Source: Gemmatimonadota bacterium
GTDB lineage: Bacteria; Gemmatimonadota; Gemmatimonadetes; Gemmatimonadales; Gemmatimonadaceae
Reading direction: 5' to 3'
Length of the DNA: 64,000 bases
NCBI GenBank assembly: GCA_028287305.1
Contig: JAQBPX010000014.1
Coordinates: forward strand, 248,001-312,000
The translations under genes and the position numbers were made by a program. Shown piece after piece: positions 1 through 64,000 of this stretch. Under the pieces are notes generated by a model. The model saw nothing but the letters and a program-made list of their open reading frames with translations, made no database searches and had not been told where the DNA came from. Every line of letters starts with the position of its first letter. Within the stretch, counting starts at the first letter, position 1.

Positions 1-408
1 GGGATCCGGACCGGCGGCGACGCCGTCACGGTCCCAATCATCGCCCGACGTCAGGCCCGCCGCGGTGGCGAGCTCGCGGAGATCCCGCCAGAAGGACTCC
101 GGCGCGTTCCATTCCATCGAGGCGGAGATCACATCGACCGCGAGGCCGAACCCGTGCCACGTGGCCATGGCATCGGGCGACATGGTCACCACGCCCCGGC
201 CGTCGTCGTAGGTGCGGCCGAAGCCGTAGAGGAAGCGCTGGCGATCGCGCGTGCGCAGCGTCTCGGCGACGACGGGGTCATGGCCCTTCGCCTTCATCTG
301 GGCGAAGACGCGCTCGAGCGTCGCGCGGAACTTGGGCGCGAGCAGCGCGAGGTCGCGGCAGCACGCCACTTCCACGGGTGGCGTGGCCAGGTGCACAGTC
401 GTGGTCAC
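1..408 (-). CDS. Phage endolysin, M15-family peptidase (partial, C-terminus off the window)
   Basis: Peptidoglycan peptidase expected to cut the host cell wall at lysis. I translated 136 codons from a GTG at 408. The visible part has the M15 (VanY/L-alanyl-D-glutamate peptidase) layout: RTRDRQRFLYGFGRTYDDG, then HGFGLAVD with the His and Asp zinc ligands six residues apart, then a W-rich stretch ending GLTSGDDW. The last zinc histidine would lie past base 1. The GTG overlaps the TGA of the upstream membrane gene (GTGA), which fixes the start. It follows two small membrane proteins and a terminator, the usual place for a lysis cassette. Confidence 0.8.
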   Translation of the reverse strand, partial: MTTTVHLATPPVEVACCRDLALLAPKFRATLERVFAQMKAKGHDPVVAETLRTRDRQRFLYGFGRTYDDGRGVVTMSPDAMATWHGFGLAVDVISASMEWNAPESFWRDLRELATAAGLTSGDDWDRDGVAAGPDP

Positions 409-833
409 GCGGCCGCGCCTCCGATGCTGGGGCCGGAGGGACCGGAAGGCGGCTGCAGGATCTCGCGGATCTGGCCTGCCACCCAGCGAATCTGATCAGC
501 CGTCCACTGTCGATCGATCAGGCCACAGCCGAAGATGACCAGGGCGAGCACGCCCACCGCGGTGGAGATATCCACGTGGCCGTCGCTCGCGCCGGTGATG
601 CCACGCACCGCCCACGCGATCGCACCGACGATGCAGCCGATACCGATGAGGCGCGTCACGTAGGAGCGCACGACGTCGATCAGGAAGGCCGCGAAGCCGG
701 CGACGATGGCGACGCCGATCACGGTGCTGCGGTCGACCTGCCCATCCTTCCGGATATCCCACACGAACCAGACCGTCGCGAGGATGAGGAGCAGCGCTCC
801 GACCAGGTCGAGAATCGCGGCACGACGGTTCAT
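405..833 (-). CDS. Small multi-spanning membrane protein, holin candidate
   Basis: A 142-residue protein starting at ATG 833, whose start overlaps the TGA of the gene before it. It begins MNRRAAILDLVGALLLIL and has about four hydrophobic segments, roughly residues 6-23, 37-55, 60-80 and 90-110, joined by short charged turns. There is no recognisable enzymatic motif. Position directly upstream of the endolysin, with a 4-bp overlap, suggests a holin or other membrane lysis factor. That role is inference from size, topology and place; I do not recognise the family. Confidence 0.65.
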   Translation of the reverse strand: MNRRAAILDLVGALLLILATVWFVWDIRKDGQVDRSTVIGVAIVAGFAAFLIDVVRSYVTRLIGIGCIVGAIAWAVRGITGASDGHVDISTAVGVLALVIFGCGLIDRQWTADQIRWVAGQIREILQPPSGPSGPSIGGAAA

Positions 834-1276
834 GGCAGTCTCCGGGCTTGGATGATCGCGCCGCACTCCGGCGGCGCGGCGAGGGGATCGATGCGGCGGA
901 ACAGCACGCAGGTGAGGTAGATGTTGAAGTGCTGCTGCGACTGGACTTCCCGCAGCGTGCGATCGAGCTCGTCGAAGTGGGCCTCGAGCACCCGGATGCG
1001 AACGGTGCTGCTGTCGATCCGTCGAGCGAGAGCCGTGTCGCCGGCGGCCGCGGTGAGCTGCAGCGCCACCGCGGTATCGCGCGGCCCCAGGAGGCGGAAG
1101 CCCATCAGGCCGGCCACGGTGCCGAGCATTGCGGTGACGCCGGCGATCGCGCCGATCGCGGCACGAGCGCGCTTCGGCACCACGGCGAAGACGTCGCCCA
1201 TCGTGGCGCCGGGGGCGCGACGATCGTAGGGCGCGAGGGGCGGTGCCGGATCCGGCGAGTGACGCGTCGGGGGCAT
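830..1276 (-). CDS. Single-span membrane protein with coiled-coil tail, lysis module
   Basis: A 148-residue protein. Residues 1-35 are proline-rich and hydrophilic, one transmembrane segment lies near 38-62 (AIGAIAGVTAMLGTVAGLMG), and residues 75-115 are charged and helical. It is first in the lysis cassette after the tail terminator and overlaps the next gene by ATGA. An accessory lysis protein, such as a holin partner or spanin-like protein, is possible but unproven. A copy of the prophage 12-bp palindrome lies 20 bp inside its start, encoding Pro-Asp-Pro. Confidence 0.6.
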   Translation of the reverse strand: MPPTRHSPDPAPPLAPYDRRAPGATMGDVFAVVPKRARAAIGAIAGVTAMLGTVAGLMGFRLLGPRDTAVALQLTAAAGDTALARRIDSSTVRIRVLEAHFDELDRTLREVQSQQHFNIYLTCVLFRRIDPLAAPPECGAIIQARRLP

Positions 1277-1302
1277 GGCGAGAGGGCAAACGGTGGGGGT
1301 AC

Positions 1303-1356
1303 AAAAAAGCCGCGGCGCTCAGGCCGCCCCGGAAGGGCGGTGCAGAGCGCCGCGGC
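1303..1356 (-). terminator. Rho-independent terminator after the tail operon
   Basis: On the minus strand an 11-bp arm, GCCGCGGCGCT (1346-1356), pairs with 1309-1319 around an inner GC-rich hairpin and is followed by six T residues (1303-1308). It lies between the tail hub gene, which ends at 1436, and the lysis cassette, so it would stop late tail transcription. Confidence 0.85.
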
Positions 1357-1435
1357 ACACGCGGCATTAGTCATCTCCCGCCAGTGCGCGGGTCTCCTGC
1401 AACGTACGTAATGACGGGCCCACTCGCCAGCAGAA

Positions 1436-4006
1436 TTACAGCAGCTGCGAGAGGCGCTTCGCCTTGGTACTGAGCGTCACCGTGGTGTTCTGTGGTTCGA
1501 GGTAGTCCCGGTCCAGCTGCATCACTCGTGCGGTAGTGTCAAAGGCGGCGTCGGCGTCGAGGACCCGCACGTACCCGCCGAGAGTCACGGCGTCATTCGC
1601 CCACGTGGTGGGATTGAGTCGCTCGAGATCCACGAACGACTGGCTGATCTCGATCGGCGGCGTGCTCACATCGCGCAGCACCAGGTTGGCGCTCTGCCAG
1701 AGGCGCGCGGCGTCGCCGTATTCGGTGACCGGCGGCGCCACCGGTGCGAGCCAGAGCATCGCGGCATCGAGGTAGCAATCCAGATCGATCGGGTTGCCAG
1801 AGGTCTCGTTGAGGCGCAGCACGAAGCCATCCGTCACGAGCGAAGCGATCTCCACCCCGTTGATCACCAGGTCGAGCCACTGGCCTGCTGCGACCAGCGT
1901 GGACCCGGCCGGCGGTGCGGAATGATTCGTCGGCGCCACTTCCACCTTCGCGAGGATGTTGAGCGCAGTGCCGTTCCGATAGGAGAGCTCGACCTTCACG
2001 CCCAGGTCGCCGGAGAACACCGGGAAGAGCAGTCGCACGCGTGCCGATATCTGATGCGCCTCGAGGCTCGGCGTCGCGAACGCGGCCGGCGTCTCGACCT
2101 GGGCGGCACCGCCGGCAGCGCGGCGAAGCGGCAGCAGCCAGGAGGCGCCGCCGTACATCGTGAACAGCGGCGACGTCGTGCGTTGCGTGGCCACGCCAGT
2201 GCTGTTGACGACGACGGTCCAGCCGTCGGGAGGCGTGGTCGCGATGCCTGTCCAGTCGCGCATCCAAGGGTTGGGGATGAGCTGCGCCTCACCGCGCGGC
2301 AGCTCGGCCGAGACTACCTGAATCTTGGGCGCCCCGGCCGCGCCGCCGTACGCGACACGGTCCGCGGGCGACTCGAGGAAGTAGGGCAGCGGGCCGTTGC
2401 CCCACGGCACGGTGATCTCCACCAGGTCACTGGTCGTCACGCCGTTCGCATCGACGTCCATCGTGTCGGCCGCGGCCACCGAGGAGGCGACGATGAACGT
2501 TCCCGCCTGCGGGCGATACACGCGGATCCACCCGGCAGCGTTGGTGATGATGCATGTACCCGAGCTGTACTTGCGGCGCACCGCGATGCGATGGTTGACC
2601 GCATCCACCGCCGTCACCACGCCTACGTAGTTCAGCTTCGCGTACGGCGCCGCGTTGTTAGAGCCCGCGACAATCACGTCGCCGATCGCGACCGGTCCGG
2701 CGCCGAAGGTCACCGTGGTGGTCAGGTACCGCTCGGGCCAGTTGATGCCGTCGATCGTGAAGGCGAGCGAGCCGAGATAGGCGTACCGCACGAGCACTCG
2801 ATCGACGTGCTGGCCGTCCACGGCCACGACGTCGCCGACCGCGTTGCTGTAGTTGCCCTTCACCGTGAGGTGCTTCGGATTCGCGCCTCCGACCGCCGTG
2901 ATCTCTACCAGCCCATTGAGACCGCCAGCTGCCCCGTCGATGCCATAGGTGGGATCCTGACACCAGTAGCCCACGCGGGACAGCGGCTCACTCAGGCGAA
3001 AGGCCACCATCTCGCCGGCGGCGATATCGGACACGTCGAGCAGCGTGACCGTCTGCAGCTGCTCGTCGCATCCCTGTACCTGAAAGGTGCGGCCCGACTT
3101 CACGCGCTCGAGGAACCACTGGCCCGGCCTGGAGTTCTTCAGCTGATCGACGAACGCCAGCGGGCCCGCGCCGGCGTTGAGGTCGGCGAGCGTGAGCTTC
3201 TTCGTGCCGCCGTTCACGTTGGTCACCTTCCAGCGCGCGCGCCCAATCGTGGCCTCGAGGCCCGCGACGTCCGCGGTCCCCTTGGGGATCGCCCGCGTGA
3301 CCTGTTCGAGCCGCGAGGGACCATGTCCCAGCGCCGTGAGGTTCCGCGTGAGCGAGAGGCGCGGCATGACGGCCCCGGCGCCGATCTGGGTGAGCAGGTC
3401 GATCTTGTAGTCCACGGCGCCGTTGCGCCGGATCCGGAGCTCGCAGAATACGCCCGCCTTCCGCACCGCACTCACGATCGCACGAAGGACCTCGAGCGGC
3501 GAGTTCCACGTGCCCGCGAGATCGATCGTTACCGTCGGATCGATGGTGCCTCGCGTGAACCAGGTGAGCCCCTCGGCGGCGAGCGCGGCGACGACGAAGG
3601 TATCGACCGCCTGCGTCGGCGTGATGCCCGCGGCGCCGATCGTGAAGCTGGGCGTACCGCCACTCTGGAACGTCACGCAGAAGGCTGCGTCGGCGAGATC
3701 AATCAACACCGCCTGCGCCTGCACCGTGCAGACCGCCGGGCCGAGCCCCTTGGCGTCCGTCGCGCTGACGATGCGCCACTCGGTGAACGTCGCCTGGTCG
3801 TCGAGCGGGACCACGCGAACGACCCGCCCCGACGTGAGCAGCGGCCGGATCCGGCTGTTGTCGGGCAGGGTGAGCGTGAGTGACTCCTCGCTCTCGATCG
3901 CGAGGGTGGCGCGCGCCGACTGGACGTCCGGGATGAAGTCGAGCCGGACGCCCGAGGCGCAGGCCAGGTCCGACCAGATCTCGCAGCGCGCGTTCCCGTC
4001 GCGCAT
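1436..4006 (-). CDS. Phage tail hub / tail tip protein (Tal-like)
   Basis: An 856-residue protein immediately after the Dit-like gene; its ATG at 4006 abuts the TAG of that gene. The N-terminal ~230 residues look like the tail-associated hub domain of siphoviruses (SARATLAIESEESLTLTLP, then a region with alternating strands and PLEVLRAIVSAVRKAG). The middle and C-terminal parts have repeated beta-rich segments and a domain near 590-760 resembling a carbohydrate-binding jelly roll. It probably forms the tail tip and may contact the host surface. Family membership is inferred from gene order and fold-like features, not from a sharp signature. Confidence 0.65.
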   Translation of the reverse strand: MRDGNARCEIWSDLACASGVRLDFIPDVQSARATLAIESEESLTLTLPDNSRIRPLLTSGRVVRVVPLDDQATFTEWRIVSATDAKGLGPAVCTVQAQAVLIDLADAAFCVTFQSGGTPSFTIGAAGITPTQAVDTFVVAALAAEGLTWFTRGTIDPTVTIDLAGTWNSPLEVLRAIVSAVRKAGVFCELRIRRNGAVDYKIDLLTQIGAGAVMPRLSLTRNLTALGHGPSRLEQVTRAIPKGTADVAGLEATIGRARWKVTNVNGGTKKLTLADLNAGAGPLAFVDQLKNSRPGQWFLERVKSGRTFQVQGCDEQLQTVTLLDVSDIAAGEMVAFRLSEPLSRVGYWCQDPTYGIDGAAGGLNGLVEITAVGGANPKHLTVKGNYSNAVGDVVAVDGQHVDRVLVRYAYLGSLAFTIDGINWPERYLTTTVTFGAGPVAIGDVIVAGSNNAAPYAKLNYVGVVTAVDAVNHRIAVRRKYSSGTCIITNAAGWIRVYRPQAGTFIVASSVAAADTMDVDANGVTTSDLVEITVPWGNGPLPYFLESPADRVAYGGAAGAPKIQVVSAELPRGEAQLIPNPWMRDWTGIATTPPDGWTVVVNSTGVATQRTTSPLFTMYGGASWLLPLRRAAGGAAQVETPAAFATPSLEAHQISARVRLLFPVFSGDLGVKVELSYRNGTALNILAKVEVAPTNHSAPPAGSTLVAAGQWLDLVINGVEIASLVTDGFVLRLNETSGNPIDLDCYLDAAMLWLAPVAPPVTEYGDAARLWQSANLVLRDVSTPPIEISQSFVDLERLNPTTWANDAVTLGGYVRVLDADAAFDTTARVMQLDRDYLEPQNTTVTLSTKAKRLSQLL

Positions 4007-4798
4007 CTACTCCCACCCTCGCGTGTAGACGATCTCTCCGGTGCCGCCCGAGAGCGTGAGCGTCGGCCAGCTGGCGTTCGGGAAGTCCCCGTCCGTCGCC
4101 TTGAGGCGAAAGAAGTCCCCCGAGGTGAGGTCGGCTGCCGGGTTCGCCTGCGGCACGCCGGCGAGCAGGCGCGTGATCTTCGTGAGGGCGAGGTCGATCT
4201 CGATCGTGCCCGTCGCGCCGAGATTGCGGGTGAAGCCAAGCGTGGCGCGCACGACGCCCAGGTAGTCACGGTACGTGACCACCGGATCCACGACGGCGCC
4301 GAAGATTCGGATGATGCCGGTGGACGTCCCAGTTCCGAGCGGCACTGCGGCCGCCACGTTGCTGAGCGCCACCGTGGTGGTGGCGGTGTCGTACGCGACC
4401 GGGTCGTAGCACTGGAGCGTGACCTTGAGGTCCGCGTCCCGCGCGATGAACGCTGGTCCGGCGAAGGAGACCGTGAACCGCGTGCGCCGAGCGGTCCATG
4501 CGCGCGCGGCCTGATCCACGCGGCGCACGGACACGAGCCCGGCACCGAAGATCGCCTTCAACACATCCAGCCTCGTGAGCAGGTCCGCGTTGGAGGAGCC
4601 ACGCACCACGCCCGCGAGCTCGATGGTCCGGGGCTGCCCGGCAACCGGCGCGCCGGTCAGCACCGCGCCGAGTCGATCGACAAGGGTGAGGGTGGGATCC
4701 GCGAGTTCCACGGCATCCCACGGTCCGGCGAGCGACTCGATGCGGAACCCGAGCTGCTCGACGTCCTGGTTGTTGAGGTAGATCGATGGCGTCGGCAT
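4007..4798 (-). CDS. Distal tail protein (Dit-like)
   Basis: A 263-residue protein from ATG 4798, four bases after the tape-measure stop. The N-terminus (YLNNQDVEQLGFRIESLAG) and the central beta-rich segment with an early RxxFTVSF strand resemble siphovirus distal tail proteins, which cap the tail tube and hold the tip complex. The position between tape measure and tail hub is the standard Dit position. The C-terminal half, about residues 170-263, would be the galectin-like domain typical of Dit proteins, inferred from length only. Confidence 0.7.
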   Translation of the reverse strand: MPTPSIYLNNQDVEQLGFRIESLAGPWDAVELADPTLTLVDRLGAVLTGAPVAGQPRTIELAGVVRGSSNADLLTRLDVLKAIFGAGLVSVRRVDQAARAWTARRTRFTVSFAGPAFIARDADLKVTLQCYDPVAYDTATTTVALSNVAAAVPLGTGTSTGIIRIFGAVVDPVVTYRDYLGVVRATLGFTRNLGATGTIEIDLALTKITRLLAGVPQANPAADLTSGDFFRLKATDGDFPNASWPTLTLSGGTGEIVYTRGWE

Positions 4799-4802
4799 GG
4801 GC

Positions 4803-7800
4803 TCAGCTGAAGGGGCGTTCTACGTTGCCGGCGAGCAGCTGCTGTGCCCGCAAGCGCTTGCCGAGTTCCTGGTCCACCGTCTCTACGAGCTGCTTCTCGA
4901 AGGCCTGCGCCAGCGTGCGACCGAGGATCGCCGTCTGGGCGGCGTCGATCTCCTTGCCGTTCAGGTAGAAGCTCGCGTTGGAGTAGTCCGCATTCACCGT
5001 GAGCTGGATCGGGCTGCCGGATCCGGCGAGGAGCGCGCTCGGGTAGGCCGGGACCGTGAAGGCAGGCGCACTGAACATCTGCGCCAGCAGCGACTGAATC
5101 TCCGGCAGCGGATCGGTGTTGATCGCGATGGCCTGGAGGAAGTCCGCCATGCGGGTGCCGGTCACTTCGGTGAGGCTCTGCGCCGCATTGGTGATTGCGG
5201 ACGTCGCACCCTCCGCGGCGGCAGGCGCAGCGGCATCCCCTGGGAGAGGCGCCGCCCCTGGGATCGCGCGCAGCGCGCGCAGGATGTCCACGATCTGCTG
5301 CGTCTGGTCCTCGTTGCCCCTCCCTGCGGCGTAGAGATCCTGCAGCGCCTTCACCGCCTTGGCACGACCCGCATCCGTGGTGAGGTCGCTGTCGCCGATC
5401 GCGTTGCGGATTGCCTCCGACGCGCTCTCATAGAGCGCGCTGATCGCCTGCGCGCGCTTCTGAGGGTCATCGATCTGGAACACCTCGAAGTCGGTCTCCA
5501 GCTGCGATCGCGCCGCGGACAGCTGCTGAGCCGCCGTCAGGATCCCAGCCGTCACGGCCGTAGCGCCGGTATGCAGCTCGAGCAGCGCCGCAATCAGATC
5601 CTCGATCGAGAGCGCGCCCAGCTGCACCGAATCAGGGGCTTCCTGAATCTGCTTGAAGAGGGCCCTGATCCGCTCCTCGAGCGTGGCCACGTCCGTTGCC
5701 TTGGACGTGTCGAGGCCATCGAGCAGCTGCTTGATCGCCGGAGACGCACCGCCGTACAGTGCACCGGCTTTCGCCAAACGCTCCGATGCCGTCGAGTCGA
5801 AGAGGTCGAGCTCCTGCTGCAGCCGCTGCTTCGCCGACTGGAACTGCTCAGCCGGGGACTTCTCGCCGGTGATCGCGTTCACCAGTCCCATGATCTGTTC
5901 GATCACTTGGAGGAACTGGTCACCAGTCAGGCCGCCGAGGGCGCCGCTAGGCAGCAGCTCCCCGCCACTCTGCATGGCGGTGAATAGCACCTTGATCTCA
6001 TCGGAGAGGCGCTTGAGGTCGGTCGCCTTGCTGAGATCGAGACCTGCAAAGATCGAGGCGACACCATCGGACAATCCACCGAAGAGGTCGCGGATGCGCT
6101 TCAACTGCTCAGTATTCGAAGCTTGGCCGAAGATCTTCGACTCGGCGTCGAGCTGGGCCATCTTGCCCGTGAAATCGTCGCCGAACTCGGCGAGCCGCAG
6201 CCCGGTGTGGCGGAGCTGCTCGTCAAGCTGACGTAGGGATTCAACAGTGCCATCCACGGTGACGCCCACGGACGCGCCGATGCGTTGAAGCTCGGCGAGT
6301 TCGGCTACCGAAAGGCCAGTAGTAGTAGGCCGACCGTTGATGAGTTGATCCCGGACCTTGTTCGGGCCCGTCACCGCATAGTTCAATCCACGAGTGAGCA
6401 GCGCCTCAGCGGCGCTGACGTCACGAGGCGTGAGGTTGAGAGCTGTGCCGAGGAACCCTGCCTTCTGCGTAAGCTCGAGGATTGCCTTGGTGTTCGCGGC
6501 GATAGTCTCCCGATGCGCCTTCTCCTCGGGCGACTCTTGATTGCCGAGAATCCCTGAGAGCGCCTGCACAATTGCAATTCCACCCCCTACGATGGAACCG
6601 ATAGAGGCGATCTTGCCGGCTGTATCTAGGGCGCCCCAGCCATTTGTAACCTGCTTGGTTGCTGAATCCGTAGACTGCGCGGAGCGGATCTTCGCGATAG
6701 CGCCGGCGACCTGGGCGGTGCTGGACAACATCGCCGCCAGCTCCTTGTTGCCATTCGCGAACACTTGCACCAGCCCGTACGCAGCGCTCGCTGCAGCCTC
6801 AGTAACCGTGGCGATGCGGCCCATCTTGTCATGCTGCTCGCTCAGGATCTTCGCGAGATCCTTGTCTGCACCAAGCTCCTCGAGCAGGACCTTGAGGCGC
6901 GCCGCCTCCATGTCCTTGATCTTCTTCTCATAGTCGAGCCGCTCCACGCTACCCGGCTGCGTTGATGCGCGCTTCTGGTAGAGCGCGACGATCTGATCGT
7001 CGAGGCCGCGACGCGCGCCAGCGCTGGGATTGGAATCGGCATTGAACTGCTGCAGCGCCTGGTCGGCCGTCTCGATGGCCGCGGTGGCGTCAATGAAGTC
7101 TTGCCGGATCCGGCGCGCTGACTCGAGCTGCGCACCTGAGGCGCCTTCCTGTCGCATCTTCTCCAGCAAGCGATCGAGCGCCAGGGTCAGGTTGTCGACT
7201 TGCGACGCGGTGGAGTCGACCAAGAGGTCATCCATTTGCGCCTGCATCGCGGCCGCCATCTCCCGCCGGGCAATCATCACCTTGGAGACCAACGCATCCA
7301 CCTGCGCCTTCGTATCCGCCTCGAAGCGTGACACTGCCTCCGGCGCAGCACCGTCGCTCTTCATCTCACGGAGCTTCTGCGCCGCGCTCTTCTGGAACTC
7401 GGCCAGCTTCGCGAGCGCCTGGTCCACGCCGCTCTGCGCACCGCCGGAGATCCCCGCCGCGAGGTTGTTAGCGATCTCCGCTTCCAGGTCCTCCGACGCC
7501 TTGCGCCACTTCTCAGCGATCGCGAGCCGCTTCGCTTTCTCCTCTGCCGTCTCCGGGAGTACGAGTTTCTTGGTAGCGGCAGGACCGCCACTCACCTCTA
7601 ATGCACTCGTTAGACCCCGGCGCTCGGCCTCCGCTGCGATGGCGTGCAGGTTCGCCTGAACGGTCGCGAGGTTCTGCGCGGCGACAGCTCCGGTAGTGGC
7701 GAGGATTCCAAGCCCACGCTGCAGCGCGAGGAGATCGCTCGCCGAGAGGGACCCGAGGCGCGAGGATGACAACGCTGCGGCCTCTCCGCCGCCGCCCACG

Positions 7801-9278
7801 ATTTCACCGAGCGACTGGCCGAGTTCCTCCCGCGCGGCCCGCCGGCCGCTGAGGGTCAGCTGTCCCCGTCCGGTGCGCAGGAGACTGGCAGCCAGCCCAT
7901 CGACCGCGCTCACCTTGGTGGTGCGCAGATCATCGTCGTACGCGCCCATCAGCGCCAGCAGCCGCTCCATGCCCTTGATCGCCGTTGGCAGGATGGCGGT
8001 GCCCAGCTCCTCGAGTTCCTTGCTGAAGGTCTCCTTCAGCCGAATGCCCGCGCGGTCGGCGCCGTCACGAACGCCATTGGCGCGCTTTTCTAGTTCCTCC
8101 ATCGCGGTGGAGGAGATCTTCGCCTTACTCGCCAGCTCCTTGAGGCCAGTCGCATCCAGCGTCTTGAGGATCTGACCCACCTGCCTCGCGTTGCGGCCGC
8201 TGTCGAGCAGCGTGACGATGGCGCGGGTGGTCGTGTCGAAGTCGCCGCCGAGCTTCTGGATGCCGGGGGCCGCAGCCTGCATCGCATCGAAGAGACTCTC
8301 GATGTCCACACGGCCCTTCGCAGCGGACAACATCGCGGCGAGCGACTTCGTCATGTCGCCGGTCTGGATCTGGAACAGATCCCCGACCTGGTCCATGCCG
8401 GTGGCGATTGCGTGGATGTCACCGCCGGTCGCATCGGCAAGCAGCGCCGCGGCCCGAATGCGCTCCTCGAGCTCGGCGGTACCGGACACACCCAGGTGCG
8501 CGAGCTCCTCGGCGACGCCGCGGACATCAGCGCGCACGCGTCCCGAGAGGCTCGAGACCGCCTCGATCTCCCGCTTCACGCCCTCGAGGCCATCGGAGCC
8601 GGTCGGCAGATTCGCGCCGATGCGACGCATGGCACCGTCCCATTCGCCGGCGGCGATGATGGACTTACCCGTCAGCGCGAGCAGAGCCGCGCCGGCGATC
8701 GCAATGCCAGCTGCAGCCTTCGGCCCGATCGAGGACATGCTGAGCATGCCCTTCTCCGCTCCCTTGAGCTCCGCCTGGGCGGCGTCCGCGGTGCGCTCGA
8801 GATCCACCAGCGCCGACTCCATGTCCTGAATGGAGAGCGCGCCCTTCTTCACGGTGTCGGGCGACTTCTGGATGGTCGCGTAGAGCTGCTCGAGCTGCTG
8901 CGAAAAGGCGCCGATGCCCTTCTTGGTGTCGAGGTTCGCGCCCTTGAAGAGATCCTCGATGGCGGGCGCCTGGGCGCTGTACAGCTTCCCGAGCTGCGCG
9001 AGCTTCGCGGGGCCCTTCGTGTCGAACACCTCGAAATCACGCAGCATCTTCGCGCGCGCGGCCGCGAGCTTGTCCGACATCTGCCCCACGCCCGCAACCA
9101 CGCGCGAAGTCGCGGCCTCGACCCCGGTACCCATCGCCTCGGCCGCCGGCGCGATGTCCTTGAGGCTCGCTTCGAACCGATTGAGCTTCTTCTCCGCAGA
9201 CGCGAGCTTGGCCTCGAGCTCGATGGTCCGGGCGTCCATCTCGGTGACGAGCGTCTGGACCGTCGTCGAGGTGCTCAC
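4803..9278 (-). CDS. Tail tape measure protein
   Basis: A 1,491-residue protein starting at GTG 9278, overlapping the stop of the gene before it. It is mostly helical, with heptad-like charged stretches, and has a hydrophobic segment near 188-205 (AAAGIAIAGAALLALTG), as tape measures do. Its length sets tail length during assembly. It contains about four diverged copies of a 90-residue unit near residues 71-165, 1040-1130, 1154-1235 and 1250-1330, sharing a D-F/L-x-x-F-D start, an L-Y-x-x-A-x-x-AI core and a GALSI-x-D end. Part of the gene (about 6,300-6,900) is visibly less GC-rich than the rest. Confidence 0.9.
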   Translation of the reverse strand: MSTSTTVQTLVTEMDARTIELEAKLASAEKKLNRFEASLKDIAPAAEAMGTGVEAATSRVVAGVGQMSDKLAAARAKMLRDFEVFDTKGPAKLAQLGKLYSAQAPAIEDLFKGANLDTKKGIGAFSQQLEQLYATIQKSPDTVKKGALSIQDMESALVDLERTADAAQAELKGAEKGMLSMSSIGPKAAAGIAIAGAALLALTGKSIIAAGEWDGAMRRIGANLPTGSDGLEGVKREIEAVSSLSGRVRADVRGVAEELAHLGVSGTAELEERIRAAALLADATGGDIHAIATGMDQVGDLFQIQTGDMTKSLAAMLSAAKGRVDIESLFDAMQAAAPGIQKLGGDFDTTTRAIVTLLDSGRNARQVGQILKTLDATGLKELASKAKISSTAMEELEKRANGVRDGADRAGIRLKETFSKELEELGTAILPTAIKGMERLLALMGAYDDDLRTTKVSAVDGLAASLLRTGRGQLTLSGRRAAREELGQSLGEIVGGGGEAAALSSSRLGSLSASDLLALQRGLGILATTGAVAAQNLATVQANLHAIAAEAERRGLTSALEVSGGPAATKKLVLPETAEEKAKRLAIAEKWRKASEDLEAEIANNLAAGISGGAQSGVDQALAKLAEFQKSAAQKLREMKSDGAAPEAVSRFEADTKAQVDALVSKVMIARREMAAAMQAQMDDLLVDSTASQVDNLTLALDRLLEKMRQEGASGAQLESARRIRQDFIDATAAIETADQALQQFNADSNPSAGARRGLDDQIVALYQKRASTQPGSVERLDYEKKIKDMEAARLKVLLEELGADKDLAKILSEQHDKMGRIATVTEAAASAAYGLVQVFANGNKELAAMLSSTAQVAGAIAKIRSAQSTDSATKQVTNGWGALDTAGKIASIGSIVGGGIAIVQALSGILGNQESPEEKAHRETIAANTKAILELTQKAGFLGTALNLTPRDVSAAEALLTRGLNYAVTGPNKVRDQLINGRPTTTGLSVAELAELQRIGASVGVTVDGTVESLRQLDEQLRHTGLRLAEFGDDFTGKMAQLDAESKIFGQASNTEQLKRIRDLFGGLSDGVASIFAGLDLSKATDLKRLSDEIKVLFTAMQSGGELLPSGALGGLTGDQFLQVIEQIMGLVNAITGEKSPAEQFQSAKQRLQQELDLFDSTASERLAKAGALYGGASPAIKQLLDGLDTSKATDVATLEERIRALFKQIQEAPDSVQLGALSIEDLIAALLELHTGATAVTAGILTAAQQLSAARSQLETDFEVFQIDDPQKRAQAISALYESASEAIRNAIGDSDLTTDAGRAKAVKALQDLYAAGRGNEDQTQQIVDILRALRAIPGAAPLPGDAAAPAAAEGATSAITNAAQSLTEVTGTRMADFLQAIAINTDPLPEIQSLLAQMFSAPAFTVPAYPSALLAGSGSPIQLTVNADYSNASFYLNGKEIDAAQTAILGRTLAQAFEKQLVETVDQELGKRLRAQQLLAGNVERPFS

Positions 9279-10171
9279 TTCTTGGCCTCGCGTTCCGCCC
9301 GCTCTTTCGCGTCGCGTTGCGCCTTGGCGGCGGTGACCGAGGCGCCGAAGAGCGACCCGAGGCTCCAGCGACGCATGACCCGTCGCGGCGACAGGCCGCG
9401 CTCGTGTGCGAACGCGCCGGCGAACGCCTGCAGGCTAAGCGCGCTCCGCCCGGCCGCTGCCGGATCCGGCGGGAGAAGCCCGGCGAGTAGCCGCACACGA
9501 CGCGCATTTACGCGCTGGTGCGCCTGGCTCAACCGCAGGAGGTCATCCGGCGTGATGCGAGTCGTCCACTCGGGCGGCTGCGGATCGGCCTCGCTGTCGC
9601 GGTACGGAAGGCCCGGGCCCTCATGCGTGAGGATCCAGCACCAGAGCCGGACGGCCAAGCTCTCCGTGACCGGCGCGAGGGCGCGCGCCTTCCGGATCTC
9701 CGGGGTGACGCCCTCGATGTCGGCGAGCGCCTCGAGGGTACGCATCTCGGCGGCCACGTGGCCAAGGATGACGTCGAGCATGTCGAGCGTCCGGAGGGCG
9801 TGCAATGACTTCGGATACACGGAGCACACTTCGCCGCCATCGAGCGGCAGAAGCTCAGGCTGCTCCTCCAGCGCCGCGGCGAGCACCGCGTCGAGGTCCT
9901 CGCCGGCGTCGCCGGCGGCGGCCGCGACGGATGCGCCTGCAGAGCCACGGCCTGCGAGTGCCAGCGCGTGGGTCCGTTCGAGATGACCGAGGTAGACGAG
10001 TACACCCCGGGTAGAGGTGTCGGGGTTCTCGGTCCCACCGGGCTCGTGCTGGGCGAGCGCGTCCGGGGTCGCGAGCTTCCGGAAGAGGAGGTCATGCTCC
10101 ACGGTGGCGATGCGCTCGAGGAGCGTCGCCACCGGGAGGGATGCCTCTCGCAGTTCCTGCGAGATCTGCAT
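9275..10171 (-). CDS. Phage tail assembly protein, chaperone position
   Basis: A 298-residue protein starting at ATG 10171. No clear motif. It lies between the probable tail tube and the tape measure, where tail assembly chaperones (lambda gpG/gpGT) are encoded, and it ends in a lysine- and glutamate-rich tail (AKAQRDAKERAEREAKK). It is longer than a usual gpG, and I see no second reading frame that would give a gpGT-type frameshift product. The role is inferred from position. A palindrome copy at 9459 encodes PPDPAAA. Confidence 0.5.
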   Translation of the reverse strand: MQISQELREASLPVATLLERIATVEHDLLFRKLATPDALAQHEPGGTENPDTSTRGVLVYLGHLERTHALALAGRGSAGASVAAAAGDAGEDLDAVLAAALEEQPELLPLDGGEVCSVYPKSLHALRTLDMLDVILGHVAAEMRTLEALADIEGVTPEIRKARALAPVTESLAVRLWCWILTHEGPGLPYRDSEADPQPPEWTTRITPDDLLRLSQAHQRVNARRVRLLAGLLPPDPAAAGRSALSLQAFAGAFAHERGLSPRRVMRRWSLGSLFGASVTAAKAQRDAKERAEREAKK

Positions 10172-10180
10172 GCTGCGCCC

Positions 10181-11632
10181 CTAGTACTGGCGCATGATCA
10201 AGCAGCTCGCGGGGAGCGCCTTGATCGGGAGCTTCACGATGTCCTTGTTGCTAAGCGCGACGGAGAACTGCTCGATCACCTGCGAGCAGCCGCAGGCGTC
10301 GATCTCGATCGTGTTCCCGCCGGCCGTGAGGCCGCGGGTGTAGAACTCGGTCTGGTCGCCCGTCCCGATGTTGTTGCCCGCCACCAGGCGGCCGCCGGAG
10401 ATCGCCGACTGCGGGATCGCCAGGGCGTAGGCGATGTTCGCCAGCACGAAGTCGATCACCGAGAACATCAGCGAGATCGCCGCGTTCCCTGGCACGGAGC
10501 CCGCCTCGAAGCGCTTCGTCGCGAGCTTGATGTCGCGCTTGTCGCCGGTGACCTCGATCGAGACGCCTTCCTCGGAGAGCCCACCGAAGGGCGTCTGCAG
10601 CTGCTCGACCGCGGTGACGCCGATCGCCTGCGCGCGGAGAAGCTTCCCGCGGAGGTTGAGCGTATTCACCGCGACGTTGTCCACGATGTGCATCTCGGCC
10701 AGGTCGCCGGTGTTCACCTTCACGCGATCCCCTGCCGCGAAGTTCGTGGCCGACACGAGCACGATCGCCGTGGCGCCGGCAGCCGCAGCGGCCGACAGCG
10801 TCGAGGTGCCGCCGCCGCCCGCCGGCGCGTAGATGCCGACCTCGGAGGGCGCATCCCACACGCTGTTCTTGGAGGGCTTGAGCGACGTGTTGAGCGTGTA
10901 GCCCGGGTCGCTGGTGAGGAACGCCACCTGGCTCGCGGCCTTCCCCTTGGCGGGGATCGTGGCAAGCGCGCCGCGCGTGAGCGCCGCCTTCACCACGGAA
11001 TGGTCCATGTCCACGCCGTGGAGCTCCACGGTCATCGTGGTGCCATCCACCAGCGTGCCAACGACGGTCACGCTGATGTTGGTGTCCTCGCCGAAGTCCG
11101 AGCCATCGGTGATCAGCTGGAACGGGCTCGCCGTGGTGCCGGATCCGGTCACCTTGGCGACGAGCAGGCCGAGCGCGGCCGCAACGTTCGGCAGCGTGAT
11201 GGTCGGCCAGGCCCACTCCACGAAGGCGCGCGCGAAGCCGTCGATGCGCGACAGCACCACGCGACGCGTGGCCACCGGCACGTCGATGTTGTCGGCCTCG
11301 ATGCTGACCGTCACGCCGCCATCGGTCGGGTCGCCGTGGTCGTAGCTGATCTGGCGCTTGGCGGCTTCGCCGATCACGTGCGCCTTGGCCAGCGGGTACG
11401 CCAGGGTGACGACGAAGCCGGACGGTGCGCCGCTGATCTTGTTGAGCTCGACGTCCTCGCCGGATCCGACACGGATCGTGTCCCCGTTCGAGAGGCCGGC
11501 GATGGAGGCGACGGTGATCGACGTCGCGGCGGCCGCCGCACCAGCGGTGAGCGCCGTCGCAGCCGTGGCCACGTCGTCGCGGTGCATGATCACCTTGCCG
11601 ATCATGCGAAAGACTTTGTCCTTGGCCGGCAT
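10181..11632 (-). CDS. Major tail tube protein candidate
   Basis: A 483-residue protein from ATG 11632. The N-terminus MPAKDKVFRMIGKVIMHRD is followed by a short segment with a GLSNGDTIRVGSGEDV strand and a similar GDRVKVNTG segment near residue 300. These look like small immunoglobulin-like or carbohydrate-binding inserts. The C-terminal part is beta-rich and would fit a tail tube fold. Gene order (capsid, connector, tail terminator, this gene, tape measure) supports a major tail protein. It is longer than lambda gpV, perhaps because of the inserts. Confidence 0.6.
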   Translation of the reverse strand: MPAKDKVFRMIGKVIMHRDDVATAATALTAGAAAAATSITVASIAGLSNGDTIRVGSGEDVELNKISGAPSGFVVTLAYPLAKAHVIGEAAKRQISYDHGDPTDGGVTVSIEADNIDVPVATRRVVLSRIDGFARAFVEWAWPTITLPNVAAALGLLVAKVTGSGTTASPFQLITDGSDFGEDTNISVTVVGTLVDGTTMTVELHGVDMDHSVVKAALTRGALATIPAKGKAASQVAFLTSDPGYTLNTSLKPSKNSVWDAPSEVGIYAPAGGGGTSTLSAAAAAGATAIVLVSATNFAAGDRVKVNTGDLAEMHIVDNVAVNTLNLRGKLLRAQAIGVTAVEQLQTPFGGLSEEGVSIEVTGDKRDIKLATKRFEAGSVPGNAAISLMFSVIDFVLANIAYALAIPQSAISGGRLVAGNNIGTGDQTEFYTRGLTAGGNTIEIDACGCSQVIEQFSVALSNKDIVKLPIKALPASCLIMRQY

Positions 11633-11635
11633 CGC

Positions 11636-12127
11636 TTAGCCCTCCGTCGTGGCGGTGGTGGTCTCGCGGGTGGACTGGCGGGTCCCGGCGGAGTACTCAG
11701 TGGTCGGGGTGGTGCTGGCCTTCGCCTTGTCCGCAGCCTGCTCGGCGGCCTTGGCTTCCGCCTCGGCCTTCGTGCGCGCATCGGCCTGCTCGCGCTTCGC
11801 CGCGGTGGTGGCGGCGATCGGGTCATGGCCCGGATCCGGGTCGAGCTCCACGGCCGGGTCGTCGCCGTCGATGAGCTCCAGCACGCGGCTCTCGGGGAAG
11901 TGCCACTGCTCGCCCTTCCGGTACGTCACGCCCGGCTCCTCGATCGTGCGCAGCATCCGCACGCGCGACGTCGGGCCGAGCTCGTGCTCGGGCAGGAGCT
12001 CGGCGACGCCGGCGGCGATCGCCTGCTTCCCCTGGAACTCGCTGAAATCCGCGACCTCGCCGGCGTCGAAGCGCAGGGTGCGCGCGCCGTCCGGCAGGTC
12101 GTAGGTGGTGGTGAACTGCACGCGCAT
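11636..12127 (-). CDS. Phage structural-region hypothetical protein
   Basis: A 163-residue protein. I took ATG 12127, since the purine-rich AGGAGCGCCCC stretch lies just upstream and longer frames run through the neighbouring gene. Residues 1-95 form a compact acidic domain (TYDLPDGARTLRFDAGEVADF), a style common in small head or tail proteins of unknown role. Residues 100-163 are an Ala/Lys/Glu-rich helix followed by a Thr-rich tail (TTPTTEYSAGTRQSTRETTT), probably disordered. Function unknown. Confidence 0.65.
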   Translation of the reverse strand: MRVQFTTTYDLPDGARTLRFDAGEVADFSEFQGKQAIAAGVAELLPEHELGPTSRVRMLRTIEEPGVTYRKGEQWHFPESRVLELIDGDDPAVELDPDPGHDPIAATTAAKREQADARTKAEAEAKAAEQAADKAKASTTPTTEYSAGTRQSTRETTTATTEG

Positions 12128-12159
12128 GGGGCGCTCCTGGAGAAGAGAGGGAGAACGGA

Positions 12160-12729
12160 TCAGGTGATGGCGAGCGCCCAGCGATCGAGGACCTTGAGCT
12201 CCACGTGCAGGGAGTCGAGGACCTGGCTGTCGCCGGCGTCGATGTACTTGGCGTCGAACACGGGGGCGTTGTCGGAGAGCGTGACCACGCAGCTGTTCCG
12301 CACGTAGGCGGTCTGCGGCGAGGGAAAGCGGAGCGCGATGATCCGAAAGGCCGCCCGCATGACCTGCCGCGCATCGCGGACCTGCACCGCGCTGTCCGCG
12401 GGAGCGTCGGGGTCCTGCACGCGCAGGCTGGCGTACAGCAGCGAGAAGGGCACGAGCGTGGGATCGGCATTGAGCCGCTCGCCAAACACCGCCGCCGTAA
12501 ACCCGTGCTCGGTCTGCGTGTGGCGGAGGATGAGGGCGGGCCCGGACACGAGGGCATCCCGATGAATCGCGCCGCGTGCCACCCACGGCTGGGCGAGCTC
12601 GTGGAAGAACTGCACGGCCGCCGGCGCCGGCTCGCCCCCATCCCGAGGGACGGCGGCGAGCTGCGCATTGATGCCGGTGGCCGGATCCGACAGCCACTCG
12701 ACCAGGAGCCGGAGCGGATCGACGATCAC
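12160..12729 (-). CDS. Tail terminator / tail completion protein
   Basis: A 189-residue protein. GTG at 12729 overlaps the TGA of the FII-like gene (GTGA), which sets the start. The N-terminus (VIVDPLRLLVEWLSDP, then INAQLAAVPRDG) resembles tail completion proteins that pair a short amphipathic helix with a loop binding the head-proximal tail end. It occupies the place of lambda Z/U between the head joining protein and the tube. A one-mismatch palindrome copy lies at 12680-12691 near its start. Confidence 0.55.
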   Translation of the reverse strand: MIVDPLRLLVEWLSDPATGINAQLAAVPRDGGEPAPAAVQFFHELAQPWVARGAIHRDALVSGPALILRHTQTEHGFTAAVFGERLNADPTLVPFSLLYASLRVQDPDAPADSAVQVRDARQVMRAAFRIIALRFPSPQTAYVRNSCVVTLSDNAPVFDAKYIDAGDSQVLDSLHVELKVLDRWALAIT

Positions 12730-13049
12730 GCGCGGCCCCCGGCGAGCGCCGCGGCGACGATGGTGCCGTCGTCCACGGGAAAGAGTTGTTGCACCAGCCA
12801 GACCGTCCCGCCGACCGCCGAGGCCGCGCCGAGCGCGCCCACGGTGATCGGCGTTTCCTCGGCCAGATCCGGCAGGGCGTCGGTGCGAAGGAACAGCACA
12901 TCGGCTGCGACCTCCACGTCGACGCCGAGCACGTGCCGGGCCTCCCCGCTGCGGTTCAGGAAGCCGCGCGTCGACTCGGCCCCGTACTGCACGGGGTGAG
13001 TCAGCTCGACTTCCGAGAACGCAACGAGGAGATCCGACGTCGCGCTCAT
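12726..13049 (-). CDS. Head-tail joining protein, lambda gpFII-like
   Basis: A 107-residue protein from ATG 13049, two bases after the capsid stop codon. The core ADVLFLRTDALPDLAEETPITVG, followed by WLVQQLFPVDDGT, matches the pattern of lambda FII (LFVRTDE, then a TLTIG strand, then a PDDGG loop), the protein that links the completed head to the tail. The size is also close to the family's ~117 residues. Position straight after the major capsid gene agrees. Confidence 0.65.
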   Translation of the reverse strand: MSATSDLLVAFSEVELTHPVQYGAESTRGFLNRSGEARHVLGVDVEVAADVLFLRTDALPDLAEETPITVGALGAASAVGGTVWLVQQLFPVDDGTIVAAALAGGRA

Positions 13050-13051
13050 GC

Positions 13052-14074
13052 CTACAGCACCGACACGCCGATGGAGGCGTTCGGCCGAGTGGGCGCCGTG
13101 AGGGGCGCCGACTGCAGCATGAGGTAACGCGCGGAGGGATCCTCATCCTCCCAGCTCTTGGCGAAGTACGGCACCGCCCGGAGCGACTTGAGGTCCTTGA
13201 TGGCGCCGTAGCATCGGACGCCCTCGACGGCGGGATGACCCATCACGAGCCAGCCCGAGGGAAGCATGTCCTGCTCGACGTCGTTCTCGTCGACGTACCA
13301 GTCGGCGTAGACGAAGATCTTGAAGCCGTCGATCGTGCCCATGTACGTCGAGGCCTCGCTCATCTCGGTGCCCGTCACCAGCTGGGTGCCGATCTGCGCG
13401 GCGTTGAGCGACTTCCACCGATCCGAAACGTCGGGGTGCTTGATGAACGTCTGGAACGCGTCCAGTGCCATCGTGACGTCCGTCGGGAAGGCACCGCACT
13501 TCTTCTTGGAGAGCAGCGCCCAGGTGAGGAGGTTGTCGAGAGGATGCGTGTTCGCCTGGCTCCAGCGATTCGCGCCGGCGAGCGTGATCGTGAGAGCGGC
13601 GTCGCGCTGGAAGTCCACCAGCGTGGAGGGATAGCCATCGCCCACGAGCGTCAGCTTGCCCAGGCGCATGGTCTCCATCGCCATGAACTCCTGGCGACGG
13701 GTGAGCAAGTTGATCTGATCGTCGAGCTCCGCGGCGATCGCCAGCTCCAGGCGCTGCTGCGGCGTGTACGTCCCGCCGATCTTCTCTCCCACCGCGCGCT
13801 TGAATGGCGTGCTCGTGCCATCGAAGATGCGCTTGTCCTTCGTGTACGCGGGCTTGAGGGTCTTCACCGTCCGACCCGTCTGGTTCATGATCTTGCCGGG
13901 CATGAGCGGCGAGACCAGCGGCGCAATGCGACGCTTCCGGTCCACGACGTCGAAGTCGATGTTCTCGGTGTCGCTCGTCACCTCCGTGGTGAAGTAGCGA
14001 TCGAGCATGAAGCGGGGCGGCGTCTTGAGATCGCCCACCACGCCCATGAGGTATTCGGTGCTGTAGTAATCCAT
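13052..14074 (-). CDS. Major capsid protein, lambda gpE family
   Basis: A 340-residue protein from ATG 14074, the normal length for gpE-type capsids. Features: an N-terminal arm MDYYSTEYLMGVVGDLKTPP, an FxTEVTSDTENIDFDVVDRKRRIAPLV strand region, and the family-typical sequence of RQEFMAMETM, followed by TxxMALDAFQTFIKHPDV. It forms the icosahedral shell. It lies directly after the decoration gene, as in lambda D-E. Confidence 0.88.
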   Translation of the reverse strand: MDYYSTEYLMGVVGDLKTPPRFMLDRYFTTEVTSDTENIDFDVVDRKRRIAPLVSPLMPGKIMNQTGRTVKTLKPAYTKDKRIFDGTSTPFKRAVGEKIGGTYTPQQRLELAIAAELDDQINLLTRRQEFMAMETMRLGKLTLVGDGYPSTLVDFQRDAALTITLAGANRWSQANTHPLDNLLTWALLSKKKCGAFPTDVTMALDAFQTFIKHPDVSDRWKSLNAAQIGTQLVTGTEMSEASTYMGTIDGFKIFVYADWYVDENDVEQDMLPSGWLVMGHPAVEGVRCYGAIKDLKSLRAVPYFAKSWEDEDPSARYLMLQSAPLTAPTRPNASIGVSVL

Positions 14075-14141
14075 GTGGAGATTCGCTCCGAGGTGGTGGC
14101 GGCCGCGCCGGACGTGGCGCGACCGCCGGATGAGGGCGTGG

Positions 14142-14810
14142 TTACGCCGGCTGGCCGTGGATGAGGAAGCAGAAGTTCGCGCGCAGCGAATCCTTCACGC
14201 TGGCGATGGTGTGTCCCGCGCCGAGCACGATCTGCGTGTCGTTGAAGTTCCCGCGGGTATAGATCAGGCACTCCACGTCGCCTGCGGTCGCGTCGGCGTC
14301 CTGCGTGAGGATCGCGCGCGCGAGGTCGGAGCCGTCCACCGCGGCCGCGGTCGCGAGCTTGTACTTGTAGACCACCGCGGAGACGTCGACGCTGAACGTG
14401 TCGCCCGAGATGAAGTCCGTCGCGCCGTCGGCGATCGTGAAGTTGATCGCGCCGACGAAAGCAACGCCCACGTTCGCACGGCCGATCTCAGCGCCACCGG
14501 GCTCGAAGATCGCGAACACGCCGGCGTTCGCGGCCGGCTCGATGCAGACGATGCGGTACCGGCCCGGCTTCACCGTGGCGCCGATGGTCGCGGCGCCGAA
14601 GACGCCGTTGCCGGTGTTGCCCGCGTCGGCCACCGCGGCGGCGACCACCGCGGCGGTCGCCGTGCGGCCCAGGACGGCGCCGCGCGTGAGGTTCTGCCCG
14701 GCGAGCAGCGTCACCTTCTCGACGAGCGCGTAGTCGGTGTCGATGGCCAGCAGCTGGTCCGGCAGGAAGGAGGCGGAGCTGAACCCCGCGCTGGGATTGA
14801 GAGGAGGCAT
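14142..14810 (-). CDS. Head decoration protein, lambda gpD-like
   Basis: A 222-residue protein from ATG 14810. It has a repeated Ala/Gly/Thr-rich beta pattern (LLAGQNLTRGAVLGRTA) and the GDVECLIYTRGNFN motif typical of large gpD relatives. Such proteins clamp the expanded capsid shell from outside. It is twice the length of lambda gpD (about 110); the extra part, about residues 60-150, is another beta-rich segment. It is placed between the protease/scaffold gene and the capsid gene, as expected. Confidence 0.75.
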   Translation of the reverse strand: MPPLNPSAGFSSASFLPDQLLAIDTDYALVEKVTLLAGQNLTRGAVLGRTATAAVVAAAVADAGNTGNGVFGAATIGATVKPGRYRIVCIEPAANAGVFAIFEPGGAEIGRANVGVAFVGAINFTIADGATDFISGDTFSVDVSAVVYKYKLATAAAVDGSDLARAILTQDADATAGDVECLIYTRGNFNDTQIVLGAGHTIASVKDSLRANFCFLIHGQPA

Positions 14811-14845
14811 GGTAGGTGTTCTCCAGTGAGGCGCGAGCGCGCCGG

Positions 14846-15313
14846 TTAGGCGCGCATCCGCGCGCGCGGGTTGAGCGTGTGGAACATCTCCGCGGCCTTT
14901 CGGCCGGCGGCGGCTTCCGTGACCTTCTCCTCGACCGCGGCACCAGCGACCGACGCCGGCTTCGCCTCGTGCTCCTCGTCGAGCTTGAGGTTGGCAAGCT
15001 TCGCGGAGGCGCGACCGTCCTCGGCCTCGAGGATGCGCAACGCCGCCATCGCAGCGGTGCAGTCGCCGTCCGCGATGCAGCTGGCGATCAGCTTCTCGCG
15101 CCCGGGCTTCTGCAGGGCCTGAATGCCGGTGATGCGCGCGCGCTCCTCAGCCCGAGCCGCAGTGGCCGGATCCGGCGCCTCGCTGGCGGCGGCCGCGGCG
15201 ACGGTCTCCTTGGTGGGTGCGGGGGTGCCGGTCCCCTGCGTGGTCTCGGTGGTGGGCAGCGCGGCGTTCGCGGACGCGCCGCTCCCCCCAGCCTCGGGCT
15301 TCTCCTGGGCCAT
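14846..15313 (-). CDS. Nested in-frame scaffold protein (Nu3-like)
   Basis: An internal ATG at 15313, codon 302 of the protease gene, is preceded on the minus strand by AGAGGACATC, a good ribosome binding site six bases from the ATG. It would give a 155-residue protein, MAQEKPEAGGSGASANA..., identical to the helical scaffold tail. Lambda makes Nu3 in the same way from inside gene C. The internal start is visible; its use is inferred. Confidence 0.55.
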   Translation of the reverse strand: MAQEKPEAGGSGASANAALPTTETTQGTGTPAPTKETVAAAAASEAPDPATAARAEERARITGIQALQKPGREKLIASCIADGDCTAAMAALRILEAEDGRASAKLANLKLDEEHEAKPASVAGAAVEEKVTEAAAGRKAAEMFHTLNPRARMRA

Positions 15314-16216
15314 GATGTCCTCTGGGACGTGGTGAGTAGCGCGAGTCCCGCCCGTGGGCGCGCTCGCGAGGAAGCCGACTGCATCCTGCTGCAGTGCGGC
15401 GAGAGTGTCTTCGTAGGTGCCGAGCGAGTCGGCGAGACCGCGCGCCACGGCCGCCGCGCCGACGAACACGCCGCCCTGGCCGTAGTTCGCGAGCACGGCG
15501 TCGACCTCAATACCGCGATAGGCGGCGAGGGACTCGATGAATACCTGCGCAAGCGCGTCGACCACCTCCAGCATGGCCGCGCGACCGTCGTCCTGCTCCG
15601 GATCGAGCCGCTTGCGCGGGCTCTGCGTGGACACGATCTCGATCGACTTGACGCCCGGGCGCTCGTCGTACTTCCGCAGCGTGGCCACGACGCCGACCGA
15701 GCCGAGCACCGCGGTGGGCGCCGTGACGATGCGCGAGCTCGCGCTAGCGAGCCAGAAGCCCGCCGACGCCGCCATGTTGGAGACGTAGGCCACCACCGGC
15801 TTGACGTCCCGCCCGGCGCGGATCATCCCCGCGAGCTCGGAGGCGCCGTTGACCTCGCCCCCAGGCGTGTCGCACATCAGCATGATCGCGCGAATGCTGC
15901 GATCGTCGAGCGCCAGCTTGAGGTCGGCGGCGATGTCATCGTACGACGTGATGCCGCACATGTCCGTGAACCAGGACGCGTAGCGGCACATCGGGCCAAT
16001 GAGCTCGATCGTGGCGACGCCGTCGCGCACGCTCATGTTGTGCGCGTCCTTCGCGGGCTGGCCTCGCCGCGCCTCGAGCGCGTCGATGAGGCCCGGCTCC
16101 GACTGCGCGCGATCGAGGATATCCAGCATCAGCTGGAGCCGCTCGGGCACCATGGCCCACTGCCACGACATCATCGTGGCGAGCACGTTGTCGAGCCGAC
16201 GAGGACGGTTAGCCAC
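14846..16216 (-). CDS. S49-family capsid protease fused to scaffold (lambda gpC/Nu3 type)
   Basis: A 456-residue protein from GTG 16216; its start overlaps the end of the portal gene by 8 bp. Residues ~55-270 form an SppA/ClpP-like S49 protease domain: MCDTPGGEVNGA, then NMAASAGFWLASAS with the predicted nucleophile Ser near 150, then AVLGSVGVV. Residues ~300-456 are Ala/Glu/Lys-rich and helical, fitting an internal scaffold. The protease would mature the procapsid. A palindrome copy at 15165 falls in the flexible linker and encodes PDP. Confidence 0.85.
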   Translation of the reverse strand: MANRPRRLDNVLATMMSWQWAMVPERLQLMLDILDRAQSEPGLIDALEARRGQPAKDAHNMSVRDGVATIELIGPMCRYASWFTDMCGITSYDDIAADLKLALDDRSIRAIMLMCDTPGGEVNGASELAGMIRAGRDVKPVVAYVSNMAASAGFWLASASSRIVTAPTAVLGSVGVVATLRKYDERPGVKSIEIVSTQSPRKRLDPEQDDGRAAMLEVVDALAQVFIESLAAYRGIEVDAVLANYGQGGVFVGAAAVARGLADSLGTYEDTLAALQQDAVGFLASAPTGGTRATHHVPEDIMAQEKPEAGGSGASANAALPTTETTQGTGTPAPTKETVAAAAASEAPDPATAARAEERARITGIQALQKPGREKLIASCIADGDCTAAMAALRILEAEDGRASAKLANLKLDEEHEAKPASVAGAAVEEKVTEAAAGRKAAEMFHTLNPRARMRA

Positions 16217-17873
16217 TGAGCGCCTCCTGGCGATCGCGCGCCGCGCGCGTCGGGGGTTCGGTCGCCGCGGCTGGCGCGCCGGCGAGAGTCTGGAAAGGCT
16301 CCTCGAGATTCCCCTCGAGGCGCAGCCGCCGCTCCTTCACGCGCTGGGCGTGCTTCTGGTCCCAGTCGCCCCCGGTGAGCTGCGCCGTCTCCTCGTCGAT
16401 AGTCGAGACGCCGAGATCCACGCGCTTCTTGGCGGCGTTGATTTCGCTCTCCGGATCCAGCTGGCCCATGGCCGTGCCCGTCCACTCACAGCCGAGGTAC
16501 GCCATGCGCACCAGCGGGTTCTCGAAGTAGCCCGGCGCGATGAGCAGCCCGCGCGCGATCGCCTCGGTGATGATCCACTCGCGCGTCGGCTGGCAGAAGT
16601 TCCGCACCATCCAGTCGCGCCGGTTGAGGACCGCGCGCCACGCCTCGAGGATCGCGCCGCGCGAGGCGCTGTAGCTGGAGGAGAAGTGCTTGATGAGCAC
16701 TTCGTAGGGCATCTCGATCGCGACGCCGACCTGGCGCACGAACGACTGGTAGAACGGGTCGAAGTTCGGATTCGGCCGATTGGGCTGCGCCATGACCGGC
16801 TCCTCGCCCGGCGCGAGTCCGACGATGGCACCCTGTCCCAATCGCACGTCGTTTTGAGCACCAAGGCCCGCCGTGTTCTGGGGGACGCCACCTGGGTCAC
16901 CCATGTCCGGCATCAGGACTTCGCCGGACGTGGACTTGAGGAACACAGTGAAGAACGACTGAATCACGGCGGCCATGAGCTCCGCGTCGCTCAGGCGGCT
17001 CAGCTGCTTCAGCGTTTCGATAATCGGCGCGAACTTCGGAACTCCGCGCGCCTGGTCCGGCCGCAGCATCTCGTAGACATGCAGGACCTGTGGGTCGCCG
17101 GATCCGGCGCCCGCCATCGGGACGCGGGTCCAGTTGGCGTCGGGATAGGTGGCGTAGAGTCCCGCGTAGCCGCCCAGCGTGTCGCCCGGATGGCGATCGA
17201 GCACGTGCACGGCCGCCGGGCGACCGTTGGCGTCGAGCTCGATCCCATCCATGAGCGTCGTGCTGTTGAACATCCCGCGCGGATTGCACACCCGATCCGC
17301 TTCGATGAGCTGCACACGGGTCGACAGCAGCGCGCCGGGCCGGTCCTCAAACCGGCGCAGCGCGAAGATGTCCCCGCGGCCGAAGGCGCCACGCAGCACA
17401 AGCGACTGCTGGCCGTAGAAGTCCTGGCGACCCGTGTAGTCGCAGGCCTTGGTCTCAGCCCACCAGTGGAAGATGCGATCGGCCTGCCGCTCCCAGGCGG
17501 TGGCGTCCTCGTCGCTCAGCTGCAGCAGGTCGCGATCGAGGCGCGCGTGGGGGACGATGCCGGTGCCCACCGTATGGGTCGCCATCGTGGCCATCGCACC
17601 GGCGGCGAGCGGATCGTTTCGCTCGAGGTCCGCGCACCGGGCACGGAGCGCGAGCAGATCCGGGATTGTGTCCGAGTTCGCACTACCACGACGCGGAAGC
17701 CAGCTCTTGGTCGCGGGCCGATCGAGGCGCGCGCCGTTGTAGCCACCGGGGCCGAAGAAGAGCTGCGCCGCCTCGAACTGCACGCGGGACTGATACCGCT
17801 GGAGCGCGTAGCCGGGCGCGACGCGCGCGATGGCGCGATCGAGGAAGGATGGCTGCACGCGCGGTGTGATCAC
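16209..17873 (-). CDS. Phage portal protein, lambda gpB family
   Basis: A 554-residue protein from GTG 17873, overlapping the gpW-like stop (GTGA). Portal hallmarks: an N-terminal RSRDLERNDPLAAGAM-type segment (here ARCADLERNDPLAAGAMATM), VQLIEADRVCNP, FYQSFVRQVGVAIEMPYEVLIKHFSSSYSASRGAILE and a C-terminal clip region. It forms the dodecameric DNA entry ring at the head vertex and docks the terminase. Length matches gpB (about 530). Confidence 0.92.
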   Translation of the reverse strand: MITPRVQPSFLDRAIARVAPGYALQRYQSRVQFEAAQLFFGPGGYNGARLDRPATKSWLPRRGSANSDTIPDLLALRARCADLERNDPLAAGAMATMATHTVGTGIVPHARLDRDLLQLSDEDATAWERQADRIFHWWAETKACDYTGRQDFYGQQSLVLRGAFGRGDIFALRRFEDRPGALLSTRVQLIEADRVCNPRGMFNSTTLMDGIELDANGRPAAVHVLDRHPGDTLGGYAGLYATYPDANWTRVPMAGAGSGDPQVLHVYEMLRPDQARGVPKFAPIIETLKQLSRLSDAELMAAVIQSFFTVFLKSTSGEVLMPDMGDPGGVPQNTAGLGAQNDVRLGQGAIVGLAPGEEPVMAQPNRPNPNFDPFYQSFVRQVGVAIEMPYEVLIKHFSSSYSASRGAILEAWRAVLNRRDWMVRNFCQPTREWIITEAIARGLLIAPGYFENPLVRMAYLGCEWTGTAMGQLDPESEINAAKKRVDLGVSTIDEETAQLTGGDWDQKHAQRVKERRLRLEGNLEEPFQTLAGAPAAATEPPTRAARDRQEALSG

Positions 17874-18085
17874 AGTGGCACGGCGCGCTGGATCTTCACG
17901 ACGTTGCCCCGCGTTTCCGTGGCGGCGAGCGGGCGCAGACGCTCCTCGCGTGCGTAGAGCGTCGCGAGGTCATGCTTCGTGAACGTGCGGCCCAGGATGG
18001 CGACCTGCGTGTTCGGCGTCGCCTCGATCTGGGCGATCAGGCTCTGTACCGCTTCGAGCTGCTCGGTGTAAGTCTTGATCGCCAT
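17870..18085 (-). CDS. Head-tail connector, gpW-like
   Basis: A 71-residue protein from ATG 18085, MAIKTYTEQLEAVQSLIAQ, with an N-terminal helix, a beta-hairpin (VAILGRTFTKHD) and a second helix (LATLYAREERLRPLA). That is the helix-hairpin-helix plan of lambda gpW, which plugs the portal after packaging. It sits between terminase and portal, as W does in lambda. Confidence 0.7.
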   Translation of the reverse strand: MAIKTYTEQLEAVQSLIAQIEATPNTQVAILGRTFTKHDLATLYAREERLRPLAATETRGNVVKIQRAVPL

Positions 18086-18102
18086 GGGTGGGTAGGAACG
18101 CG

Positions 18103-18147
18103 AAAAGCGGCGTGAAGGCCCTCGAGAGAGAGGGCCGATCACGCCGC
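18103..18147 (-). terminator. Probable terminator before the head operon
   Basis: On the minus strand GCGGCGTGATCGGCCCTC pairs with GAGGGCC and TCACGCCGC across 18107-18147 and is followed by TTTT (18103-18106). It would end transcription coming from the terminase genes, or attenuate it, just before the gpW-like gene. The T tract is short, so strength is uncertain. Confidence 0.65.
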
Positions 18148-18270
18148 GGGACACGCAGCTTTAGTAACTCACCAGCGCGTAATCGCGCCGACATCCCAAC
18201 ATGCAGTCATCGTTGCGCCTGCGCAAGCGCGAACGTGGCGACCATGCAAGGAAGCTTTAGTGGTGACGCG

Positions 18271-18618
18271 TTACATCCACCCTCCCACCACGCTGCGCGC
18301 ACGACGTGGAAGCACGGGTGCAGCGAGCGCCGAGCTGGTGAGGGGAGGCGGTGCTGCCGGTTCCGGCAGGCGATAGCACACTACGCCACGAACACCCACG
18401 CCATCGCGGACCAGGTAGCCTGCATCACTGAGTCGCTTGAGCGCCGCCACGACGATGGGCGCCGACATCCGAATGAGCGCGGCCACATCGGCGATACGCA
18501 GCGGTCGCGCCTCCGTGGCCACGAGCTGCTCGCTCACCTCGAGCCAGATGTGCAGATCCCGCGGCGAGAGCGATTCGTCGCGGGCCATGGCGCGGAGCTG
18601 CGCGAGCAGCTCGGTCAC
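18271..18618 (-). CDS. Winged-helix DNA-binding protein in the packaging region
   Basis: A 115-residue protein from GTG 18618, overlapping the TerL stop (GTGA). Residues 15-75 (LSPRDLHIWLEVSEQLV, then IADVAALIRMSAPIVVAALKRLSDAGYLVRDG) form a winged helix-turn-helix of the MarR/GntR-like kind, with the recognition helix at SAPIVVAALKRL and the wing at YLVRDGVGVRGV. The tail is proline- and alanine-rich. Lambda has no gene here. It may regulate late genes. Confidence 0.65.
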   Translation of the reverse strand: MTELLAQLRAMARDESLSPRDLHIWLEVSEQLVATEARPLRIADVAALIRMSAPIVVAALKRLSDAGYLVRDGVGVRGVVCYRLPEPAAPPPLTSSALAAPVLPRRARSVVGGWM

Positions 18619-20528
18619 GTAACCCCACCGGACCGCATTCGGCGGCCAGACGGCCGGGCGAGCGCGTGCGCCTGTCCCCCGAGGCGTCCCTGCTCCTGCA
18701 CGCGCTTCGCGAGCTCACCGAGCGAGCGCACCACCGGCATGCCGCAGTACCAGAGCGCGCCCATGGCCAGCACCGCACCGTCCAGCGCCTCATTGCGAAG
18801 TCCCTGCGGAAGGTCCCAGGAACGCATGGAGTGACCGCGCTTATCGTACTTCGTGATTAGCCTCTCGCTGACGAGCTGCTCGTAGAAGGTGGGATCGAGC
18901 GACTCCCGGAAGGTGACGTATCCCGCAGCTGCCGAATCCGTCAGGCGGAGTCGCGAGGCGAGGATGTTCTTGCCGGCGTCGGTGCCGATCACGTGCATCG
19001 GCTTCTTCTGCGCCCGGGACTTCTTGAACTTCTCCGCGGTGGGTGCCTCGATCAGCTTCCGAGGTCCGGAGCGACCGACGGTCGCGATGACCCTTCGCGC
19101 CGTTCGCGCATGGCAGAAGCGCCAGACGCGCTCGGACTGGTAGCCAGCGTCGACGCAGGTCGCGTGGATCCGCATCGTCGCGCCGCCCTCGTGCTGCCAC
19201 GGGTGCTGCAGCCGCGCGTCCAGTTTCCGCCACACCTCATCGGTACCGGGATCACCCTCGATCTGCTCCCAGGCGATAACCCACGAGCGTTCATCGGCAC
19301 CCCATCCCCAGACGAAGAGCTCCACGCGATCGCCCTGCACGTCCACGCCGGCGGTGAGGAGCCCGACGTCCATCGGGACATCGGCCTTGTACTCGATCGA
19401 GCGCGCCGCGAGGAAGTGACTCTTGACCGCCTCGCCCTCCTGAAAGGGAAGGCCGAGCAGCGTGTTCACGAACGTCTTCATCTTCTCCGGCGTCTTCGCA
19501 CGGAGGAAGGTTTCGACGATGTCATCCCACGATGAGAGCGGCGAATAGATCGTGTTGATGTGGAAACCCTCGGCGCGGCGACCTGGGTGTCGCGGAATCC
19601 ACTCGCCCTGCTCCAGCATCCACGCCTTGTGATGCTCCTCGATGAGCGCGCCGCAGCCTTCGCAGAGGTACGCGGTCGTGCCAGGGATCAGGTGCCCGTC
19701 AGCGTCGCGCTCGAAGATGAGGCGGTAGGCGCCGCTCTCGATGCCGTCGGCGGAGTCGGCGCTGTGGTCGCGCCAGCGCAGCGTTTGCCGATGACCACAC
19801 TTCGGGTGCGGACACGGCACCCAGAACTCATTCCACGTCGAGTCCTTCAGCGCTGTCCATACCGTGCTGAATCCTTCCAGCGTCGGCGTGGAAACGATGT
19901 AGATCTTCGAGTTCCAGAAGTTGCGGACGCGCGCCCGCAGCAGCTCCAGCGGATCGCCCTGGCCGCCGACGTCCACCATCCACTCGTCGATCTCCTCGGC
20001 CACGGCCACGCGCGCGGTATCCGACTTCATGTCGGACGTGGACTTCGCCGTGAGCGCCTTCAGCCAGCCGCCCGGAAACTCCTTGTAGCCGATTGAGTCG
20101 CCGGAGTCGCGCCGGCCGCTGCGCGGAAACTTCCCGCTGAGCGTGGGCGTGTCGTCGATCATCGGATCCAGACGCGTGAGGCTCCACTGCTTCAGCTTCT
20201 TCTCGGTCGGCCACACTTCCAGGATGGCGCACGGCGCCTGGTCGATCAGGTATCCGACGAAGTTCTCGCCGACCGTGGACCCGCCCACCTGGGCGCTCTT
20301 CGCGAATACGACTTCGCGAATCGTGTCATCAGAGAGCGCGTCCTGAATGCCGCGAAGGTACGGCACTCGGCTGGTTTTGAATCGGCCAGGGGAGGGACCA
20401 GTCTCGGGGAGGACGCGGTTCGTGTCCGCCCACTCCGACACGGTCATGCGCGGCGAGGGCTGGAACACCTCGCGCGCGGCGCGCCGGTACTCGCTCCGCA
20501 GGGTCGTCAGTCCGTCGAGCGCGATCAC
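18615..20528 (-). CDS. Terminase large subunit, GpA family
   Basis: A 637-residue protein from GTG 20528, overlapping the TerS stop. The N-terminal ATPase has FAKSAQVGGSTVGENFVGYLI as the Walker-A-like motif (about residues 75-95), the Walker B region near VAVAEEIDEWM, and CPHPKCGHRQ...CEGCG zinc-type cysteines in the middle. The C-terminal nuclease part includes LTAGVDVQGDRVELFVWGWG with the first metal-binding Asp. It pumps DNA into the procapsid and cuts genome ends. Length matches gpA (about 640). Confidence 0.93.
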   Translation of the reverse strand: MIALDGLTTLRSEYRRAAREVFQPSPRMTVSEWADTNRVLPETGPSPGRFKTSRVPYLRGIQDALSDDTIREVVFAKSAQVGGSTVGENFVGYLIDQAPCAILEVWPTEKKLKQWSLTRLDPMIDDTPTLSGKFPRSGRRDSGDSIGYKEFPGGWLKALTAKSTSDMKSDTARVAVAEEIDEWMVDVGGQGDPLELLRARVRNFWNSKIYIVSTPTLEGFSTVWTALKDSTWNEFWVPCPHPKCGHRQTLRWRDHSADSADGIESGAYRLIFERDADGHLIPGTTAYLCEGCGALIEEHHKAWMLEQGEWIPRHPGRRAEGFHINTIYSPLSSWDDIVETFLRAKTPEKMKTFVNTLLGLPFQEGEAVKSHFLAARSIEYKADVPMDVGLLTAGVDVQGDRVELFVWGWGADERSWVIAWEQIEGDPGTDEVWRKLDARLQHPWQHEGGATMRIHATCVDAGYQSERVWRFCHARTARRVIATVGRSGPRKLIEAPTAEKFKKSRAQKKPMHVIGTDAGKNILASRLRLTDSAAAGYVTFRESLDPTFYEQLVSERLITKYDKRGHSMRSWDLPQGLRNEALDGAVLAMGALWYCGMPVVRSLGELAKRVQEQGRLGGQAHALARPSGRRMRSGGVT

Positions 20529-21046
20529 TCCTCCGCGCTCTCCAGGTCATCATCCTCTTCGCCGTCGGCCACAGCGTCCTGCAGCTCCTCGAGCACCTGG
20601 TCAACCATCGCCTGCAGCTTGTGATGCGCCTCCGCGATCGTGCGGAGGTTGAGCAGCTGCGGGGCGTGCTCACCCGGCACCGCCTGCAGGCGCGACCGGA
20701 TCCGGCTGAGCGTATTCCGGAACTCGCGCGCGGCGACCGCGACGTCGACCACCTGCCTCCGCGCCAGCGCGAGCTTGTGCTCCGCGAGGCCCGCGTTCGC
20801 GATCGCCTGGCGACGCTCCGCATCGGCGAGGCCACCTTCCTCGGTCGGAGCCATTGAGGACACCGCCTCGGACACGACGCGACGCTCCTTCCATTCCAGG
20901 CACAAGCGCACCGGGAAGGAACGGTCTTTTCCATCCAGCTTGCTCGGAAAGTCCGAGTGCTTCTGGATGTAGCTGGTGATCGTACGTTGTGACACGCCAA
21001 GGAGATCCGCGATCTCCTTCCGCCCGACGTACCGCTCAGCGGCCAT
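20525..21046 (-). CDS. Terminase small subunit, Nu1-like
   Basis: A 173-residue protein from ATG 21046. Residues 5-30, RKEIADLLGVSQRTITSYIQK, are a clear helix-turn-helix for recognising the packaging site, as in lambda Nu1. The middle is a charged helix (ADAERRQAIANAGLAEHKLALARRQ) and the tail is acidic (DGEEDDDLESAEE). It directly precedes TerL with a GTGA overlap. An intergenic copy of the 12-bp palindrome lies 24 bp upstream of its start. Confidence 0.82.
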   Translation of the reverse strand: MAAERYVGRKEIADLLGVSQRTITSYIQKHSDFPSKLDGKDRSFPVRLCLEWKERRVVSEAVSSMAPTEEGGLADAERRQAIANAGLAEHKLALARRQVVDVAVAAREFRNTLSRIRSRLQAVPGEHAPQLLNLRTIAEAHHKLQAMVDQVLEELQDAVADGEEDDDLESAEE

Positions 21047-21193
21047 GATCCGCCGATGGAAGGATGGAAGCCGGATCCGGCAGGCCGGTGTATAGACAGC
21101 GACTGGGGTCTGCGGCTCCCCGCAGCGCCATCCTGTGGGAGGACCCATCGCATTTTGCGAGGCCGGGCCGTCGCGTATTCCCTGCCTCGCCGA

Positions 21194-21934
21194 TCATCGC
21201 GCGGTCGCCAGCGCCTGCGCGTACATCGTCGCGAAGTTCGCGCGGTAGCGCGCCTCGTAGATGCGGCGGCTCGTGTTCGCGAACTGCAGCCGCGGCTTGA
21301 GCTTCACGGTCCTCGAGTAGTACCAGATGAGGGAGATGTCCGTGCGTGCGCTCTTGCCTCGCTTGCCCTCCTTGCGCTGGAAGATGCCGATCGGCCTGTC
21401 GCTGTTGGGGTAGTTGAGGACGAACGTCCGGAGCTTCCCCTCGAGCACCACCTTGCCGCGCTTCGTCTTCCGGCTGTTGGGGCCGAGCACGCCGTCAGGC
21501 GTGCGACGCGTCTGCAGGCGCAGGTTCTTCGGGTAGAGGCGCTGCGGGATGCTGGCCGAGAACGGATGCCGGATCACATCCGTGGGGATGTAGAAGTGGC
21601 TGTCGGCACTCGAGTCAGCGCCGCTCTTCGAGTGGGAGCCGCCCTCCTCATGGCGCGTCAGGATGACACTCCGACCCTCGTCGTTCTGCGGCCCTTCGAT
21701 ACGCACTCGAGCGCGCAGGTTCTCCTTGGTGGCCCAGTCGTCCTTTCGAATCTTCACCAAGCGGTTGATGAACCCGCTCTTGCGCACGGTGAAGTTCGTA
21801 TTGATGGTGCCCCGCTCAGCCTCCTGAATCTGCGTGGCTGTGACGTTCAGGGCTCGCGCGGTGGCGAAGGCCACCTGCTTCGCCACGTTGGCGTAGCCGG
21901 GCCCGGTCCTCGTCGTCGTGATGGAGAAGCGCAT
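21194..21934 (-). CDS. Phage protein, possibly minor tail protein Z-like
   Basis: A 246-residue basic protein. I chose ATG 21934 (MRFSITTTRTGPGY) over an upstream start because the longer frame would run toward the terminator stem. The layout is a helix rich in Ala, then KSGFINRLVKI, RARVRIEG, and a C-terminal IGIFQRKEGKRGKSARTD motif. That resembles GPZ-type tail completion proteins (a V/IFQR-x-G motif near the end). The position upstream of the terminase genes is unusual for such a protein, so the call is tentative. Confidence 0.5.
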   Translation of the reverse strand: MRFSITTTRTGPGYANVAKQVAFATARALNVTATQIQEAERGTINTNFTVRKSGFINRLVKIRKDDWATKENLRARVRIEGPQNDEGRSVILTRHEEGGSHSKSGADSSADSHFYIPTDVIRHPFSASIPQRLYPKNLRLQTRRTPDGVLGPNSRKTKRGKVVLEGKLRTFVLNYPNSDRPIGIFQRKEGKRGKSARTDISLIWYYSRTVKLKPRLQFANTSRRIYEARYRANFATMYAQALATAR

Positions 21935-21957
21935 GGGAGAGTGGGGTAAACGCAAAC

Positions 21958-21991
21958 GGCACCCAGCCCTCGAGCGAGGGCGCTGGGTGCC
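21958..21991 (-). terminator. Stem-loop terminator at the end of the early operon
   Basis: GGCACCCAGC (21958-21967) pairs with GCTGGGTGCC (21982-21991) around a CCTCGAGCGAGGGC inner loop that can also pair. On the minus strand it is followed by GTTTGCGTTT. It separates the small-gene operon (22,028 upward) from the morphogenesis genes. Confidence 0.65.
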
Positions 21992-22027
21992 GAGGCATGC
22001 TCAGCGTGAAGTTGTAGTCCTGCGGTG

Positions 22028-22447
22028 CTACCGATCGACAGCCTGCGCGAGATCGATGTCGACGCCAGGCAACACAAACCCGAGCACGCTCATCTTCTCG
22101 AGGAACGTCATTGGGTCTTCCTGCAGACGCCTCACTAACGCGTCCGTGACCTCCACCACCATCCACACGCGCTCAGGTCCTGGGAAGGGCACTACTGCAA
22201 CATACAGGCGCAAGCCGCACTGCGGCGCGGTACTCGACGTCTGATGCCGGCATCGAACCACCGTGTCGGTGATCAACGTGTCGCCGGTGCTCACGCGATG
22301 CGGCCGCACGCAGAGCGGGCGCGCAGCTGAGCAGAAGCCGAAGCGTCGACCGTCGCTGGTGACGCCGCCGGTGAACTTGGCGAGCTCCGTGAGCTTCTCG
22401 GGTGGTAGCGGTTGCCGCAGCGGCGCGGAGGTCATCGTGGCCATCAT
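22028..22447 (-). CDS. Phage hypothetical protein, cysteine-bearing
   Basis: A 139-residue protein, last gene of the early operon. ATG 22447 overlaps the VRR-NUC stop (TGATG). No family recognised. It has a possible metal or disulfide cluster, FGFCSAARPLC, then VRCRHQ and PQCGLRL, followed by a hydrophobic strand-helix half (WMVVEVTDALVRRLQEDP). Function unknown. Confidence 0.6.
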   Translation of the reverse strand: MMATMTSAPLRQPLPPEKLTELAKFTGGVTSDGRRFGFCSAARPLCVRPHRVSTGDTLITDTVVRCRHQTSSTAPQCGLRLYVAVVPFPGPERVWMVVEVTDALVRRLQEDPMTFLEKMSVLGFVLPGVDIDLAQAVDR

Positions 22448-22980
22448 CAGGGACGTGGGAGACTGAGGTAGTGCAGCAGAAGCGCCCTCGCTGATTCCAT
22501 TGACATCGCGACCTCCACGTAGTTCCCCACCGCCCGCAGCAGCCGGATCCGGCGGCGCTGTGACTCCCGCAGCGCGCCATCGAGGTCCTTGAGCTCGAGG
22601 TAGCACGCCCCGTAGACGCTGCCATCGGGGGCGCGACGCGGGACCGGCAGGCAGACGTCGGGCTGGCCAGGTCGCAGTCCCTCATCCTTCATGGCCTTCC
22701 CTTCACGCTTCGAGCGCGCGCCGGCGTTCGGTATCGCGTAGAGCGACTCGAGCTCGGGGTGCGCCGCTCGAGTAGCTGGCTCCTCCGACCACGCGATCAG
22801 CTGTACCTGCGCGCTGTGCTCCTTCTGCTCCCCTCGCCGACGGCGGGGCTTGCTCGCGGACGCGAGCGGCGAGTTCGGGCCAAGGGAGACGGGAGGAACA
22901 GCGGCCATCGCGGCGGCTGATCGCACGCGCGCCTGCGCATGCGGCGGCAACTCATCGATCGAGATCTCCCGACCCTTCAC
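22447..22980 (-). CDS. VRR-NUC domain nuclease
   Basis: A 177-residue protein from GTG 22980 (GTGA overlap with the gene before). Residues 50-165 form a VRR-NUC domain: EHSAQVQLIAWSEE, then LYAIPNAGARSKREGKAMKDEG, then the catalytic PGQPDVCLPVP Asp, the CYLELKDLDG Glu-x-Lys and a late Gln (ESQRRRIRLL). Such PD-(D/E)xK nucleases in phages are taken to process branched DNA before packaging. The N-terminal 45 residues are basic and probably disordered. Confidence 0.8.
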   Translation of the reverse strand: MKGREISIDELPPHAQARVRSAAAMAAVPPVSLGPNSPLASASKPRRRRGEQKEHSAQVQLIAWSEEPATRAAHPELESLYAIPNAGARSKREGKAMKDEGLRPGQPDVCLPVPRRAPDGSVYGACYLELKDLDGALRESQRRRIRLLRAVGNYVEVAMSMESARALLLHYLSLPRP

Positions 22981-23393
22981 CGTTCACCCCCGTCTGCCTG
23001 CGGGCAAAGCTTGCCGCCACACACGGGCAACTCCGCGCCGCAGCGCTCGCACAGCTCGGCCCTCGCGGCGTCCGCGCCGGGTGCTGATGCGAGCCGGAGG
23101 GTGTCGTCAAGAATCGTTCGCACCCGTAAGGCGATCTCGTACTGCCCTGTCGCGAACAGGTGCTTCTCCAGCTCGCCCAGCTGAGCGCGCGCTACCCTAA
23201 GGCGGAAGTCGCGGTTCTCGACCGCGGCCCGCAGCGAACCGACGTCGGCGAGGCCCGGTAGCGCGATCCTGTCAGACCCCGGTGTTACCACCGGCGCGAC
23301 CGGAGGGTTCGACACCGTGTGCGAGGCATGGATGCCGCGCGCGCTGTCCCGAAAGCGGAAGCCGTCCGGCCCATACGGATCGTGATCGATCAC
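22977..23393 (-). CDS. Phage hypothetical protein with C-terminal zinc-type cysteines
   Basis: A 138-residue protein from GTG 23393, with GTGA overlaps at both ends. Residues 55-105 are a charged helix (RAAVENRDFRLRVARAQ, then EKHLFATGQYEIALRVRT). The end carries CERCGAELPVCGGKLC, a compact four-cysteine cluster suggesting a zinc knuckle. No function recognised. Confidence 0.6.
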   Translation of the reverse strand: MIDHDPYGPDGFRFRDSARGIHASHTVSNPPVAPVVTPGSDRIALPGLADVGSLRAAVENRDFRLRVARAQLGELEKHLFATGQYEIALRVRTILDDTLRLASAPGADAARAELCERCGAELPVCGGKLCPQADGGER

Positions 23394-23899
23394 CGGGCGC
23401 AGGCCTGGAACAGTGGCGGATAGTGCACCTGTCGGACGCCGGCGCTGTCCCGAGGCGAGAGGCCGTCCGGATCCTCGAGCTGGAAGGCGTGCACGAACTC
23501 GTGCGCCGTGTAGTCCCGATGCTCGAGGCCGTAGGGCGTGAGCCAGAGCTCCCGGGTCGCCCAGCGGAAGAAGCCGGCGCGGTTGATGGCGTCGTCTCGC
23601 GTGGTGCCGTCGTGCACGAGCTCCGCGACCAGCGAGTCAGGCGAGACGATGTGGTAGGAGTGGATCGCGCTGTCGATCGAGATCGTGAGCGGCTTGCGCG
23701 CGAACCGCTGGGCGCAGGCGCGCGTGTCCTCGAAAAGCCGGTCGAAGGACGCGGGACGTCGGCCGCCGGCGCAGTCCGACGCCTTCGCGCCCGTGCGGTT
23801 GCTGCCCTGGCAGCCGATCAGCACCAGCAGGATCGCAAGGAGGCTGAGCAGCAGACCGATCATGCGCTCGCGGCGCTCCGATGACGTCGAGGCGATCAT
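23390..23899 (-). CDS. Phage-encoded lipoprotein with HEXXH metallopeptidase motif
   Basis: A 169-residue protein from ATG 23899, overlapping the stop of the gene before (ATGA). A lipoprotein signal is plain: ERMIGLLLSLLAILLVLIGC, lipobox LIGC with Cys30. The mature part has HEFVH at 133-137, the zinc-binding HEXXH pattern, in the context DYTAHEFVHAFQLEDP, with a helical SFDRLFEDTRACAQRF segment before it. An inner- or outer-membrane-bound peptidase is inferred; the third zinc ligand is not obvious. It is unusual cargo among replication-type genes. Confidence 0.7.
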   Translation of the reverse strand: MIASTSSERRERMIGLLLSLLAILLVLIGCQGSNRTGAKASDCAGGRRPASFDRLFEDTRACAQRFARKPLTISIDSAIHSYHIVSPDSLVAELVHDGTTRDDAINRAGFFRWATRELWLTPYGLEHRDYTAHEFVHAFQLEDPDGLSPRDSAGVRQVHYPPLFQACAR

Positions 23900-24399
23900 T
23901 CGCCGGCCGCCTCGCTCACCATGCGCTGAATGCGGTCGATCTCCGCAGCGATCAGCGCGCCCGCACGCGCGAGGTCGCGAAGCCGGCCGAGCGGATTAGA
24001 ATCGGAGGCGACCGCCAGCGCCGGATTGAATGCGAAGTCCGCCCAGGGCCAGCGCAGCTCGAGCAGCGCGGGGCGAGGGCCCGGCCAAGCGTAGATCGCC
24101 GCCGCCTTCGCGAGGCTATCGTCGATGTGCTTGTCGTCGTGCTCGTCGGTGTAGCACTCCTCGTCGATCTGGCGCCGGCGCTCGGCGGCGATCATCTCCA
24201 CGCCGCTCGGCGGGCTGGTTGTGTCGGAGGGTGCGGTCTGGTCACGCGAGGTGCGCTCGGAAGCGCGGCGGGCGGTGTCGGTCATGGCGGGAGAGGGCGC
24301 GAAGGGTGGGAGGATCGGCGGGGTAGGTGGTGCGGGTGGTGCGGGTGGCGCGGGTGGCGCGGGTGGCGCGGGTGGGGTGTGGCGGTGGCGGCGGCTCAT
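23896..24399 (-). CDS. Phage hypothetical protein with Pro-Pro-Ala repeat N-terminus
   Basis: A 167-residue protein. ATG 24399 gives an ATGA overlap with the upstream stop, matching the rest of the operon, so I preferred it to ATG 24285. Residues ~8-25 are a (Pro-Pro-Ala) run encoded by a 9-bp tandem repeat. The conserved part starts near residue 65: EMIAAERRRQIDEECYTDEHDD, then LAKAAAIYAWP and a C-terminal RDLARAGALIAAEIDRI helix. This is a common phage protein family of unknown role. Confidence 0.68.
   Translation of the reverse strand: MSRRHRHTPPAPPAPPAPPAPPAPPTPPILPPFAPSPAMTDTARRASERTSRDQTAPSDTTSPPSGVEMIAAERRRQIDEECYTDEHDDKHIDDSLAKAAAIYAWPGPRPALLELRWPWADFAFNPALAVASDSNPLGRLRDLARAGALIAAEIDRIQRMVSEAAGE
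24328..24376. repeat. 9-bp tandem repeat encoding Pro-Pro-Ala
   Basis: About five copies of GCGGGTGGT or GCGGGTGGC in tandem (plus strand). Because the unit is three codons, copy-number change would alter the length of the proline-rich N-terminus without shifting the frame. Confidence 0.8.
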
Positions 24400-25139
24400 G
24401 GGGACGCAACCGGACCGGCCGGATCCGGCTGGAAGTGGATCTCCGCACCGCGTGATTCCTCCACGCGCCGGAGGGGCATGAGCAGGAGCTGCCACCACGC
24501 CGTCTCGAGGGAGCTGGCGCGCTCCAGGCTGCCGTCGCGCCAATCGGCCCGGCCCGAGGCGGGGATCGGGAGGCGGGCGACGTACTGCGCTACCAGCGCG
24601 CGATTGAAGTCGCTGGTCCCGATCGCGACGCGGTCTCGCAGCTCGCGCACCGGGTACGCTCGGCTGCACGTCGGACATTCGAGCTCGCCAGTGGCGTAGC
24701 AGCGCGGGCACCCGTGACCGTGCTCCGGATCGCGATTGCGACACCGCGGCGGGCATCGGAGGTAGCCCGCACGCTCGCAACGCTGGCACGCCACGCGGCC
24801 ACGACCCTCGCAGTTGCCACACACGTCGAGCGGGGAGGGCGGCAGTCGGAGGAACGCCCGCAGCGCGACGAGGTCCACGCTACCGGTGGGAACGGGGCAG
24901 CGCTCGGCGTGAAGGGCGAGTATCTCGCGCACTCGGCTCGAGGGCGCGTCGAGCCGCGGGCTGACACCGTGCGGCTGCTTGAGCACCAGCATCGCGTGCC
25001 CGTTGGTCGCCACCGTGCACTCGCGGGCGCCGATGGTGATCCCCCACGGCTCGCGCAGCGCGTCCTTGCCGTTTGGGTCCTCGCGATCGCACAGCGTGGG
25101 CAACCAGCCCTGCATCTGGGACTGACCTGCGGTGGTCAT
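24396..25139 (-). CDS. Phage protein with DnaJ-like cysteine-rich zinc domain
   Basis: A 247-residue protein from ATG 25139 (ATGA overlaps on both sides). Residues 105-160 hold four CxxC zinc pairs in DnaJ style: CGNCEGRG (107-110), CQRCERAG (118-121), CPRCYATG (144-147) and CPTC (155-158), with an extra C/H-rich loop. No J domain is present. Flanking parts (ITIGARECTVATNGHAMLVL before and VAIGTSDFNRALVAQYVARLP after) look like the halves of a clamp-like fold interrupted by the zinc domain, since ATNGHAM resembles the ATDGHRL motif of beta clamps. That is only a suggestion. Confidence 0.6.
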   Translation of the reverse strand: MTTAGQSQMQGWLPTLCDREDPNGKDALREPWGITIGARECTVATNGHAMLVLKQPHGVSPRLDAPSSRVREILALHAERCPVPTGSVDLVALRAFLRLPPSPLDVCGNCEGRGRVACQRCERAGYLRCPPRCRNRDPEHGHGCPRCYATGELECPTCSRAYPVRELRDRVAIGTSDFNRALVAQYVARLPIPASGRADWRDGSLERASSLETAWWQLLLMPLRRVEESRGAEIHFQPDPAGPVASP

Positions 25140-25825
25140 GGCTCGAAGCCCTCGAGCCGGTAGAGCGGGTGGTACCCCAACGCCTGCGGTTCCTTCGCGA
25201 GCTTCGCGACTGCGTCGGCGACGTCACGCTGCGCACGCCGGCGCAGTGGGCGCGCGAGCCCGTCCGTGAGGTTCCGCCCCTCGAGGTGGTCGAGCTCGTG
25301 CTGGGCGCACTGCGCATCCATGCCGAACAGCTTCACTTCGCGCGGCAGGAGGGTTGCGGCGTCGAGGAACTCCACCACCACGATCGCGTCGCGCGTCTTC
25401 GAGGTGGTGAAGCCGGGCACCGAGAGACAGCCTTCGCTCCACACGAGCCGCTGCGGCGACCGATTCACGATGCGCGGGTTGAGCATCGCGAGCAGCTCGA
25501 GCCGCGGAGGTCGCTCCCCCTTGCGTTGCACGGCCTTGTCGTCGTGCTGCCAGACGAGGGCCACCCGGAGCGCCACGCCAACCTGCGGCGCCGCGAGTCC
25601 CAGGCCGCGCGTCCGCGCGAGGATGGTGCGCATCGACGGCAGCAGCGCGTAGTGCAGCTGATCCGGCGACTCCACCCGCGCCGCCAGCGTCGAGAGCGCC
25701 GGATCGCCCATCAGGCGCAGCCGGAAGTCGGGATGGGGGTCCGTGCGGTGCGGCTCCGACGGCGCGGGCGGTGGCGATAGGAGCGCCATGGTGGCGACTG
25801 CGGTGGCGAGTGACTGGCGGCTCAT
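25136..25825 (-). CDS. def: Peptide deformylase, prophage-encoded
   Basis: Removes the formyl group from the N-terminal methionine of new proteins. All three deformylase motifs are intact: GLGLAAPQVG (75-83), EGCLSVPG (131-138, metal Cys133) and QHELDH (175-180, metal His residues with catalytic Glu177). It has 229 residues against the usual ~170, because of an N-terminal extension that starts MSRQSLATAVATMALL and is Pro-rich to residue 30; this could be a weak signal peptide. ATGA overlaps on both sides tie it into the phage operon. Deformylases are known from some other phages. Confidence 0.92.
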   Translation of the reverse strand: MSRQSLATAVATMALLSPPPAPSEPHRTDPHPDFRLRLMGDPALSTLAARVESPDQLHYALLPSMRTILARTRGLGLAAPQVGVALRVALVWQHDDKAVQRKGERPPRLELLAMLNPRIVNRSPQRLVWSEGCLSVPGFTTSKTRDAIVVVEFLDAATLLPREVKLFGMDAQCAQHELDHLEGRNLTDGLARPLRRRAQRDVADAVAKLAKEPQALGYHPLYRLEGFEP

Positions 25826-26118
25826 GCGTGGGCCTGGGTGAGGACCGCCGGATCCGGCAGCGCGGCGGCGGACGTGAGGGGTGGGAGGAGCGCGATGCGA
25901 TCGGACACGCGCTCGACGAACTGGTCATTCCACTGCGTGCCGCTTTCGAGCGCGGTGTAGTGCGTGCCGCTCACGCCGAGCAGCTGCGCGAACTCGCCCA
26001 CGGTCAGGCCGCGCCGGCGGCGCTCGTACCGCAGCTCGAGCAGGACCGCGCAACGCATGGTCTCGTGCGTGGTGGCGACGCGGGCCTGCCAGGCGTGGTA
26101 CAGCGCAAGGGTTCTCAT
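25822..26118 (-). CDS. HTH (Cro/CI-type) DNA-binding protein
   Basis: A 98-residue protein from ATG 26118, overlapping neighbours by ATGA. Residues 28-75 (LRYERRRRGLTVGEFAQLLGVSGTHYTALESG) form an XRE-type helix-turn-helix, followed by a helix FVERVSDRIALLP. A palindrome copy lies 22 bp before its stop. It may be a regulator, and the natural first candidate for a protein that binds the dispersed palindrome, but this is only proximity. Confidence 0.72.
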   Translation of the reverse strand: MRTLALYHAWQARVATTHETMRCAVLLELRYERRRRGLTVGEFAQLLGVSGTHYTALESGTQWNDQFVERVSDRIALLPPLTSAAALPDPAVLTQAHA

Positions 26119-26915
26119 CCCACGGCTCCTGCGAGTTCGGGTGAATGACAGGCCGCTTCCCAGCGGCGGATGACCTCGGCGTTCCGCAGGACGCCGCGGC
26201 CGAGATCGACGTGCTGCAGCTCGCGCTCGATGGCGGCGGCGATGTCCGGGCGCTCGGCAATCCAGCGCTCGGCCAGGGCGAGGCGTTCGACGCCGAGGCG
26301 GAACTCGCGGCGCTCCTCGAGCGCATCGTGCGCGACCTGCCCCTCCGTGACCGACACGGCGGCCACCGCGCCGCCAGCGCGCGGCCGCCCAAGGCCAAGC
26401 GCGCCGGCAGGCGCCGGGGGAGTAGCTGTGTGCTCCGTAGGAGCACAGCTACTACCCTCTGTAGTACTCTGTGAAAGCCCAGCTTTGTGGTTGGCGTCCT
26501 GCTTCGATAGCTGAGCTTTACCTGAGCTTCCCCTAGGCTTTCGCTGAGCTTTACCTGAGCTATCGGGCGCGGACGGCGCGGCCTTGCGTGGACGTCCACC
26601 CTGCGCGCCGCGGAGCTGGTAGCTCTCGTGCTTCGCCAGCTGCCGATCGTAGAGGGCCAGTAGCCAGTCGCAGCGCAGTCGGCCGGTCAGGCCGCAGGGG
26701 ACGAAGTGCGACCGCACGAAGGGCAGCAGACGCTTCCACTTCGCGCCCAGGGCTCGCTCCATTGCGTGCGGCGAATCGAGGATCGTGCACGGCTCGGCAT
26801 CGGCCCACGCGAGCCGGCAGAGACGCATGAGCGCCCCTTCTTCCTCCATCGAGAGCGCGCGCGTGCGCAGCTCCCATTCGTCCACGTCGTACGGAAACCA
26901 TGGGAGGCTGGTCAT
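26115..26915 (-). CDS. DUF1376-type phage replication protein
   Basis: A 266-residue protein from ATG 26915. Residues 1-90 match the DUF1376 pattern: MTSLPWFPYDVDEWELRTRALSMEEEGALMRL, then AWADAEPCTILDS, a winged-helix-like domain of phage replication initiators and organisers. A basic, Ser/Gly-rich linker (~115-165) and a C-terminal helical domain (ERLALAERWIAERPDIAAAIERE) follow. It probably acts at the phage origin or in helicase loading. The linker DNA is AT-richer than its surroundings (26,430-26,540). Confidence 0.72.
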   Translation of the reverse strand: MTSLPWFPYDVDEWELRTRALSMEEEGALMRLCRLAWADAEPCTILDSPHAMERALGAKWKRLLPFVRSHFVPCGLTGRLRCDWLLALYDRQLAKHESYQLRGAQGGRPRKAAPSAPDSSGKAQRKPRGSSGKAQLSKQDANHKAGLSQSTTEGSSCAPTEHTATPPAPAGALGLGRPRAGGAVAAVSVTEGQVAHDALEERREFRLGVERLALAERWIAERPDIAAAIERELQHVDLGRGVLRNAEVIRRWEAACHSPELAGAVG

Positions 26916-27196
26916 CCAGTCCCTCCGCGTCCCGCGAGCGTCGAGTTGCGTTGCGCACCCTTCGACGCGGGCCGCCCGCGCTTCTTCTTGGCGGTCGGCT
27001 TGGGTGTTGATGGGGCGAGGGACTGGTAGGTGCGGTCGCGCAGGTCCACGCCGGCGTCGGCCGCGATCGCGCGGACCCGCGCCTCGCAGTCGGTGCAGAT
27101 CTCGTAGCCGTAGACCTTGAGCTCGCGAGTGCCACCGCACTGGAGCTGGCACGCCTTGAACACCTTCTCGTAGCGCGGCGCGTCCATCCCGCTCAT
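26912..27196 (-). CDS. Phage hypothetical zinc-type protein with AT-hook-like tail
   Basis: A 94-residue protein. ATG 27196 overlaps the TGA of the small upstream gene, so I preferred it to an ATG 15 bases earlier. CQLQCGG and YEICTDCEARV provide two Cys pairs, a likely zinc site, and the tail TAKKKRGRPASKG contains the GRP core of an AT-hook. Probably nucleic-acid binding; role unknown. Confidence 0.6.
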   Translation of the reverse strand: MSGMDAPRYEKVFKACQLQCGGTRELKVYGYEICTDCEARVRAIAADAGVDLRDRTYQSLAPSTPKPTAKKKRGRPASKGAQRNSTLAGRGGTG

Positions 27197-27360
27197 GGGC
27201 GTCGCCCGCACACGTGCACGGGGGGCAGCGTGTCGCCGATCGTGATGTGGATCGTGTCGGTGGCGCAGCGCGCGGTAGGCGCGGTGTTATCCCGACAGCT
27301 GGCCGTGGCGAGCGTGAGGAACACCGCGCCGGCGAGCGCCAGGAGGAAGCGGCGCGTCAT
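27193..27360 (-). CDS. Very small secreted or lipid-anchored protein
   Basis: A 55-residue gene between two ATGA overlaps (start ATG 27360). The product begins MTRRFLLALAGAVFLTLATASC, a signal peptide with a cysteine at residue 22 in a weak lipobox (TASC), then a short mature part with CATDTIHITIGDTLPPVHVCG. Two further cysteines suggest a disulfide. No family recognised. The double overlap argues strongly that it is a real gene. Confidence 0.7.
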   Translation of the reverse strand: MTRRFLLALAGAVFLTLATASCRDNTAPTARCATDTIHITIGDTLPPVHVCGRRP

Positions 27361-27887
27361 CGCGTCACCCCACGGCAGGGATCACACGAGAGCGTGCGCG
27401 GCCCCTGTGGGATGAACTCGCGGTGGCAGTCGCGGCAGACCTTCGGCTTGAACACCGGCCGCTCGAGCCGCGGACCTCGCACCCGGCGCGGTGTCGCTTC
27501 TGGACGTGGGACCAGGGGCCGTGCGGGCGGCGCATCGGGGAACACGCGCACGATCGTGCGAGGGACCGGCTCGACTACGGGCGCCGGACGCACGGAGACC
27601 GGCGCCAGCGCGCTCCGCTGGAAGCGCGCCGGCGGGACCGGCGAGACGGCCGGCGGAAGCTGGCGCGTGGGCAGTTCGTCGGGGTGCAACGTGCGCGGCT
27701 TGGCGGTGCGCTCGCAGGTGGGGCAGCGCAGGCGCTCCCGCTGCACGGCGTCGAGCGTCGTGACCAGCAGGGCGCCACACCCCGTGCGTCGTGGGTGCGC
27801 GTCGCTCACCACGCACAGCGCCGCCGCGGGGGGCGTGTACGACCGCGCGCGCGCAGTGGTGGTGCCGGATCCGGCGGTGCGCGTCAT
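27357..27887 (-). CDS. Phage zinc-finger protein with proline-rich linker
   Basis: A 176-residue protein from ATG 27887. An N-terminal cluster (GCGALL, then RLRCPTCERT) and a C-terminal CRDCHREFIPQGPRTLSCDPCRG each look like a zinc site, the second resembling the Zn ribbons that accompany phage nucleases. The ~70 residues between are Pro/Arg-rich and probably disordered. A palindrome copy lies 12 bp inside the start, encoding AGSG. Function unknown. Confidence 0.6.
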   Translation of the reverse strand: MTRTAGSGTTTARARSYTPPAAALCVVSDAHPRRTGCGALLVTTLDAVQRERLRCPTCERTAKPRTLHPDELPTRQLPPAVSPVPPARFQRSALAPVSVRPAPVVEPVPRTIVRVFPDAPPARPLVPRPEATPRRVRGPRLERPVFKPKVCRDCHREFIPQGPRTLSCDPCRGVTR

Positions 27888-28075
27888 GCGACCCCCCGGC
27901 GGCGCGGCTGGACCCCAGCCTTCCGACGGCGAGCCGCCTCGGCGAGCCGCACGCAGGTGCGACAGCGGCGCTTGCCGCCCGTCGCCTGGCCGGGTTTCCG
28001 AACCCAGGAGACGTTGTCGCCGTCGAGGACGTGGCCTCGCTGGCAGGTGTGCGACGTGCCCGTCTTCTGCGGCAC
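27884..28075 (-). CDS. Small zinc-ribbon protein, first gene of the phage operon
   Basis: A 63-residue protein from GTG 28075. CQRGHVLDGDNVSWV, followed by KRRCRTCVRLAEA, is the CxxGH...CRxC zinc module seen in HNH-nuclease-associated phage proteins, but no HNH catalytic part follows. The stop overlaps the next start. It starts only 43 bp inside the prophage from the comM fragment, leaving little room for its own promoter. Confidence 0.62.
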   Translation of the reverse strand: MPQKTGTSHTCQRGHVLDGDNVSWVRKPGQATGGKRRCRTCVRLAEAARRRKAGVQPRRRGVA

Positions 28076-28111
28076 GTCGAGCCGCCGGACGATCAGCCGT
28101 CCCGCGGTTGC

Positions 28112-28140
28112 GGATTGTTTATGTCGCGGGCGACAGGTTG
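28112..28140. other. Prophage-chromosome junction (attachment site) in comM
   Basis: The comM reading frame follows the family up to NLSPA (about 28,124-28,135) and then diverges to a stop, where a normal comM would read NLSPAD-x-RKEG. The break marks one prophage end. The crossover core probably lies in the CGCGGGCGACAGGTTG stretch (28,126-28,141), where host identity begins. The other att site lies beyond base 1. Confidence 0.65.
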
Positions 28141-28337
28141 ATCGTGATCCGCCGCGAGGGGCACTCGAGCCCCGAATTCCCGAGCGCGGCCCTCACGCGC
28201 TCGCACGATTCCTTCACCGCGCTCGACGCGAGCCCCACCACCGTCCACTTGGGCAAGCCGTTGGAGACGTCCACCTCGACGATGACGTCGACGGCGTCGA
28301 TCCCGAGCACGGCAGCGGAGTTCACGGCGGCGAGCAT
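28119..28337 (-). pseudogene. comM: comM (yifB family) fragment truncated by prophage
   Basis: 72 codons from ATG 28337: [21 protein letters not shown], then [46 protein letters not shown] and stop. This is the N-terminal fold of ComM, a Mg-chelatase-like helicase that helps branch migration in natural transformation. The AAA+ part is absent. Full-length ComM is about 500 residues, so the gene is inactivated unless the prophage excises precisely. comM is already known as an insertion hotspot for AbaR islands in Acinetobacter. Confidence 0.85.
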
Positions 28338-28500
28338 GGGCGCAATGTCTTTCGCTCCGGGCCTGGTGCGTCAGCGATTCATTGCGTGGTGGACTGAAAC
28401 AACCAAACAGCAACTGCCTTGAGCCACGGGTTTCACGGGCGCGCTGCGCGCGCGACACCGGCATCATGAAGGGCACTCATGACTCCAATGTGAACAATCA

Positions 28501-28523
28501 GTGCATGGAATTATTAAATGCAC
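28501..28523. promoter_or_regulatory. AT-rich inverted repeat between comM and the GNAT gene
   Basis: GTGCAT (28501-28506) and ATGCAC (28518-28523) are inverted around an AT-rich 11-bp spacer (GGAATTATTAA) in an otherwise GC-rich region with divergent genes. It is a candidate operator or promoter element. Confidence 0.45.
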
Positions 28524-28567
28524 GCGAGACCATTCGTGTCCGCCGCGTAGCGGCGTTAGTGTTATTC

Positions 28568-29101
28568 GTGATCACCATCTCCCGCGCCTCCCCCGCCAAC
28601 GCCGAGCCGATCTACCAGCTCATGGTCGACGCGGGCAAGCACATGCACGACACGCGCGGCTTCGACAACTGGGACCCTCCACCGATCACCCTCGAGCAAC
28701 TCCGCGCCGACACGCTCGAGCGCACGGTGCTGATGGCCCACACCCCCGAGGGTGAACTGGTCGGCACCATCACCCTCGGCGAGTCCTACCCCTACACCTT
28801 CGACCCCGACCTCGACGCCGGCCACTTCACCTGGGTCGCCCCGCGCGACGCCGACGCCGTCTACGTCAATCGCCTCGCCATCGCGCCCAGCTTCCAGGGC
28901 GCGGGGCTCGGCCGCCAGCTCATGCACGAGGCCGACCTCGAAGCCCAACGCCGCCACGCCCCCGCCGTCCGCCTCGAGTGCAATTACCGCAACGGCCCCC
29001 TCGTGAAATGGTACCAGGACCTCGGCTTCTCCCTCCGCAGCACCCGCACCCGCGGCCCCCGCGAGCTGGCAATACTGGAAAAGGTGCTCGGCCCGCCTTA
29101 A
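28568..29101 (+). CDS. GNAT family N-acetyltransferase
   Basis: A 177-residue protein. I chose GTG 28568, giving MITISRASPANAEPIYQLM, because this is the normal GNAT start (I-x-I-x-x-A-x-x-x-D/N-A-x-x-I); a longer frame from 28382 adds an unrelated extension that looks like a signal peptide only by chance. The acetyl-CoA loop is LAIAPSFQGAGLGRQLM (Q/R-x-x-G-x-G/A), and the end has the usual NGPLVKWYQDLGF. Substrate unknown. TAGTGT five bases before GTG is a possible leaderless-type -10. Confidence 0.82.
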   Translation: MITISRASPANAEPIYQLMVDAGKHMHDTRGFDNWDPPPITLEQLRADTLERTVLMAHTPEGELVGTITLGESYPYTFDPDLDAGHFTWVAPRDADAVYVNRLAIAPSFQGAGLGRQLMHEADLEAQRRHAPAVRLECNYRNGPLVKWYQDLGFSLRSTRTRGPRELAILEKVLGPP

Positions 29102-29150
29102 CGTGAGAATCCGACGGGCGTCACACCCCCCGGACCCTACTGGAGAACGC

Positions 29151-29975
29151 ATGCGCCGCATCGCCCTGATCCCGCTGGCCCTCGCCGTCTTCGCGGCCGG
29201 CTGCGCCAGCGACAAGACCGTCGCTCCCGCCACCACCGCCCTCGACGAGCTCGCCCTCTACGGCGACGCCGCCCTCGGTACCGGCCCGGCCACGCTCGGA
29301 CCCGGACTCGATGAGGTGCCCCTCGCCGACCGGCTGCCCTCGACCCTCGCGCTCACCGACGCGCAGAAGGCGTCGATCAAGGGATTCGAGGACGCCTTCC
29401 GCACGGCGACCGCCGCCGACCGCGAGGCGCTGGACGCCATCGTGAAGCAGGCGCGCGAGGCGCAGAAGGCCGGCAAGAGCCGCAGCGACATCCAGGCGAT
29501 CCTCCAGACGGGCGCCGACTATCGCGATCACATCCAGGCCGCGGAGGTCACGCTCAAGGGGCAGATCACTGGCGTGCTCACGGCCGACCAGAAGGCCTGG
29601 ATCGCCTCGCATGCGCCCGGTCGCTGCGACCGCTCCTCCGTCATCCCGCTCACCGACGCGCAGAAGCAGCAGATCCGCGCGCTCACCGATGCTTTCGACG
29701 CAGCCAACAAGGCGGACCTCGCCAGCGTGAAGGCGACCTTCGAGCAGGCACGCGCCGCGAAGAAGGCCGGCAAGAGCGACGCTGAAGTGAAGGCGATCCT
29801 CGATGGCGCGAAGGACGCCGTCGCGCGACTCGAGGCCAACCGCAAGACGCTTCGCACGCAGCTCGACGCCGTGCTCACCGACGCGCAGAAGGCGTCGGGA
29901 TGCCCGCCGTTCGGTCCGGGCGGGCCAGGTGGGCAGAACGGTCCCATGGGCCCCGGCGGTCCCGGCCGCCCGTAG
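29151..29975 (+). CDS. Lipoprotein with duplicated LTxxQ (Spy/CpxP-like) domain
   Basis: A 274-residue protein from ATG 29151, with GGAG nine bases upstream. Lipoprotein signal: MRRIALIPLALAVFAAGC (lipobox AAGC, Cys18). Two similar helical units follow, each opening and closing with LTDAQK or LTADQK: about residues 67-160 and 168-255. The LT-x-x-Q motif is that of periplasmic Spy/CpxP-type chaperones and metal sensors. Each unit has QAREAQKAGKS or QARAAKKAGKS. The tail is Gly/Pro-rich (GPGGPGGQNGPMGPGGPG). Inference: a periplasmic stress chaperone. Confidence 0.75.
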   Translation: MRRIALIPLALAVFAAGCASDKTVAPATTALDELALYGDAALGTGPATLGPGLDEVPLADRLPSTLALTDAQKASIKGFEDAFRTATAADREALDAIVKQAREAQKAGKSRSDIQAILQTGADYRDHIQAAEVTLKGQITGVLTADQKAWIASHAPGRCDRSSVIPLTDAQKQQIRALTDAFDAANKADLASVKATFEQARAAKKAGKSDAEVKAILDGAKDAVARLEANRKTLRTQLDAVLTDAQKASGCPPFGPGGPGGQNGPMGPGGPGRP

Positions 29976-29999
29976 TCCTTACGGCGCCAATCGGGACAG

Positions 30000-30920
30000 C
30001 TAGCGCGGAGGCAGCGCGCGAGTCTCCCCGTGCTTCAGCACCCACAGTGCTGGCGCGGGGAGGCTTTCTTTTTCCCATAGCTCGCGCATCAGGCGCGGCG
30101 GCTCGTCCATCGGCTCGTCGGTGAGCTTGAACGTTCCCCAGTGCACCGCGAGCATGGGCACCGCCACGCCATCGGCGAGCGCGCGATACGCGATCATCGC
30201 GTCGTCCGGGTTCATGTGCACCACCTTCATGAACCAGCGCGGGTTGTACGCGCCGATGGGAATCACCAGCAGGTCGAAGGGTCCGAAGCGCTCCCGGATC
30301 TTCGCGAACTCCGGATGCAGTCCGGTGTCCCCCGCGAAGTAGACGTTCGCCTCCGCGGTTCGCAGCGTGAATCCCGACCAGAGCGTCTCGTTGCGATCGA
30401 ACAGCCCGCGCGCGCTGAAGTGCTGCGCTGGCGTGCACCCCACGTGCACGTTGCCGTTCGGTGTCGCGATTGCCCGCGCGTCCCACCACGCCATCTCCGT
30501 CACGTTGCGCGCGCCGAGTGCGTGCAGTGGCGCCGCGAGCCCGAGGCTCGTGACCCACTGCGCGTCGGGATGGCGCCGTGCAAGCGCGCGTATGGAGGTT
30601 TCGTCGAAGTGGTCGTAGTGATTGTGCGTCACCACGATCACGTCGATCGGCGGCAGCTCCTCGATGCCGACCGGCGGCGCCACCCATCGCTTCGGCCCGG
30701 CGAACGCCACCGGCGACGCGCGCTCCGAGAACATCGGGTCGAGCAGCACGTTCACCAGGCCGAGCTGCAGCAGCGTGGTGGAGTGCCCGAGCCACGTGGC
30801 ATTCACCACCCCACGCTCGGCGCGCGGACGGGAGAACTCCGGTCGCACGAGCGGAAACACGCCCGGGTCGGGCTGCTTCGGCACGCCGTTGCGCCTCCGC
30901 TGCCACTGCCAGCGCCACAT
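30000..30920 (-). CDS. MBL-fold metal-dependent hydrolase, NAPE-PLD/UlaG-like
   Basis: A 306-residue protein from ATG 30920. Metallo-beta-lactamase motifs: VVTHNHYDHFDE (HxHxDH), VYFAGDTGLHPEF, a QHFSARG and a late AVHWGTFKLTDEP. WLGHSTTLLQLG is the usual early strand. Family members often begin with a FxNPWP segment; here RFTNPWPDSQLRG precedes the ATG in frame, and a CTG at 30974 overlapping the previous stop (CTGA) may be the true start. Substrate unknown (a phospholipid or lactone in relatives). Confidence 0.82.
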   Translation of the reverse strand: MWRWQWQRRRNGVPKQPDPGVFPLVRPEFSRPRAERGVVNATWLGHSTTLLQLGLVNVLLDPMFSERASPVAFAGPKRWVAPPVGIEELPPIDVIVVTHNHYDHFDETSIRALARRHPDAQWVTSLGLAAPLHALGARNVTEMAWWDARAIATPNGNVHVGCTPAQHFSARGLFDRNETLWSGFTLRTAEANVYFAGDTGLHPEFAKIRERFGPFDLLVIPIGAYNPRWFMKVVHMNPDDAMIAYRALADGVAVPMLAVHWGTFKLTDEPMDEPPRLMRELWEKESLPAPALWVLKHGETRALPPR

Positions 30921-30970
30921 TGCGGAGAAACCGCGCAGCTGGCTGTCCGGCCACGGGTTGGTGAAGCGCG

Positions 30971-31144
30971 TCAGTCGCCCACCTCGCGCAGCGACTTCAC
31001 CTTGACGGTGAGCCCCTGCTGGGCCTTCGCGCCGGTGCGCACCATCTCGCGCACCGCCGCGGTCGTGATCTTCGCGAAGTCTGCCGCCGGCTCTGCGTCG
31101 CCCTCCACCCAGAGCCGCAGCTCGAGCTCGATCGCCTTCTTCAT
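30971..31144 (-). CDS. Small conserved-looking hypothetical protein
   Basis: A 57-residue protein, MKKAIELELRLWVEGDAEP, then FAKITTAAVREMVRTGAKAQQGLTVKVKSLREVGD, acidic at the start and basic later, with a clear strand-helix-strand look. Start ATG 31144; stop TGA 30971, touching the possible CTG start of the hydrolase gene. No function recognised. Confidence 0.65.
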   Translation of the reverse strand: MKKAIELELRLWVEGDAEPAADFAKITTAAVREMVRTGAKAQQGLTVKVKSLREVGD

Positions 31145-31153
31145 GCAGCCACG

Positions 31154-32020
31154 TTATCGCCCTGACTCGGCCGCGTCGAGGGGCACCCACTGCCCGTTCC
31201 GTCGCACCTCGATGCGCATCACGGGGTGGATCTCCCACAGCGTGCCGCGCGTCTTGCCGAGTTGCTCGGGGTGCTCCGGGTCGTAGAAGAGCCACCCGCT
31301 GATCCGCACGAGCTCCCCCCGCTGCGACAGGTGCCCGATGCGATTGAGCGTCCAGTACGGGTGGAGCGCCCGCGACGCAGGCGTCGGCTCGACCACGATC
31401 GAGTTCGAGCGGTCGCGACCCGGCATGGGCGACAGCCACACGTGCCAGTCGCGAAAGCCCGCGTCGGCACCATGGCAGTTCGTGGATTCAGGACCCGACT
31501 GCTTGCCGCCCGCCAGGTATCCCTCGATCGAGATCGGCACGCCCTCGTACCGCGCGACGTCGCGCATCTCGTCGCGGGACCAGCGCTCGCGGTGGCGTCG
31601 CTGCGTGGTCGCCGGCCACGGGAGCGCGAGCACGGTGTCGATCGGCACCGGCTGCCACGCGGCAGTGTCGCTGCGGTTCTTGAGCGCGTTCATGTCCGGG
31701 TCGCCGCCGTCGCCGTTGGCCGGACAGCCCTCGAAGCCGGGCGACACCGGCGCCTGTCGCCGCATGGCGAACACGCGAGCGCTCGGGAGTGCGGGCGTGG
31801 TCTCGAGCCGTGGCGTTGCAACGACTGCCGCCCGCGACGCAGGCGCTGGAGCCCCCGCCACGTCTCGCCGCGGCGCAGAAGGAGCCGGCGGCAATCCGCG
31901 CAGCGGCTCGTTCGCGATGCGGCGCGGCTGGAGGATCAGCCACAGCGCCGCGAGCATGATGATGATGACCAGGCAACCCGCGAGCGCCCCGAGTGCGGCG
32001 CTGCCGCGGCGTAGGATCAT
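31154..32020 (-). CDS. Membrane-anchored hypothetical protein
   Basis: A 288-residue protein from ATG 32020. One N-terminal transmembrane segment (residues 8-31, ALGALAGCLVIIIMLAALWLIL), a disordered Pro/Ala-rich linker to ~90, and a soluble domain at 110-285 with DVARYEGVPISIEGYLAGGKQSG, then DWHVWLSPMPG and VRISGWLFYDPEHPEQLG. The soluble part looks like an OB-fold-like surface domain, facing the periplasm by topology. Function unknown. Confidence 0.7.
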   Translation of the reverse strand: MILRRGSAALGALAGCLVIIIMLAALWLILQPRRIANEPLRGLPPAPSAPRRDVAGAPAPASRAAVVATPRLETTPALPSARVFAMRRQAPVSPGFEGCPANGDGGDPDMNALKNRSDTAAWQPVPIDTVLALPWPATTQRRHRERWSRDEMRDVARYEGVPISIEGYLAGGKQSGPESTNCHGADAGFRDWHVWLSPMPGRDRSNSIVVEPTPASRALHPYWTLNRIGHLSQRGELVRISGWLFYDPEHPEQLGKTRGTLWEIHPVMRIEVRRNGQWVPLDAAESGR

Positions 32021-32043
32021 CCGCCTAATCTCGCACCGCCGTC

Positions 32044-32064
32044 GTCCTGAGCGAAGCGAGGGAC
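32044..32064. repeat. Short dispersed-type repeat CCTGAGCGAAGCGAGGGA
   Basis: This sequence, in the gap between two minus-strand genes, matches a widespread intergenic repeat type (TCCTGAGCGAAGCGAAGGA) seen in several soil-bacterial phyla. The ends (TCC...GGA) can pair. Only one copy was seen in this window. Confidence 0.55.
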
Positions 32065-32084
32065 CTGCCGTACCTCAGTCCGAC

Positions 32085-32360
32085 CTACGCCCCGATCCGG
32101 CGCCGGTTCTCCCGCGCCCCATTGGCCACGCCCATGGCGACCGAGACGCCGAACAGCAGTGCCGTCCCGCCCCCCACGATCGGAAGCAGCCACACCACCG
32201 GCCCCGCCAGCAACGCCGCCGCCACGCCCGCGATGATGGGAGCCTTGAGGGTCTGCGCCGCCTCCACGTACCGGAGCCGCTCTTCCGTGAAACGGCGCGA
32301 CATGAGGTAGCCGAACGTGGTGATCGCCAGGGTGACCACCAAACCGATGAATCCGAACAT
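32085..32360 (-). CDS. Small membrane protein
   Basis: A 91-residue protein. ATG 32360 has GGGAG five bases upstream on the minus strand, which decided the start over an in-frame GTG at 32372. Three hydrophobic segments: MFGFIGLVVTLAITTFGYLM, PIIAGVAAALLAGPVVWLL and GGTALLFGVSVAMGVA. Function unknown. Confidence 0.65.
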   Translation of the reverse strand: MFGFIGLVVTLAITTFGYLMSRRFTEERLRYVEAAQTLKAPIIAGVAAALLAGPVVWLLPIVGGGTALLFGVSVAMGVANGARENRRRIGA

Positions 32361-32442
32361 GTATGCTCCCACTGGGTGACGGGTTTCCCTACGGGCTGGA
32401 GCCCTCGCGGTTTCACCTCCCGCAATCTACCTTTTCCCCGTC

Positions 32443-32757
32443 ATGTTCACCCTCCGGATCGTCCGCCACGACCGCCACGACCAGGTGCTCGCCGAGTGCG
32501 AGAGCAGCTGCGTGCCGCATCGCGGCGAGGTGCTCCAGCTCGACACGGTGGACGCCCGCGGCGACCAGGTCCGCCCCAGCACCATGTGGCGCATCGTCGC
32601 CGTCACCCTGCACGTCCCCTCGCTCCACTCGTCCTCACCCGGCGACGGCTCCCCGCTCCAGGTGAAGCTCGTGGAAGTCGCCGTGCTGCCCGACGTCGCG
32701 CTCTCCACCGAATACGCGGCCAAGGCGCAGGAGATCCTATCCGAATCCCGGATGTGA
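32443..32757 (+). CDS. Hypothetical protein coupled to kinase gene
   Basis: A 104-residue protein, MFTLRIVRHDRHDQVLAECESS, then HRGEVLQLDTVDARGDQ, MWRIVAVTLHVPS and VKLVEVAVLPD, a beta-rich pattern. Its TGA (32755-32757) overlaps a GTG that begins the kinase gene, so the two are probably translated together. No family recognised. Confidence 0.65.
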   Translation: MFTLRIVRHDRHDQVLAECESSCVPHRGEVLQLDTVDARGDQVRPSTMWRIVAVTLHVPSLHSSSPGDGSPLQVKLVEVAVLPDVALSTEYAAKAQEILSESRM

Positions 32758-34562
32758 GGTCGTCCGCGGGCGGCGAGCGCCCCCGCATCAGCCAGGCGAT
32801 CGCGGTCGAGCCCTTCATCATCACCACCGAGCTCCCCGAGCACCTGCGCAACTGGCAGCTGCCGCCGGACTGGTCGTGGGGCGGCGCCGGCGTGCTCGAC
32901 CAGCACCGCCACTACCAGGAAGTGATCGACGCACTCGGCCGTTCGCTCTCCCTGGTCAGTGCGCCCGACCCCGCGCATCACGCCTGGCTGGAAGCCGAGG
33001 CGCGCGCGCTCGCGCATCGCAACCACCCCGCGGCGCCCACCACGTACCACTACTGGGCGCGCCACTCCGACGCCCGCCGCGGTCCCGGATACCTCCGTCG
33101 CTGGATTGCAGGCGAGACGATCGGCTCGCGCCTGCGCCGCACCGGCCCCGACGACGTCCCCGCCGTGCTCCGCATCATGCGCGAGATCGGCTCGGCGCTC
33201 AGCTACCTGCACGACAGCGGCGCGGTGCACGGCGCGATCTCGCCCGACACCGTGTGGAACACGCCCATGAGCCGCCTCTGGATGCTCGGCTGGCAGTGGG
33301 CAGTCACGCCGCAGGAGATCCCGAACGGTCTCGCACCCGACTTCCGCTTCATGGCAGTGCCCGCCGAGTGGGCGAGCGGCGAGTGGAAGCCCACCATGCA
33401 CACCGACCAGTACCAGCTGGCCGCGCTCTGCTTCACCACGCTCACCGGCGAGCCGGTGATGTACGAGGACATTCCGCCGCTCTCGCTCGTGCGGCCCGAC
33501 TGCCCGCAGGCGGTGGCGCACGTGATCGACCGCGCACTCTCGACCGACCCGGAGAAGCGCTTCCCGAGCGTGTCGCAGATGCTGCGCGCGGTGGATCGCG
33601 TCGTCGGCAGCAGGTCACTGGTGATGCTCGCCGGCGACGACTCCAGCAGCATGGTGGGCGAGAGTGAGGAGGCGCGGCTGCGCTGGGCCCTCGCCGACGA
33701 CTACGAAGTGATCAGCGCGCTCGGCGCCGGCTCGTTCGGATCCGTGTGGCGCGTGCGTGACCTGGCCCTGGGGCGCGAGGTCGCTCTCAAGCTGCTGCAC
33801 CCGCATGTAGCCCGCGACGAACGCGCTGTCGCCCGATTCCGCCGCGAGGCGCGACTCGCCGCACAGCTCGCGCACCCGGCGATCGTCCCGATCTACGACT
33901 GGGACAGCCGCGGCGACGTCGCGTGGTACACCATGGAGCTGGCCGAGAGCGGTTCGGTGGCCGACCTCGTGGCGCGCTCGGGGCCGCGCACGCTCACCGA
34001 GGTCGCGCCGCAGGTGGACCACGTGCTCGAGGGACTCGCCGCCGCGCACGCGATCGGCATCATCCATCGCGACCTCAAGCCGGAAAATGTCCTGATCGAT
34101 CGCTACCGTCGCTGGCGGATCGCCGACTTCGGCATCGCGAACGCGTGGGGCGAGGACATCGTGAGCGCCAGCGGGACGCCGGCGTTTGCCGCCCCCGAGC
34201 AGCTCCTGGGCGAGGCGCAGGACGCCGCCGCGGACTGCTTCTCGCTCGCGGCGATCACCGCCTTCGCGCTCTCGGGCGAGCTGCCCTTCGGGGGTGCCGA
34301 CGCACGCGCCATCCTCGCGCGCGAGCTCGCCGGCGCAGCCGACCTCGGCCATCACCCGCCAGAGGTGGCTGAGTGGCTGCGTCGCGGGCTCTCGCCGCAG
34401 TCGGAAGACCGTTTCGCCGACGCGAGCGAGATGCGCGACGCGTGGCGCATCGTGATCTCGAGTATCTTCGAGCGAGAGCGCCGCGCGCCCTGGTGGCGCC
34501 GCTGGATGAGCGCCGAAGAAGCGCCGAGTTACTGGGACGTGGACCACTCCGACGGAAGCTGA
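32754..34562 (+). CDS. Tandem pseudokinase-Ser/Thr protein kinase
   Basis: A 602-residue protein from GTG 32754. The second domain (~315-580) is an active-looking Hanks-type kinase: GAGSFGSVW loop, VALKLL Lys near 345, HRDLKPENVL near 437, DFGIANAW near 457, TPAFAAPEQ. The first domain (~50-285) keeps the fold (LHDSGAVHGAISPDTVWN, then DQYQLAALCFTTLTGEPV) but has HGAISPD for HRDLKPEN and no DFG (MLGWQWAV), so it should be catalytically dead and regulatory. No transmembrane or PASTA part follows. Confidence 0.85.
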   Translation: MRSSAGGERPRISQAIAVEPFIITTELPEHLRNWQLPPDWSWGGAGVLDQHRHYQEVIDALGRSLSLVSAPDPAHHAWLEAEARALAHRNHPAAPTTYHYWARHSDARRGPGYLRRWIAGETIGSRLRRTGPDDVPAVLRIMREIGSALSYLHDSGAVHGAISPDTVWNTPMSRLWMLGWQWAVTPQEIPNGLAPDFRFMAVPAEWASGEWKPTMHTDQYQLAALCFTTLTGEPVMYEDIPPLSLVRPDCPQAVAHVIDRALSTDPEKRFPSVSQMLRAVDRVVGSRSLVMLAGDDSSSMVGESEEARLRWALADDYEVISALGAGSFGSVWRVRDLALGREVALKLLHPHVARDERAVARFRREARLAAQLAHPAIVPIYDWDSRGDVAWYTMELAESGSVADLVARSGPRTLTEVAPQVDHVLEGLAAAHAIGIIHRDLKPENVLIDRYRRWRIADFGIANAWGEDIVSASGTPAFAAPEQLLGEAQDAAADCFSLAAITAFALSGELPFGGADARAILARELAGAADLGHHPPEVAEWLRRGLSPQSEDRFADASEMRDAWRIVISSIFERERRAPWWRRWMSAEEAPSYWDVDHSDGS

Positions 34563-34568
34563 GCACCA

Positions 34569-35966
34569 ATGCCGATCCAGACGCTGAACCCCGCGACGGG
34601 CGAGAAGCTCGAGTCCTTCACGGCCCTTAACGAGGAGCAGGTGGAGGCGAAGCTCGCGCGCGCGCACAAGGCGTTCCTCGACTGGCGCGACCAGCCGCTG
34701 CGCGAGCGCGTGAAGCTGCTGCGCAAGGTGGCCGACGTCCTCGAGCGCGACCGGCGCACCTACGCGGAGCTGATGACGCAGGAGATGGGCAAGCTCGTCG
34801 GCGCCGCCGAGGCGGAGGCGATGAAGTGCGCGACCTGTTGCCGCTGGTATGCCGACAACGCGGAGAAGCTGCTCGCGCCGGAAATCCTCGACATCGAGAA
34901 CGAGGACGCGTCGGTGCACTTCCAGCCGCTGGGCGTGGTGCTCGCGGTGATGCCGTGGAATTTTCCCTTCTGGCAGGTGCTGCGCTTCGCCGCGCCGGCG
35001 ATCCTCGCGGGCAATGCGGCGCTGCTGAAGCATGCGTCGAACGTGCCGCGCTGCGCAAACGCACTCGAGGCACTGTTCAAGGCGGCTGGTGCTCCGGATG
35101 GACTGTTCACCACGCTGCTGGTCGGCTCCGATGCAGTGCCCGCGCTGCTCGCGGACCCGCGAGTCGCGGCCGCGACGGTCACGGGAAGCGAAGCGGCCGG
35201 CAGCAGCGTGGCCGAGCATGCGGGGCGCAACCTCAAGCCGAGCGTGCTCGAGCTGGGTGGCAGCGACCCGTTCATCGTGCTGCCGAGCGCGAACATAGAG
35301 GCGGCGGTGAAGGCCGCGGTCACGGCGCGCACGATCAACAACGGCCAGAGCTGCATCGCCGCCAAGCGCTTCATCGTGCACGAGGACATCTACGCCGAGT
35401 TCGAGCAGAAGTTCGTGCAGCAGATGCAGGCGCTGATCGTGGGCGACCCGATGGACGCGCGCACGCAGGTGGGGCCGCTGGCCACCAAGCAGGGTCTCGA
35501 CGAGCTGGACGCGCAGGTGCAGGCGTGCATCAAGGGCGGCGGCAAGCTGCGCATCGGCGGCAAGAAGCTGAAGCGCCCGGGCTTCTACTACACGCCCACC
35601 GTGCTGGCCGAGCTGCCGCCGAACTCGCCGGCGGCGCGTGATGAGTTGTTCGGTCCGGTGGCCGCGCTCTTCAAGGCGCGCGACATCGGCGACGCGATCC
35701 GCAAGGCGAACGATTCGCGCTTTGGGCTGGGCGCGAGCGCGTGGACCACGACGACGCGCGAGATCGGGCGCCTGACCGAGGAGCTGCAGGCGGGCAGCGT
35801 GTTCATCAACGCGATCGTCGCGAGCGACTCGCGCGCGCCCTTCGGCGGCATCAAGGCGAGCGGCTACGGCCGCGAGCTGAGCGCGTACGGCCTGCGCGAG
35901 TTCGTGAACGTGAAGACGATCCGCATAGCGAAGGCGGCGCCGGTATCAGAGGCAGTTACGGAATAG
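34569..35966 (+). CDS. NAD(P)-dependent aldehyde dehydrogenase, succinate-semialdehyde type
   Basis: A 465-residue protein from ATG 34569, six bases after the kinase stop. Catalytic Glu in LELGGSDPF (~227) and catalytic Cys in NNGQSCIAAKR (~260). MPWNFPFWQVLRFAAPAILAGNA is the cofactor segment. The short length and the N-terminus (TLNPATGEKLESF) resemble SSADH of the Sad/GabD2 kind, which oxidises succinate semialdehyde to succinate, but close relatives accept other aldehydes. C-terminal ASGYGRELSAYGLREFVNVKT is typical. Confidence 0.85.
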   Translation: MPIQTLNPATGEKLESFTALNEEQVEAKLARAHKAFLDWRDQPLRERVKLLRKVADVLERDRRTYAELMTQEMGKLVGAAEAEAMKCATCCRWYADNAEKLLAPEILDIENEDASVHFQPLGVVLAVMPWNFPFWQVLRFAAPAILAGNAALLKHASNVPRCANALEALFKAAGAPDGLFTTLLVGSDAVPALLADPRVAAATVTGSEAAGSSVAEHAGRNLKPSVLELGGSDPFIVLPSANIEAAVKAAVTARTINNGQSCIAAKRFIVHEDIYAEFEQKFVQQMQALIVGDPMDARTQVGPLATKQGLDELDAQVQACIKGGGKLRIGGKKLKRPGFYYTPTVLAELPPNSPAARDELFGPVAALFKARDIGDAIRKANDSRFGLGASAWTTTTREIGRLTEELQAGSVFINAIVASDSRAPFGGIKASGYGRELSAYGLREFVNVKTIRIAKAAPVSEAVTE

Positions 35967-36058
35967 GGCGCGCGTGGGGCTGGCCAAACAAAGCCAACAA
36001 AATCGCTCGCTTCGCTCGCGCACAGTCTGTTGCAGTTGACCTGCCGAGCAGCAGCGGT

Positions 36059-39000
36059 TCACGTCGCCCGCAACCTCACCGTCACCACGCTCCCGCGCGG
36101 CGCGCCGTTCGCCACTTCGATCTCGCCACCCCACCCTTCCAGCAGGCGGCGGCTGATCGCCAGGCCCAGCCCCGAGCCGCTGGTGCGCGTCGAGAAGTGC
36201 GGCTCGAAGATGCGCGGCAGCACGGCGGGGTCGATGCCTGATCCGTTGTCCGCCACCGTGATCGACACTACCCCGCCAGCCAGCGCCATCGCGGCATCCA
36301 CGCGCGTCGATCCCGCCAGGCGCGCGTTCTCGAATACGTTCAGCAACACCTCGCGCAGTTCATCTGCCCTCGCCAGCGCGCGCAGCGGCGCATCCGCACC
36401 CTGTACCCGCCACTCCACCTTCCCCTCGCCCAGCTGCTCGAGCGCGATCACGTCGCGCACGATCGCGGCCACGTCCACCGGCTCGGCCGCCGCGCGCTCG
36501 TCGGGCGCGGAACCGTAGCGGCTGAACGAGCGCGCGATTTCATCCAGGCGGTCGATCTCCTCCAGGATGCGCGTGACGTTCGCATCCAGCACGCGCTCGA
36601 AGTCCACGCGCTTGTCCGAGAACGCGCGACGCAGGTGCTGCACCCCCAGCCGAATCGGCGTGAGCGGGTTCTTGATCTCGTGCGCCACCTGCCGCGCCAT
36701 CTCGCCCCACGCGAGTACGCGCTGCGCGCTCGCGAGCGCGGTCACGTCGTCGAGCGTCACCACGGCCCCGCCGCGCGCCAGCCGCGTCACCGTGCCGCGC
36801 AGTTCCTGGCCATTCCACTCGAGCGCGAACTCGCGGTCGTCATCACTCCCCGCGCAGAAGTCGCGCACCACGCCCGAAAGCTCGGCCACCGGCGTGTCAT
36901 ACAGTGAAGTGCCGCCACGCAGCGGCGCGCCCATCAGCGACTCTGCGCGCGGGTTCGCGAGCACCACGCCTCCGTCTGCGTCCACGGCCACCACGCCGCT
37001 CGCCACGTTGCGGAGCACCGCCGACGTGCGACGCTGCGCCTCCTCGAGCGCCGACCGGCTCGCGTCGAGGTCCGACGCCATGCGCCGGAACGCGCTGAAC
37101 ACCGGCTGGAACTCCACCGTCGGCTCGCCCGAGAGCGGCGGCACGCGCGCACCGCCGGCGAGCGCCAGCGCCGCGTCACGCAGCGTGCCGATCGGCCGTG
37201 CAAGCTGCCGCGCGGCGAGCCCGCTGAGCATCAGCGCCGCCAGCGCGCCCAGAGCGGTCGCGAACAGCACGAGCACGCCGAGGTCGCGACGTCGCCGCCC
37301 CAGCGCCAGCTCATCAGCCCTCGCCGGCGCACCGAGCACGCCCTCCGTGCCCGAGAGCGGCACGGCGCGATAGCCGAAGAGCATCGAGCTGCCCGCGACC
37401 TCCTCGCGCCGGCTCGCGGTGACCTCGTCATGCACGAGCAGCGAGAGCGCGATGTCGCGCGGCAGCAGCCGGCCTACTGGCGCCAGGCTCTCGAACAGCG
37501 GGTCGCTGGCGCCCTGCAATTCGCCGTCGCGGTACTCAAGCAGCGGCGTCTCGAGGCGCGTTCCCTCCCGCACCAGCCACGGCACGCTCGAGTCCCCGGG
37601 CGCCACCGCGCGCAGCGTCTCCCGCACCAGCAGCTCGCGCGACTGCCGCGCATCCGAGTCGAGCTGCCGGTAGCTCCACACCGCGAAGCTGACCGCCGGC
37701 ACCATGAAGAAGGTGAAGAGAGCCAGCGTGAGCCGCGTGCGATAGCTGCGCAGCCAGCGCGAGCGCCGCACGCGCAGCCATCGCTCCGCTGCGCCGTCGG
37801 CGATCACGCCGGACATCCAGAGCAATCCGACAATCGCCAGGTCCAGCAGCGCGATCAGCGCACCGCGCTGGATCAGCGCGTCGAGCGAACGCAGCTCCAC
37901 CTCGGCGTGCGCCCGTGCCGCACCGCCCGCAACCTGCGTGGTCCAGTCGCCATGCAGTTCCGATCCCTCGCGCCTCCAGTGTTGCGTGTCGTTCTCGCGG
38001 CGCGCCGCACTCGGCACCAGCTGCAGCGTGTACGGCGGCTCCACCTCGGGCGACGCATCGATCCCGAGCAGTCGCGAAAATGGATCCGGCGCCACCAGCC
38101 GGCTGCGCGGCCCCACGATCACCACCACCACGCCGTCGCTGCCACTCACCGCGGTGGTGACGAGCTTTCCCTGCCTGCCGTCGAGCGCGCCGATCGAGTC
38201 GCTCGCGCCCGCCCTCGCTGCAGTGAGCAGCGGCAGCGCGTTGTCGATGCCGACGTCGAGCGCCGCCGTGCGCAGCACCGCCACCGGCATCAGCGCCACG
38301 CTGTTCGACGGCCACGCGGCGAGCCACGTGGGATAGCCAGCCGAGGCGAGGTCCGAGGACACGAACGCCTGCAGGAGCTGCTGTCGCGTGAGCGGCAGCG
38401 GCCCCCGCGCGAGCGTGCCGGCGAATCGCTTCAGCAGCGTCGCCGCGTACGGGTCCGCCTGCGAGAGCGCATCCACGTCGCGCTCGGCCAGCGCCACCTT
38501 GCCGCGCATCGTCGCTCCCCACACGAGCGTCGTGGCACCCAGCGCCGCCACTGTCGCCGCGCTCACGACGAGCGCGCGCGTCTGCCGCGACACGGCCAGC
38601 GCTGCGATCGCCGCGATCCAGAGGAAGGTGTACCACCACGGCCACTGTCCCGGCGCATTCCAGACCACCGGCGCGAGCAGCGCGGCCACCACGGCGAATG
38701 CCGGCGCGAGCCCGGGATTCAGCCCCGTGCTACGCCCGAGCGCAACGCTGCCTGACACCGCGCCCGCGAGCAGCACCGCCACCGCCGCGAGGAAGAGCGG
38801 CACTTCCCAGATCAGCCAGAGGCTCGCGCTCACCCCCGCGCTCGGCATCTGGATCCCGCGCGCCAGGTCGCGCAGCAGGAAGGGACCGAGGCCCGCCACG
38901 AGCACCACGCCGGCGACCGCGATCGGGCGCGTGACGCTTCGCGCATGTCGCCGCACCAGCACCAGCAGGGCGAGCAGCAGCAGCGCGCTCGTGATGCCGA

Positions 39001-40030
39001 GCGCTCCCGCGTTGGCGGTGAGCGGCCCGCCCAGGGGCGTGAAGAACAGCGCGGGGTCGAAGAGGCGCGTGAGGTTCGAATACTCGTTCAGCGGCGCGAG
39101 CGCCGTGCACGCGAGGGCGACCGCCAGCAGCAGCACCCGCCAGCGACTCTCCCGCGACAGGCGCCATGCGGCAACGAGGAATGCCGCGAGCGCCACGGCC
39201 AGGAAGAACCCGGCGCGTCCGCGCACCTGCTCCAGCAGCTGCAACCGCGCTGCGCCCTCCGTGGGCGGCACCACCCGCGCGGTGAGCCAGGTGCGCGAGA
39301 GCATGGCGCCCGCGCCGGCCTCGGCTACTCCACCCCCCGGCGCAAACGAGAATGCACCCGCCTCTCCACCCGCAACTCGCACCGCCAGCGCGTGCGACAG
39401 CTTGTCAGCGGGCGGTGCCGCGTCGAGCAGCACCGTCGCCACCGCATGACGCGACCCCGAACGCGCCACGCGATAGAGCGTGAGGTAGAAGTCGGACGCC
39501 GCGATGCCGATGGAATCGGTGAGTGCAGCCGTGGAGCTGCGCGGTGTGCCGTCCCACGCGAGCACGCGGGACCCGTCGTACAGCACGATGCCGGCGTCGT
39601 CGGGCCCCTGCGCCAGCCCCTTCAGCGCCGCGAACGCACCCTCCGCGTCGGCGGGCGCCTCGAGCGCCTTGCGCGCCGACTGGTCGGCGCGCGCCACTGC
39701 GGCGTCGAGTTCCGAGCCGAGCGCGGCAATGCGCCCCGTCGCCACGCGCTCGCGCTCCGAGGGCCAGTCGGTGGCGATGCGGCCGAGCGTCCCCTGCCCC
39801 AGGCTGGCGAGGATCGCCGCGGCGGCCAGGGCGACGGCCGTCGCCAGGCTCCACGCCCGCGCCGGCGACCCGACTCGCATGGCGAGAATGAGTGCGCCGA
39901 TGGTGGCAATCACGGCCCCCGCGAGATACTCTACGCTCGGCGCGTCGAGCCAGCGGCTCAGGAGCAGCAGCGCGACCGCCGACGCCCCGATCCATGCAGC
40001 CCGAACCCCGCCGCTACGCGCGCGATCCAT
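36059..40030 (-). CDS. NtrY-like sensor histidine kinase with very large membrane region
   Basis: A 1,323-residue protein from ATG 40030, almost twice the ~750 of NtrY. The first ~560 residues include around ten or more hydrophobic segments and sensor-like loops. A second membrane part (LALFTFFMVPAVSFAVWSY, then VLVLFATALGALAALMLSG) is followed by HAMP (ARPIGTLRDAALALAGG), PAS (VAVDADGGVVLANPRAESLM) and HisKA with phospho-acceptor His near 1116 (QVAHEIKNPLTPIRLGVQHL). The HATPase has DNGSGIDP and TSGSGLGLAI. It probably reports on envelope or nitrogen state. No response regulator is adjacent. Confidence 0.86.
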   Translation of the reverse strand: MDRARSGGVRAAWIGASAVALLLLSRWLDAPSVEYLAGAVIATIGALILAMRVGSPARAWSLATAVALAAAAILASLGQGTLGRIATDWPSERERVATGRIAALGSELDAAVARADQSARKALEAPADAEGAFAALKGLAQGPDDAGIVLYDGSRVLAWDGTPRSSTAALTDSIGIAASDFYLTLYRVARSGSRHAVATVLLDAAPPADKLSHALAVRVAGGEAGAFSFAPGGGVAEAGAGAMLSRTWLTARVVPPTEGAARLQLLEQVRGRAGFFLAVALAAFLVAAWRLSRESRWRVLLLAVALACTALAPLNEYSNLTRLFDPALFFTPLGGPLTANAGALGITSALLLLALLVLVRRHARSVTRPIAVAGVVLVAGLGPFLLRDLARGIQMPSAGVSASLWLIWEVPLFLAAVAVLLAGAVSGSVALGRSTGLNPGLAPAFAVVAALLAPVVWNAPGQWPWWYTFLWIAAIAALAVSRQTRALVVSAATVAALGATTLVWGATMRGKVALAERDVDALSQADPYAATLLKRFAGTLARGPLPLTRQQLLQAFVSSDLASAGYPTWLAAWPSNSVALMPVAVLRTAALDVGIDNALPLLTAARAGASDSIGALDGRQGKLVTTAVSGSDGVVVVIVGPRSRLVAPDPFSRLLGIDASPEVEPPYTLQLVPSAARRENDTQHWRREGSELHGDWTTQVAGGAARAHAEVELRSLDALIQRGALIALLDLAIVGLLWMSGVIADGAAERWLRVRRSRWLRSYRTRLTLALFTFFMVPAVSFAVWSYRQLDSDARQSRELLVRETLRAVAPGDSSVPWLVREGTRLETPLLEYRDGELQGASDPLFESLAPVGRLLPRDIALSLLVHDEVTASRREEVAGSSMLFGYRAVPLSGTEGVLGAPARADELALGRRRRDLGVLVLFATALGALAALMLSGLAARQLARPIGTLRDAALALAGGARVPPLSGEPTVEFQPVFSAFRRMASDLDASRSALEEAQRRTSAVLRNVASGVVAVDADGGVVLANPRAESLMGAPLRGGTSLYDTPVAELSGVVRDFCAGSDDDREFALEWNGQELRGTVTRLARGGAVVTLDDVTALASAQRVLAWGEMARQVAHEIKNPLTPIRLGVQHLRRAFSDKRVDFERVLDANVTRILEEIDRLDEIARSFSRYGSAPDERAAAEPVDVAAIVRDVIALEQLGEGKVEWRVQGADAPLRALARADELREVLLNVFENARLAGSTRVDAAMALAGGVVSITVADNGSGIDPAVLPRIFEPHFSTRTSGSGLGLAISRRLLEGWGGEIEVANGAPRGSVVTVRLRAT

Positions 40031-40115
40031 TCGTGACCAGTTGAGCCTTCCGATCTCCCCGGGCGCGCAGACCGCGCCAGTCGCACCGCCGCCCCTGCCG
40101 CGGCGCATCAAGGAC

Positions 40116-40811
40116 ATGCGTCCCGCCGAGATCATCGCGACCATGGCCGACGATCCACGGTTGATCATCCCCGTGGGCACCGTGGAGCAGCATGGGCCTC
40201 ACATGCCCCTGGGCACCGACACGATCATCGTGGAGTACCTGGCCGACGACCTCTCGGCCGAGTACGGCGTGCTGCGCGCGCCCGCCCTCGAATTCGGGGT
40301 GAACGTGGAGCTGGAGAAGGGCTACGCGGGTGCGTCGGGGCTTCGAAAGAAGACGCTGCATCGCACCATGAACGACCTGCTCGACAGCTGGGAGGCGACC
40401 GGGATTCGCGAGTTCATCCTCCTCACGTCGCACGATCACGATCCCCACCAGGAAGCGCTGGCCACGCTGATCACCTCGGCGGCGCGCGTGCGCGCGGTGA
40501 ACATCTTCGGCATCGACTTCAGCGACCTCCTCGAGGGACAGACGGAACCGATGCATGGCGACGAGGTGGATACGTCGCTGATGCTGTACCTGCGCCCGGA
40601 CCTCGTCGAGATGGCGCTGGCGAAGGACTATATGATGTCACGCGAGGAGTTACGGCGATACCGCAGGGGCTGGCTTCGTGTTCCCGCGTCGAGCGAGGGA
40701 TCCATCGGCCGCCCCACCCTGGCGACCGCCGAAAAGGGAAAAAAGATCTACGAGCGCATCCGGAACCGGGTCAGCGAGCGCATCTTTGCCGCGCCCCCGC
40801 CGGCCGAATGA
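40116..40811 (+). CDS. Creatininase-family amidohydrolase
   Basis: 231 residues from ATG 40116. Motifs: VGTVEQHGPHMPLGTDT (metal ligands Glu, His, Asp), HRTMNDLLDSWEATGIREFILL, TSHDHDPHQEA (normally NGHGGN; here changed) and GDEVDTSLMLYLRP with the late Glu/Asp. The family includes creatininase and mycofactocin MftE. The altered TSHDHD loop suggests a different substrate. An in-frame TTG at 40041 would add 25 residues but lies only ten bases from the divergent kinase start. Confidence 0.75.
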   Translation: MRPAEIIATMADDPRLIIPVGTVEQHGPHMPLGTDTIIVEYLADDLSAEYGVLRAPALEFGVNVELEKGYAGASGLRKKTLHRTMNDLLDSWEATGIREFILLTSHDHDPHQEALATLITSAARVRAVNIFGIDFSDLLEGQTEPMHGDEVDTSLMLYLRPDLVEMALAKDYMMSREELRRYRRGWLRVPASSEGSIGRPTLATAEKGKKIYERIRNRVSERIFAAPPPAE

Positions 40812-40846
40812 ACCCCAGCTCGCCGGCCGGGGTAGCATTCCCTGCC

Positions 40847-41533
40847 ATGAACCGACTCCTGACCATAGTGGCGGCCGCAACCGTGGCCGCGATTGCCCCG
40901 CACCGCGCCCACGCGCAGATGCAGACCCTCGACGAGGGCACCTTCATCGTGTCGCGCAACGGGGTGCCTGCCGGGCGCGAGTCGTTCCGGATCGTGCGCG
41001 CGGAGGGGCCGGGCGGGCAGCTGTACAAGGCGACCGCACAGCTGGTGCAGGGAGAGCGACGCGCGGTCTCCTCGCTCGGCGCCGACTCGGCCGGCGGCGT
41101 GGTGAGCTACGACGTGGAGGTCCGCGAGCGGGGCGAGCCGCGGGCGCGCCTGCAGTCCCGCGCGCGCCCCGGGCGGTTCAGCATCCTGCTGCAGACCCCG
41201 CGCGGCGAGTCGTCGCGCGAGATCGTGGTGGAGTCGCCGCTGGTGCTGGAGGATGAGCTGTTCCACCAGTACTACTTCGTGGCGCTCAACGCCAAGGCGC
41301 GCACCGTGACCGCCGTGGTGCCGCTGTCGCGCCGCAGCTTCGATGCGAAGCTCGAGGAGCGCGGTCCCGAGACGATCGAGATCGGCAGCCGCTCCACCTC
41401 GGCGCGCCACTGGGCGCTGGTGGCGCCGGGGGGCGCGAGCCGCGACTTCTGGGTGGACTCGAAGGGGCGCGTGCTGAAGGTGCTGATCCCGGAAACGGGC
41501 CTCTCGGCGCTACGGGACGAGTTGCCGAGGTAG
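40847..41533 (+). CDS. Secreted hypothetical protein
   Basis: A 228-residue protein. I placed the start at ATG 40847 so that the signal peptide (MNRLLTIVAAATVAAIAPHRAHA-Q) is terminal; an upstream ATG at 40808 overlaps the creatininase stop (ATGA) and may be the actual coupled start. The mature protein is a beta-rich repeat of strands (TFIVSRNGVPAGRESFRIVR, then SYDVEVRERGEPRARLQ, WALVAPGGASRDFWVDS), similar in look to periplasmic lipid-handling beta-barrel or beta-clamp proteins. Function unknown. Confidence 0.7.
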   Translation: MNRLLTIVAAATVAAIAPHRAHAQMQTLDEGTFIVSRNGVPAGRESFRIVRAEGPGGQLYKATAQLVQGERRAVSSLGADSAGGVVSYDVEVRERGEPRARLQSRARPGRFSILLQTPRGESSREIVVESPLVLEDELFHQYYFVALNAKARTVTAVVPLSRRSFDAKLEERGPETIEIGSRSTSARHWALVAPGGASRDFWVDSKGRVLKVLIPETGLSALRDELPR

Positions 41534-41922
41534 CCGGTTCACCGGGCCGTGGCACTTCAGGTTGTCGCGCCGGAGCCGGTTCCTCGGACTGGCGCGGACG
41601 CGGGGCGGATCTCCGCGGAAACGGCGACGGGGACTTTGCTGAAAAAAACACGTAGCTGAAGCGCCACCGAATCAAAGCAGGCCTTGCCCTATCCGGCTTT
41701 TGTCCGCCCTTCAGTCCGCGAGATCCGAGGAACCGGCCGCGGCGCGAGGGGGAACCGGCCGCGGCGCGACGAGGAACCGGCCGCAGCGGAAGAAATTAGC
41801 TACGTTCAGGGCTGCCCAGTCGTCCTGATCACGGCCTCTCGGCTGCGCTGAAACCCCGCGCTGACGTCTCGCGTAGGGCCCGCCAGAGCCTACCCCACCT
41901 GCTCCTTCCAGGACCCCCCGAC
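41534..41922. other. Intergenic region upstream of the export locus
   Basis: 389 bp with no credible gene. It contains a copy of GCCGGTTCCTCGG (41,575-41,587) inverted relative to a downstream tandem array of GAGGAACCGGCCGCGGCGC units, an A7 tract near 41,641, and no obvious -35/-10 pair. It probably holds the tolC promoter near its right end. Confidence 0.6.
41727..41790. repeat. Three tandem ~21-bp repeats
   Basis: Units GAGGAACCGGCCGCGGCGC at 41727-41747, 41748-41769 and 41770-41790, each 21-22 bp and differing by one to three bases. They lie 130-200 bp upstream of the tolC-like start. Possible regulator binding array or simple slippage repeat. Confidence 0.75.
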
Positions 41923-43398
41923 ATGCGTCTTTCCCTGCCCGTCACCCTGCTCGTTGCCGTCGCCTCCATGGCGCAGGCGCAGCAGCGGCCCGCCCAGGGC
42001 GGCGCGACGCTCACGCTCGATGAAGCGTTGACGCTCGCCCGGCGGAACAACCCGACGTACCTCCAGCAGGCGAATGCCCGCCGCAGCGCCGACGCCGCCG
42101 TGCGCAGCGCAAGGGCGCAGCTGCTTCCCTCTGCCGACGTCTCCTTTTCCAACCGCTTCCAGCAGGGTGGAAAGCAGGTCTTCAACGGCCTCTCGTTCGC
42201 CAGCAGCTCCGACGCACTCCAGTCGAGCTACAACCTGGGGCTGAACTACCGCTTCAACTCCACCAGCCTGATCAACCCGAAGCTCGCCCGCGCCAACCGC
42301 GACGCGACCGAGGCCGACATCACGAGCACCGCCGAGCAGCTTCGCTCCGGCGTGACGCAGCAGTACCTGGTGGTGCTGCAGGCCCAGGCGCGCGCGTCGG
42401 TGCAGGACACGCTCGTGGCCACGGCCAAGGCACAGCTGGACCTGGCGAACGCCAAGCAGAGTGTCGGCGCCGGCACCATCCTCGACGTCCGCCGCGCCGA
42501 GGTGGCCGTGGGCCAGGCGCAGGTGAATGCGCTCAACACCAAGAACATCGCCGAGGTGGAAAAGCTCCGCCTTTTCCAGCAGCTCGGCGTGACGCAGCCG
42601 GCGAACGTGGACCTCTCCACGCGCTTCTCCGTTACGGAGCCGCACTTCTCGCTCGACTCCCTGCTGAACCTCGCTCGCGGCACGCACCCGGCCGTCGCGG
42701 CGCTCCGCTCGCGTGAGCGCGCGGCGGGCCTCAGCGTGCGGTCGGCCCAGGGCGCCTACACGCCCACGCTCAGCCTGAGCACCGGCTGGGGTGGCAACAG
42801 CTACGAGTACACCAACAGCAACTTCCTGGTGGAGCAGGCGCGCGCCAGCGCGACGCAGAGCCGGTCGAGCTGCTTCTCGAACGACTCGCTGCGCCGCGGC
42901 GCGGGGCTCACCGGCATCGCCGGCTGCAGCCAGATCACCTTCACCGACGCGCAGGCGGCGGCGATCCGCGAGACCAACAACACCTACCCGTTCCGATTCA
43001 CCCGGGCGCCCTTCTCGGTCTCGGCCACCCTGTCGCTGCCGCTGTTCGACAACCTCAATCGCGAACAGCGCCTCGAGGAAGCACAGGTCAACCGCGACAA
43101 CGCCCGATTCAACACCCAGGCCCGTGAGCTGCAGCTCACCGCCGACGTCACGCAGGCGTTCCTCCAGCTCCGCACCAACTACCAGACGGCGCAGCTGCAG
43201 GAGCAGAACTCGGCCAAGGCTCGAGAGGAGCTGTCGTACGCCGAGGAGCGCTACAAGGTGGGGGCGGCGACCTTCCTGGACGTCATCACCTCGCGCTCCA
43301 CGTATGAGCAGGCGCTGATCGATCGCGTGAACGCGATCTACGAGTACCACAAGGCTTTCGCCGCGCTCGAGAACGCGGTCGGCCGTCCCCTCCGCTGA
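41923..43398 (+). CDS. TolC-family outer membrane efflux protein
   Basis: A 491-residue protein from ATG 41923 with signal peptide MRLSLPVTLLVAVASMAQA-Q. Two halves with TolC-type helices: LTLDEALTLARRNNP at the start, then TQQYLVVLQAQARASVQDTLVATAKAQLDLA..GAGTILDVRRAEV, and in the second half the matching YKVGAATFLDVITSRSTYEQALIDRVNAIYEYHKAFAALENAVG. It forms the outer membrane channel of the tripartite pump encoded downstream. A two-Cys loop (SSCFSNDS...GCSQI) is in the middle. Confidence 0.92.
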   Translation: MRLSLPVTLLVAVASMAQAQQRPAQGGATLTLDEALTLARRNNPTYLQQANARRSADAAVRSARAQLLPSADVSFSNRFQQGGKQVFNGLSFASSSDALQSSYNLGLNYRFNSTSLINPKLARANRDATEADITSTAEQLRSGVTQQYLVVLQAQARASVQDTLVATAKAQLDLANAKQSVGAGTILDVRRAEVAVGQAQVNALNTKNIAEVEKLRLFQQLGVTQPANVDLSTRFSVTEPHFSLDSLLNLARGTHPAVAALRSRERAAGLSVRSAQGAYTPTLSLSTGWGGNSYEYTNSNFLVEQARASATQSRSSCFSNDSLRRGAGLTGIAGCSQITFTDAQAAAIRETNNTYPFRFTRAPFSVSATLSLPLFDNLNREQRLEEAQVNRDNARFNTQARELQLTADVTQAFLQLRTNYQTAQLQEQNSAKAREELSYAEERYKVGAATFLDVITSRSTYEQALIDRVNAIYEYHKAFAALENAVGRPLR

Positions 43399-43421
43399 AT
43401 CCCTCCCCGAGGCCTATCGTT

Positions 43422-44696
43422 ATGAGCAAGCGTGTGAAGTGGTCCATTGCCAGCGCCGCGGTCCTCGCGATCGTGCTGGTGGTGGGGCTGACGGCAGCAA
43501 AGCGCGGCAACAAGGCCGTGAGCGTCCGCATCGAGCCGGTGCTGCGCCGCGACCTGGTCGCCTCCGTGACCGCCAGCGGGCAGGTGCGCCCGCAGACCAA
43601 GGTGGACGTCGCCTCCGACCTGACCGGCAAGATCGTCAGGCTGGCCGTGAAGGAAGGGCAGATGGTCACCAAGGGGCAGTTCCTCCTCCAGGTGGACGCC
43701 ACCAACTACGAAGCGGCCGCCCAGCGTTCCGAGGCTGCCCTCTCCTCCGCCCGCGCGCAGCAGGCGCAGGCGCAGGCGAGCTACACCCAGGCGTCCAAGG
43801 CGCTCGAGCGCTCGGCGGCGATCAAGAAGCAGAATGCGCAGCTGATCTCCGATGAGCAGATCGAGCAGCTCAAGACCACGGTGGAAGTGAACCGCGCGCT
43901 CTTCGAGTCCTCGCAGCACAACGTGGAGCAGGCCGCGGCGTCGCTGCGGGATGCCCGCACGAGCCTCGGCAAGACCACGCTCTACGCCCCGATGTCGGGC
44001 CGCGTGACGCGCCTCAACGTGGAGCAGGGCGAGACGGCGATCATGGGCACCCTGAACAAGGACGCCGCCACGCTGCTCACGATCAGCGACATGAGCGTGC
44101 TCGAGACCAAGGTGAAGGTCGACGAGACCGACGTGGCGCGCATCAGCATCGGCGACTCGGCGGTGGTCCAGATCGACGCCTTCCCCGACACGACCTTCAT
44201 CGGCCGCGTCACGAAGATCTCGAACAGCTCGGTGAAGGGCGCGGCCACGGCCAGCGCCGACCAGGCCGTGGACTACGAAGTCACGATCCAGCTGGTTAAT
44301 GCCCCGAATGAGACCCGCCCGGATTTCTCGGCCACGGCCAAGGTGGTCACGGACACCCGCAAGCAGGTGCTCTCGATCCCGATCATCGCCCTCACGGTCC
44401 GTGAGAACGAAGCCCTCCAGAACGCCGATACGGCGGTCGGGCTCGGCAAGCCCAAGCCCAAGAAGGACGTGGGCAAGAAGGACGTCGAGGGGGTGTTCGT
44501 GGTGGGGTCCGACAACAAGGTGACCTTCCGCCCCGTAAAGGTTGGTATCGCCGGCGAAAAGCACTTCGAGGTCCTCAGCGGCCTGAAGGAAAACGAGAAG
44601 ATCGTTGCCGGTACCTATCAGGCCATCCGCGAGCTGAAGGACGCCACGCTCGTGAAGGCCACCACGGACACCAAGAAGCCGGGAGCGAAGCCGTAA
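43422..44696 (+). CDS. Periplasmic adaptor protein, MacA/HlyD-like
   Basis: A 424-residue protein from ATG 43422. N-terminal membrane anchor ([20 protein letters not shown]), then the barrel-sandwich half [33 protein letters not shown], a helical hairpin (~100-165), the second half [23 protein letters not shown] and a beta-barrel with [13 protein letters not shown]-type motif ([19 protein letters not shown]). It bridges the inner-membrane ABC part and TolC. The stop overlaps the ATPase start (TAATG). Confidence 0.92.
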
Positions 44697-45490
44697 TGAA
44701 CGAGACCAATCTGGACGCGCCGATCGGGGCCACTGCGGAACGGAAGGTCGTGCTGCAGTCCCCCGGCCAGGCGCCCGATCCCAAGTGGGTGATCGTGACG
44801 CGTGGCATCAAGCGCGAGTACGACATGGGTGGTGAAGTGGTGCGCGCGCTCCGCGGCGTGGACCTGGCGATCAGCCGCAACGAGTACGTGGCGATCATGG
44901 GGCCCTCGGGCTCCGGCAAGTCCACGCTCATGAACGTGATCGGCTGCCTCGACACCCCGAACGCCGGCGAGTACTGGCTGAACGGGACACTGGTCTCCTC
45001 GATGTCGGACGACGCGCTCGCGCGGGTCCGCAACAAGGAGATCGGCTTCGTCTTCCAGACGTTCAACCTGCTCCCGCGCGCCACCGCGCTGCACAACGTG
45101 GAGCTGCCGCTGGTGTACGCCGGCATTCCCTCGGACGAGCGGAAGAAGCGCGCGAAGGAAGCGCTGGCACGCGTGCAGCTGGACCATCGCATGGACCACC
45201 GCCCCAATGAGCTCTCCGGCGGACAGCGCCAGCGTGTCGCCATCGCGCGCGCGCTGGTGAACCGCCCGTCCATCCTCCTGGCCGATGAGCCCACGGGAAA
45301 CCTGGACTCGCAGACCTCCGAGGAGATCATGCGCGTGTTCGAGGAGCTCGCGACGCAGGGCCAGACGGTGATCATGGTGACGCACGAGCCGGACATCGCC
45401 TCTCACGCCCGCCGCGTGATCGTGCTGCGCGATGGCGAAGTGGCCACCGACGACCGCCGCGAGCAGTTCACGCAGCGCCTGGGGATGTAA
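44696..45490 (+). CDS. MacB/LolD-type ABC transporter ATPase
   Basis: A 264-residue protein from ATG 44696. Walker [11 protein letters not shown] (69-77), Q-loop [22 protein letters not shown], signature [15 protein letters not shown], Walker [14 protein letters not shown] and H-loop MVTHE. It powers the permeases nearby. It is the only ATPase gene in a locus with six permeases. The N-terminal ~30 residues before [16 protein letters not shown] are a longer leader than usual. Confidence 0.95.
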
Positions 45491-45620
45491 CGCACCACCA
45501 ATTCCGGACAGTTCACGGGGCGCGGCGGCTGACACCTTTGCCGCTGCGCCCCGTAGGTGTTTTTGGCCGCTGTTTGCAGTTGCCAAGGCCCAAAGTCCAA
45601 AGCCCAAAGCCCGCCCTTCC

Positions 45621-46862
45621 ATGCCCCTCTTCGACGCCGTTCGGCTCGCCCTCCAGACCCTGCGCGTGCAGAAGCTCAAGAGCTTCTTCACGCTGCTCGG
45701 CGTCACGATCAGCGTCACCTTCCTGATCGCGGTCGTCTCGGTGGTCGAGGGGATGAGCAAGTACGTGGAGCAGGACTTCGCCGGGAAGTTCCTGGGCGTG
45801 AACACCTTCAACGTCCGCCGCTTCCCCGACATCCAGAACGACGTCACGGACCTCGAGTGGCGCGCCTGGCAGCGGCGTCCCCGCATCACGCCGGATGACG
45901 GCGAGGCCATCAAGGCCGCGCTCCCCGCCGACGCCAGGTGGGCCATGCAGGACCTCCAGTGGGGCCAGGCCTCATCGGCGTTCAAGACGAGCGGCCAGCA
46001 GGTGCTCTCCATGGCCGTCACGCCGGGGTACTTCGGCATCAAGGACCTGAACATCACCACCGGCCGCATCTTCAACGACCAGGAAGACGCGCTCGGCTCC
46101 AACGTGGTGGTGATCGGCAGCGAGATCGCCGAGCAGTACTTCCCGAACCTCGATCCGCTCGGGCGGGAGCTGCGCATCAACAAGTTCCCCTTCACCGTGA
46201 TCGGCGTGCTCGAGAAGCAGGGCACGGTGTTCGGGCTGAACCTGGACCGGCAGATCATGGCGCCGTTCCACTCGTACATGTCGATCATCACGCGCGCCCG
46301 CCTGAACCTCTACGGCGTGGTGGTGCAGGCGTCCACGCCCGCCGCGTATCCCGCGCTGCAGCAGACGGTGCGCGAGGTCATGCGCAAGCGCCATCGCCTG
46401 CGCCCGAGCGAGGACGACAACTTCGTGCTCGAGGGCTCGGACACCGCGCTCGCGCAGTGGCTGACCATCAAGAAGTTCCTGGTGCTCGCGGGGATGTTCC
46501 TCCCCGCCATCGGGCTCGTGGTGGGCGCCATCGTGATCATGAACATCATGCTGGTGGCGGTGGCCGAGCGCACGCGCGAGATCGGCATCCGCATGTCGAT
46601 CGGCGCGCGGCGCCGTGACATCCTGCGCCAGTTCCTGATCGAGTCCGCCACGCTGAGCGTGGTGGGCGCCATCCTGGGCATCGTGCTCGGCATCGGCCTC
46701 TCGAAGGGCGTGGCCGCCGTGAGCCCGCTTCCCGCGGCCGTGGCGCCCTGGTCCATCTTGCTTGCTGTGACGGTCGGCGCCGGCGTCGGCATCATCGCCG
46801 GCGCCTATCCCGCGAGCCGCGCCAGCAAGCTCGATCCGATCTTCGCCATGCGGCAGGAGTAG
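45621..46862 (+). CDS. MacB-type ABC permease, A-type, pair 1
   Basis: A 413-residue protein from ATG 45621. Four transmembrane segments: residues ~22-45 (SFFTLLGVTISVTFLIAVVSV) and three after ~280 (VLAGMFLPAIGLVVGAIVIMN, then the SVVGAILGIVLGIGLSKG and AVAPWSILLAVTVGAGVGIIAG helices), with a large periplasmic MacB domain between. The coupling helix VAERTREIGIRMSIGARRRDILRQFL contacts the ATPase. A-type features: opening FDAVRLALQTLRVQKLKSFFTLLG and a VRRFPD segment after the first helix. Preceded by a CCAAAG(C/T) short repeat near 45,590. Confidence 0.9.
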   Translation: MPLFDAVRLALQTLRVQKLKSFFTLLGVTISVTFLIAVVSVVEGMSKYVEQDFAGKFLGVNTFNVRRFPDIQNDVTDLEWRAWQRRPRITPDDGEAIKAALPADARWAMQDLQWGQASSAFKTSGQQVLSMAVTPGYFGIKDLNITTGRIFNDQEDALGSNVVVIGSEIAEQYFPNLDPLGRELRINKFPFTVIGVLEKQGTVFGLNLDRQIMAPFHSYMSIITRARLNLYGVVVQASTPAAYPALQQTVREVMRKRHRLRPSEDDNFVLEGSDTALAQWLTIKKFLVLAGMFLPAIGLVVGAIVIMNIMLVAVAERTREIGIRMSIGARRRDILRQFLIESATLSVVGAILGIVLGIGLSKGVAAVSPLPAAVAPWSILLAVTVGAGVGIIAGAYPASRASKLDPIFAMRQE

Positions 46863-46865
46863 CCC

Positions 46866-48116
46866 ATGACCATCGGCATGCGCATCTACAGCCTGGTCGA
46901 GGGCGTTCGCATCGCCTTCGACGCGATCCGCTCGAACAAGGTCCGCGCTGGTCTCACCATCCTCGGCATCGCCGTGGGCGTGTTCGTGGTCACGGTGATG
47001 ACCGCCGCCGTGCACGGCATCAACGAGGGCGTGGCGAGCAGCCTCGCCGCCGCGGGGCCGAACACCTTCTTCATCACGCGCTGGCCCGCCGAGATCAACA
47101 GCTGCAACGGCTCGGCCGACAGCTGCCCGTGGCGTCGCAGCCCGCCCCTGACCATCGTGCAGGCGCAGGAGATCGCGCAGCTGCCCATGATCGCCGGCGT
47201 CACCGCGCACATGAACTCCACCTACCCGGTGAAGTTCGCCGATCGCGAGTTGCCCGGCGCGACGATGGACGCCTACTCGCCCGAGTGGTTCGACGTGAGC
47301 GGCGGCGACATCGTGCAGGGCCGCAACTTCACGCAGGCGGAGTACGACGCCGGTTCCCCGGTGGTGCTCGTGAACCAGCGCGTGGTGGACCGGCTCGGCC
47401 TGGGCGCGGACCCCATCGGCAAGGAGATTCGCGTCAACGGCGAGCAGTTCTCGCTGATCGGCGTCTACAATGCGCCGGTGAACGTCTTCGACAGCGGCGA
47501 CAAGGGAAAGCTCGTGACGCCGATCACCACCGCGCAGCGCAAGCTGAACATGGGCGTGCGCTGGCTGGACCTCACGGTCAAGCCGAAGCCCGGCGTGGTG
47601 CGCGACGAGGCGATGGATGAAGTGCTCGCGGTGCTCCGCGGCATGCGTCACCTGCGCCCCAGCGCGCAGAACGACTTCTTCATCTCCACGCCCGAGAAGA
47701 TCCTCCAGCTCTACAACAAGATCGTGGGCGTGTTCTTCATCGTGATGATCGTGCTCTCCGCCATCGGCTTGCTGGTCGGCGGCGTGGGCGTGGTGGCGAT
47801 CATGATGATCTCCGTCACCGAGCGCACGCGCGAGATCGGCGTGCGCAAGGCGCTCGGCGCCACGCGCAAGACCATCCTCTGGCAGTTCCTGGTGGAGGCG
47901 GTGACGCTCACGGGCGTCGGCGCCGTGGTGGGACTGCTCGTGGGCGGCGCGGTCACCTGGGGGATCCGCTCCTTCAGCCCGATCGCTGCCAGCACGCCAC
48001 CGCTCGCCATCGTCGCCGCGCTCATCTCCAGCGCGCTGGGCGGCGTGGTGTTCGGCCTGGTGCCGGCGCTGCGCGCCTCGAAGCTGGACCCGGTCGACGC
48101 CCTCCGCTACGAGTAA
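46866..48116 (+). CDS. MacB-type ABC permease, B-type, pair 1
   Basis: A 416-residue protein from ATG 46866, three bases after the A-type stop. It has the same four-helix plus periplasmic plan. B-type marks: LVEGVRIAFDAIRSNKVRAGLTILGIAVGVF, then GPNTFFITRWP and a two-cysteine loop SCNGSADSC before the MacB domain. The coupling region is TERTREIGVRKALGATRKTILWQFLVEAVTLT. It probably pairs with the preceding A-type subunit as a heterodimer. The late ASTPPLAIVAALISSALGGVVFGLVPALRAS helix is typical. Confidence 0.9.
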   Translation: MTIGMRIYSLVEGVRIAFDAIRSNKVRAGLTILGIAVGVFVVTVMTAAVHGINEGVASSLAAAGPNTFFITRWPAEINSCNGSADSCPWRRSPPLTIVQAQEIAQLPMIAGVTAHMNSTYPVKFADRELPGATMDAYSPEWFDVSGGDIVQGRNFTQAEYDAGSPVVLVNQRVVDRLGLGADPIGKEIRVNGEQFSLIGVYNAPVNVFDSGDKGKLVTPITTAQRKLNMGVRWLDLTVKPKPGVVRDEAMDEVLAVLRGMRHLRPSAQNDFFISTPEKILQLYNKIVGVFFIVMIVLSAIGLLVGGVGVVAIMMISVTERTREIGVRKALGATRKTILWQFLVEAVTLTGVGAVVGLLVGGAVTWGIRSFSPIAASTPPLAIVAALISSALGGVVFGLVPALRASKLDPVDALRYE

Positions 48117-48129
48117 GCCAGGAACACGG

Positions 48130-49368
48130 ATGCCATTCCTCGAGGCAGTGAAGCTCGCCCTCGCCACCATCCGCGTGCAGAAGCTGAAGAGCTTCTTCAC
48201 GCTGCTGGGCGTCACGATCGGCGTGATGTTCCTCATTGCGGTCGTGTCGATCGTGGAGGGGATGAGCAAGTACGTCGAGGAGGATTTCGCCGGGCGCCTG
48301 CTCGGCGCCAACACGTTCACCGTCCGCCGCTTCCCGTGGTTCGGCAATAACACCACGGAAGCCGAGTGGCGCGAGTGGCAGCGCCGCCCGCGCGTCTACT
48401 ACCGAGACGTGGCGCTGGTGCGCAACGCGCTCCCCCCGGGAACGCACTATGCCGTGGACAGCCAGGAGATTCTCTGGGCCACGGCCGCGTACTCGCGCCC
48501 GCGCCAGGTCGAAGCGCACGCGGTGGACGGCGACTACTTCACGATCAAGAAGTACGACCTCTCCGCCGGTCGCGCCTTCACGCCGCAGGAGATGGAGATC
48601 GGCTCCAACGTGCTGGTGATCGGCGACGAGGTGGCCAAGTTCTTCTTCCAGGACCTCTCGCCCGTCGGGCGCGAGCTCCGGATCGGCGGGATTCCCTACC
48701 AGGTGATCGGGGTCGTCGAGCACCAGGGCAACCTGTTCGGGCAGTCGCTCGACAAGCTGGCGATCGGCCCCTTCAACTCGCCGCTGCACCGCCTCACCAA
48801 CCCGCGCGGCGACATCGACGGGCTCATGGTGCAGGCGCCGAACGAGCTGATGATGAACGAGGCGATGGAGACCACGCGCGAGGTGCTGCGCGGCAACCGT
48901 CACCTTCGCCCGAGCGAGCGCGACAACTTCGTGATGGAGACGTCGGCCAGCGCGCTGGTGTTCTTCGAGAAGCTCAAGGGCACCATGACCATCGTCGGCA
49001 CCGCGCTGCCGGCCATCGGCCTGGTGGTGGGTGGCATGGTGATCATGAACATCATGCTCGTGGCGGTGGCCGAGCGCACGCGCGAGATCGGCATTCGCAA
49101 GGCACTGGGCGCGCGCCGCAAGGACATCCTCAACCAGTTCCTGGTTGAAGCGGCCACGCTGAGCACCGTGGGCGCGATCGTGGGCATCGTGCTGGGGCTG
49201 GTCGCGGCGAAGGTGATCGAGTCCACCACGCCCCTTCCCGCCGCGGTAGCGCCATGGTCCATCGTGGCCGCCACGCTGCTCGGCACCGTGGTCGGCATCG
49301 TCTCGGGCGTCTACCCGGCCCGCCGTGCATCGTCGCTCGACCCCATCGAAGCACTGAGGCAGGAGTAG
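48130..49368 (+). CDS. MacB-type ABC permease, A-type, pair 2
   Basis: A 412-residue protein from ATG 48130, close to the pair 1 A-type protein: LEAVKLALATIRVQKLKSFF, then VEGMSKYVEEDFAGRLLGANTFTVRRFP. The periplasmic region differs most (NNTTEAEWREWQRRPRVYYRD), so the substrate or partner may differ. The coupling helix is VAERTREIGIRKALGARRKDILNQFLVEAATLS. Thirteen bases separate it from the preceding gene. Confidence 0.9.
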   Translation: MPFLEAVKLALATIRVQKLKSFFTLLGVTIGVMFLIAVVSIVEGMSKYVEEDFAGRLLGANTFTVRRFPWFGNNTTEAEWREWQRRPRVYYRDVALVRNALPPGTHYAVDSQEILWATAAYSRPRQVEAHAVDGDYFTIKKYDLSAGRAFTPQEMEIGSNVLVIGDEVAKFFFQDLSPVGRELRIGGIPYQVIGVVEHQGNLFGQSLDKLAIGPFNSPLHRLTNPRGDIDGLMVQAPNELMMNEAMETTREVLRGNRHLRPSERDNFVMETSASALVFFEKLKGTMTIVGTALPAIGLVVGGMVIMNIMLVAVAERTREIGIRKALGARRKDILNQFLVEAATLSTVGAIVGIVLGLVAAKVIESTTPLPAAVAPWSIVAATLLGTVVGIVSGVYPARRASSLDPIEALRQE

Positions 49369-49370
49369 TC

Positions 49371-50642
49371 ATGCGCGTCGGATCCCGCTTCCTCCACGCG
49401 CTCGAGGGCGTGGGCATCGCCATCGATGCGCTGCGCGCCAACCGCGTCCGCGCCTTCCTCACCATCATGGGCGTGGCGCTCGGCGTGTTCGTGGTCGTCG
49501 CACTCACCAGCGTGGTGCGCGGCGTGAACGAGAGCTTTGCGCGCGACGTGGAGGCAGCCGGTCCAACGAGCTTCTTCGTGTACCGTCGCGACATCGGCGG
49601 CTTCCAGAGCTGCGACGGCACGGTGGAGACCTGCCCCGAGCGCCGCAACCCGATGATCACGATCGACGAGGTGCATGCGATCGAGCAGCTCCCGATCATC
49701 AAGGCAGCGGTGGCGCACGTCGCGAACGGCAATCGCTACAAGTACATGGATCGGGAGCTGAACGCCGGCACCGAGGCGTACACGCCCAACTGGACCGAGG
49801 TGGATGGCGGCGACATCTTCCCCGGCCGCAGCTTCACCCCTACGGAAAATGCGACCGCCGCGCGTGTCGTGATCATCAACGACAAGCTGTCGGAGACGCT
49901 GTTCGGCCAGAGCGATCCCCTCCAGAAGGAGATCATGATCGACGGCGTGAAGTTCACCGTCATCGGGCTCTATCACTACACGGCAAGCCCCATGGGCACG
50001 CCCACGAGCGCCGGCGGCGGCGATTCGCCCAAGGCGATTATCCCCTGGGAGACGGCCAAGCGCCACCTGAAGTTCTGGATGCGCGGCAACAACCTGATCA
50101 TCAAGCCGCGAGAGGGTGTGGCCCTCGAGACAGCCACCGACGAAGTCACGGCCACCCTGCGCGGCCGTCGCGGCCTCAAGCCGGCGGTGAAGGACAACTT
50201 CGTGATCATGACGCAGGACCGACTGATGGGCGTCTACAACCAGCTGTTCGGGACCTTCTTCGTCGTGGGCATCGCGCTCTCGAGCGTGGGGCTTCTGGTC
50301 GGCGGCGTGGGCGTGGTGGCGATCATGATGATCTCCGTCACCGAGCGCACGCGCGAGATCGGCGTGCGCAAGGCACTCGGCGCCACGCGCGCCACGATCC
50401 TCTGGCAGTTCCTGGTGGAGGCGGTGACGCTCACCGGGATCGGCGCGGCGGTGGGCCTCGTACTCGGGATCGGCGTTTCGGTGGCCGTGCGCACTATCTG
50501 GCCGAGCATCCCCGCATCCACGCCCCTCTCGGCCGTGCTCGAATCGCTGGGCGCCGCGGCGTTCACCGGGATCCTGTTCGGAATGCTACCGGCCATGCGC
50601 GCGTCCAAGCTCGACCCGGTGGTGGCGCTCCGCCACGAGTAG
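49371..50642 (+). CDS. MacB-type ABC permease, B-type, pair 2
   Basis: A 423-residue protein from ATG 49371, two bases after the A-type stop. B-type opening LEGVGIAIDALRANRVRAFLTIMGVALGVF and the cysteine loop SCDGTVETCPERRNP, matching pair 1's SCNGSADSC. A Gly-rich insertion (SPMGTPTSAGGGDSPKA) occurs in the middle of the periplasmic domain. It ends the plus-strand operon, convergent with pair 3. Confidence 0.9.
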   Translation: MRVGSRFLHALEGVGIAIDALRANRVRAFLTIMGVALGVFVVVALTSVVRGVNESFARDVEAAGPTSFFVYRRDIGGFQSCDGTVETCPERRNPMITIDEVHAIEQLPIIKAAVAHVANGNRYKYMDRELNAGTEAYTPNWTEVDGGDIFPGRSFTPTENATAARVVIINDKLSETLFGQSDPLQKEIMIDGVKFTVIGLYHYTASPMGTPTSAGGGDSPKAIIPWETAKRHLKFWMRGNNLIIKPREGVALETATDEVTATLRGRRGLKPAVKDNFVIMTQDRLMGVYNQLFGTFFVVGIALSSVGLLVGGVGVVAIMMISVTERTREIGVRKALGATRATILWQFLVEAVTLTGIGAAVGLVLGIGVSVAVRTIWPSIPASTPLSAVLESLGAAAFTGILFGMLPAMRASKLDPVVALRHE

Positions 50643-50645
50643 CCG

Positions 50646-51905
50646 CTACTCGTACCGCAGCGCGTCGATCGGGTCGAGCCGCGCCGCGCGTCGCGCGGGC
50701 AGGAAGCCGAACACCAGCCCGATCGACACCGACACGAACACCGCGAGCAGCGTGAGGTCGAGCGGGGGGCTCGCGTCGATCGACATCAGCATCGTGACCA
50801 GCTTGCCCAGGATCAGCCCGATCGCGATGCCGATCGCGCCGCCCATCCCGGTGAGCGTCGCGGCCTCCACCAGGAACTGCGTCTGGATGTCCCGCTGCGT
50901 GGCGCCGATTGCCTTCCGGATCCCGATCTCCTTCGTGCGCTCCGTGACCGAGATCATCATGATCGCCATCACGCCGATGCCGCCCACCAGGAGCGCCACC
51001 CCGGACAGCACGATCATCACCAGGAAGAACACTCCCGTGATCTTGTTGAAGGTGTCGAGGATCTGGTCCTGCGTCATCATGTCGAACGAGTCGTGATCGC
51101 CCGGCCGTAGCCTGCGCATCTCGCGCATCGCCACCGTCACTGCTTCCTGTGCGTCGGTCACGGTGACACCGGGCCTGGGCTTGATGGCGATGAAGAGGCC
51201 GTTCGTCCGGTCGTACTGCATCTGGTGGTCGGCCATCAGGTAGGGCACGATGGCGGAGACCTCCTGGCCGGGCGGCTGGAAGATGTTCGCCTCGGGCTGG
51301 TACACGCCGATCACGCGCGCGGGCCTGCCACTGATCCGCACCCACTTGTCGAGCGGATCGATCTCGCCGAAGAGCTTGCGCGTGACGCCGGCGTCGAGCA
51401 CCGCAACGGCGGATCCCGCCTTGAGCTCGGCCTTCGTGAACCAGCGCCCTTCCGTGAGGTCGCCCCCCTGGATCTCGGTGAAGCGGTCGTCGGACGCCAT
51501 CACCGTGGTCTGCTGCGTGCGGACGCCTCCGAACTCCACTCGGGAGAACACCTGCGCCCACATGCCGGCGTACTGGATCTGTGGCAGCTGCGAGATGCGG
51601 TCCGCCTCCGCCGGCACGAGCTCCGGGCGCACGCGCACCCACTTGGGGAGCCGGTCCGGATTGAGCGGCGTCTGCGAGAAGACGCGCATCACGTAGAAGG
51701 TCGTGGGCCCCGCGATCTCGAGCGTGTGCACGATCTGGTCGCGCAGCCCGGCCACGATGGACGCCATCGTCATCACGGTGGAGACGCCGATCACCACGCC
51801 GAGGATGGTCAGCGCCGAGCGCATCTTGCTCGCGCGCAGCGTGTCGAGCGCGATCACGACGTTCTCGCCGACGCGCTCCGGCGAGATCCAGGCGGGAACC
51901 CTCAT
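50646..51905 (-). CDS. MacB-type ABC permease, B-type, pair 3
   Basis: A 419-residue protein from ATG 51905, on the minus strand, downstream of its A-type partner. It has VGENVVIALDTLRASKMRSALTILGVVIGV and the coupling region TERTKEIGIRKAIGATQRDIQTQFLVEAATLT. Unlike the other two B-types, it lacks the two-cysteine loop after the first helix (there it reads MRVFSQTPLNPDRLPKWVRVRP). No ATPase gene accompanies pair 3; it may use the one at 44,696. Confidence 0.9.
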   Translation of the reverse strand: MRVPAWISPERVGENVVIALDTLRASKMRSALTILGVVIGVSTVMTMASIVAGLRDQIVHTLEIAGPTTFYVMRVFSQTPLNPDRLPKWVRVRPELVPAEADRISQLPQIQYAGMWAQVFSRVEFGGVRTQQTTVMASDDRFTEIQGGDLTEGRWFTKAELKAGSAVAVLDAGVTRKLFGEIDPLDKWVRISGRPARVIGVYQPEANIFQPPGQEVSAIVPYLMADHQMQYDRTNGLFIAIKPRPGVTVTDAQEAVTVAMREMRRLRPGDHDSFDMMTQDQILDTFNKITGVFFLVMIVLSGVALLVGGIGVMAIMMISVTERTKEIGIRKAIGATQRDIQTQFLVEAATLTGMGGAIGIAIGLILGKLVTMLMSIDASPPLDLTLLAVFVSVSIGLVFGFLPARRAARLDPIDALRYE

Positions 51906-51909
51906 CGCG

Positions 51910-53151
51910 TCATTCCGCCCTCAGCGCGGTGATGGGATCGAGCTTCGCCGCGCGGCTCGCGGGATACACCCCGAACAGCACGCCCACGCCGGCACCGAGG
52001 CCCAGTGCGAGCAGCACCGACCACGTGGTCACGCGCGCCGGCAACGGGCTGACCAGGGAGATCAGCGACGCGAACGCCCACCCGCTGGTCGCGCCCATCG
52101 CACCGCCGAGCGTGGCGAGCATCACCGCCTCCGCCAGGAACTGCCGCTGGATGTCGCTGTAGGTGGCGCCCACTGACTTCCGCAGCCCGATCTCGTGCGT
52201 CCGCTCCTTCACGCTCATGAGCATGATGTTCATGATCACGATGCCGCCCACCACCACGCCAATGGCAACCATGGCCGGCACCACCGAGAAGAGCACCTTC
52301 GTGAGCTGCTTCCAGAAGTCCACGAGCGAGTCGGAGGTCTCCACCGTGAAGTCGTCGTCGATCCCCGGCCGGAGGTGATGCGCCACGCGCATGGCTTCCT
52401 GCGCCCGCTGCATTGCGCCCGCAACGTCCGCCGCCTGCGCCAGCTTCACCGACACGGTGGTCGTCTTCCGCCGGCCGTACAGCGGCTCGAACGCCGTGAT
52501 CGGCATGAGCACGAAGCCGTCGAACGACTGGCCGAGCACGCGCCCCTTCGCGGCCACCACACCCTTGATCGTGTATCGCTGCCCGTGGATCATCAGCTCC
52601 TGCCCCACCGGCTCGGCGCCCTCGAACAGCTTCTCGGCGATGTCGGCGCCGATCACCACCACTCGGCGCTTCTGGCTCACGTCCAGCTCGTTGAGGGGCT
52701 CGCCCTGCGCGAAGCGGTAGTCCTGCACCACCTGGTAGTCGGCGGTCACGCCGAACACCAGCACGTCGCCGAGCGTGCGGTTCCGCCACTCGATGTCGGA
52801 TTGCGGCGTGGGCCAACCGCTCTGGAGGGAGACGGCCACGGCCTCGGGGATCGCCTTGCGCACGGCGTCGGCGTCCTCAGGGCGGACGATGGGCCGCTTG
52901 CGAATGCGCTGCAGCTCGGCGTCGTCGATGAAGCCGAGGCTGATGGGGGTGCGACGGACCTGGAAGACGTTCGACCCGATCATGGCGTCGGCGATGTTCT
53001 CCTTCACGTAGGCGTTCATCCCCTGGATGATCGCGACCACCGCCACGAGGAAGGCGACGGAGACGATGATGCCGAGGAGCGTGAAGAAGGACCGGAGCTT
53101 GTTGGCCCGGATCTGGGTGAAGGCCGTGAGGATGACGTCGCCGAACCGCAT
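51910..53151 (-). CDS. MacB-type ABC permease, A-type, pair 3
   Basis: A 413-residue protein from ATG 53151. A-type marks: FTQIRANKLRSFFTLLGIIVSV, then IGSNVFQVRRTPIS. The coupling region is KERTHEIGLRKSVGATYSDIQRQFLAEAVMLA. The sequence is the most diverged of the A group. It is the first gene after the divergent promoter region it shares with bshB1, so pair 3 is transcribed away from bshB1 and could share its control. Confidence 0.9.
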   Translation of the reverse strand: MRFGDVILTAFTQIRANKLRSFFTLLGIIVSVAFLVAVVAIIQGMNAYVKENIADAMIGSNVFQVRRTPISLGFIDDAELQRIRKRPIVRPEDADAVRKAIPEAVAVSLQSGWPTPQSDIEWRNRTLGDVLVFGVTADYQVVQDYRFAQGEPLNELDVSQKRRVVVIGADIAEKLFEGAEPVGQELMIHGQRYTIKGVVAAKGRVLGQSFDGFVLMPITAFEPLYGRRKTTTVSVKLAQAADVAGAMQRAQEAMRVAHHLRPGIDDDFTVETSDSLVDFWKQLTKVLFSVVPAMVAIGVVVGGIVIMNIMLMSVKERTHEIGLRKSVGATYSDIQRQFLAEAVMLATLGGAMGATSGWAFASLISLVSPLPARVTTWSVLLALGLGAGVGVLFGVYPASRAAKLDPITALRAE

Positions 53152-53188
53152 GCAGTAGGTCGGGGCGTGGAAGGCGGGAGGGGAGTGC

Positions 53189-53206
53189 TTGTGAAATTTT
53201 TCACAA
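53189..53206. promoter_or_regulatory. Perfect CRP/FNR-family palindrome between divergent genes
   Basis: TTGTGAAATTTTTCACAA is an exact 8-2-8 inverted repeat, equal to TGTGA-N6-TCACA, the consensus for CRP-type regulators. It is the only strongly AT-rich spot in a 117-bp GC-rich gap. If bshB1 is leaderless (transcription starting at 53,269), its centre is at -71.5, a Class I activator position. Confidence 0.6.
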
Positions 53207-53256
53207 TCGCGCGAATCCCGCAAGGGCGGAGTTGTGGGCGCGCACCGCACTCGCCG

Positions 53257-53262
53257 TATATT
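53257..53262 (+). promoter_or_regulatory. -10-like TATATT six bases before bshB1 ATG
   Basis: TATATT, then six bases (GGCGCC), then ATG 53269, with no ribosome binding site. A weak -35-like TTGTGG lies at 53232-53237. The spacing implies a leaderless transcript starting on or next to the ATG. Confidence 0.55.
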
Positions 53263-53268
53263 GGCGCC

Positions 53269-54009
53269 ATGTCCCAACCAGGCTCCGCGCCCGACTCCGT
53301 GCACGTGCTCGCGATCGCCGCGCATCGCGACGACGTGGAGCTCACCTGCGGCGGCACCATGATCAAGGCGGTGAAGCAGGGCTACCGCACGGGCATCCTC
53401 GACCTCACGCAGGGGGAGATGGGAACGCGCGGCAGCGCCGACCTGCGCCGACAGGAATCGGAAGCCGCCGCCAGCATCCTGGGCGCCTCGTGGCGCGACA
53501 CGCTCGCGCTGCCCGACTCCGGCATCACCAACACGCCGGAGACGCGCGAGAAGCTCGCGCGCGTGATTCGCGCGCTCAAGCCGCGGGTGGTGATCGCTCC
53601 TGCACCGCAGGGCCGGCATCCCGATCACACGGCTGCCGCGCAGCTCGTGCGGGACGCATGCTTCGTCGCCGGCCTCGCGAAGGTCGCCCCCGAGGTCCCG
53701 AAGCACCGGCCGTTCAAGGTGATCAACACCATCACCTACCGGCAGGACTTCCTGAAGCCGAGCTTCGTGGTGGACATCAGCGACGAGTTCGAGCAGAAGC
53801 TCGCGGCGGTCAAGTGCTTCGCATCGCAGTTCGACGGCGAGACGCAGGCCGGCGAGGTGTACCCGAATGGCGAGCCGTTGTACGACGTGATCCGCCACTA
53901 CGCCGCGTACTACGGCGCGCTCATTCGCGCGCGCTACGGCGAGCCGTTCTTCATGGCGGAGATGCAGGAAGTCGGCGACGTGGTGTCGCTCGGCGTGTCC
54001 ACCTTCTGA
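53269..54009 (+). CDS. bshB1: BshB1-like N-acetylglucosamine-malate deacetylase (PIG-L family)
   Basis: A 246-residue protein from ATG 53269. PIG-L motif AAHRDDVELTCGGTMIK (the usual AHPDD-E is AHRDD-E here) and the second zinc-histidine motif GRHPDHTAAAQL. LDLTQGEMGTRGSADLRRQE is the mark of the BshB1 group, which deacetylates GlcNAc-malate in bacillithiol synthesis. No bshA or bshC is in the window, so the bacillithiol role rests on subfamily features. Ends nine bases before the dioxygenase gene. Confidence 0.85.
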   Translation: MSQPGSAPDSVHVLAIAAHRDDVELTCGGTMIKAVKQGYRTGILDLTQGEMGTRGSADLRRQESEAAASILGASWRDTLALPDSGITNTPETREKLARVIRALKPRVVIAPAPQGRHPDHTAAAQLVRDACFVAGLAKVAPEVPKHRPFKVINTITYRQDFLKPSFVVDISDEFEQKLAAVKCFASQFDGETQAGEVYPNGEPLYDVIRHYAAYYGALIRARYGEPFFMAEMQEVGDVVSLGVSTF

Positions 54010-54017
54010 CCAGGCAC

Positions 54018-54764
54018 ATGGCTGAGGATTCCGGCGTCACGTATCCCTCCTACCTCGCGCTCGACCAGCTGCTCACCCTGCAGCGGCCGCTCTCGCAGCC
54101 CGAGCACGAGGACGAGCTCCTGTTCATCGTGGTGCACCAGTCCAGCGAGCTGTGGTTCAAGGAGATCCTCCACGAGCTCGAGGGGCTGCTCGGCGCCTTC
54201 ACGCGATTCGAGTCGGGGATGTGCCTCTGGCGCATGAACCGCATCAACGCGCTGATGCGCATCGTGTCGGCGCAGCTCTCGGCGCTCGACACGCTGCCGC
54301 CGCAGCACTTCGCGGCGTTTCGCGGGTTCCTGGGCACGTCGAGCGGCTCGCAGAGCGAGCAGTTCCGCGCGATCGAGGCCGCGTCGGGCATGCGCGACCC
54401 GCACTTCGTGGCCACGCTCCAGGAGCATGGATCAGTGCCGGCGTCGGTGCAGCGGTGGCTCGAACGCCCCACGCTCGAGGCGCTCTTCATGGACCTGCTC
54501 GCGCACGAGGGCGGCACGCTCGAGCAGCTCTACACCGGGCCCGCGCCGGGCACCTTGTTCTTCCTGGCCGAGGCGCTGCTCGAGTATGAACAGCAGTTCG
54601 CGCAGTGGCGATTCAAGCACGTGCAGCTGGTGGAGCGCGTGATCGGGCCGATGACCGGCGGTACCGGCGGAACGCTGGGCGCCAAGTACCTGGCGCGCAC
54701 GGTGGCCAACAAGTTCTTCCCGGCGCTGTGGGAAGTGCGCGCGAAGTTCTTCGGGGCGAAATGA
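54018..54764 (+). CDS. kynA: Tryptophan 2,3-dioxygenase
   Basis: Haem enzyme that opens the indole ring of L-tryptophan to N-formylkynurenine. A 248-residue protein from ATG 54018. Motifs: LLFIVVHQSSELWFKEILHEL with the active-site His40, FRGFLGTSSGSQSEQFR, and the haem-ligand region WRFKHVQLVERVIGPMTGGTGGT. Family length is ~270. No formamidase of the KynB or alpha/beta types follows; instead an amidase gene overlaps its stop (ATGA). Confidence 0.93.
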   Translation: MAEDSGVTYPSYLALDQLLTLQRPLSQPEHEDELLFIVVHQSSELWFKEILHELEGLLGAFTRFESGMCLWRMNRINALMRIVSAQLSALDTLPPQHFAAFRGFLGTSSGSQSEQFRAIEAASGMRDPHFVATLQEHGSVPASVQRWLERPTLEALFMDLLAHEGGTLEQLYTGPAPGTLFFLAEALLEYEQQFAQWRFKHVQLVERVIGPMTGGTGGTLGAKYLARTVANKFFPALWEVRAKFFGAK

Positions 54765-56206
54765 TCGACGAGGGCGCTGCAGCCCTCGCCGCGCACATCC
54801 GCGCCGGCCGCATCACCTCGCTCGACGCCACGAACGCCTTCCTCGCGCGCATCGCCGAGCGCAATCCGGCGCTGAACGCGATCGTGATCCACGATGCCGA
54901 CGGTGCCCGCACGCGCGCGCGCGCGGCCGACGAGGCGCTGGCGCGCGGCGAAGTGTGGGGCCCGCTGCACGGCGTCCCGATCACGATCAAGGACAACTGG
55001 GAAGTGAAGGGGCTGCGCGGCACCGGGGGCATCCCGCTGCGCGGGGATCACGTGGCCGACTGGGACGCGACCGTCGTTGCGCGCCTCCGTGCCGCCGGCG
55101 CGGTGATCATGGGCAAGACCAACGTCCCGCTGTTCTCGTACGACTGGCAGACGAACAGCCCGTACTTCGGCCGCACCATGAACCCGTGGAACGTGGGCAC
55201 CACGCCGGGCGGCAGCTCGGGTGGCAGCGCCGCGACCATCGCGAGCGGGATGTCGGCGCTCGAGTATGGGTCCGATGCCGCGGGCTCGATCCGGGTCCCA
55301 GCGGCCTTCTGCGGGATCTGCGGCATCAAGCCCACCGAGAATCGAACCTCGCTGCACGGCATGCTTCGCGTTCCCGGAAGCCCGCCTCCCGCGGCGCGCC
55401 ACATCATCTGCGGTGGGCCCATCGCGCGCTGCGTGGCCGACCTGCGACTCGCGCTGCAGGTGGTCGAGGGCCCCGACGGCTTCAAGCCCGACGTGCTCGA
55501 GGCCCGCGAGACGGATCCCGGCCCGCGCGAGGTGAGCGAGCTGCACGTGCTCTGGTGCGACGTGTTCCCCGGGGCGGTCGCGTCACGCGCCGTTCGCGAG
55601 ACCATCGAGCAGCTCGCCGCGCAGCTCGCGGCATCGGGCGCGCGCGTCACGCGCGTGGCGCTGCCCTTCGACGCGACCGAGGCGATGCAGGTGTGGGCCG
55701 AGGTGAACGGCGCAGAGATGCTCGCCACGCTGCCGCCCGGACTCGGCGTGATGGTCGCCGCCATGTTTCGCGTGCTGCTTGGCGGAGGGCCGCTCACCAG
55801 GGGACTCACGCGCGGGCTCACGAGCGGCATGCGCCGCTACGCGCGCTCCCTGCGCAAGCGCGACCGCCTGATCATCGCGATGGACGAGCTGCTGAAGGAC
55901 GCCGACCTGTTCCTCTGCCCCGTGGCAGGCACCACCGCGATCCCGCACCAGAAGCCCGGTCGCAAGGTGCTCGTGGACGGGCGCCGCGAGCGATACGACG
56001 TCGCACTCGGCGCCCACGTCATGCCCTTCAACATCACCGGGCATCCCGCGGCGGTGATCCCGGTGCGCGTGGTGGAGGGCATGCCGGTGGGCGTGCAACT
56101 GGTGGGGCACCGCTGGAAGGACGTCGCGCTGCTGCGCGCCGCGGAGGCAATCGAGGGCATGGTCGGCTTCTCGGCGCGGCCCCCGGGAGCGATGCCGGGG
56201 GGCTGA
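54761..56206 (+). CDS. Amidase-signature family hydrolase
   Basis: A 481-residue protein from ATG 54761. The Ser-cisSer-Lys triad is intact: Lys77 in GVPITIKDNW, the GGSSGGSAA loop (Ser152/153), and nucleophile Ser176 in GSDAAGSIRVP. The start overlaps the tryptophan dioxygenase stop (ATGA), so both are translated together. Family members hydrolyse many amides. The coupling suggests, but does not show, an amide from tryptophan breakdown, such as N-formylkynurenine, as substrate. The C-terminal GVQLVGHRWKDVALLRAAEAIE is typical. Confidence 0.85.
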   Translation: MIDEGAAALAAHIRAGRITSLDATNAFLARIAERNPALNAIVIHDADGARTRARAADEALARGEVWGPLHGVPITIKDNWEVKGLRGTGGIPLRGDHVADWDATVVARLRAAGAVIMGKTNVPLFSYDWQTNSPYFGRTMNPWNVGTTPGGSSGGSAATIASGMSALEYGSDAAGSIRVPAAFCGICGIKPTENRTSLHGMLRVPGSPPPAARHIICGGPIARCVADLRLALQVVEGPDGFKPDVLEARETDPGPREVSELHVLWCDVFPGAVASRAVRETIEQLAAQLAASGARVTRVALPFDATEAMQVWAEVNGAEMLATLPPGLGVMVAAMFRVLLGGGPLTRGLTRGLTSGMRRYARSLRKRDRLIIAMDELLKDADLFLCPVAGTTAIPHQKPGRKVLVDGRRERYDVALGAHVMPFNITGHPAAVIPVRVVEGMPVGVQLVGHRWKDVALLRAAEAIEGMVGFSARPPGAMPGG

Positions 56207-56214
56207 AAACGCCC

Positions 56215-56220
56215 TATATT
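56215..56220 (+). promoter_or_regulatory. -10-like TATATT six bases before cysteine desulfurase ATG
   Basis: TATATT, six bases (GTTGTC), then ATG 56227, in the 20-bp gap after the amidase gene, again with no ribosome binding site. The layout is the same as at bshB1. Confidence 0.55.
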
Positions 56221-56226
56221 GTTGTC

Positions 56227-57384
56227 ATGGCGGAGCCTATCTACCTCGACCACGCGGCCACGACCCCGGTTCGCCCCGAGGTCCTCGCGGCCATCGAGCC
56301 GTTTTTCGGCCCGCGCTTCGGGAACCCCTCCAGCATGCATCGCTGGGGGCGCGAGGCTCGCGCCGCGCTCGATGAGGCGCGGTCCCGCGTCGCCGCCTGC
56401 CTGGGCGCGCAGCCGGATGAGCTCTGCTTCACATCGGGCGGCACCGAGGCCGACAACCTCGCGATCCTCGGCGCCTGGCGTGCCCATCGCGACGCAGGGC
56501 GCACCGCCCTCGTGACCACGCCCATCGAGCACAAGGCGGTGCTCGCGGCCGTGCACCAGGCGGCGAAGGAGGGCGGCGAGGAGCGCTTCACGAGCATGAC
56601 GCGAGACGGCGTAGTGGATGTCGCGAGCTTTCGCGCGATCACAAACGCCAACGTGTCTGTCTGCAGCATCATGTGGGTGAACAACGAGATCGGCACCATC
56701 CAGCCGATCCCCGAGCTCGCGCAGTACGCGCACGAGCAGGGCGCGTTCTTCCACACCGACGCGGTGCAGGCCTTCGGCAAGGTGGCGATCGATGCGCGCG
56801 CCGTGCCCTTCGACGCACTCTCCATCTCGGGCCACAAGATCGGCGCCCCCAAGGGCTGCGGCGCGATGTTCATCCGCCGCGGCGCGGTGATCGAGCCGCT
56901 GTTCCACGGCGGCACGCAGGATCGCGGCCGCCGCCCGGGCACCGAGAACGTTGCCTACGCCGTGGGACTCGCCGTGGCAGCGGAGCTGGCCGTGAAGGAG
57001 CGCGAGGAGCACTGGCGCACGCTCGAGGCGCAGCGTGACCGCCTCGAGGCGCTGATTCTCGAGAAGGTGCCGGACGCGATCATCCATGGACGTGGCGCAC
57101 CGCGCGCGCCGCACGTGTCGTCCATCAGTGTGCCGGGCACCGACAGCGAGTCGCTGCTGATGGCGCTCGACCTGCGCGGCATCGCCGCCTCGGCCGGATC
57201 CGCCTGCCAGAGCGGGAGCATCACGCCCAGCCACGTGCTCGCGGCGATCGGCGTGAGCGCCGACGTGGCGTCGGCGGCCATTCGCATGTCGCTCGGCTCG
57301 CTCACCACCGACGAGTGCATCGCGCGCGTGGGCGAGGTCTTCCCCGCGCTGGTGCAGAAGGCGCGCGGGATGGTCGCGGCCTGA
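56227..57384 (+). CDS. Cysteine desulfurase (NifS/IscS family)
   Basis: PLP enzyme that moves sulfur from cysteine to acceptors. A 385-residue protein from ATG 56227. PLP Lys204 is in SGHKIGAPKG and the catalytic Cys327 in ASAGSACQSG; YLDHAATTPV and FTSGGTEADN are standard. The GSACQSG loop is long and flexible, as in class I desulfurases. Next to mnmA (overlapping TGATG), it probably supplies sulfur for tRNA 2-thiouridine as well as Fe-S clusters. Confidence 0.93.
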   Translation: MAEPIYLDHAATTPVRPEVLAAIEPFFGPRFGNPSSMHRWGREARAALDEARSRVAACLGAQPDELCFTSGGTEADNLAILGAWRAHRDAGRTALVTTPIEHKAVLAAVHQAAKEGGEERFTSMTRDGVVDVASFRAITNANVSVCSIMWVNNEIGTIQPIPELAQYAHEQGAFFHTDAVQAFGKVAIDARAVPFDALSISGHKIGAPKGCGAMFIRRGAVIEPLFHGGTQDRGRRPGTENVAYAVGLAVAAELAVKEREEHWRTLEAQRDRLEALILEKVPDAIIHGRGAPRAPHVSSISVPGTDSESLLMALDLRGIAASAGSACQSGSITPSHVLAAIGVSADVASAAIRMSLGSLTTDECIARVGEVFPALVQKARGMVAA

Positions 57385-58487
57385 TGCGCGAGCGCGTGCT
57401 CGTCGCCATGAGTGGCGGCGTGGACAGTTCCGTGGCCGCAGCGCTGCTGGTGCAGCAGGGCTACGACGTGGTCGGCGCGACCATGAAGCTCTTCTGCCAC
57501 GACGAGAAGGACATTCCCGACCGGCCTTGCTGCTCGCTCGACTCGGTGAATGACGCGCGCCGCGTCTGCGAGACGCTCGGCGTCCCGCACTACGTGCTGA
57601 ACCTCGAGAGCGCGTTCTCGCACGACGTGGTGGACGACTTCGTGGCCGAGTACGCCGCGGGTCGCACGCCGATCCCCTGCGTGCGCTGCAACACGTTCAC
57701 GAAGTTCCGCGACCTGCTCCGCAAGGCCGAGGGCATCGACGCGCGCTGGATCGCGACGGGCCACTACGCACGCATCGAGAACGGCGTGCTGCATCGCGGC
57801 CAGGATCACGCCAAGGACCAGTCGTATTTCCTCTGGGGGATCGATCGTGGCGTGCTGTCGCGCATGCTGCTGCCGGTGGGGGACCGCACCAAGGCGCAGA
57901 CGCGTGACGTCGCGCGGCAGCTGGGCCTGCAGGTGATCTCGGAGAAGGCCGAGAGCCAGGACATCTGCTTCGTGCCGGATGGCGACCATACGAGGATCAT
58001 CCGCAAGAGGCTCGGAGCGGATGCCCCGGCGCTCTCGCAGGGGCCGTTCGTGCTGGTGAACACGGGCGAGGTGATCGGGATGCACGCAGGCTTCGCGCGC
58101 TTCACCATTGGCCAGCGCCGCGGGCTGCCGGGTGGGTTTCGCGAGCCGATGTTCGTGGTGGACATTCGCCCCGCCGATCGCGCCGTGATCATCGGCCCGC
58201 GCGAGGCGCTGCTCGGCAAGGGCGTGGTGGCGCGCGAGATGAATTGGCTGGTGGCGCCACTCGAGCCGGGTGCCGAGGTCGAAGTGCAGGTGCGCCATAG
58301 AGCCGAGCCGGCCCGGGGAACGCTGGTTCGCGTGGACGGCGAGGAGATCGAGGTGGCGCTCGAGGAGCCCGTGTCCGCAATCACCCCGGGCCAGTCACTC
58401 GTGCTCTATGACGGGGAGCGCGTGCTGGGCGGCGGAGTGATCGAGCGAGGGCTGGGCGTGCGGGGGCTGCCGGTGCTCGCGGCGTAG
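57384..58487 (+). CDS. mnmA: tRNA-specific 2-thiouridylase MnmA
   Basis: Adds sulfur at C2 of the wobble uridine in tRNA Lys, Glu and Gln. A 367-residue protein from ATG 57384. PP-loop AMSGGVDSSVAA (8-19), the tRNA-binding GHYARI, TIGQRRGLPG, and catalytic Cys residues in PIPCVRCN (99 and 102) and SQDICFVP. The CxxC in place of DxxC fits the Fe-S-cluster-binding class of MnmA rather than the persulfide-only class. Coupled to the desulfurase gene. Confidence 0.95.
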   Translation: MRERVLVAMSGGVDSSVAAALLVQQGYDVVGATMKLFCHDEKDIPDRPCCSLDSVNDARRVCETLGVPHYVLNLESAFSHDVVDDFVAEYAAGRTPIPCVRCNTFTKFRDLLRKAEGIDARWIATGHYARIENGVLHRGQDHAKDQSYFLWGIDRGVLSRMLLPVGDRTKAQTRDVARQLGLQVISEKAESQDICFVPDGDHTRIIRKRLGADAPALSQGPFVLVNTGEVIGMHAGFARFTIGQRRGLPGGFREPMFVVDIRPADRAVIIGPREALLGKGVVAREMNWLVAPLEPGAEVEVQVRHRAEPARGTLVRVDGEEIEVALEEPVSAITPGQSLVLYDGERVLGGGVIERGLGVRGLPVLAA

Positions 58488-58543
58488 AACTCGGCGCGCC
58501 GGGGCCGTTAAAGCATTGGCCGCGGACTTCGGCGGAGAACTTC

Positions 58544-58585
58544 AACAGCCTTTGCCGCGGACGACCGCGGACTACCACGGACGAC
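58544..58585 (+). repeat. Left arm of inverted repeat flanking a lipoprotein gene
   Basis: 42 bp beginning AACAGCCTTTGCCGCGG, matching the reverse complement of 59257-59298 at about 37 of 42 positions. Within it a 10-bp unit, CCGCGGAC(T/G)A, is repeated. Weaker similarity extends outward to 58,513. Confidence 0.8.
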
Positions 58586-58623
58586 CGCAACGACGCTTCT
58601 CCCACTCGATAGCTGCGGTCACC

Positions 58624-59193
58624 GTGCGCTCTCCCGCCCCTCTCCTGATCGCGCTTCTCGTCATGCTCGAGGGATGTAGTCCGGACGCGAGTACCAGACG
58701 AGATGGCACTACCTCTTCGCAGCGCTCGTCCCTGTCGCCCTCAGGATCGCGCGCTAATCCGACGGACGCACTCGTCGCGTATCTCGAGGACAGCCGAGAG
58801 GGTGCGCCGAAGTCCACAGTGTCGTTTGATTCGCTCGTGACGTGCCAGATCGGCGACGGAGTCTACCAGCCGATCGACATGCTTGCGACGTATCACATCC
58901 TGGATCAGGCCGGGCGCGGCGACACGATCACGGTTCGAGTTCGCATCACGACCGTGGCGGAGGAAGATGAGTCGCCAGTGAATGCAGACCGGTATTTGGC
59001 GCGCCAGCGCGTCCGGACCGACACGCTTCGCTGGCTGATCGCGCGAACGCATGCAGGCGAGTGGCGTGTGTGTGAGGGTCCGCAGTTCGGGTTTTACGGA
59101 ACCGATAGCACGACATCGTGGCAGCCCGCCGGCGCCTCCCACATCACCGCTCGGCAGCTCGCTGATTCGATCTACCGCAGCGATCCTCCATGA
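58624..59193 (+). CDS. Lipoprotein in a repeat-bracketed cassette
   Basis: A 189-residue protein. GTG 58624 gives the signal VRSPAPLLIALLVMLEGC (lipobox LEGC, Cys18); an upstream ATG would add residues encoded by the flanking repeat. The mature protein is Ser/Thr-rich at first, then a domain with VTCQIGDGVYQPIDMLATYH, RGDTITVRVRITTV and WRVCEGPQFGFYGTD. No family recognised. Its GC content is visibly lower than its neighbours', which, with the flanking inverted repeats, suggests transfer. Confidence 0.65.
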   Translation: MRSPAPLLIALLVMLEGCSPDASTRRDGTTSSQRSSLSPSGSRANPTDALVAYLEDSREGAPKSTVSFDSLVTCQIGDGVYQPIDMLATYHILDQAGRGDTITVRVRITTVAEEDESPVNADRYLARQRVRTDTLRWLIARTHAGEWRVCEGPQFGFYGTDSTTSWQPAGASHITARQLADSIYRSDPP

Positions 59194-59256
59194 CGCGGTG
59201 GCGCCCGACTCCCGCCGAAGCGCACCACGCTGCGATCCGATTCTGCTTGCTTCGTA

Positions 59257-59298
59257 GTCGTCCGTGGTTGTCCGCGCTAGTCCGCGGCAAAGGCTGTT
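59257..59298 (-). repeat. Right arm of inverted repeat flanking a lipoprotein gene
   Basis: 42 bp ending CGGCAAAGGCTGTT, inverted relative to 58544-58585. Similarity continues outward at lower level to about 59,327. It lies between the lipoprotein gene and dnaJ and could also act as a shared terminator-like stem. Confidence 0.8.
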
Positions 59299-59345
59299 GC
59301 AGTCGTCCGTGAAGGTCCGCGGCTAATGCCGTTCTGCCCAGGCGC

Positions 59346-60488
59346 TCAGTACTTCAATCCAATCGAATCCGCGAACTCCTTCATCTTCGCCTCGGCTGCC
59401 TCGTCGAGTCCCTCGGGGACCTTCACGTTCACCTCGACGATCAGGTCCCCGCGCGCGCCGTCCTTCTCGATCCCCTGCCCGCGCACGCGCAGCCGCTTGC
59501 CACTCGACGTGCCGCGCGGGATCCGCAGCGCGACCTTCTTTCCGTCGAGTGACTTGAGCTCGATCTTCGTACCCAGCGTGGCCTGCGCAATGTTGATCGG
59601 CATGTGCGCCACCAGGTCGAGCCCCTCACGCGTGTAGAAGCGATCGGGCAGCACGGTGAAGGTGATGAGCAGGTCGCCGGGCGGCGCGTTCTTGCTGCCC
59701 TTTCCACCCTGTCCCTTCAGGCGGATCTTGCTGCCCGTGTCCACGCCGTTCGGCACGGTGATCAGCACCTTGCGGCGCGCGCGCAACTCGCCGGCGCCGT
59801 TGCACGACGGGCAGCGCTCCGTGGGCACGGAGCCGCGGCCCATGCACTGCGGACACGGGCGCTGCACCGCGAATCCGCCCTGGCCGAACGAGATCGTGCC
59901 GCGGCCGTGGCACTCGGGACAGGTCTGCACCTTCGCTCCCGGCGCGGCCCCGCTCCCATGACACTGGCCGCACTCCTCGGTGACCTCCAGCTCCACCGAG
60001 ACCTTCCCGCCACTCACCGCGGTGCGGAAGGGCACCTCGATCGACGTCTCGACATCCTGGCCGCGCTCCGGCCCCTTGCTGCGGGCGCCCGGCCGCTGGT
60101 TGCCGAAGATCGAGCCGAACAGGTCGCCCAGGCCACCACCGAAGCCGCCGACGTCCAGGTCCTCGTAGCGGAAGCCGCCTGCGCCTGTCGGCCCCGCGCC
60201 AGGGGATCCCGCACCTGGCCTCGACGCGCCGCTGCGCGACCCGCCGCCGCCGAAGCCGCCGAATGCACCGAGCTGGCGCATCTGGTCGTAGTGCTTCCGC
60301 TTGTCCACGTCGCCCAGCACGCCGTACGCCTCGGAGATCTCCTTGAAGCGCTCGGTCGCGGCCGCGTCACCCGGATTCTTGTCCGGGTGATACTTGGCCG
60401 CGAGTCGCCGGTACTGCTTCTTGAGCTCGTCCTGGGTGGCCGAGGGAGAAACGCCGATGACCTGGTAGAAGTCCTTCGTCTGCGCCAT
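59346..60488 (-). CDS. dnaJ: Chaperone DnaJ
   Basis: Hsp40 partner of DnaK. A 380-residue protein from ATG 60488. J domain 5-70 with HPD at 34-36; Gly-rich linker (~75-125); zinc domain with four CxxCxGxG pairs ([32 protein letters not shown]); C-terminal substrate domains ([33 protein letters not shown]). It follows grpE by 16 bases; dnaK is not in the window. Confidence 0.97.
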
Positions 60489-60504
60489 GCGTATCAGTAC
60501 GCGG

Positions 60505-61062
60505 TCAGCCGTTCCATTGCTTCACGACCACGCGCGCGGGTCGCAGCAGCTGGCCGTTGAACACGTAGCCCGGCTGGAACACGCGGGCCACCAGGTGATC
60601 CTCGTCCTTCGATGCCGCCGGCTCCGTGGCCACCGCCTCGTGCAGGTTGGGGTCGAACGGATGGTCCACCGGGTTCAGGATCTCGAGCCCGTGACCGGCA
60701 AGCGTCTTGAGCAGCTTGCGCTCGATCATGGTCACGCCGTCCACCACGGTCTTGGTATCGGTGACGGCGGGATCGAGGTGCGCGAAGCGCGAGAGGTCAT
60801 CCAGCGAGTCGAGCATGCCCTTGAGCAGGTCGCCCTGGCCGCGCAGGTGCGCGTCCTGGCGCTCCTTGGTGGTGCGTCGCCGGAAGTTGTCGTACTCCGC
60901 CGCCAGGCGCAGGTACTTGTCGCGCGACTCGGCCAGCTCCTGCTCGGAGGAGCTCGAGGGCGTGGTCTCGTCGGCTGCGGACGAAGCGCCATCCGCGGCA
61001 TCGTCGATCGCGGCGCCGTCAGCAGCGTCGCGCTCGTTCTCGGGTTGGTCCATGTCGCTCAT
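60505..61062 (-). CDS. grpE: Nucleotide exchange factor GrpE
   Basis: Releases ADP from DnaK. A 185-residue protein; I chose ATG 61062 over an in-frame TTG at 61098. Acidic disordered start (~1-40), long dimer coiled coil ([23 protein letters not shown]), and a beta-domain with [19 protein letters not shown] and [16 protein letters not shown]. All usual GrpE landmarks are present. Confidence 0.95.
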
Positions 61063-61130
61063 GTCGTGAATGTTGATCGGTGCGGACTTCAGGGGCAACG
61101 GCCATGCCCCGGTGCGCTGCCAATCTGGCG

Positions 61131-62378
61131 CTAGGCCGAGAGCCTGCGGCGCACGATTTCCATCGCGAGCTGGGCGGCGCGGTAGCGGACCTCCTCGCGA
61201 TTCCCCCAGAGGCGGGCAAGGCGCGCCTCCACCACCCCGCCGAAGTCGACGCCGATCCAGACGGTGCCCACCGGCTTTTCCTCGCTGCCCCCACCCGGTC
61301 CCGCGATACCGGTGATGCCGATGCCGATCGACGCACCCATCAGGGCGCGCACGCCCATGGCCATCTGCCTCACCACGGGCTCGCTCACCGCGCCATGCTG
61401 CTCGATGTCCGAAGCGCTCGCGCCGAGCTGCTGCTCCTTGACCGTGTTCGAGTAGGCGATCACGCCACCGAGGAACACGTCGCTCGAGCCGGCCGGCGTC
61501 GTGAGGCGCGCGCCCAGCAATCCTCCCGTGCAGCTCTCGGCCACCGCGATCGTCTCATGACGCGAGCGACAGAGCGCGAGCACGATCTCCGGCATGTCCT
61601 CGGATTCCGTGCCGTAGATTCCCGCGCCCACCGCCTTGCGAAGCGCGTCGGTGGCCGTCGAGAGCTGCTCGTCTGCCACCTGCGACTCCGCATCGCGAAT
61701 CGTGACGCGAAGGTCCACGCCGTCGATCCCGGGCAGGTACGCGAGAGACAGTGACGGCCAGTTCATCAGCCGGTCGCCGATCATGTCGGCCAGCATGGAC
61801 TCCGCGATGCCGGTGGTGCGCAGCGTGAGCGAGCGCACCACGCGTCCGCCCGTGCCCGCCCGCTCGCGCACCAGCGGAAGCAGCGTGTCGGCGAGCATGC
61901 CGCGCATCTCCCGCGGCACGCCCGGGAGCATCGCCACCCAGCGGCCGCGCTCATCCTCCAGCCAGATGCCGGGCGCGGAGCCGTGGTTGTTCTGCAGCTT
62001 GCGCGCGCCGCGCGGCAGCATGGCCTGGTTGCGATTGCTCTCCGGCATCTCGCGCCCGAAGCGCGCGCGCCAGCGCTCCTGCATCCAGCCCACGTGCTCC
62101 TCATCCAGGAACATCTCGCGCCCGAAGATGCGCGCGATGCTCGGCTTCGTGAGGTCGTCGCTGGTGGGCCCCAGCCCGCCGGTGGTGATCACGGCGCCGG
62201 TGCGGTCGAGTGCCGCCTGCACGGCGTCCACGATCTCGCCGGCGGTGTCGCCCACCGTGGCGCGGCGGCGAATCGTGATGCCCGCGTCGGCCAGCTGTCG
62301 CGCGAGGTGGGCCGCGTTCGTGTCGATCGTGAAGCCGAGCAGCAGCTCGTCGCCAATCGTGACCAGCTCGACTTCCAT
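61131..62378 (-). CDS. cinA: CinA family nicotinamide-nucleotide amidohydrolase
   Basis: A 415-residue protein from ATG 62378. The N-terminal molybdopterin-binding-type domain (ELVTIGDELLLGFTIDTNA, then VITTGGLGPTSDDLTK) is a pyrophosphatase in relatives. The C-terminal deamidase domain has VAESCTGGLLGARLTTPAGSS and GIGITGIAGPGGGS with the catalytic Ser. It recycles NMN and related pyridine nucleotides. Lies between pgsA and grpE with short gaps. Confidence 0.93.
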   Translation of the reverse strand: MEVELVTIGDELLLGFTIDTNAAHLARQLADAGITIRRRATVGDTAGEIVDAVQAALDRTGAVITTGGLGPTSDDLTKPSIARIFGREMFLDEEHVGWMQERWRARFGREMPESNRNQAMLPRGARKLQNNHGSAPGIWLEDERGRWVAMLPGVPREMRGMLADTLLPLVRERAGTGGRVVRSLTLRTTGIAESMLADMIGDRLMNWPSLSLAYLPGIDGVDLRVTIRDAESQVADEQLSTATDALRKAVGAGIYGTESEDMPEIVLALCRSRHETIAVAESCTGGLLGARLTTPAGSSDVFLGGVIAYSNTVKEQQLGASASDIEQHGAVSEPVVRQMAMGVRALMGASIGIGITGIAGPGGGSEEKPVGTVWIGVDFGGVVEARLARLWGNREEVRYRAAQLAMEIVRRRLSA

Positions 62379-62391
62379 TGCGCGGCGGCTG

Positions 62392-63126
62392 CTACGCGCG
62401 CACGCCGCTGCGTGCGTGCGTGAAGACGCGACCATAGCGCGCCAGGTAGAGCACCAGCGACCAGAGCGTGAGCGCCACCGCGGCGGTCATCGTCGTCACG
62501 CCAACGAGCCCGTTGAAGAACGCGAAGTCGTGCCAGGCACCGGCGGTCCATCCCCGTGCTGCGGCAAGGGTGGCGATGAAGAACCAGAAGTAGGCGGAGC
62601 CCTGCCACACGAGCTGCAGCCCCGTCTTCCACTTCGCGGGCCCGATGGCCGCGATCACCACGCCGCGGCGCGCCGCGGCCTGGCGGAAGATCGTCATCGC
62701 GATCTCGCGGCCGAGCACCACGGCCACGATCCACCACGCCAGGCCGACCGGGCCGAATGGCGTGAGGAAGGGGAAGGCCGCGTGCACGCCGTCGGCGCGC
62801 ACCATGGGGCCGATCACGCCCGGCACCAGCGACTGGCGCCACGGGGAGAGCAGCGCGCCGTGCGATCCGCTGCCGGCCAGCCAGAACATGGGCACGAAGG
62901 TGCCAAGCAGCAGCAGCTTGTCGGCGAGCGGGTCGAGCATGCGCCCGAGGTCGGTCTCCTGCTTGCGCGAGCGCGCGAGGAAGCCGTCCACGTAGTCGCT
63001 GATCGCGGCCACGAGGAAGAGCGCGAAGGCGCAGAGGCGCAGGGTGGATGACGGCGCCAGCGGAAGGATCGCGATCAGCGGCGTGACCGCGATGCGTCCG
63101 ATGGTGAGCGCGTTCGGGAGGTTCAC
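62392..63126 (-). CDS. pgsA: CDP-alcohol phosphatidyltransferase (PgsA-type)
   Basis: Probable phosphatidylglycerophosphate synthase. A 244-residue protein from GTG 63126 (VNLPNALTIGRIAVTPLIA). The CDP-alcohol signature is complete: SDYVDGFLARSRKQETDLGRMLDPLADK (D-x2-DG-x2-AR-x8-G-x3-D-x3-D). It has five or six membrane helices. Length exceeds the typical ~190 because of a loop insertion (~105-140). Thirteen bases separate it from cinA. Confidence 0.88.
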   Translation of the reverse strand: MNLPNALTIGRIAVTPLIAILPLAPSSTLRLCAFALFLVAAISDYVDGFLARSRKQETDLGRMLDPLADKLLLLGTFVPMFWLAGSGSHGALLSPWRQSLVPGVIGPMVRADGVHAAFPFLTPFGPVGLAWWIVAVVLGREIAMTIFRQAAARRGVVIAAIGPAKWKTGLQLVWQGSAYFWFFIATLAAARGWTAGAWHDFAFFNGLVGVTTMTAAVALTLWSLVLYLARYGRVFTHARSGVRA

Positions 63127-63142
63127 CTGCCGGCCCCGTCGC

Positions 63143-63820
63143 TCAGGCGAGCGACTTGAGTACCAGCTTGCTGACCGCGCGCAGCGTGTCGAACACGCCG
63201 TCGCCGGCCAGCGCAACCGCCTCGAAGTAGGGCGCGCGCTCGATCCACTCGCCGGTGGGCAGCTGCTCGATGAGGTTCTCCCCGGCGTGCCAGGGATCCG
63301 GTGTCACGCGCTGCTTGGCGGGATCGACCACTTCCCATCCCGGGTTGAGCGCGGCCTGCAGCTCCTTGATCGGCGCGGCGTTCGGCAGGTCGCGCTTGTT
63401 GTACTGGATGATGAAGGGGAGCTTCGTCAGGTCGTAGCCGTACTCGGCCATGTTGTCGTAGAGGTTCTGCATGGCCTCCTGGTTCGCCTCCATGCGCTCC
63501 ATCTGCGAGTCGGCCACGAACACGATGCCGTCCACGCCCTTGAGGATGAGCTTGCGGCTGGCGTTGTAGTAGACCTGGCCGGGCACCGTGTAGAGGTGGA
63601 AGCGCGTCTTGAATCCGCGAATCGTCCCGAGGTCCACCGGGAGGAAGTCGAAGAAGAGCGTGCGTTCCGTCTCGGTCGCGAGCGAGATGAGCTTGCCGCG
63701 CGTGTCGGGCTGCACCTTGCCGTACACGTGCTCGAGGTTGGTGGTCTTGCCACCGAGGCCCGAGCCGTAGTACACGATCTTGCAGTTGATCTCGCGGGAC
63801 GCGTAGTTGATCATCGACAT
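63143..63820 (-). CDS. mglA: MglA-like Ras-superfamily GTPase
   Basis: Polarity switch protein. A 225-residue protein from ATG 63820 with GGGGAG upstream. Walker [10 protein letters not shown] (19-27); [28 protein letters not shown] replaces the usual DxxG motif with TVPGQ, as in MglA; NKRDLPNA is the base-recognition NKxD. In Myxococcus, MglA with its GAP MglB sets cell polarity and motility. The mglB gene precedes it here. Confidence 0.93.
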
Positions 63821-63835
63821 GCTGTATGTCTCCCC

Positions 63836-64000
63836 TTACTGGAACAGCTTGTCGATTTCGTCATCCGCACCAGCCAGCAGGTGCGGAGCGGCGGCATTAC
63901 CGGCAGTGCCTCGCGAGAACATCGCCTCGAAGAGCTTCGTGAGCTCATCCACGGTGACCTTCATCTTGAGGCGCACGAGGCCGAGCGTCGTGCGATTGTC
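63836..64000 (-). CDS. mglB: MglB-like roadblock/LC7 protein (partial)
   Basis: The last 54 codons and TAA (63836-63838); the start lies beyond the window. The visible end NRTTLGLVRLKMKVTVDELTKLFEAMFSRG is the C-terminal strand and helix of a roadblock/LC7 domain, the fold of MglB, the GTPase-activating partner of MglA. Its position directly before mglA supports the call. Confidence 0.7.
   Translation of the reverse strand, partial: DNRTTLGLVRLKMKVTVDELTKLFEAMFSRGTAGNAAAPHLLAGADDEIDKLFQ

Follow-up and report, generated by a model that had tools for sequence, protein, structure and literature searches.

The conversion of N-formylkynurenine, the product of tryptophan 2,3-dioxygenase (TDO, encoded by kynA), to kynurenine requires a formamidase, and according to the available part of PMC4243253 this step has already been invented twice, once as the zinc enzyme KynB and once as a serine alpha/beta hydrolase. 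The same text describes KynB as a binuclear zinc enzyme with a fold of its own. A literature search, mostly of open-access papers, produced no recognized description of an amidase-signature (AS) kynurenine formamidase. Here we compare with these systems a locus in which the gene for an AS amidase lies directly behind kynA, in the slot that kynB takes in relatives.

The kynA-amidase locus

The window, by which we mean the whole stretch of 64,000 nucleotides that was analyzed, corresponds to C12:248001-312000 in an assembly of 4,371,569 bases and 39 contigs with a listed completeness of 100%. Its gene content suggests that the bacterium belongs to the Gemmatimonadaceae. The features around kynA are:

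53269-54009, + strand: bshB1, bacillithiol biosynthesis deacetylase (TIGR04001, 243.7 bits against a cut-off of 182.5)
54018-54764, + strand: kynA, short-type tryptophan 2,3-dioxygenase, 248 aa, ATG to TGA (PF03301, E 2e-44)
54761-54764, + strand: ATGA, the 4 nt shared by the kynA stop and the start of the amidase gene (sequence)
54761-56206, + strand: AS amidase gene, 481 aa, ATG to TGA, in the kynB slot (PF01425, E 2.5e-96)
56207-56226, + strand: gap between the amidase gene and nifS, with the AT-rich element TATATTG (sequence)
56227-57384, + strand: NifS/IscS-type cysteine desulfurase (PF00266, E 1.5e-67; TIGR03402, 443.9 bits, under the cut-off of 530.75)
57384-58487, + strand: mnmA, tRNA 2-thiouridine synthase (NF001138, 388.3 bits against a cut-off of 284)

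The original prediction had described a complete AS amidase gene overlapping the kynA stop codon, and this description proved accurate. Both kynA and the amidase gene encode true homologues with confident predicted folds and are not chance open reading frames. Farther upstream (45432-53149), inspection of the open reading frame list by eye revealed several tandem MacB/FtsX-like ABC permeases, four on the + strand facing two on the − strand.

The amidase matched PF01425 with 323.9 bits (cut-off 27) over the entire profile, from position 1 to 445 of 445, and this was its sole Pfam match. Alignment placed K77, S152, and S176 in the positions of the Lys-cisSer-Ser triad at a constant offset from the FAAH triad. 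The protein contains the Gly/Ser-rich signature GGSSGGS and shares the nucleophile loop SDAAGS with its nearest relatives. Its AlphaFold model (pLDDT 90.0, pTM 0.91) has the AS fold, the best 50 Foldseek matches listed being amidases, GatA, FAAH, and further hydrolases of the AS family. Identification of the protein as a KynB (PF04199/TIGR03035, with the metal motif HxGTHxDxPxH) or as an alpha/beta-hydrolase formamidase was rejected, as Pfam gave PF01425 only and the fold is that of AS enzymes; indoleacetamide hydrolase (NF005688, 206.6 bits against a cut-off of 532) and GatA (TIGR00132, 199.3 bits against 481.1) were rejected on their scores. No NCBIfam subfamily cut-off was reached, the best match being PRK06170 (NF004816). 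The genome encodes four AS amidases, one of them probably GatA, and codon usage in the amidase gene is native and resembles that of its neighbors (RSCU correlation 0.97, GC3 0.915). The amidase departs from the conserved consensus at 31 of 162 positions, a number that is uninformative because lone lineages among clustered relatives depart equally often (31 of 162 also for the lone-lineage relative L106). In the alignments and profiles, no sequence feature of the amidase points to N-formylkynurenine as its substrate.

Near-identical AT-rich elements (TATATTG) precede bshB1 (53269) and nifS (56227) at a short distance from their start codons. When this motif, which was picked from the window first and counted in relatives afterwards, was allowed at most one mismatch, it occurred upstream of bshB1 in 12 of 51 relatives (1.1 expected by shuffling) and upstream of nifS in 9 of 37 (1.2 expected); it occurred upstream of kynA in 0 of 52 and upstream of mnmA in 0 of 35. 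Because of this enrichment before bshB1 and nifS and absence before kynA and mnmA, we propose that bshB1-kynA-(kynB or amidase) probably forms one unit and nifS-mnmA a second, separate one; the element itself is probably a promoter type of these bacteria, and kynA would be transcribed together with the amidase gene. A scan for promoters and terminators gave no signal clearly exceeding that of shuffled sequence.

The slot behind kynA in relatives

Matches to PF03301 were present in 111 of the 148 genomes of the family; when sorted by hand according to score and coverage, they comprised 100 short-type, 9 canonical, and 2 unclear cases. Among the 60 kynA loci fetched (8 canonical, 52 short-type), bshB1 adjoins kynA in almost every one of the 52 short-type loci, and in 26 of these 52 the gene after kynA encodes a KynB of group 1, the kynA-linked one of several KynB-fold groups that a tree distinguished in the family, giving the order bshB1-kynA-kynB. 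The kynA-kynB junction was measured in 25 of the 26 loci; the exception, L043 (G015), has a kynB split across two frames at about 5805-6424, due to either a frameshift or a sequencing error. In 8 of the 25 the junction is a 4-nt overlap identical to that between kynA and the amidase gene in the window, in 16 others kynB starts between 20 nt before and 42 nt after the kynA stop, and in L081 the distance is 67-103 nt. Four loci (L131, L132, L133, and L134) lack the short kynA and have kynB directly behind bshB1; there the dioxygenase gene has apparently been lost from between bshB1 and kynB. Where KynB is absent from the slot, either nifS comes directly next or other genes follow at greater distance. 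A Pfam run on 8 downstream open reading frames from 7 such loci left nifS, at least 9 nt away, as the sole recognized gene close behind kynA; a few unassigned open reading frames begin right behind kynA, for example in L058 (no Pfam match) and L086.

Group 1 is a credible formamidase, since the tree puts it and the KynB references from B. anthracis and B. cenocepacia on one side of a fork (support 84, not starred), and since it retains the equivalents of Trp20, the metal ligands, and Ser149, residues given as criteria for KynB in the available parts of PMC4243253 and PMC6117287, and is present in all nine genomes with indoleamine 2,3-dioxygenase (IDO). IDO was found in 9 of the 148 genomes (G021, G047, G053, G068, G108, G129, G138, G141, and G142), none of which has a TDO, the two enzymes being mutually exclusive in this set; the presence of group 1 in all nine fits a shared N-formylkynurenine intermediate. 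The IDO of Gemmatimonas aurantiaca belongs, according to the available part of PMC4217691, to a branch with effective enzymes, and in, e.g., G047 and G053 the IDO gene adjoins a kynureninase gene scoring over its cut-off. Judged by gene content, the link between KynB and TDO is loose: group 1 is present in 72 of 109 genomes whose TDO was assigned to a type and in 22 of 37 without TDO, 9 of these 22 being the genomes with IDO.

In this genome PF04199 matches occur on contigs C4 and C16 only, and the window lies on C12; the original statement that neither known formamidase type is present was thus borne out, for the window, in the case of the cyclase type, KynB. Searches with a group-1 profile gave about 250-365 bits for full-length group-1 genes and about 166 bits or less for paralogues, with group-1 genes truncated at contig ends and the canonical KynB of G111 (175 bits) falling near the border. 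The best score in this genome, 135.9 bits for the C16 gene, is within the paralogue range, and by this measure the kynA-linked KynB orthologue is absent.

As the amidase occupies the exact kynB slot and the kynA-linked kynB is missing, it is a reasonable candidate formamidase. The explanation that we tentatively favor, while rating it somewhat short of probable, is that kynB was displaced at its own position by an AS amidase whose function is to remove the formyl group from N-formylkynurenine. The operon would have changed in this lineage from bshB1-kynA-kynB to bshB1-kynA-amidase. KynA would convert L-tryptophan to N-formylkynurenine, the putative substrate from which the amidase would cleave the formyl group to yield kynurenine and formate. 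Ser176 would act as the nucleophile, the cis-Ser/Lys pair would consist of Ser152 and Lys77, and the reaction would pass through a formyl-enzyme intermediate. With only slightly less confidence, we consider that the amidase may represent a third class of kynurenine formamidase, not homologous to the other two, which inherited both the position of kynB and its translational coupling to kynA. Position, junction, KynB loss, and enzyme class all agree with displacement, whereas the lack of a second example and the uncompensated losses of kynB described below argue against simply assuming it. The loose link between KynB and TDO also counts against it, as does the lack of a sequence feature pointing to N-formylkynurenine. 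The original idea of a non-homologous formamidase is therefore strengthened by the slot, the similar junction, and the missing kynA-linked kynB, and weakened by the restriction of the pair to one genome.

The survey of kynA neighborhoods for this amidase versus kynB that had been suggested with the original prediction went against a recurrent pairing: an amidase gene behind kynA was seen at none of the 60 kynA loci of the family, leaving this genome as the only case, and kynB loss without the amidase was common. According to hand-made lists, group-1 KynB is present in 68 of 100 short-kynA genomes and missing from 32, including this one; among those at least 90% complete it is present in 45 of 69 and missing from 23 of the 68 others when this genome is excluded. 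The window amidase was found in none of the other 31 short-kynA genomes without group-1 KynB. When four proteins were concatenated for a tree with 53 rows, the window grouped with G040, which has KynB in the slot, and with G012 and G118, which have no KynB; next to this group were G013, G019, G041, and G063, all without KynB, and the presence of KynB changed at least 8 times over the tree. On this tree, kynB loss without amidase replacement is frequent in the window's own clade. Since near kin lack both KynB and the amidase, kynB loss need not be compensated by an amidase.

These uncompensated losses favor the main rival to displacement, namely that the loss of kynB came first, as in the sister lineages, and that the gene inserted later behind kynA encodes an AS amidase acting on something unrelated, a different amide or a carbamate, and is merely co-expressed; we consider this chance insertion doubtful, while taking it seriously. 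It also draws on the distribution of the amidase. At E 1e-80 the amidase was matched in 2 of the 148 family genomes, this one and one at 38% identity that carries KynB in the slot. A search of 395 phylum genomes matched 11, this one included, and the ten others were 38-51% identical. Queries with KynA, KynB, and kynureninase gave no match near any of 20 loci of amidase relatives (9 from the phylum search, 10 from named genomes, and 1 from the family), and those relatives in other orders and classes thus have neither kynA nor kynB nearby. AS enzymes are, moreover, broad in substrate range, as stated in the available part of PMC9420511. Chance insertion does not, however, account readily for the exact kynB position with its 4-nt overlap, for an enzyme class that matches the need of the pathway, or for the content of the KynB-less slots in relatives, where, apart from a few unassigned open reading frames, nifS was the only recognized gene close by.

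The C16 paralogue and the short-type KynA

A further alternative to displacement, which we regard as unlikely, is that the KynB-fold protein encoded on C16 serves as this genome's formamidase and that the amidase has some other role. The original prediction had named a kynB-type gene elsewhere in the genome as evidence that would count against it, and one does exist here, but it is a separate paralogue. The C16 gene fell within the group-2 clade (SH-aLRT 99), outside the clade of kynA-linked KynB. It scored 151.5 bits with TIGR03035 against a cut-off of 223.05, a cut-off also missed by the group-1 genes of relatives and exceeded in just 1 of 148 genomes; the other cyclase gene, a distant one located on C4, gave 51.5 bits. 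All 14 group-2 loci read (L116:6352-6981, the C16 locus of this genome, and L117-L120, L139-L142, L144, L145, and L147-L149) lie near gnd and zwf of the pentose phosphate pathway, and 8 of the 14 include an acyl-CoA dehydrogenase gene; the 13 other group-2 genes are 64-74% identical to that on C16. Group 1 coexists with group 2 in 7 of the 14 genomes, which speaks against the paralogue as the formamidase, whereas its occurrence in several same-clade genomes without group-1 KynB speaks for it. The residues are likewise divided: the C16 protein keeps the metal ligands (HxGTHxDAPxH, the second His, and Glu) and the conserved Ser and carries Tyr, also aromatic, where KynB has Trp20, but Leu and Glu replace the equivalents of Pro148 and Asp151. 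The paralogue could still have formamidase activity. Isatin hydrolase, which has a KynB-like fold, opens a cyclic amide; it is therefore worth considering, by analogy, that the gnd-zwf paralogue is possibly a lactonase of the oxidative pentose phosphate pathway, standing in for 6-phosphogluconolactonase.

Displacement of kynB by a formamidase also presupposes a working KynA. KynA matched PF03301 with 152.8 bits (cut-off 34.9) and the TDO equivalog TIGR03036 with 183.3 bits, under the cut-off of 390.7; it is a short, divergent TDO type that lacks a stretch of 23 alignment columns which both aligned canonical TDOs of the family possess. In an alignment of 18 rows, Y9, Y12, F36, H40, R102, and H201 were invariant and T216 was conserved in at least 90%. 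The GTGG loop, the tyrosines, the distal and proximal histidines, and the arginine are retained, all at positions that correspond to those of the Xanthomonas campestris enzyme. The AlphaFold model of KynA (pLDDT 81.8) matched X. campestris TDO with a Foldseek E of 3.3e-11, and TDO was the only enzyme among the best 50 matches listed. From its sequence and model, the window KynA is probably a TDO, and it would presumably be active as such in this genome.

The later fate of kynurenine in this genome we infer from gene content. A kynureninase-like gene on C10 scored 161.9 bits against a cut-off of 246.4; at E 1e-30, TIGR01814 found a match in 136 of 148 genomes, 19 of them over the cut-off, and TDO-less genomes were included. 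In G043, which has no KynB, a kynureninase-like gene (C5:28004-29556) stands divergently beside the short kynA. Synthesis of NAD from tryptophan was considered and rejected: since 3-hydroxyanthranilate dioxygenase (3-HAO) had no match in this genome and NadA is present, tryptophan is probably not the NAD source, and the gene content suggests that NAD is made from aspartate. For freshwater and wastewater Gemmatimonadota MAGs, a kynurenine route to quinolinate is stated in the available part of PMC10581226.

That the short KynA feeds no kynurenine pathway, being an altered dioxygenase or yielding another tryptophan product, and that the substrate of the amidase is this product or an indole amide, is the least probable explanation of all: the missing 23-column segment, the score far under the TDO equivalog cut-off, and a kynureninase-like gene that is under its own cut-off and of a kind also found in TDO-less genomes would allow it, but KynA retains the fold of TDO together with its mapped catalytic positions, half of the short-type loci (26 of 52) combine short KynA with KynB, and the amidase falls far below the cut-off of the indoleacetamide hydrolase model.

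Comparison with known enzymes

If displacement of kynB by a formamidase is correct, the AS amidase would be a third solution to the formamidase step and a clean case of in-place displacement, and it would offer a starting point for the many relatives in which tryptophan dioxygenase is retained but KynB is not; should the amidase gene have landed there by chance, there is nothing unusual about the find. With KynB (PF04199, TIGR03035) the amidase shares the slot, the 4-nt junction with kynA seen in some relatives, and the proposed reaction; it differs from that zinc enzyme in being unrelated in sequence and in having a Ser-cisSer-Lys triad. The eukaryotic-type alpha/beta-hydrolase formamidase is similar in using a serine nucleophile, with a covalent acyl intermediate that would be expected in the amidase too, but its fold and triad are different. 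Within the AS family, PRK06170 amidase (NF004816) matched the window amidase over nearly its full length, yet with 363.4 bits against a cut-off of 503. Among the matches listed, the nearest solved structures in both sequence and fold were the AS urethanases UMG-SP2 and UMG-SP3, metagenome enzymes known for acting on carbamates; UMG-SP2 is 33% identical to the amidase (phmmer E 6.6e-66, Foldseek E 2.1e-39) and has the nucleophile loop SDIGGS in place of SDAAGS. The bacterial aryl acylamidase 4yj6/4yji (Foldseek ranks 12 and 17) has family and fold in common with the amidase at 24-25% identity and, as its name indicates, cuts aryl amides, which is the chemistry that N-formylkynurenine would need.
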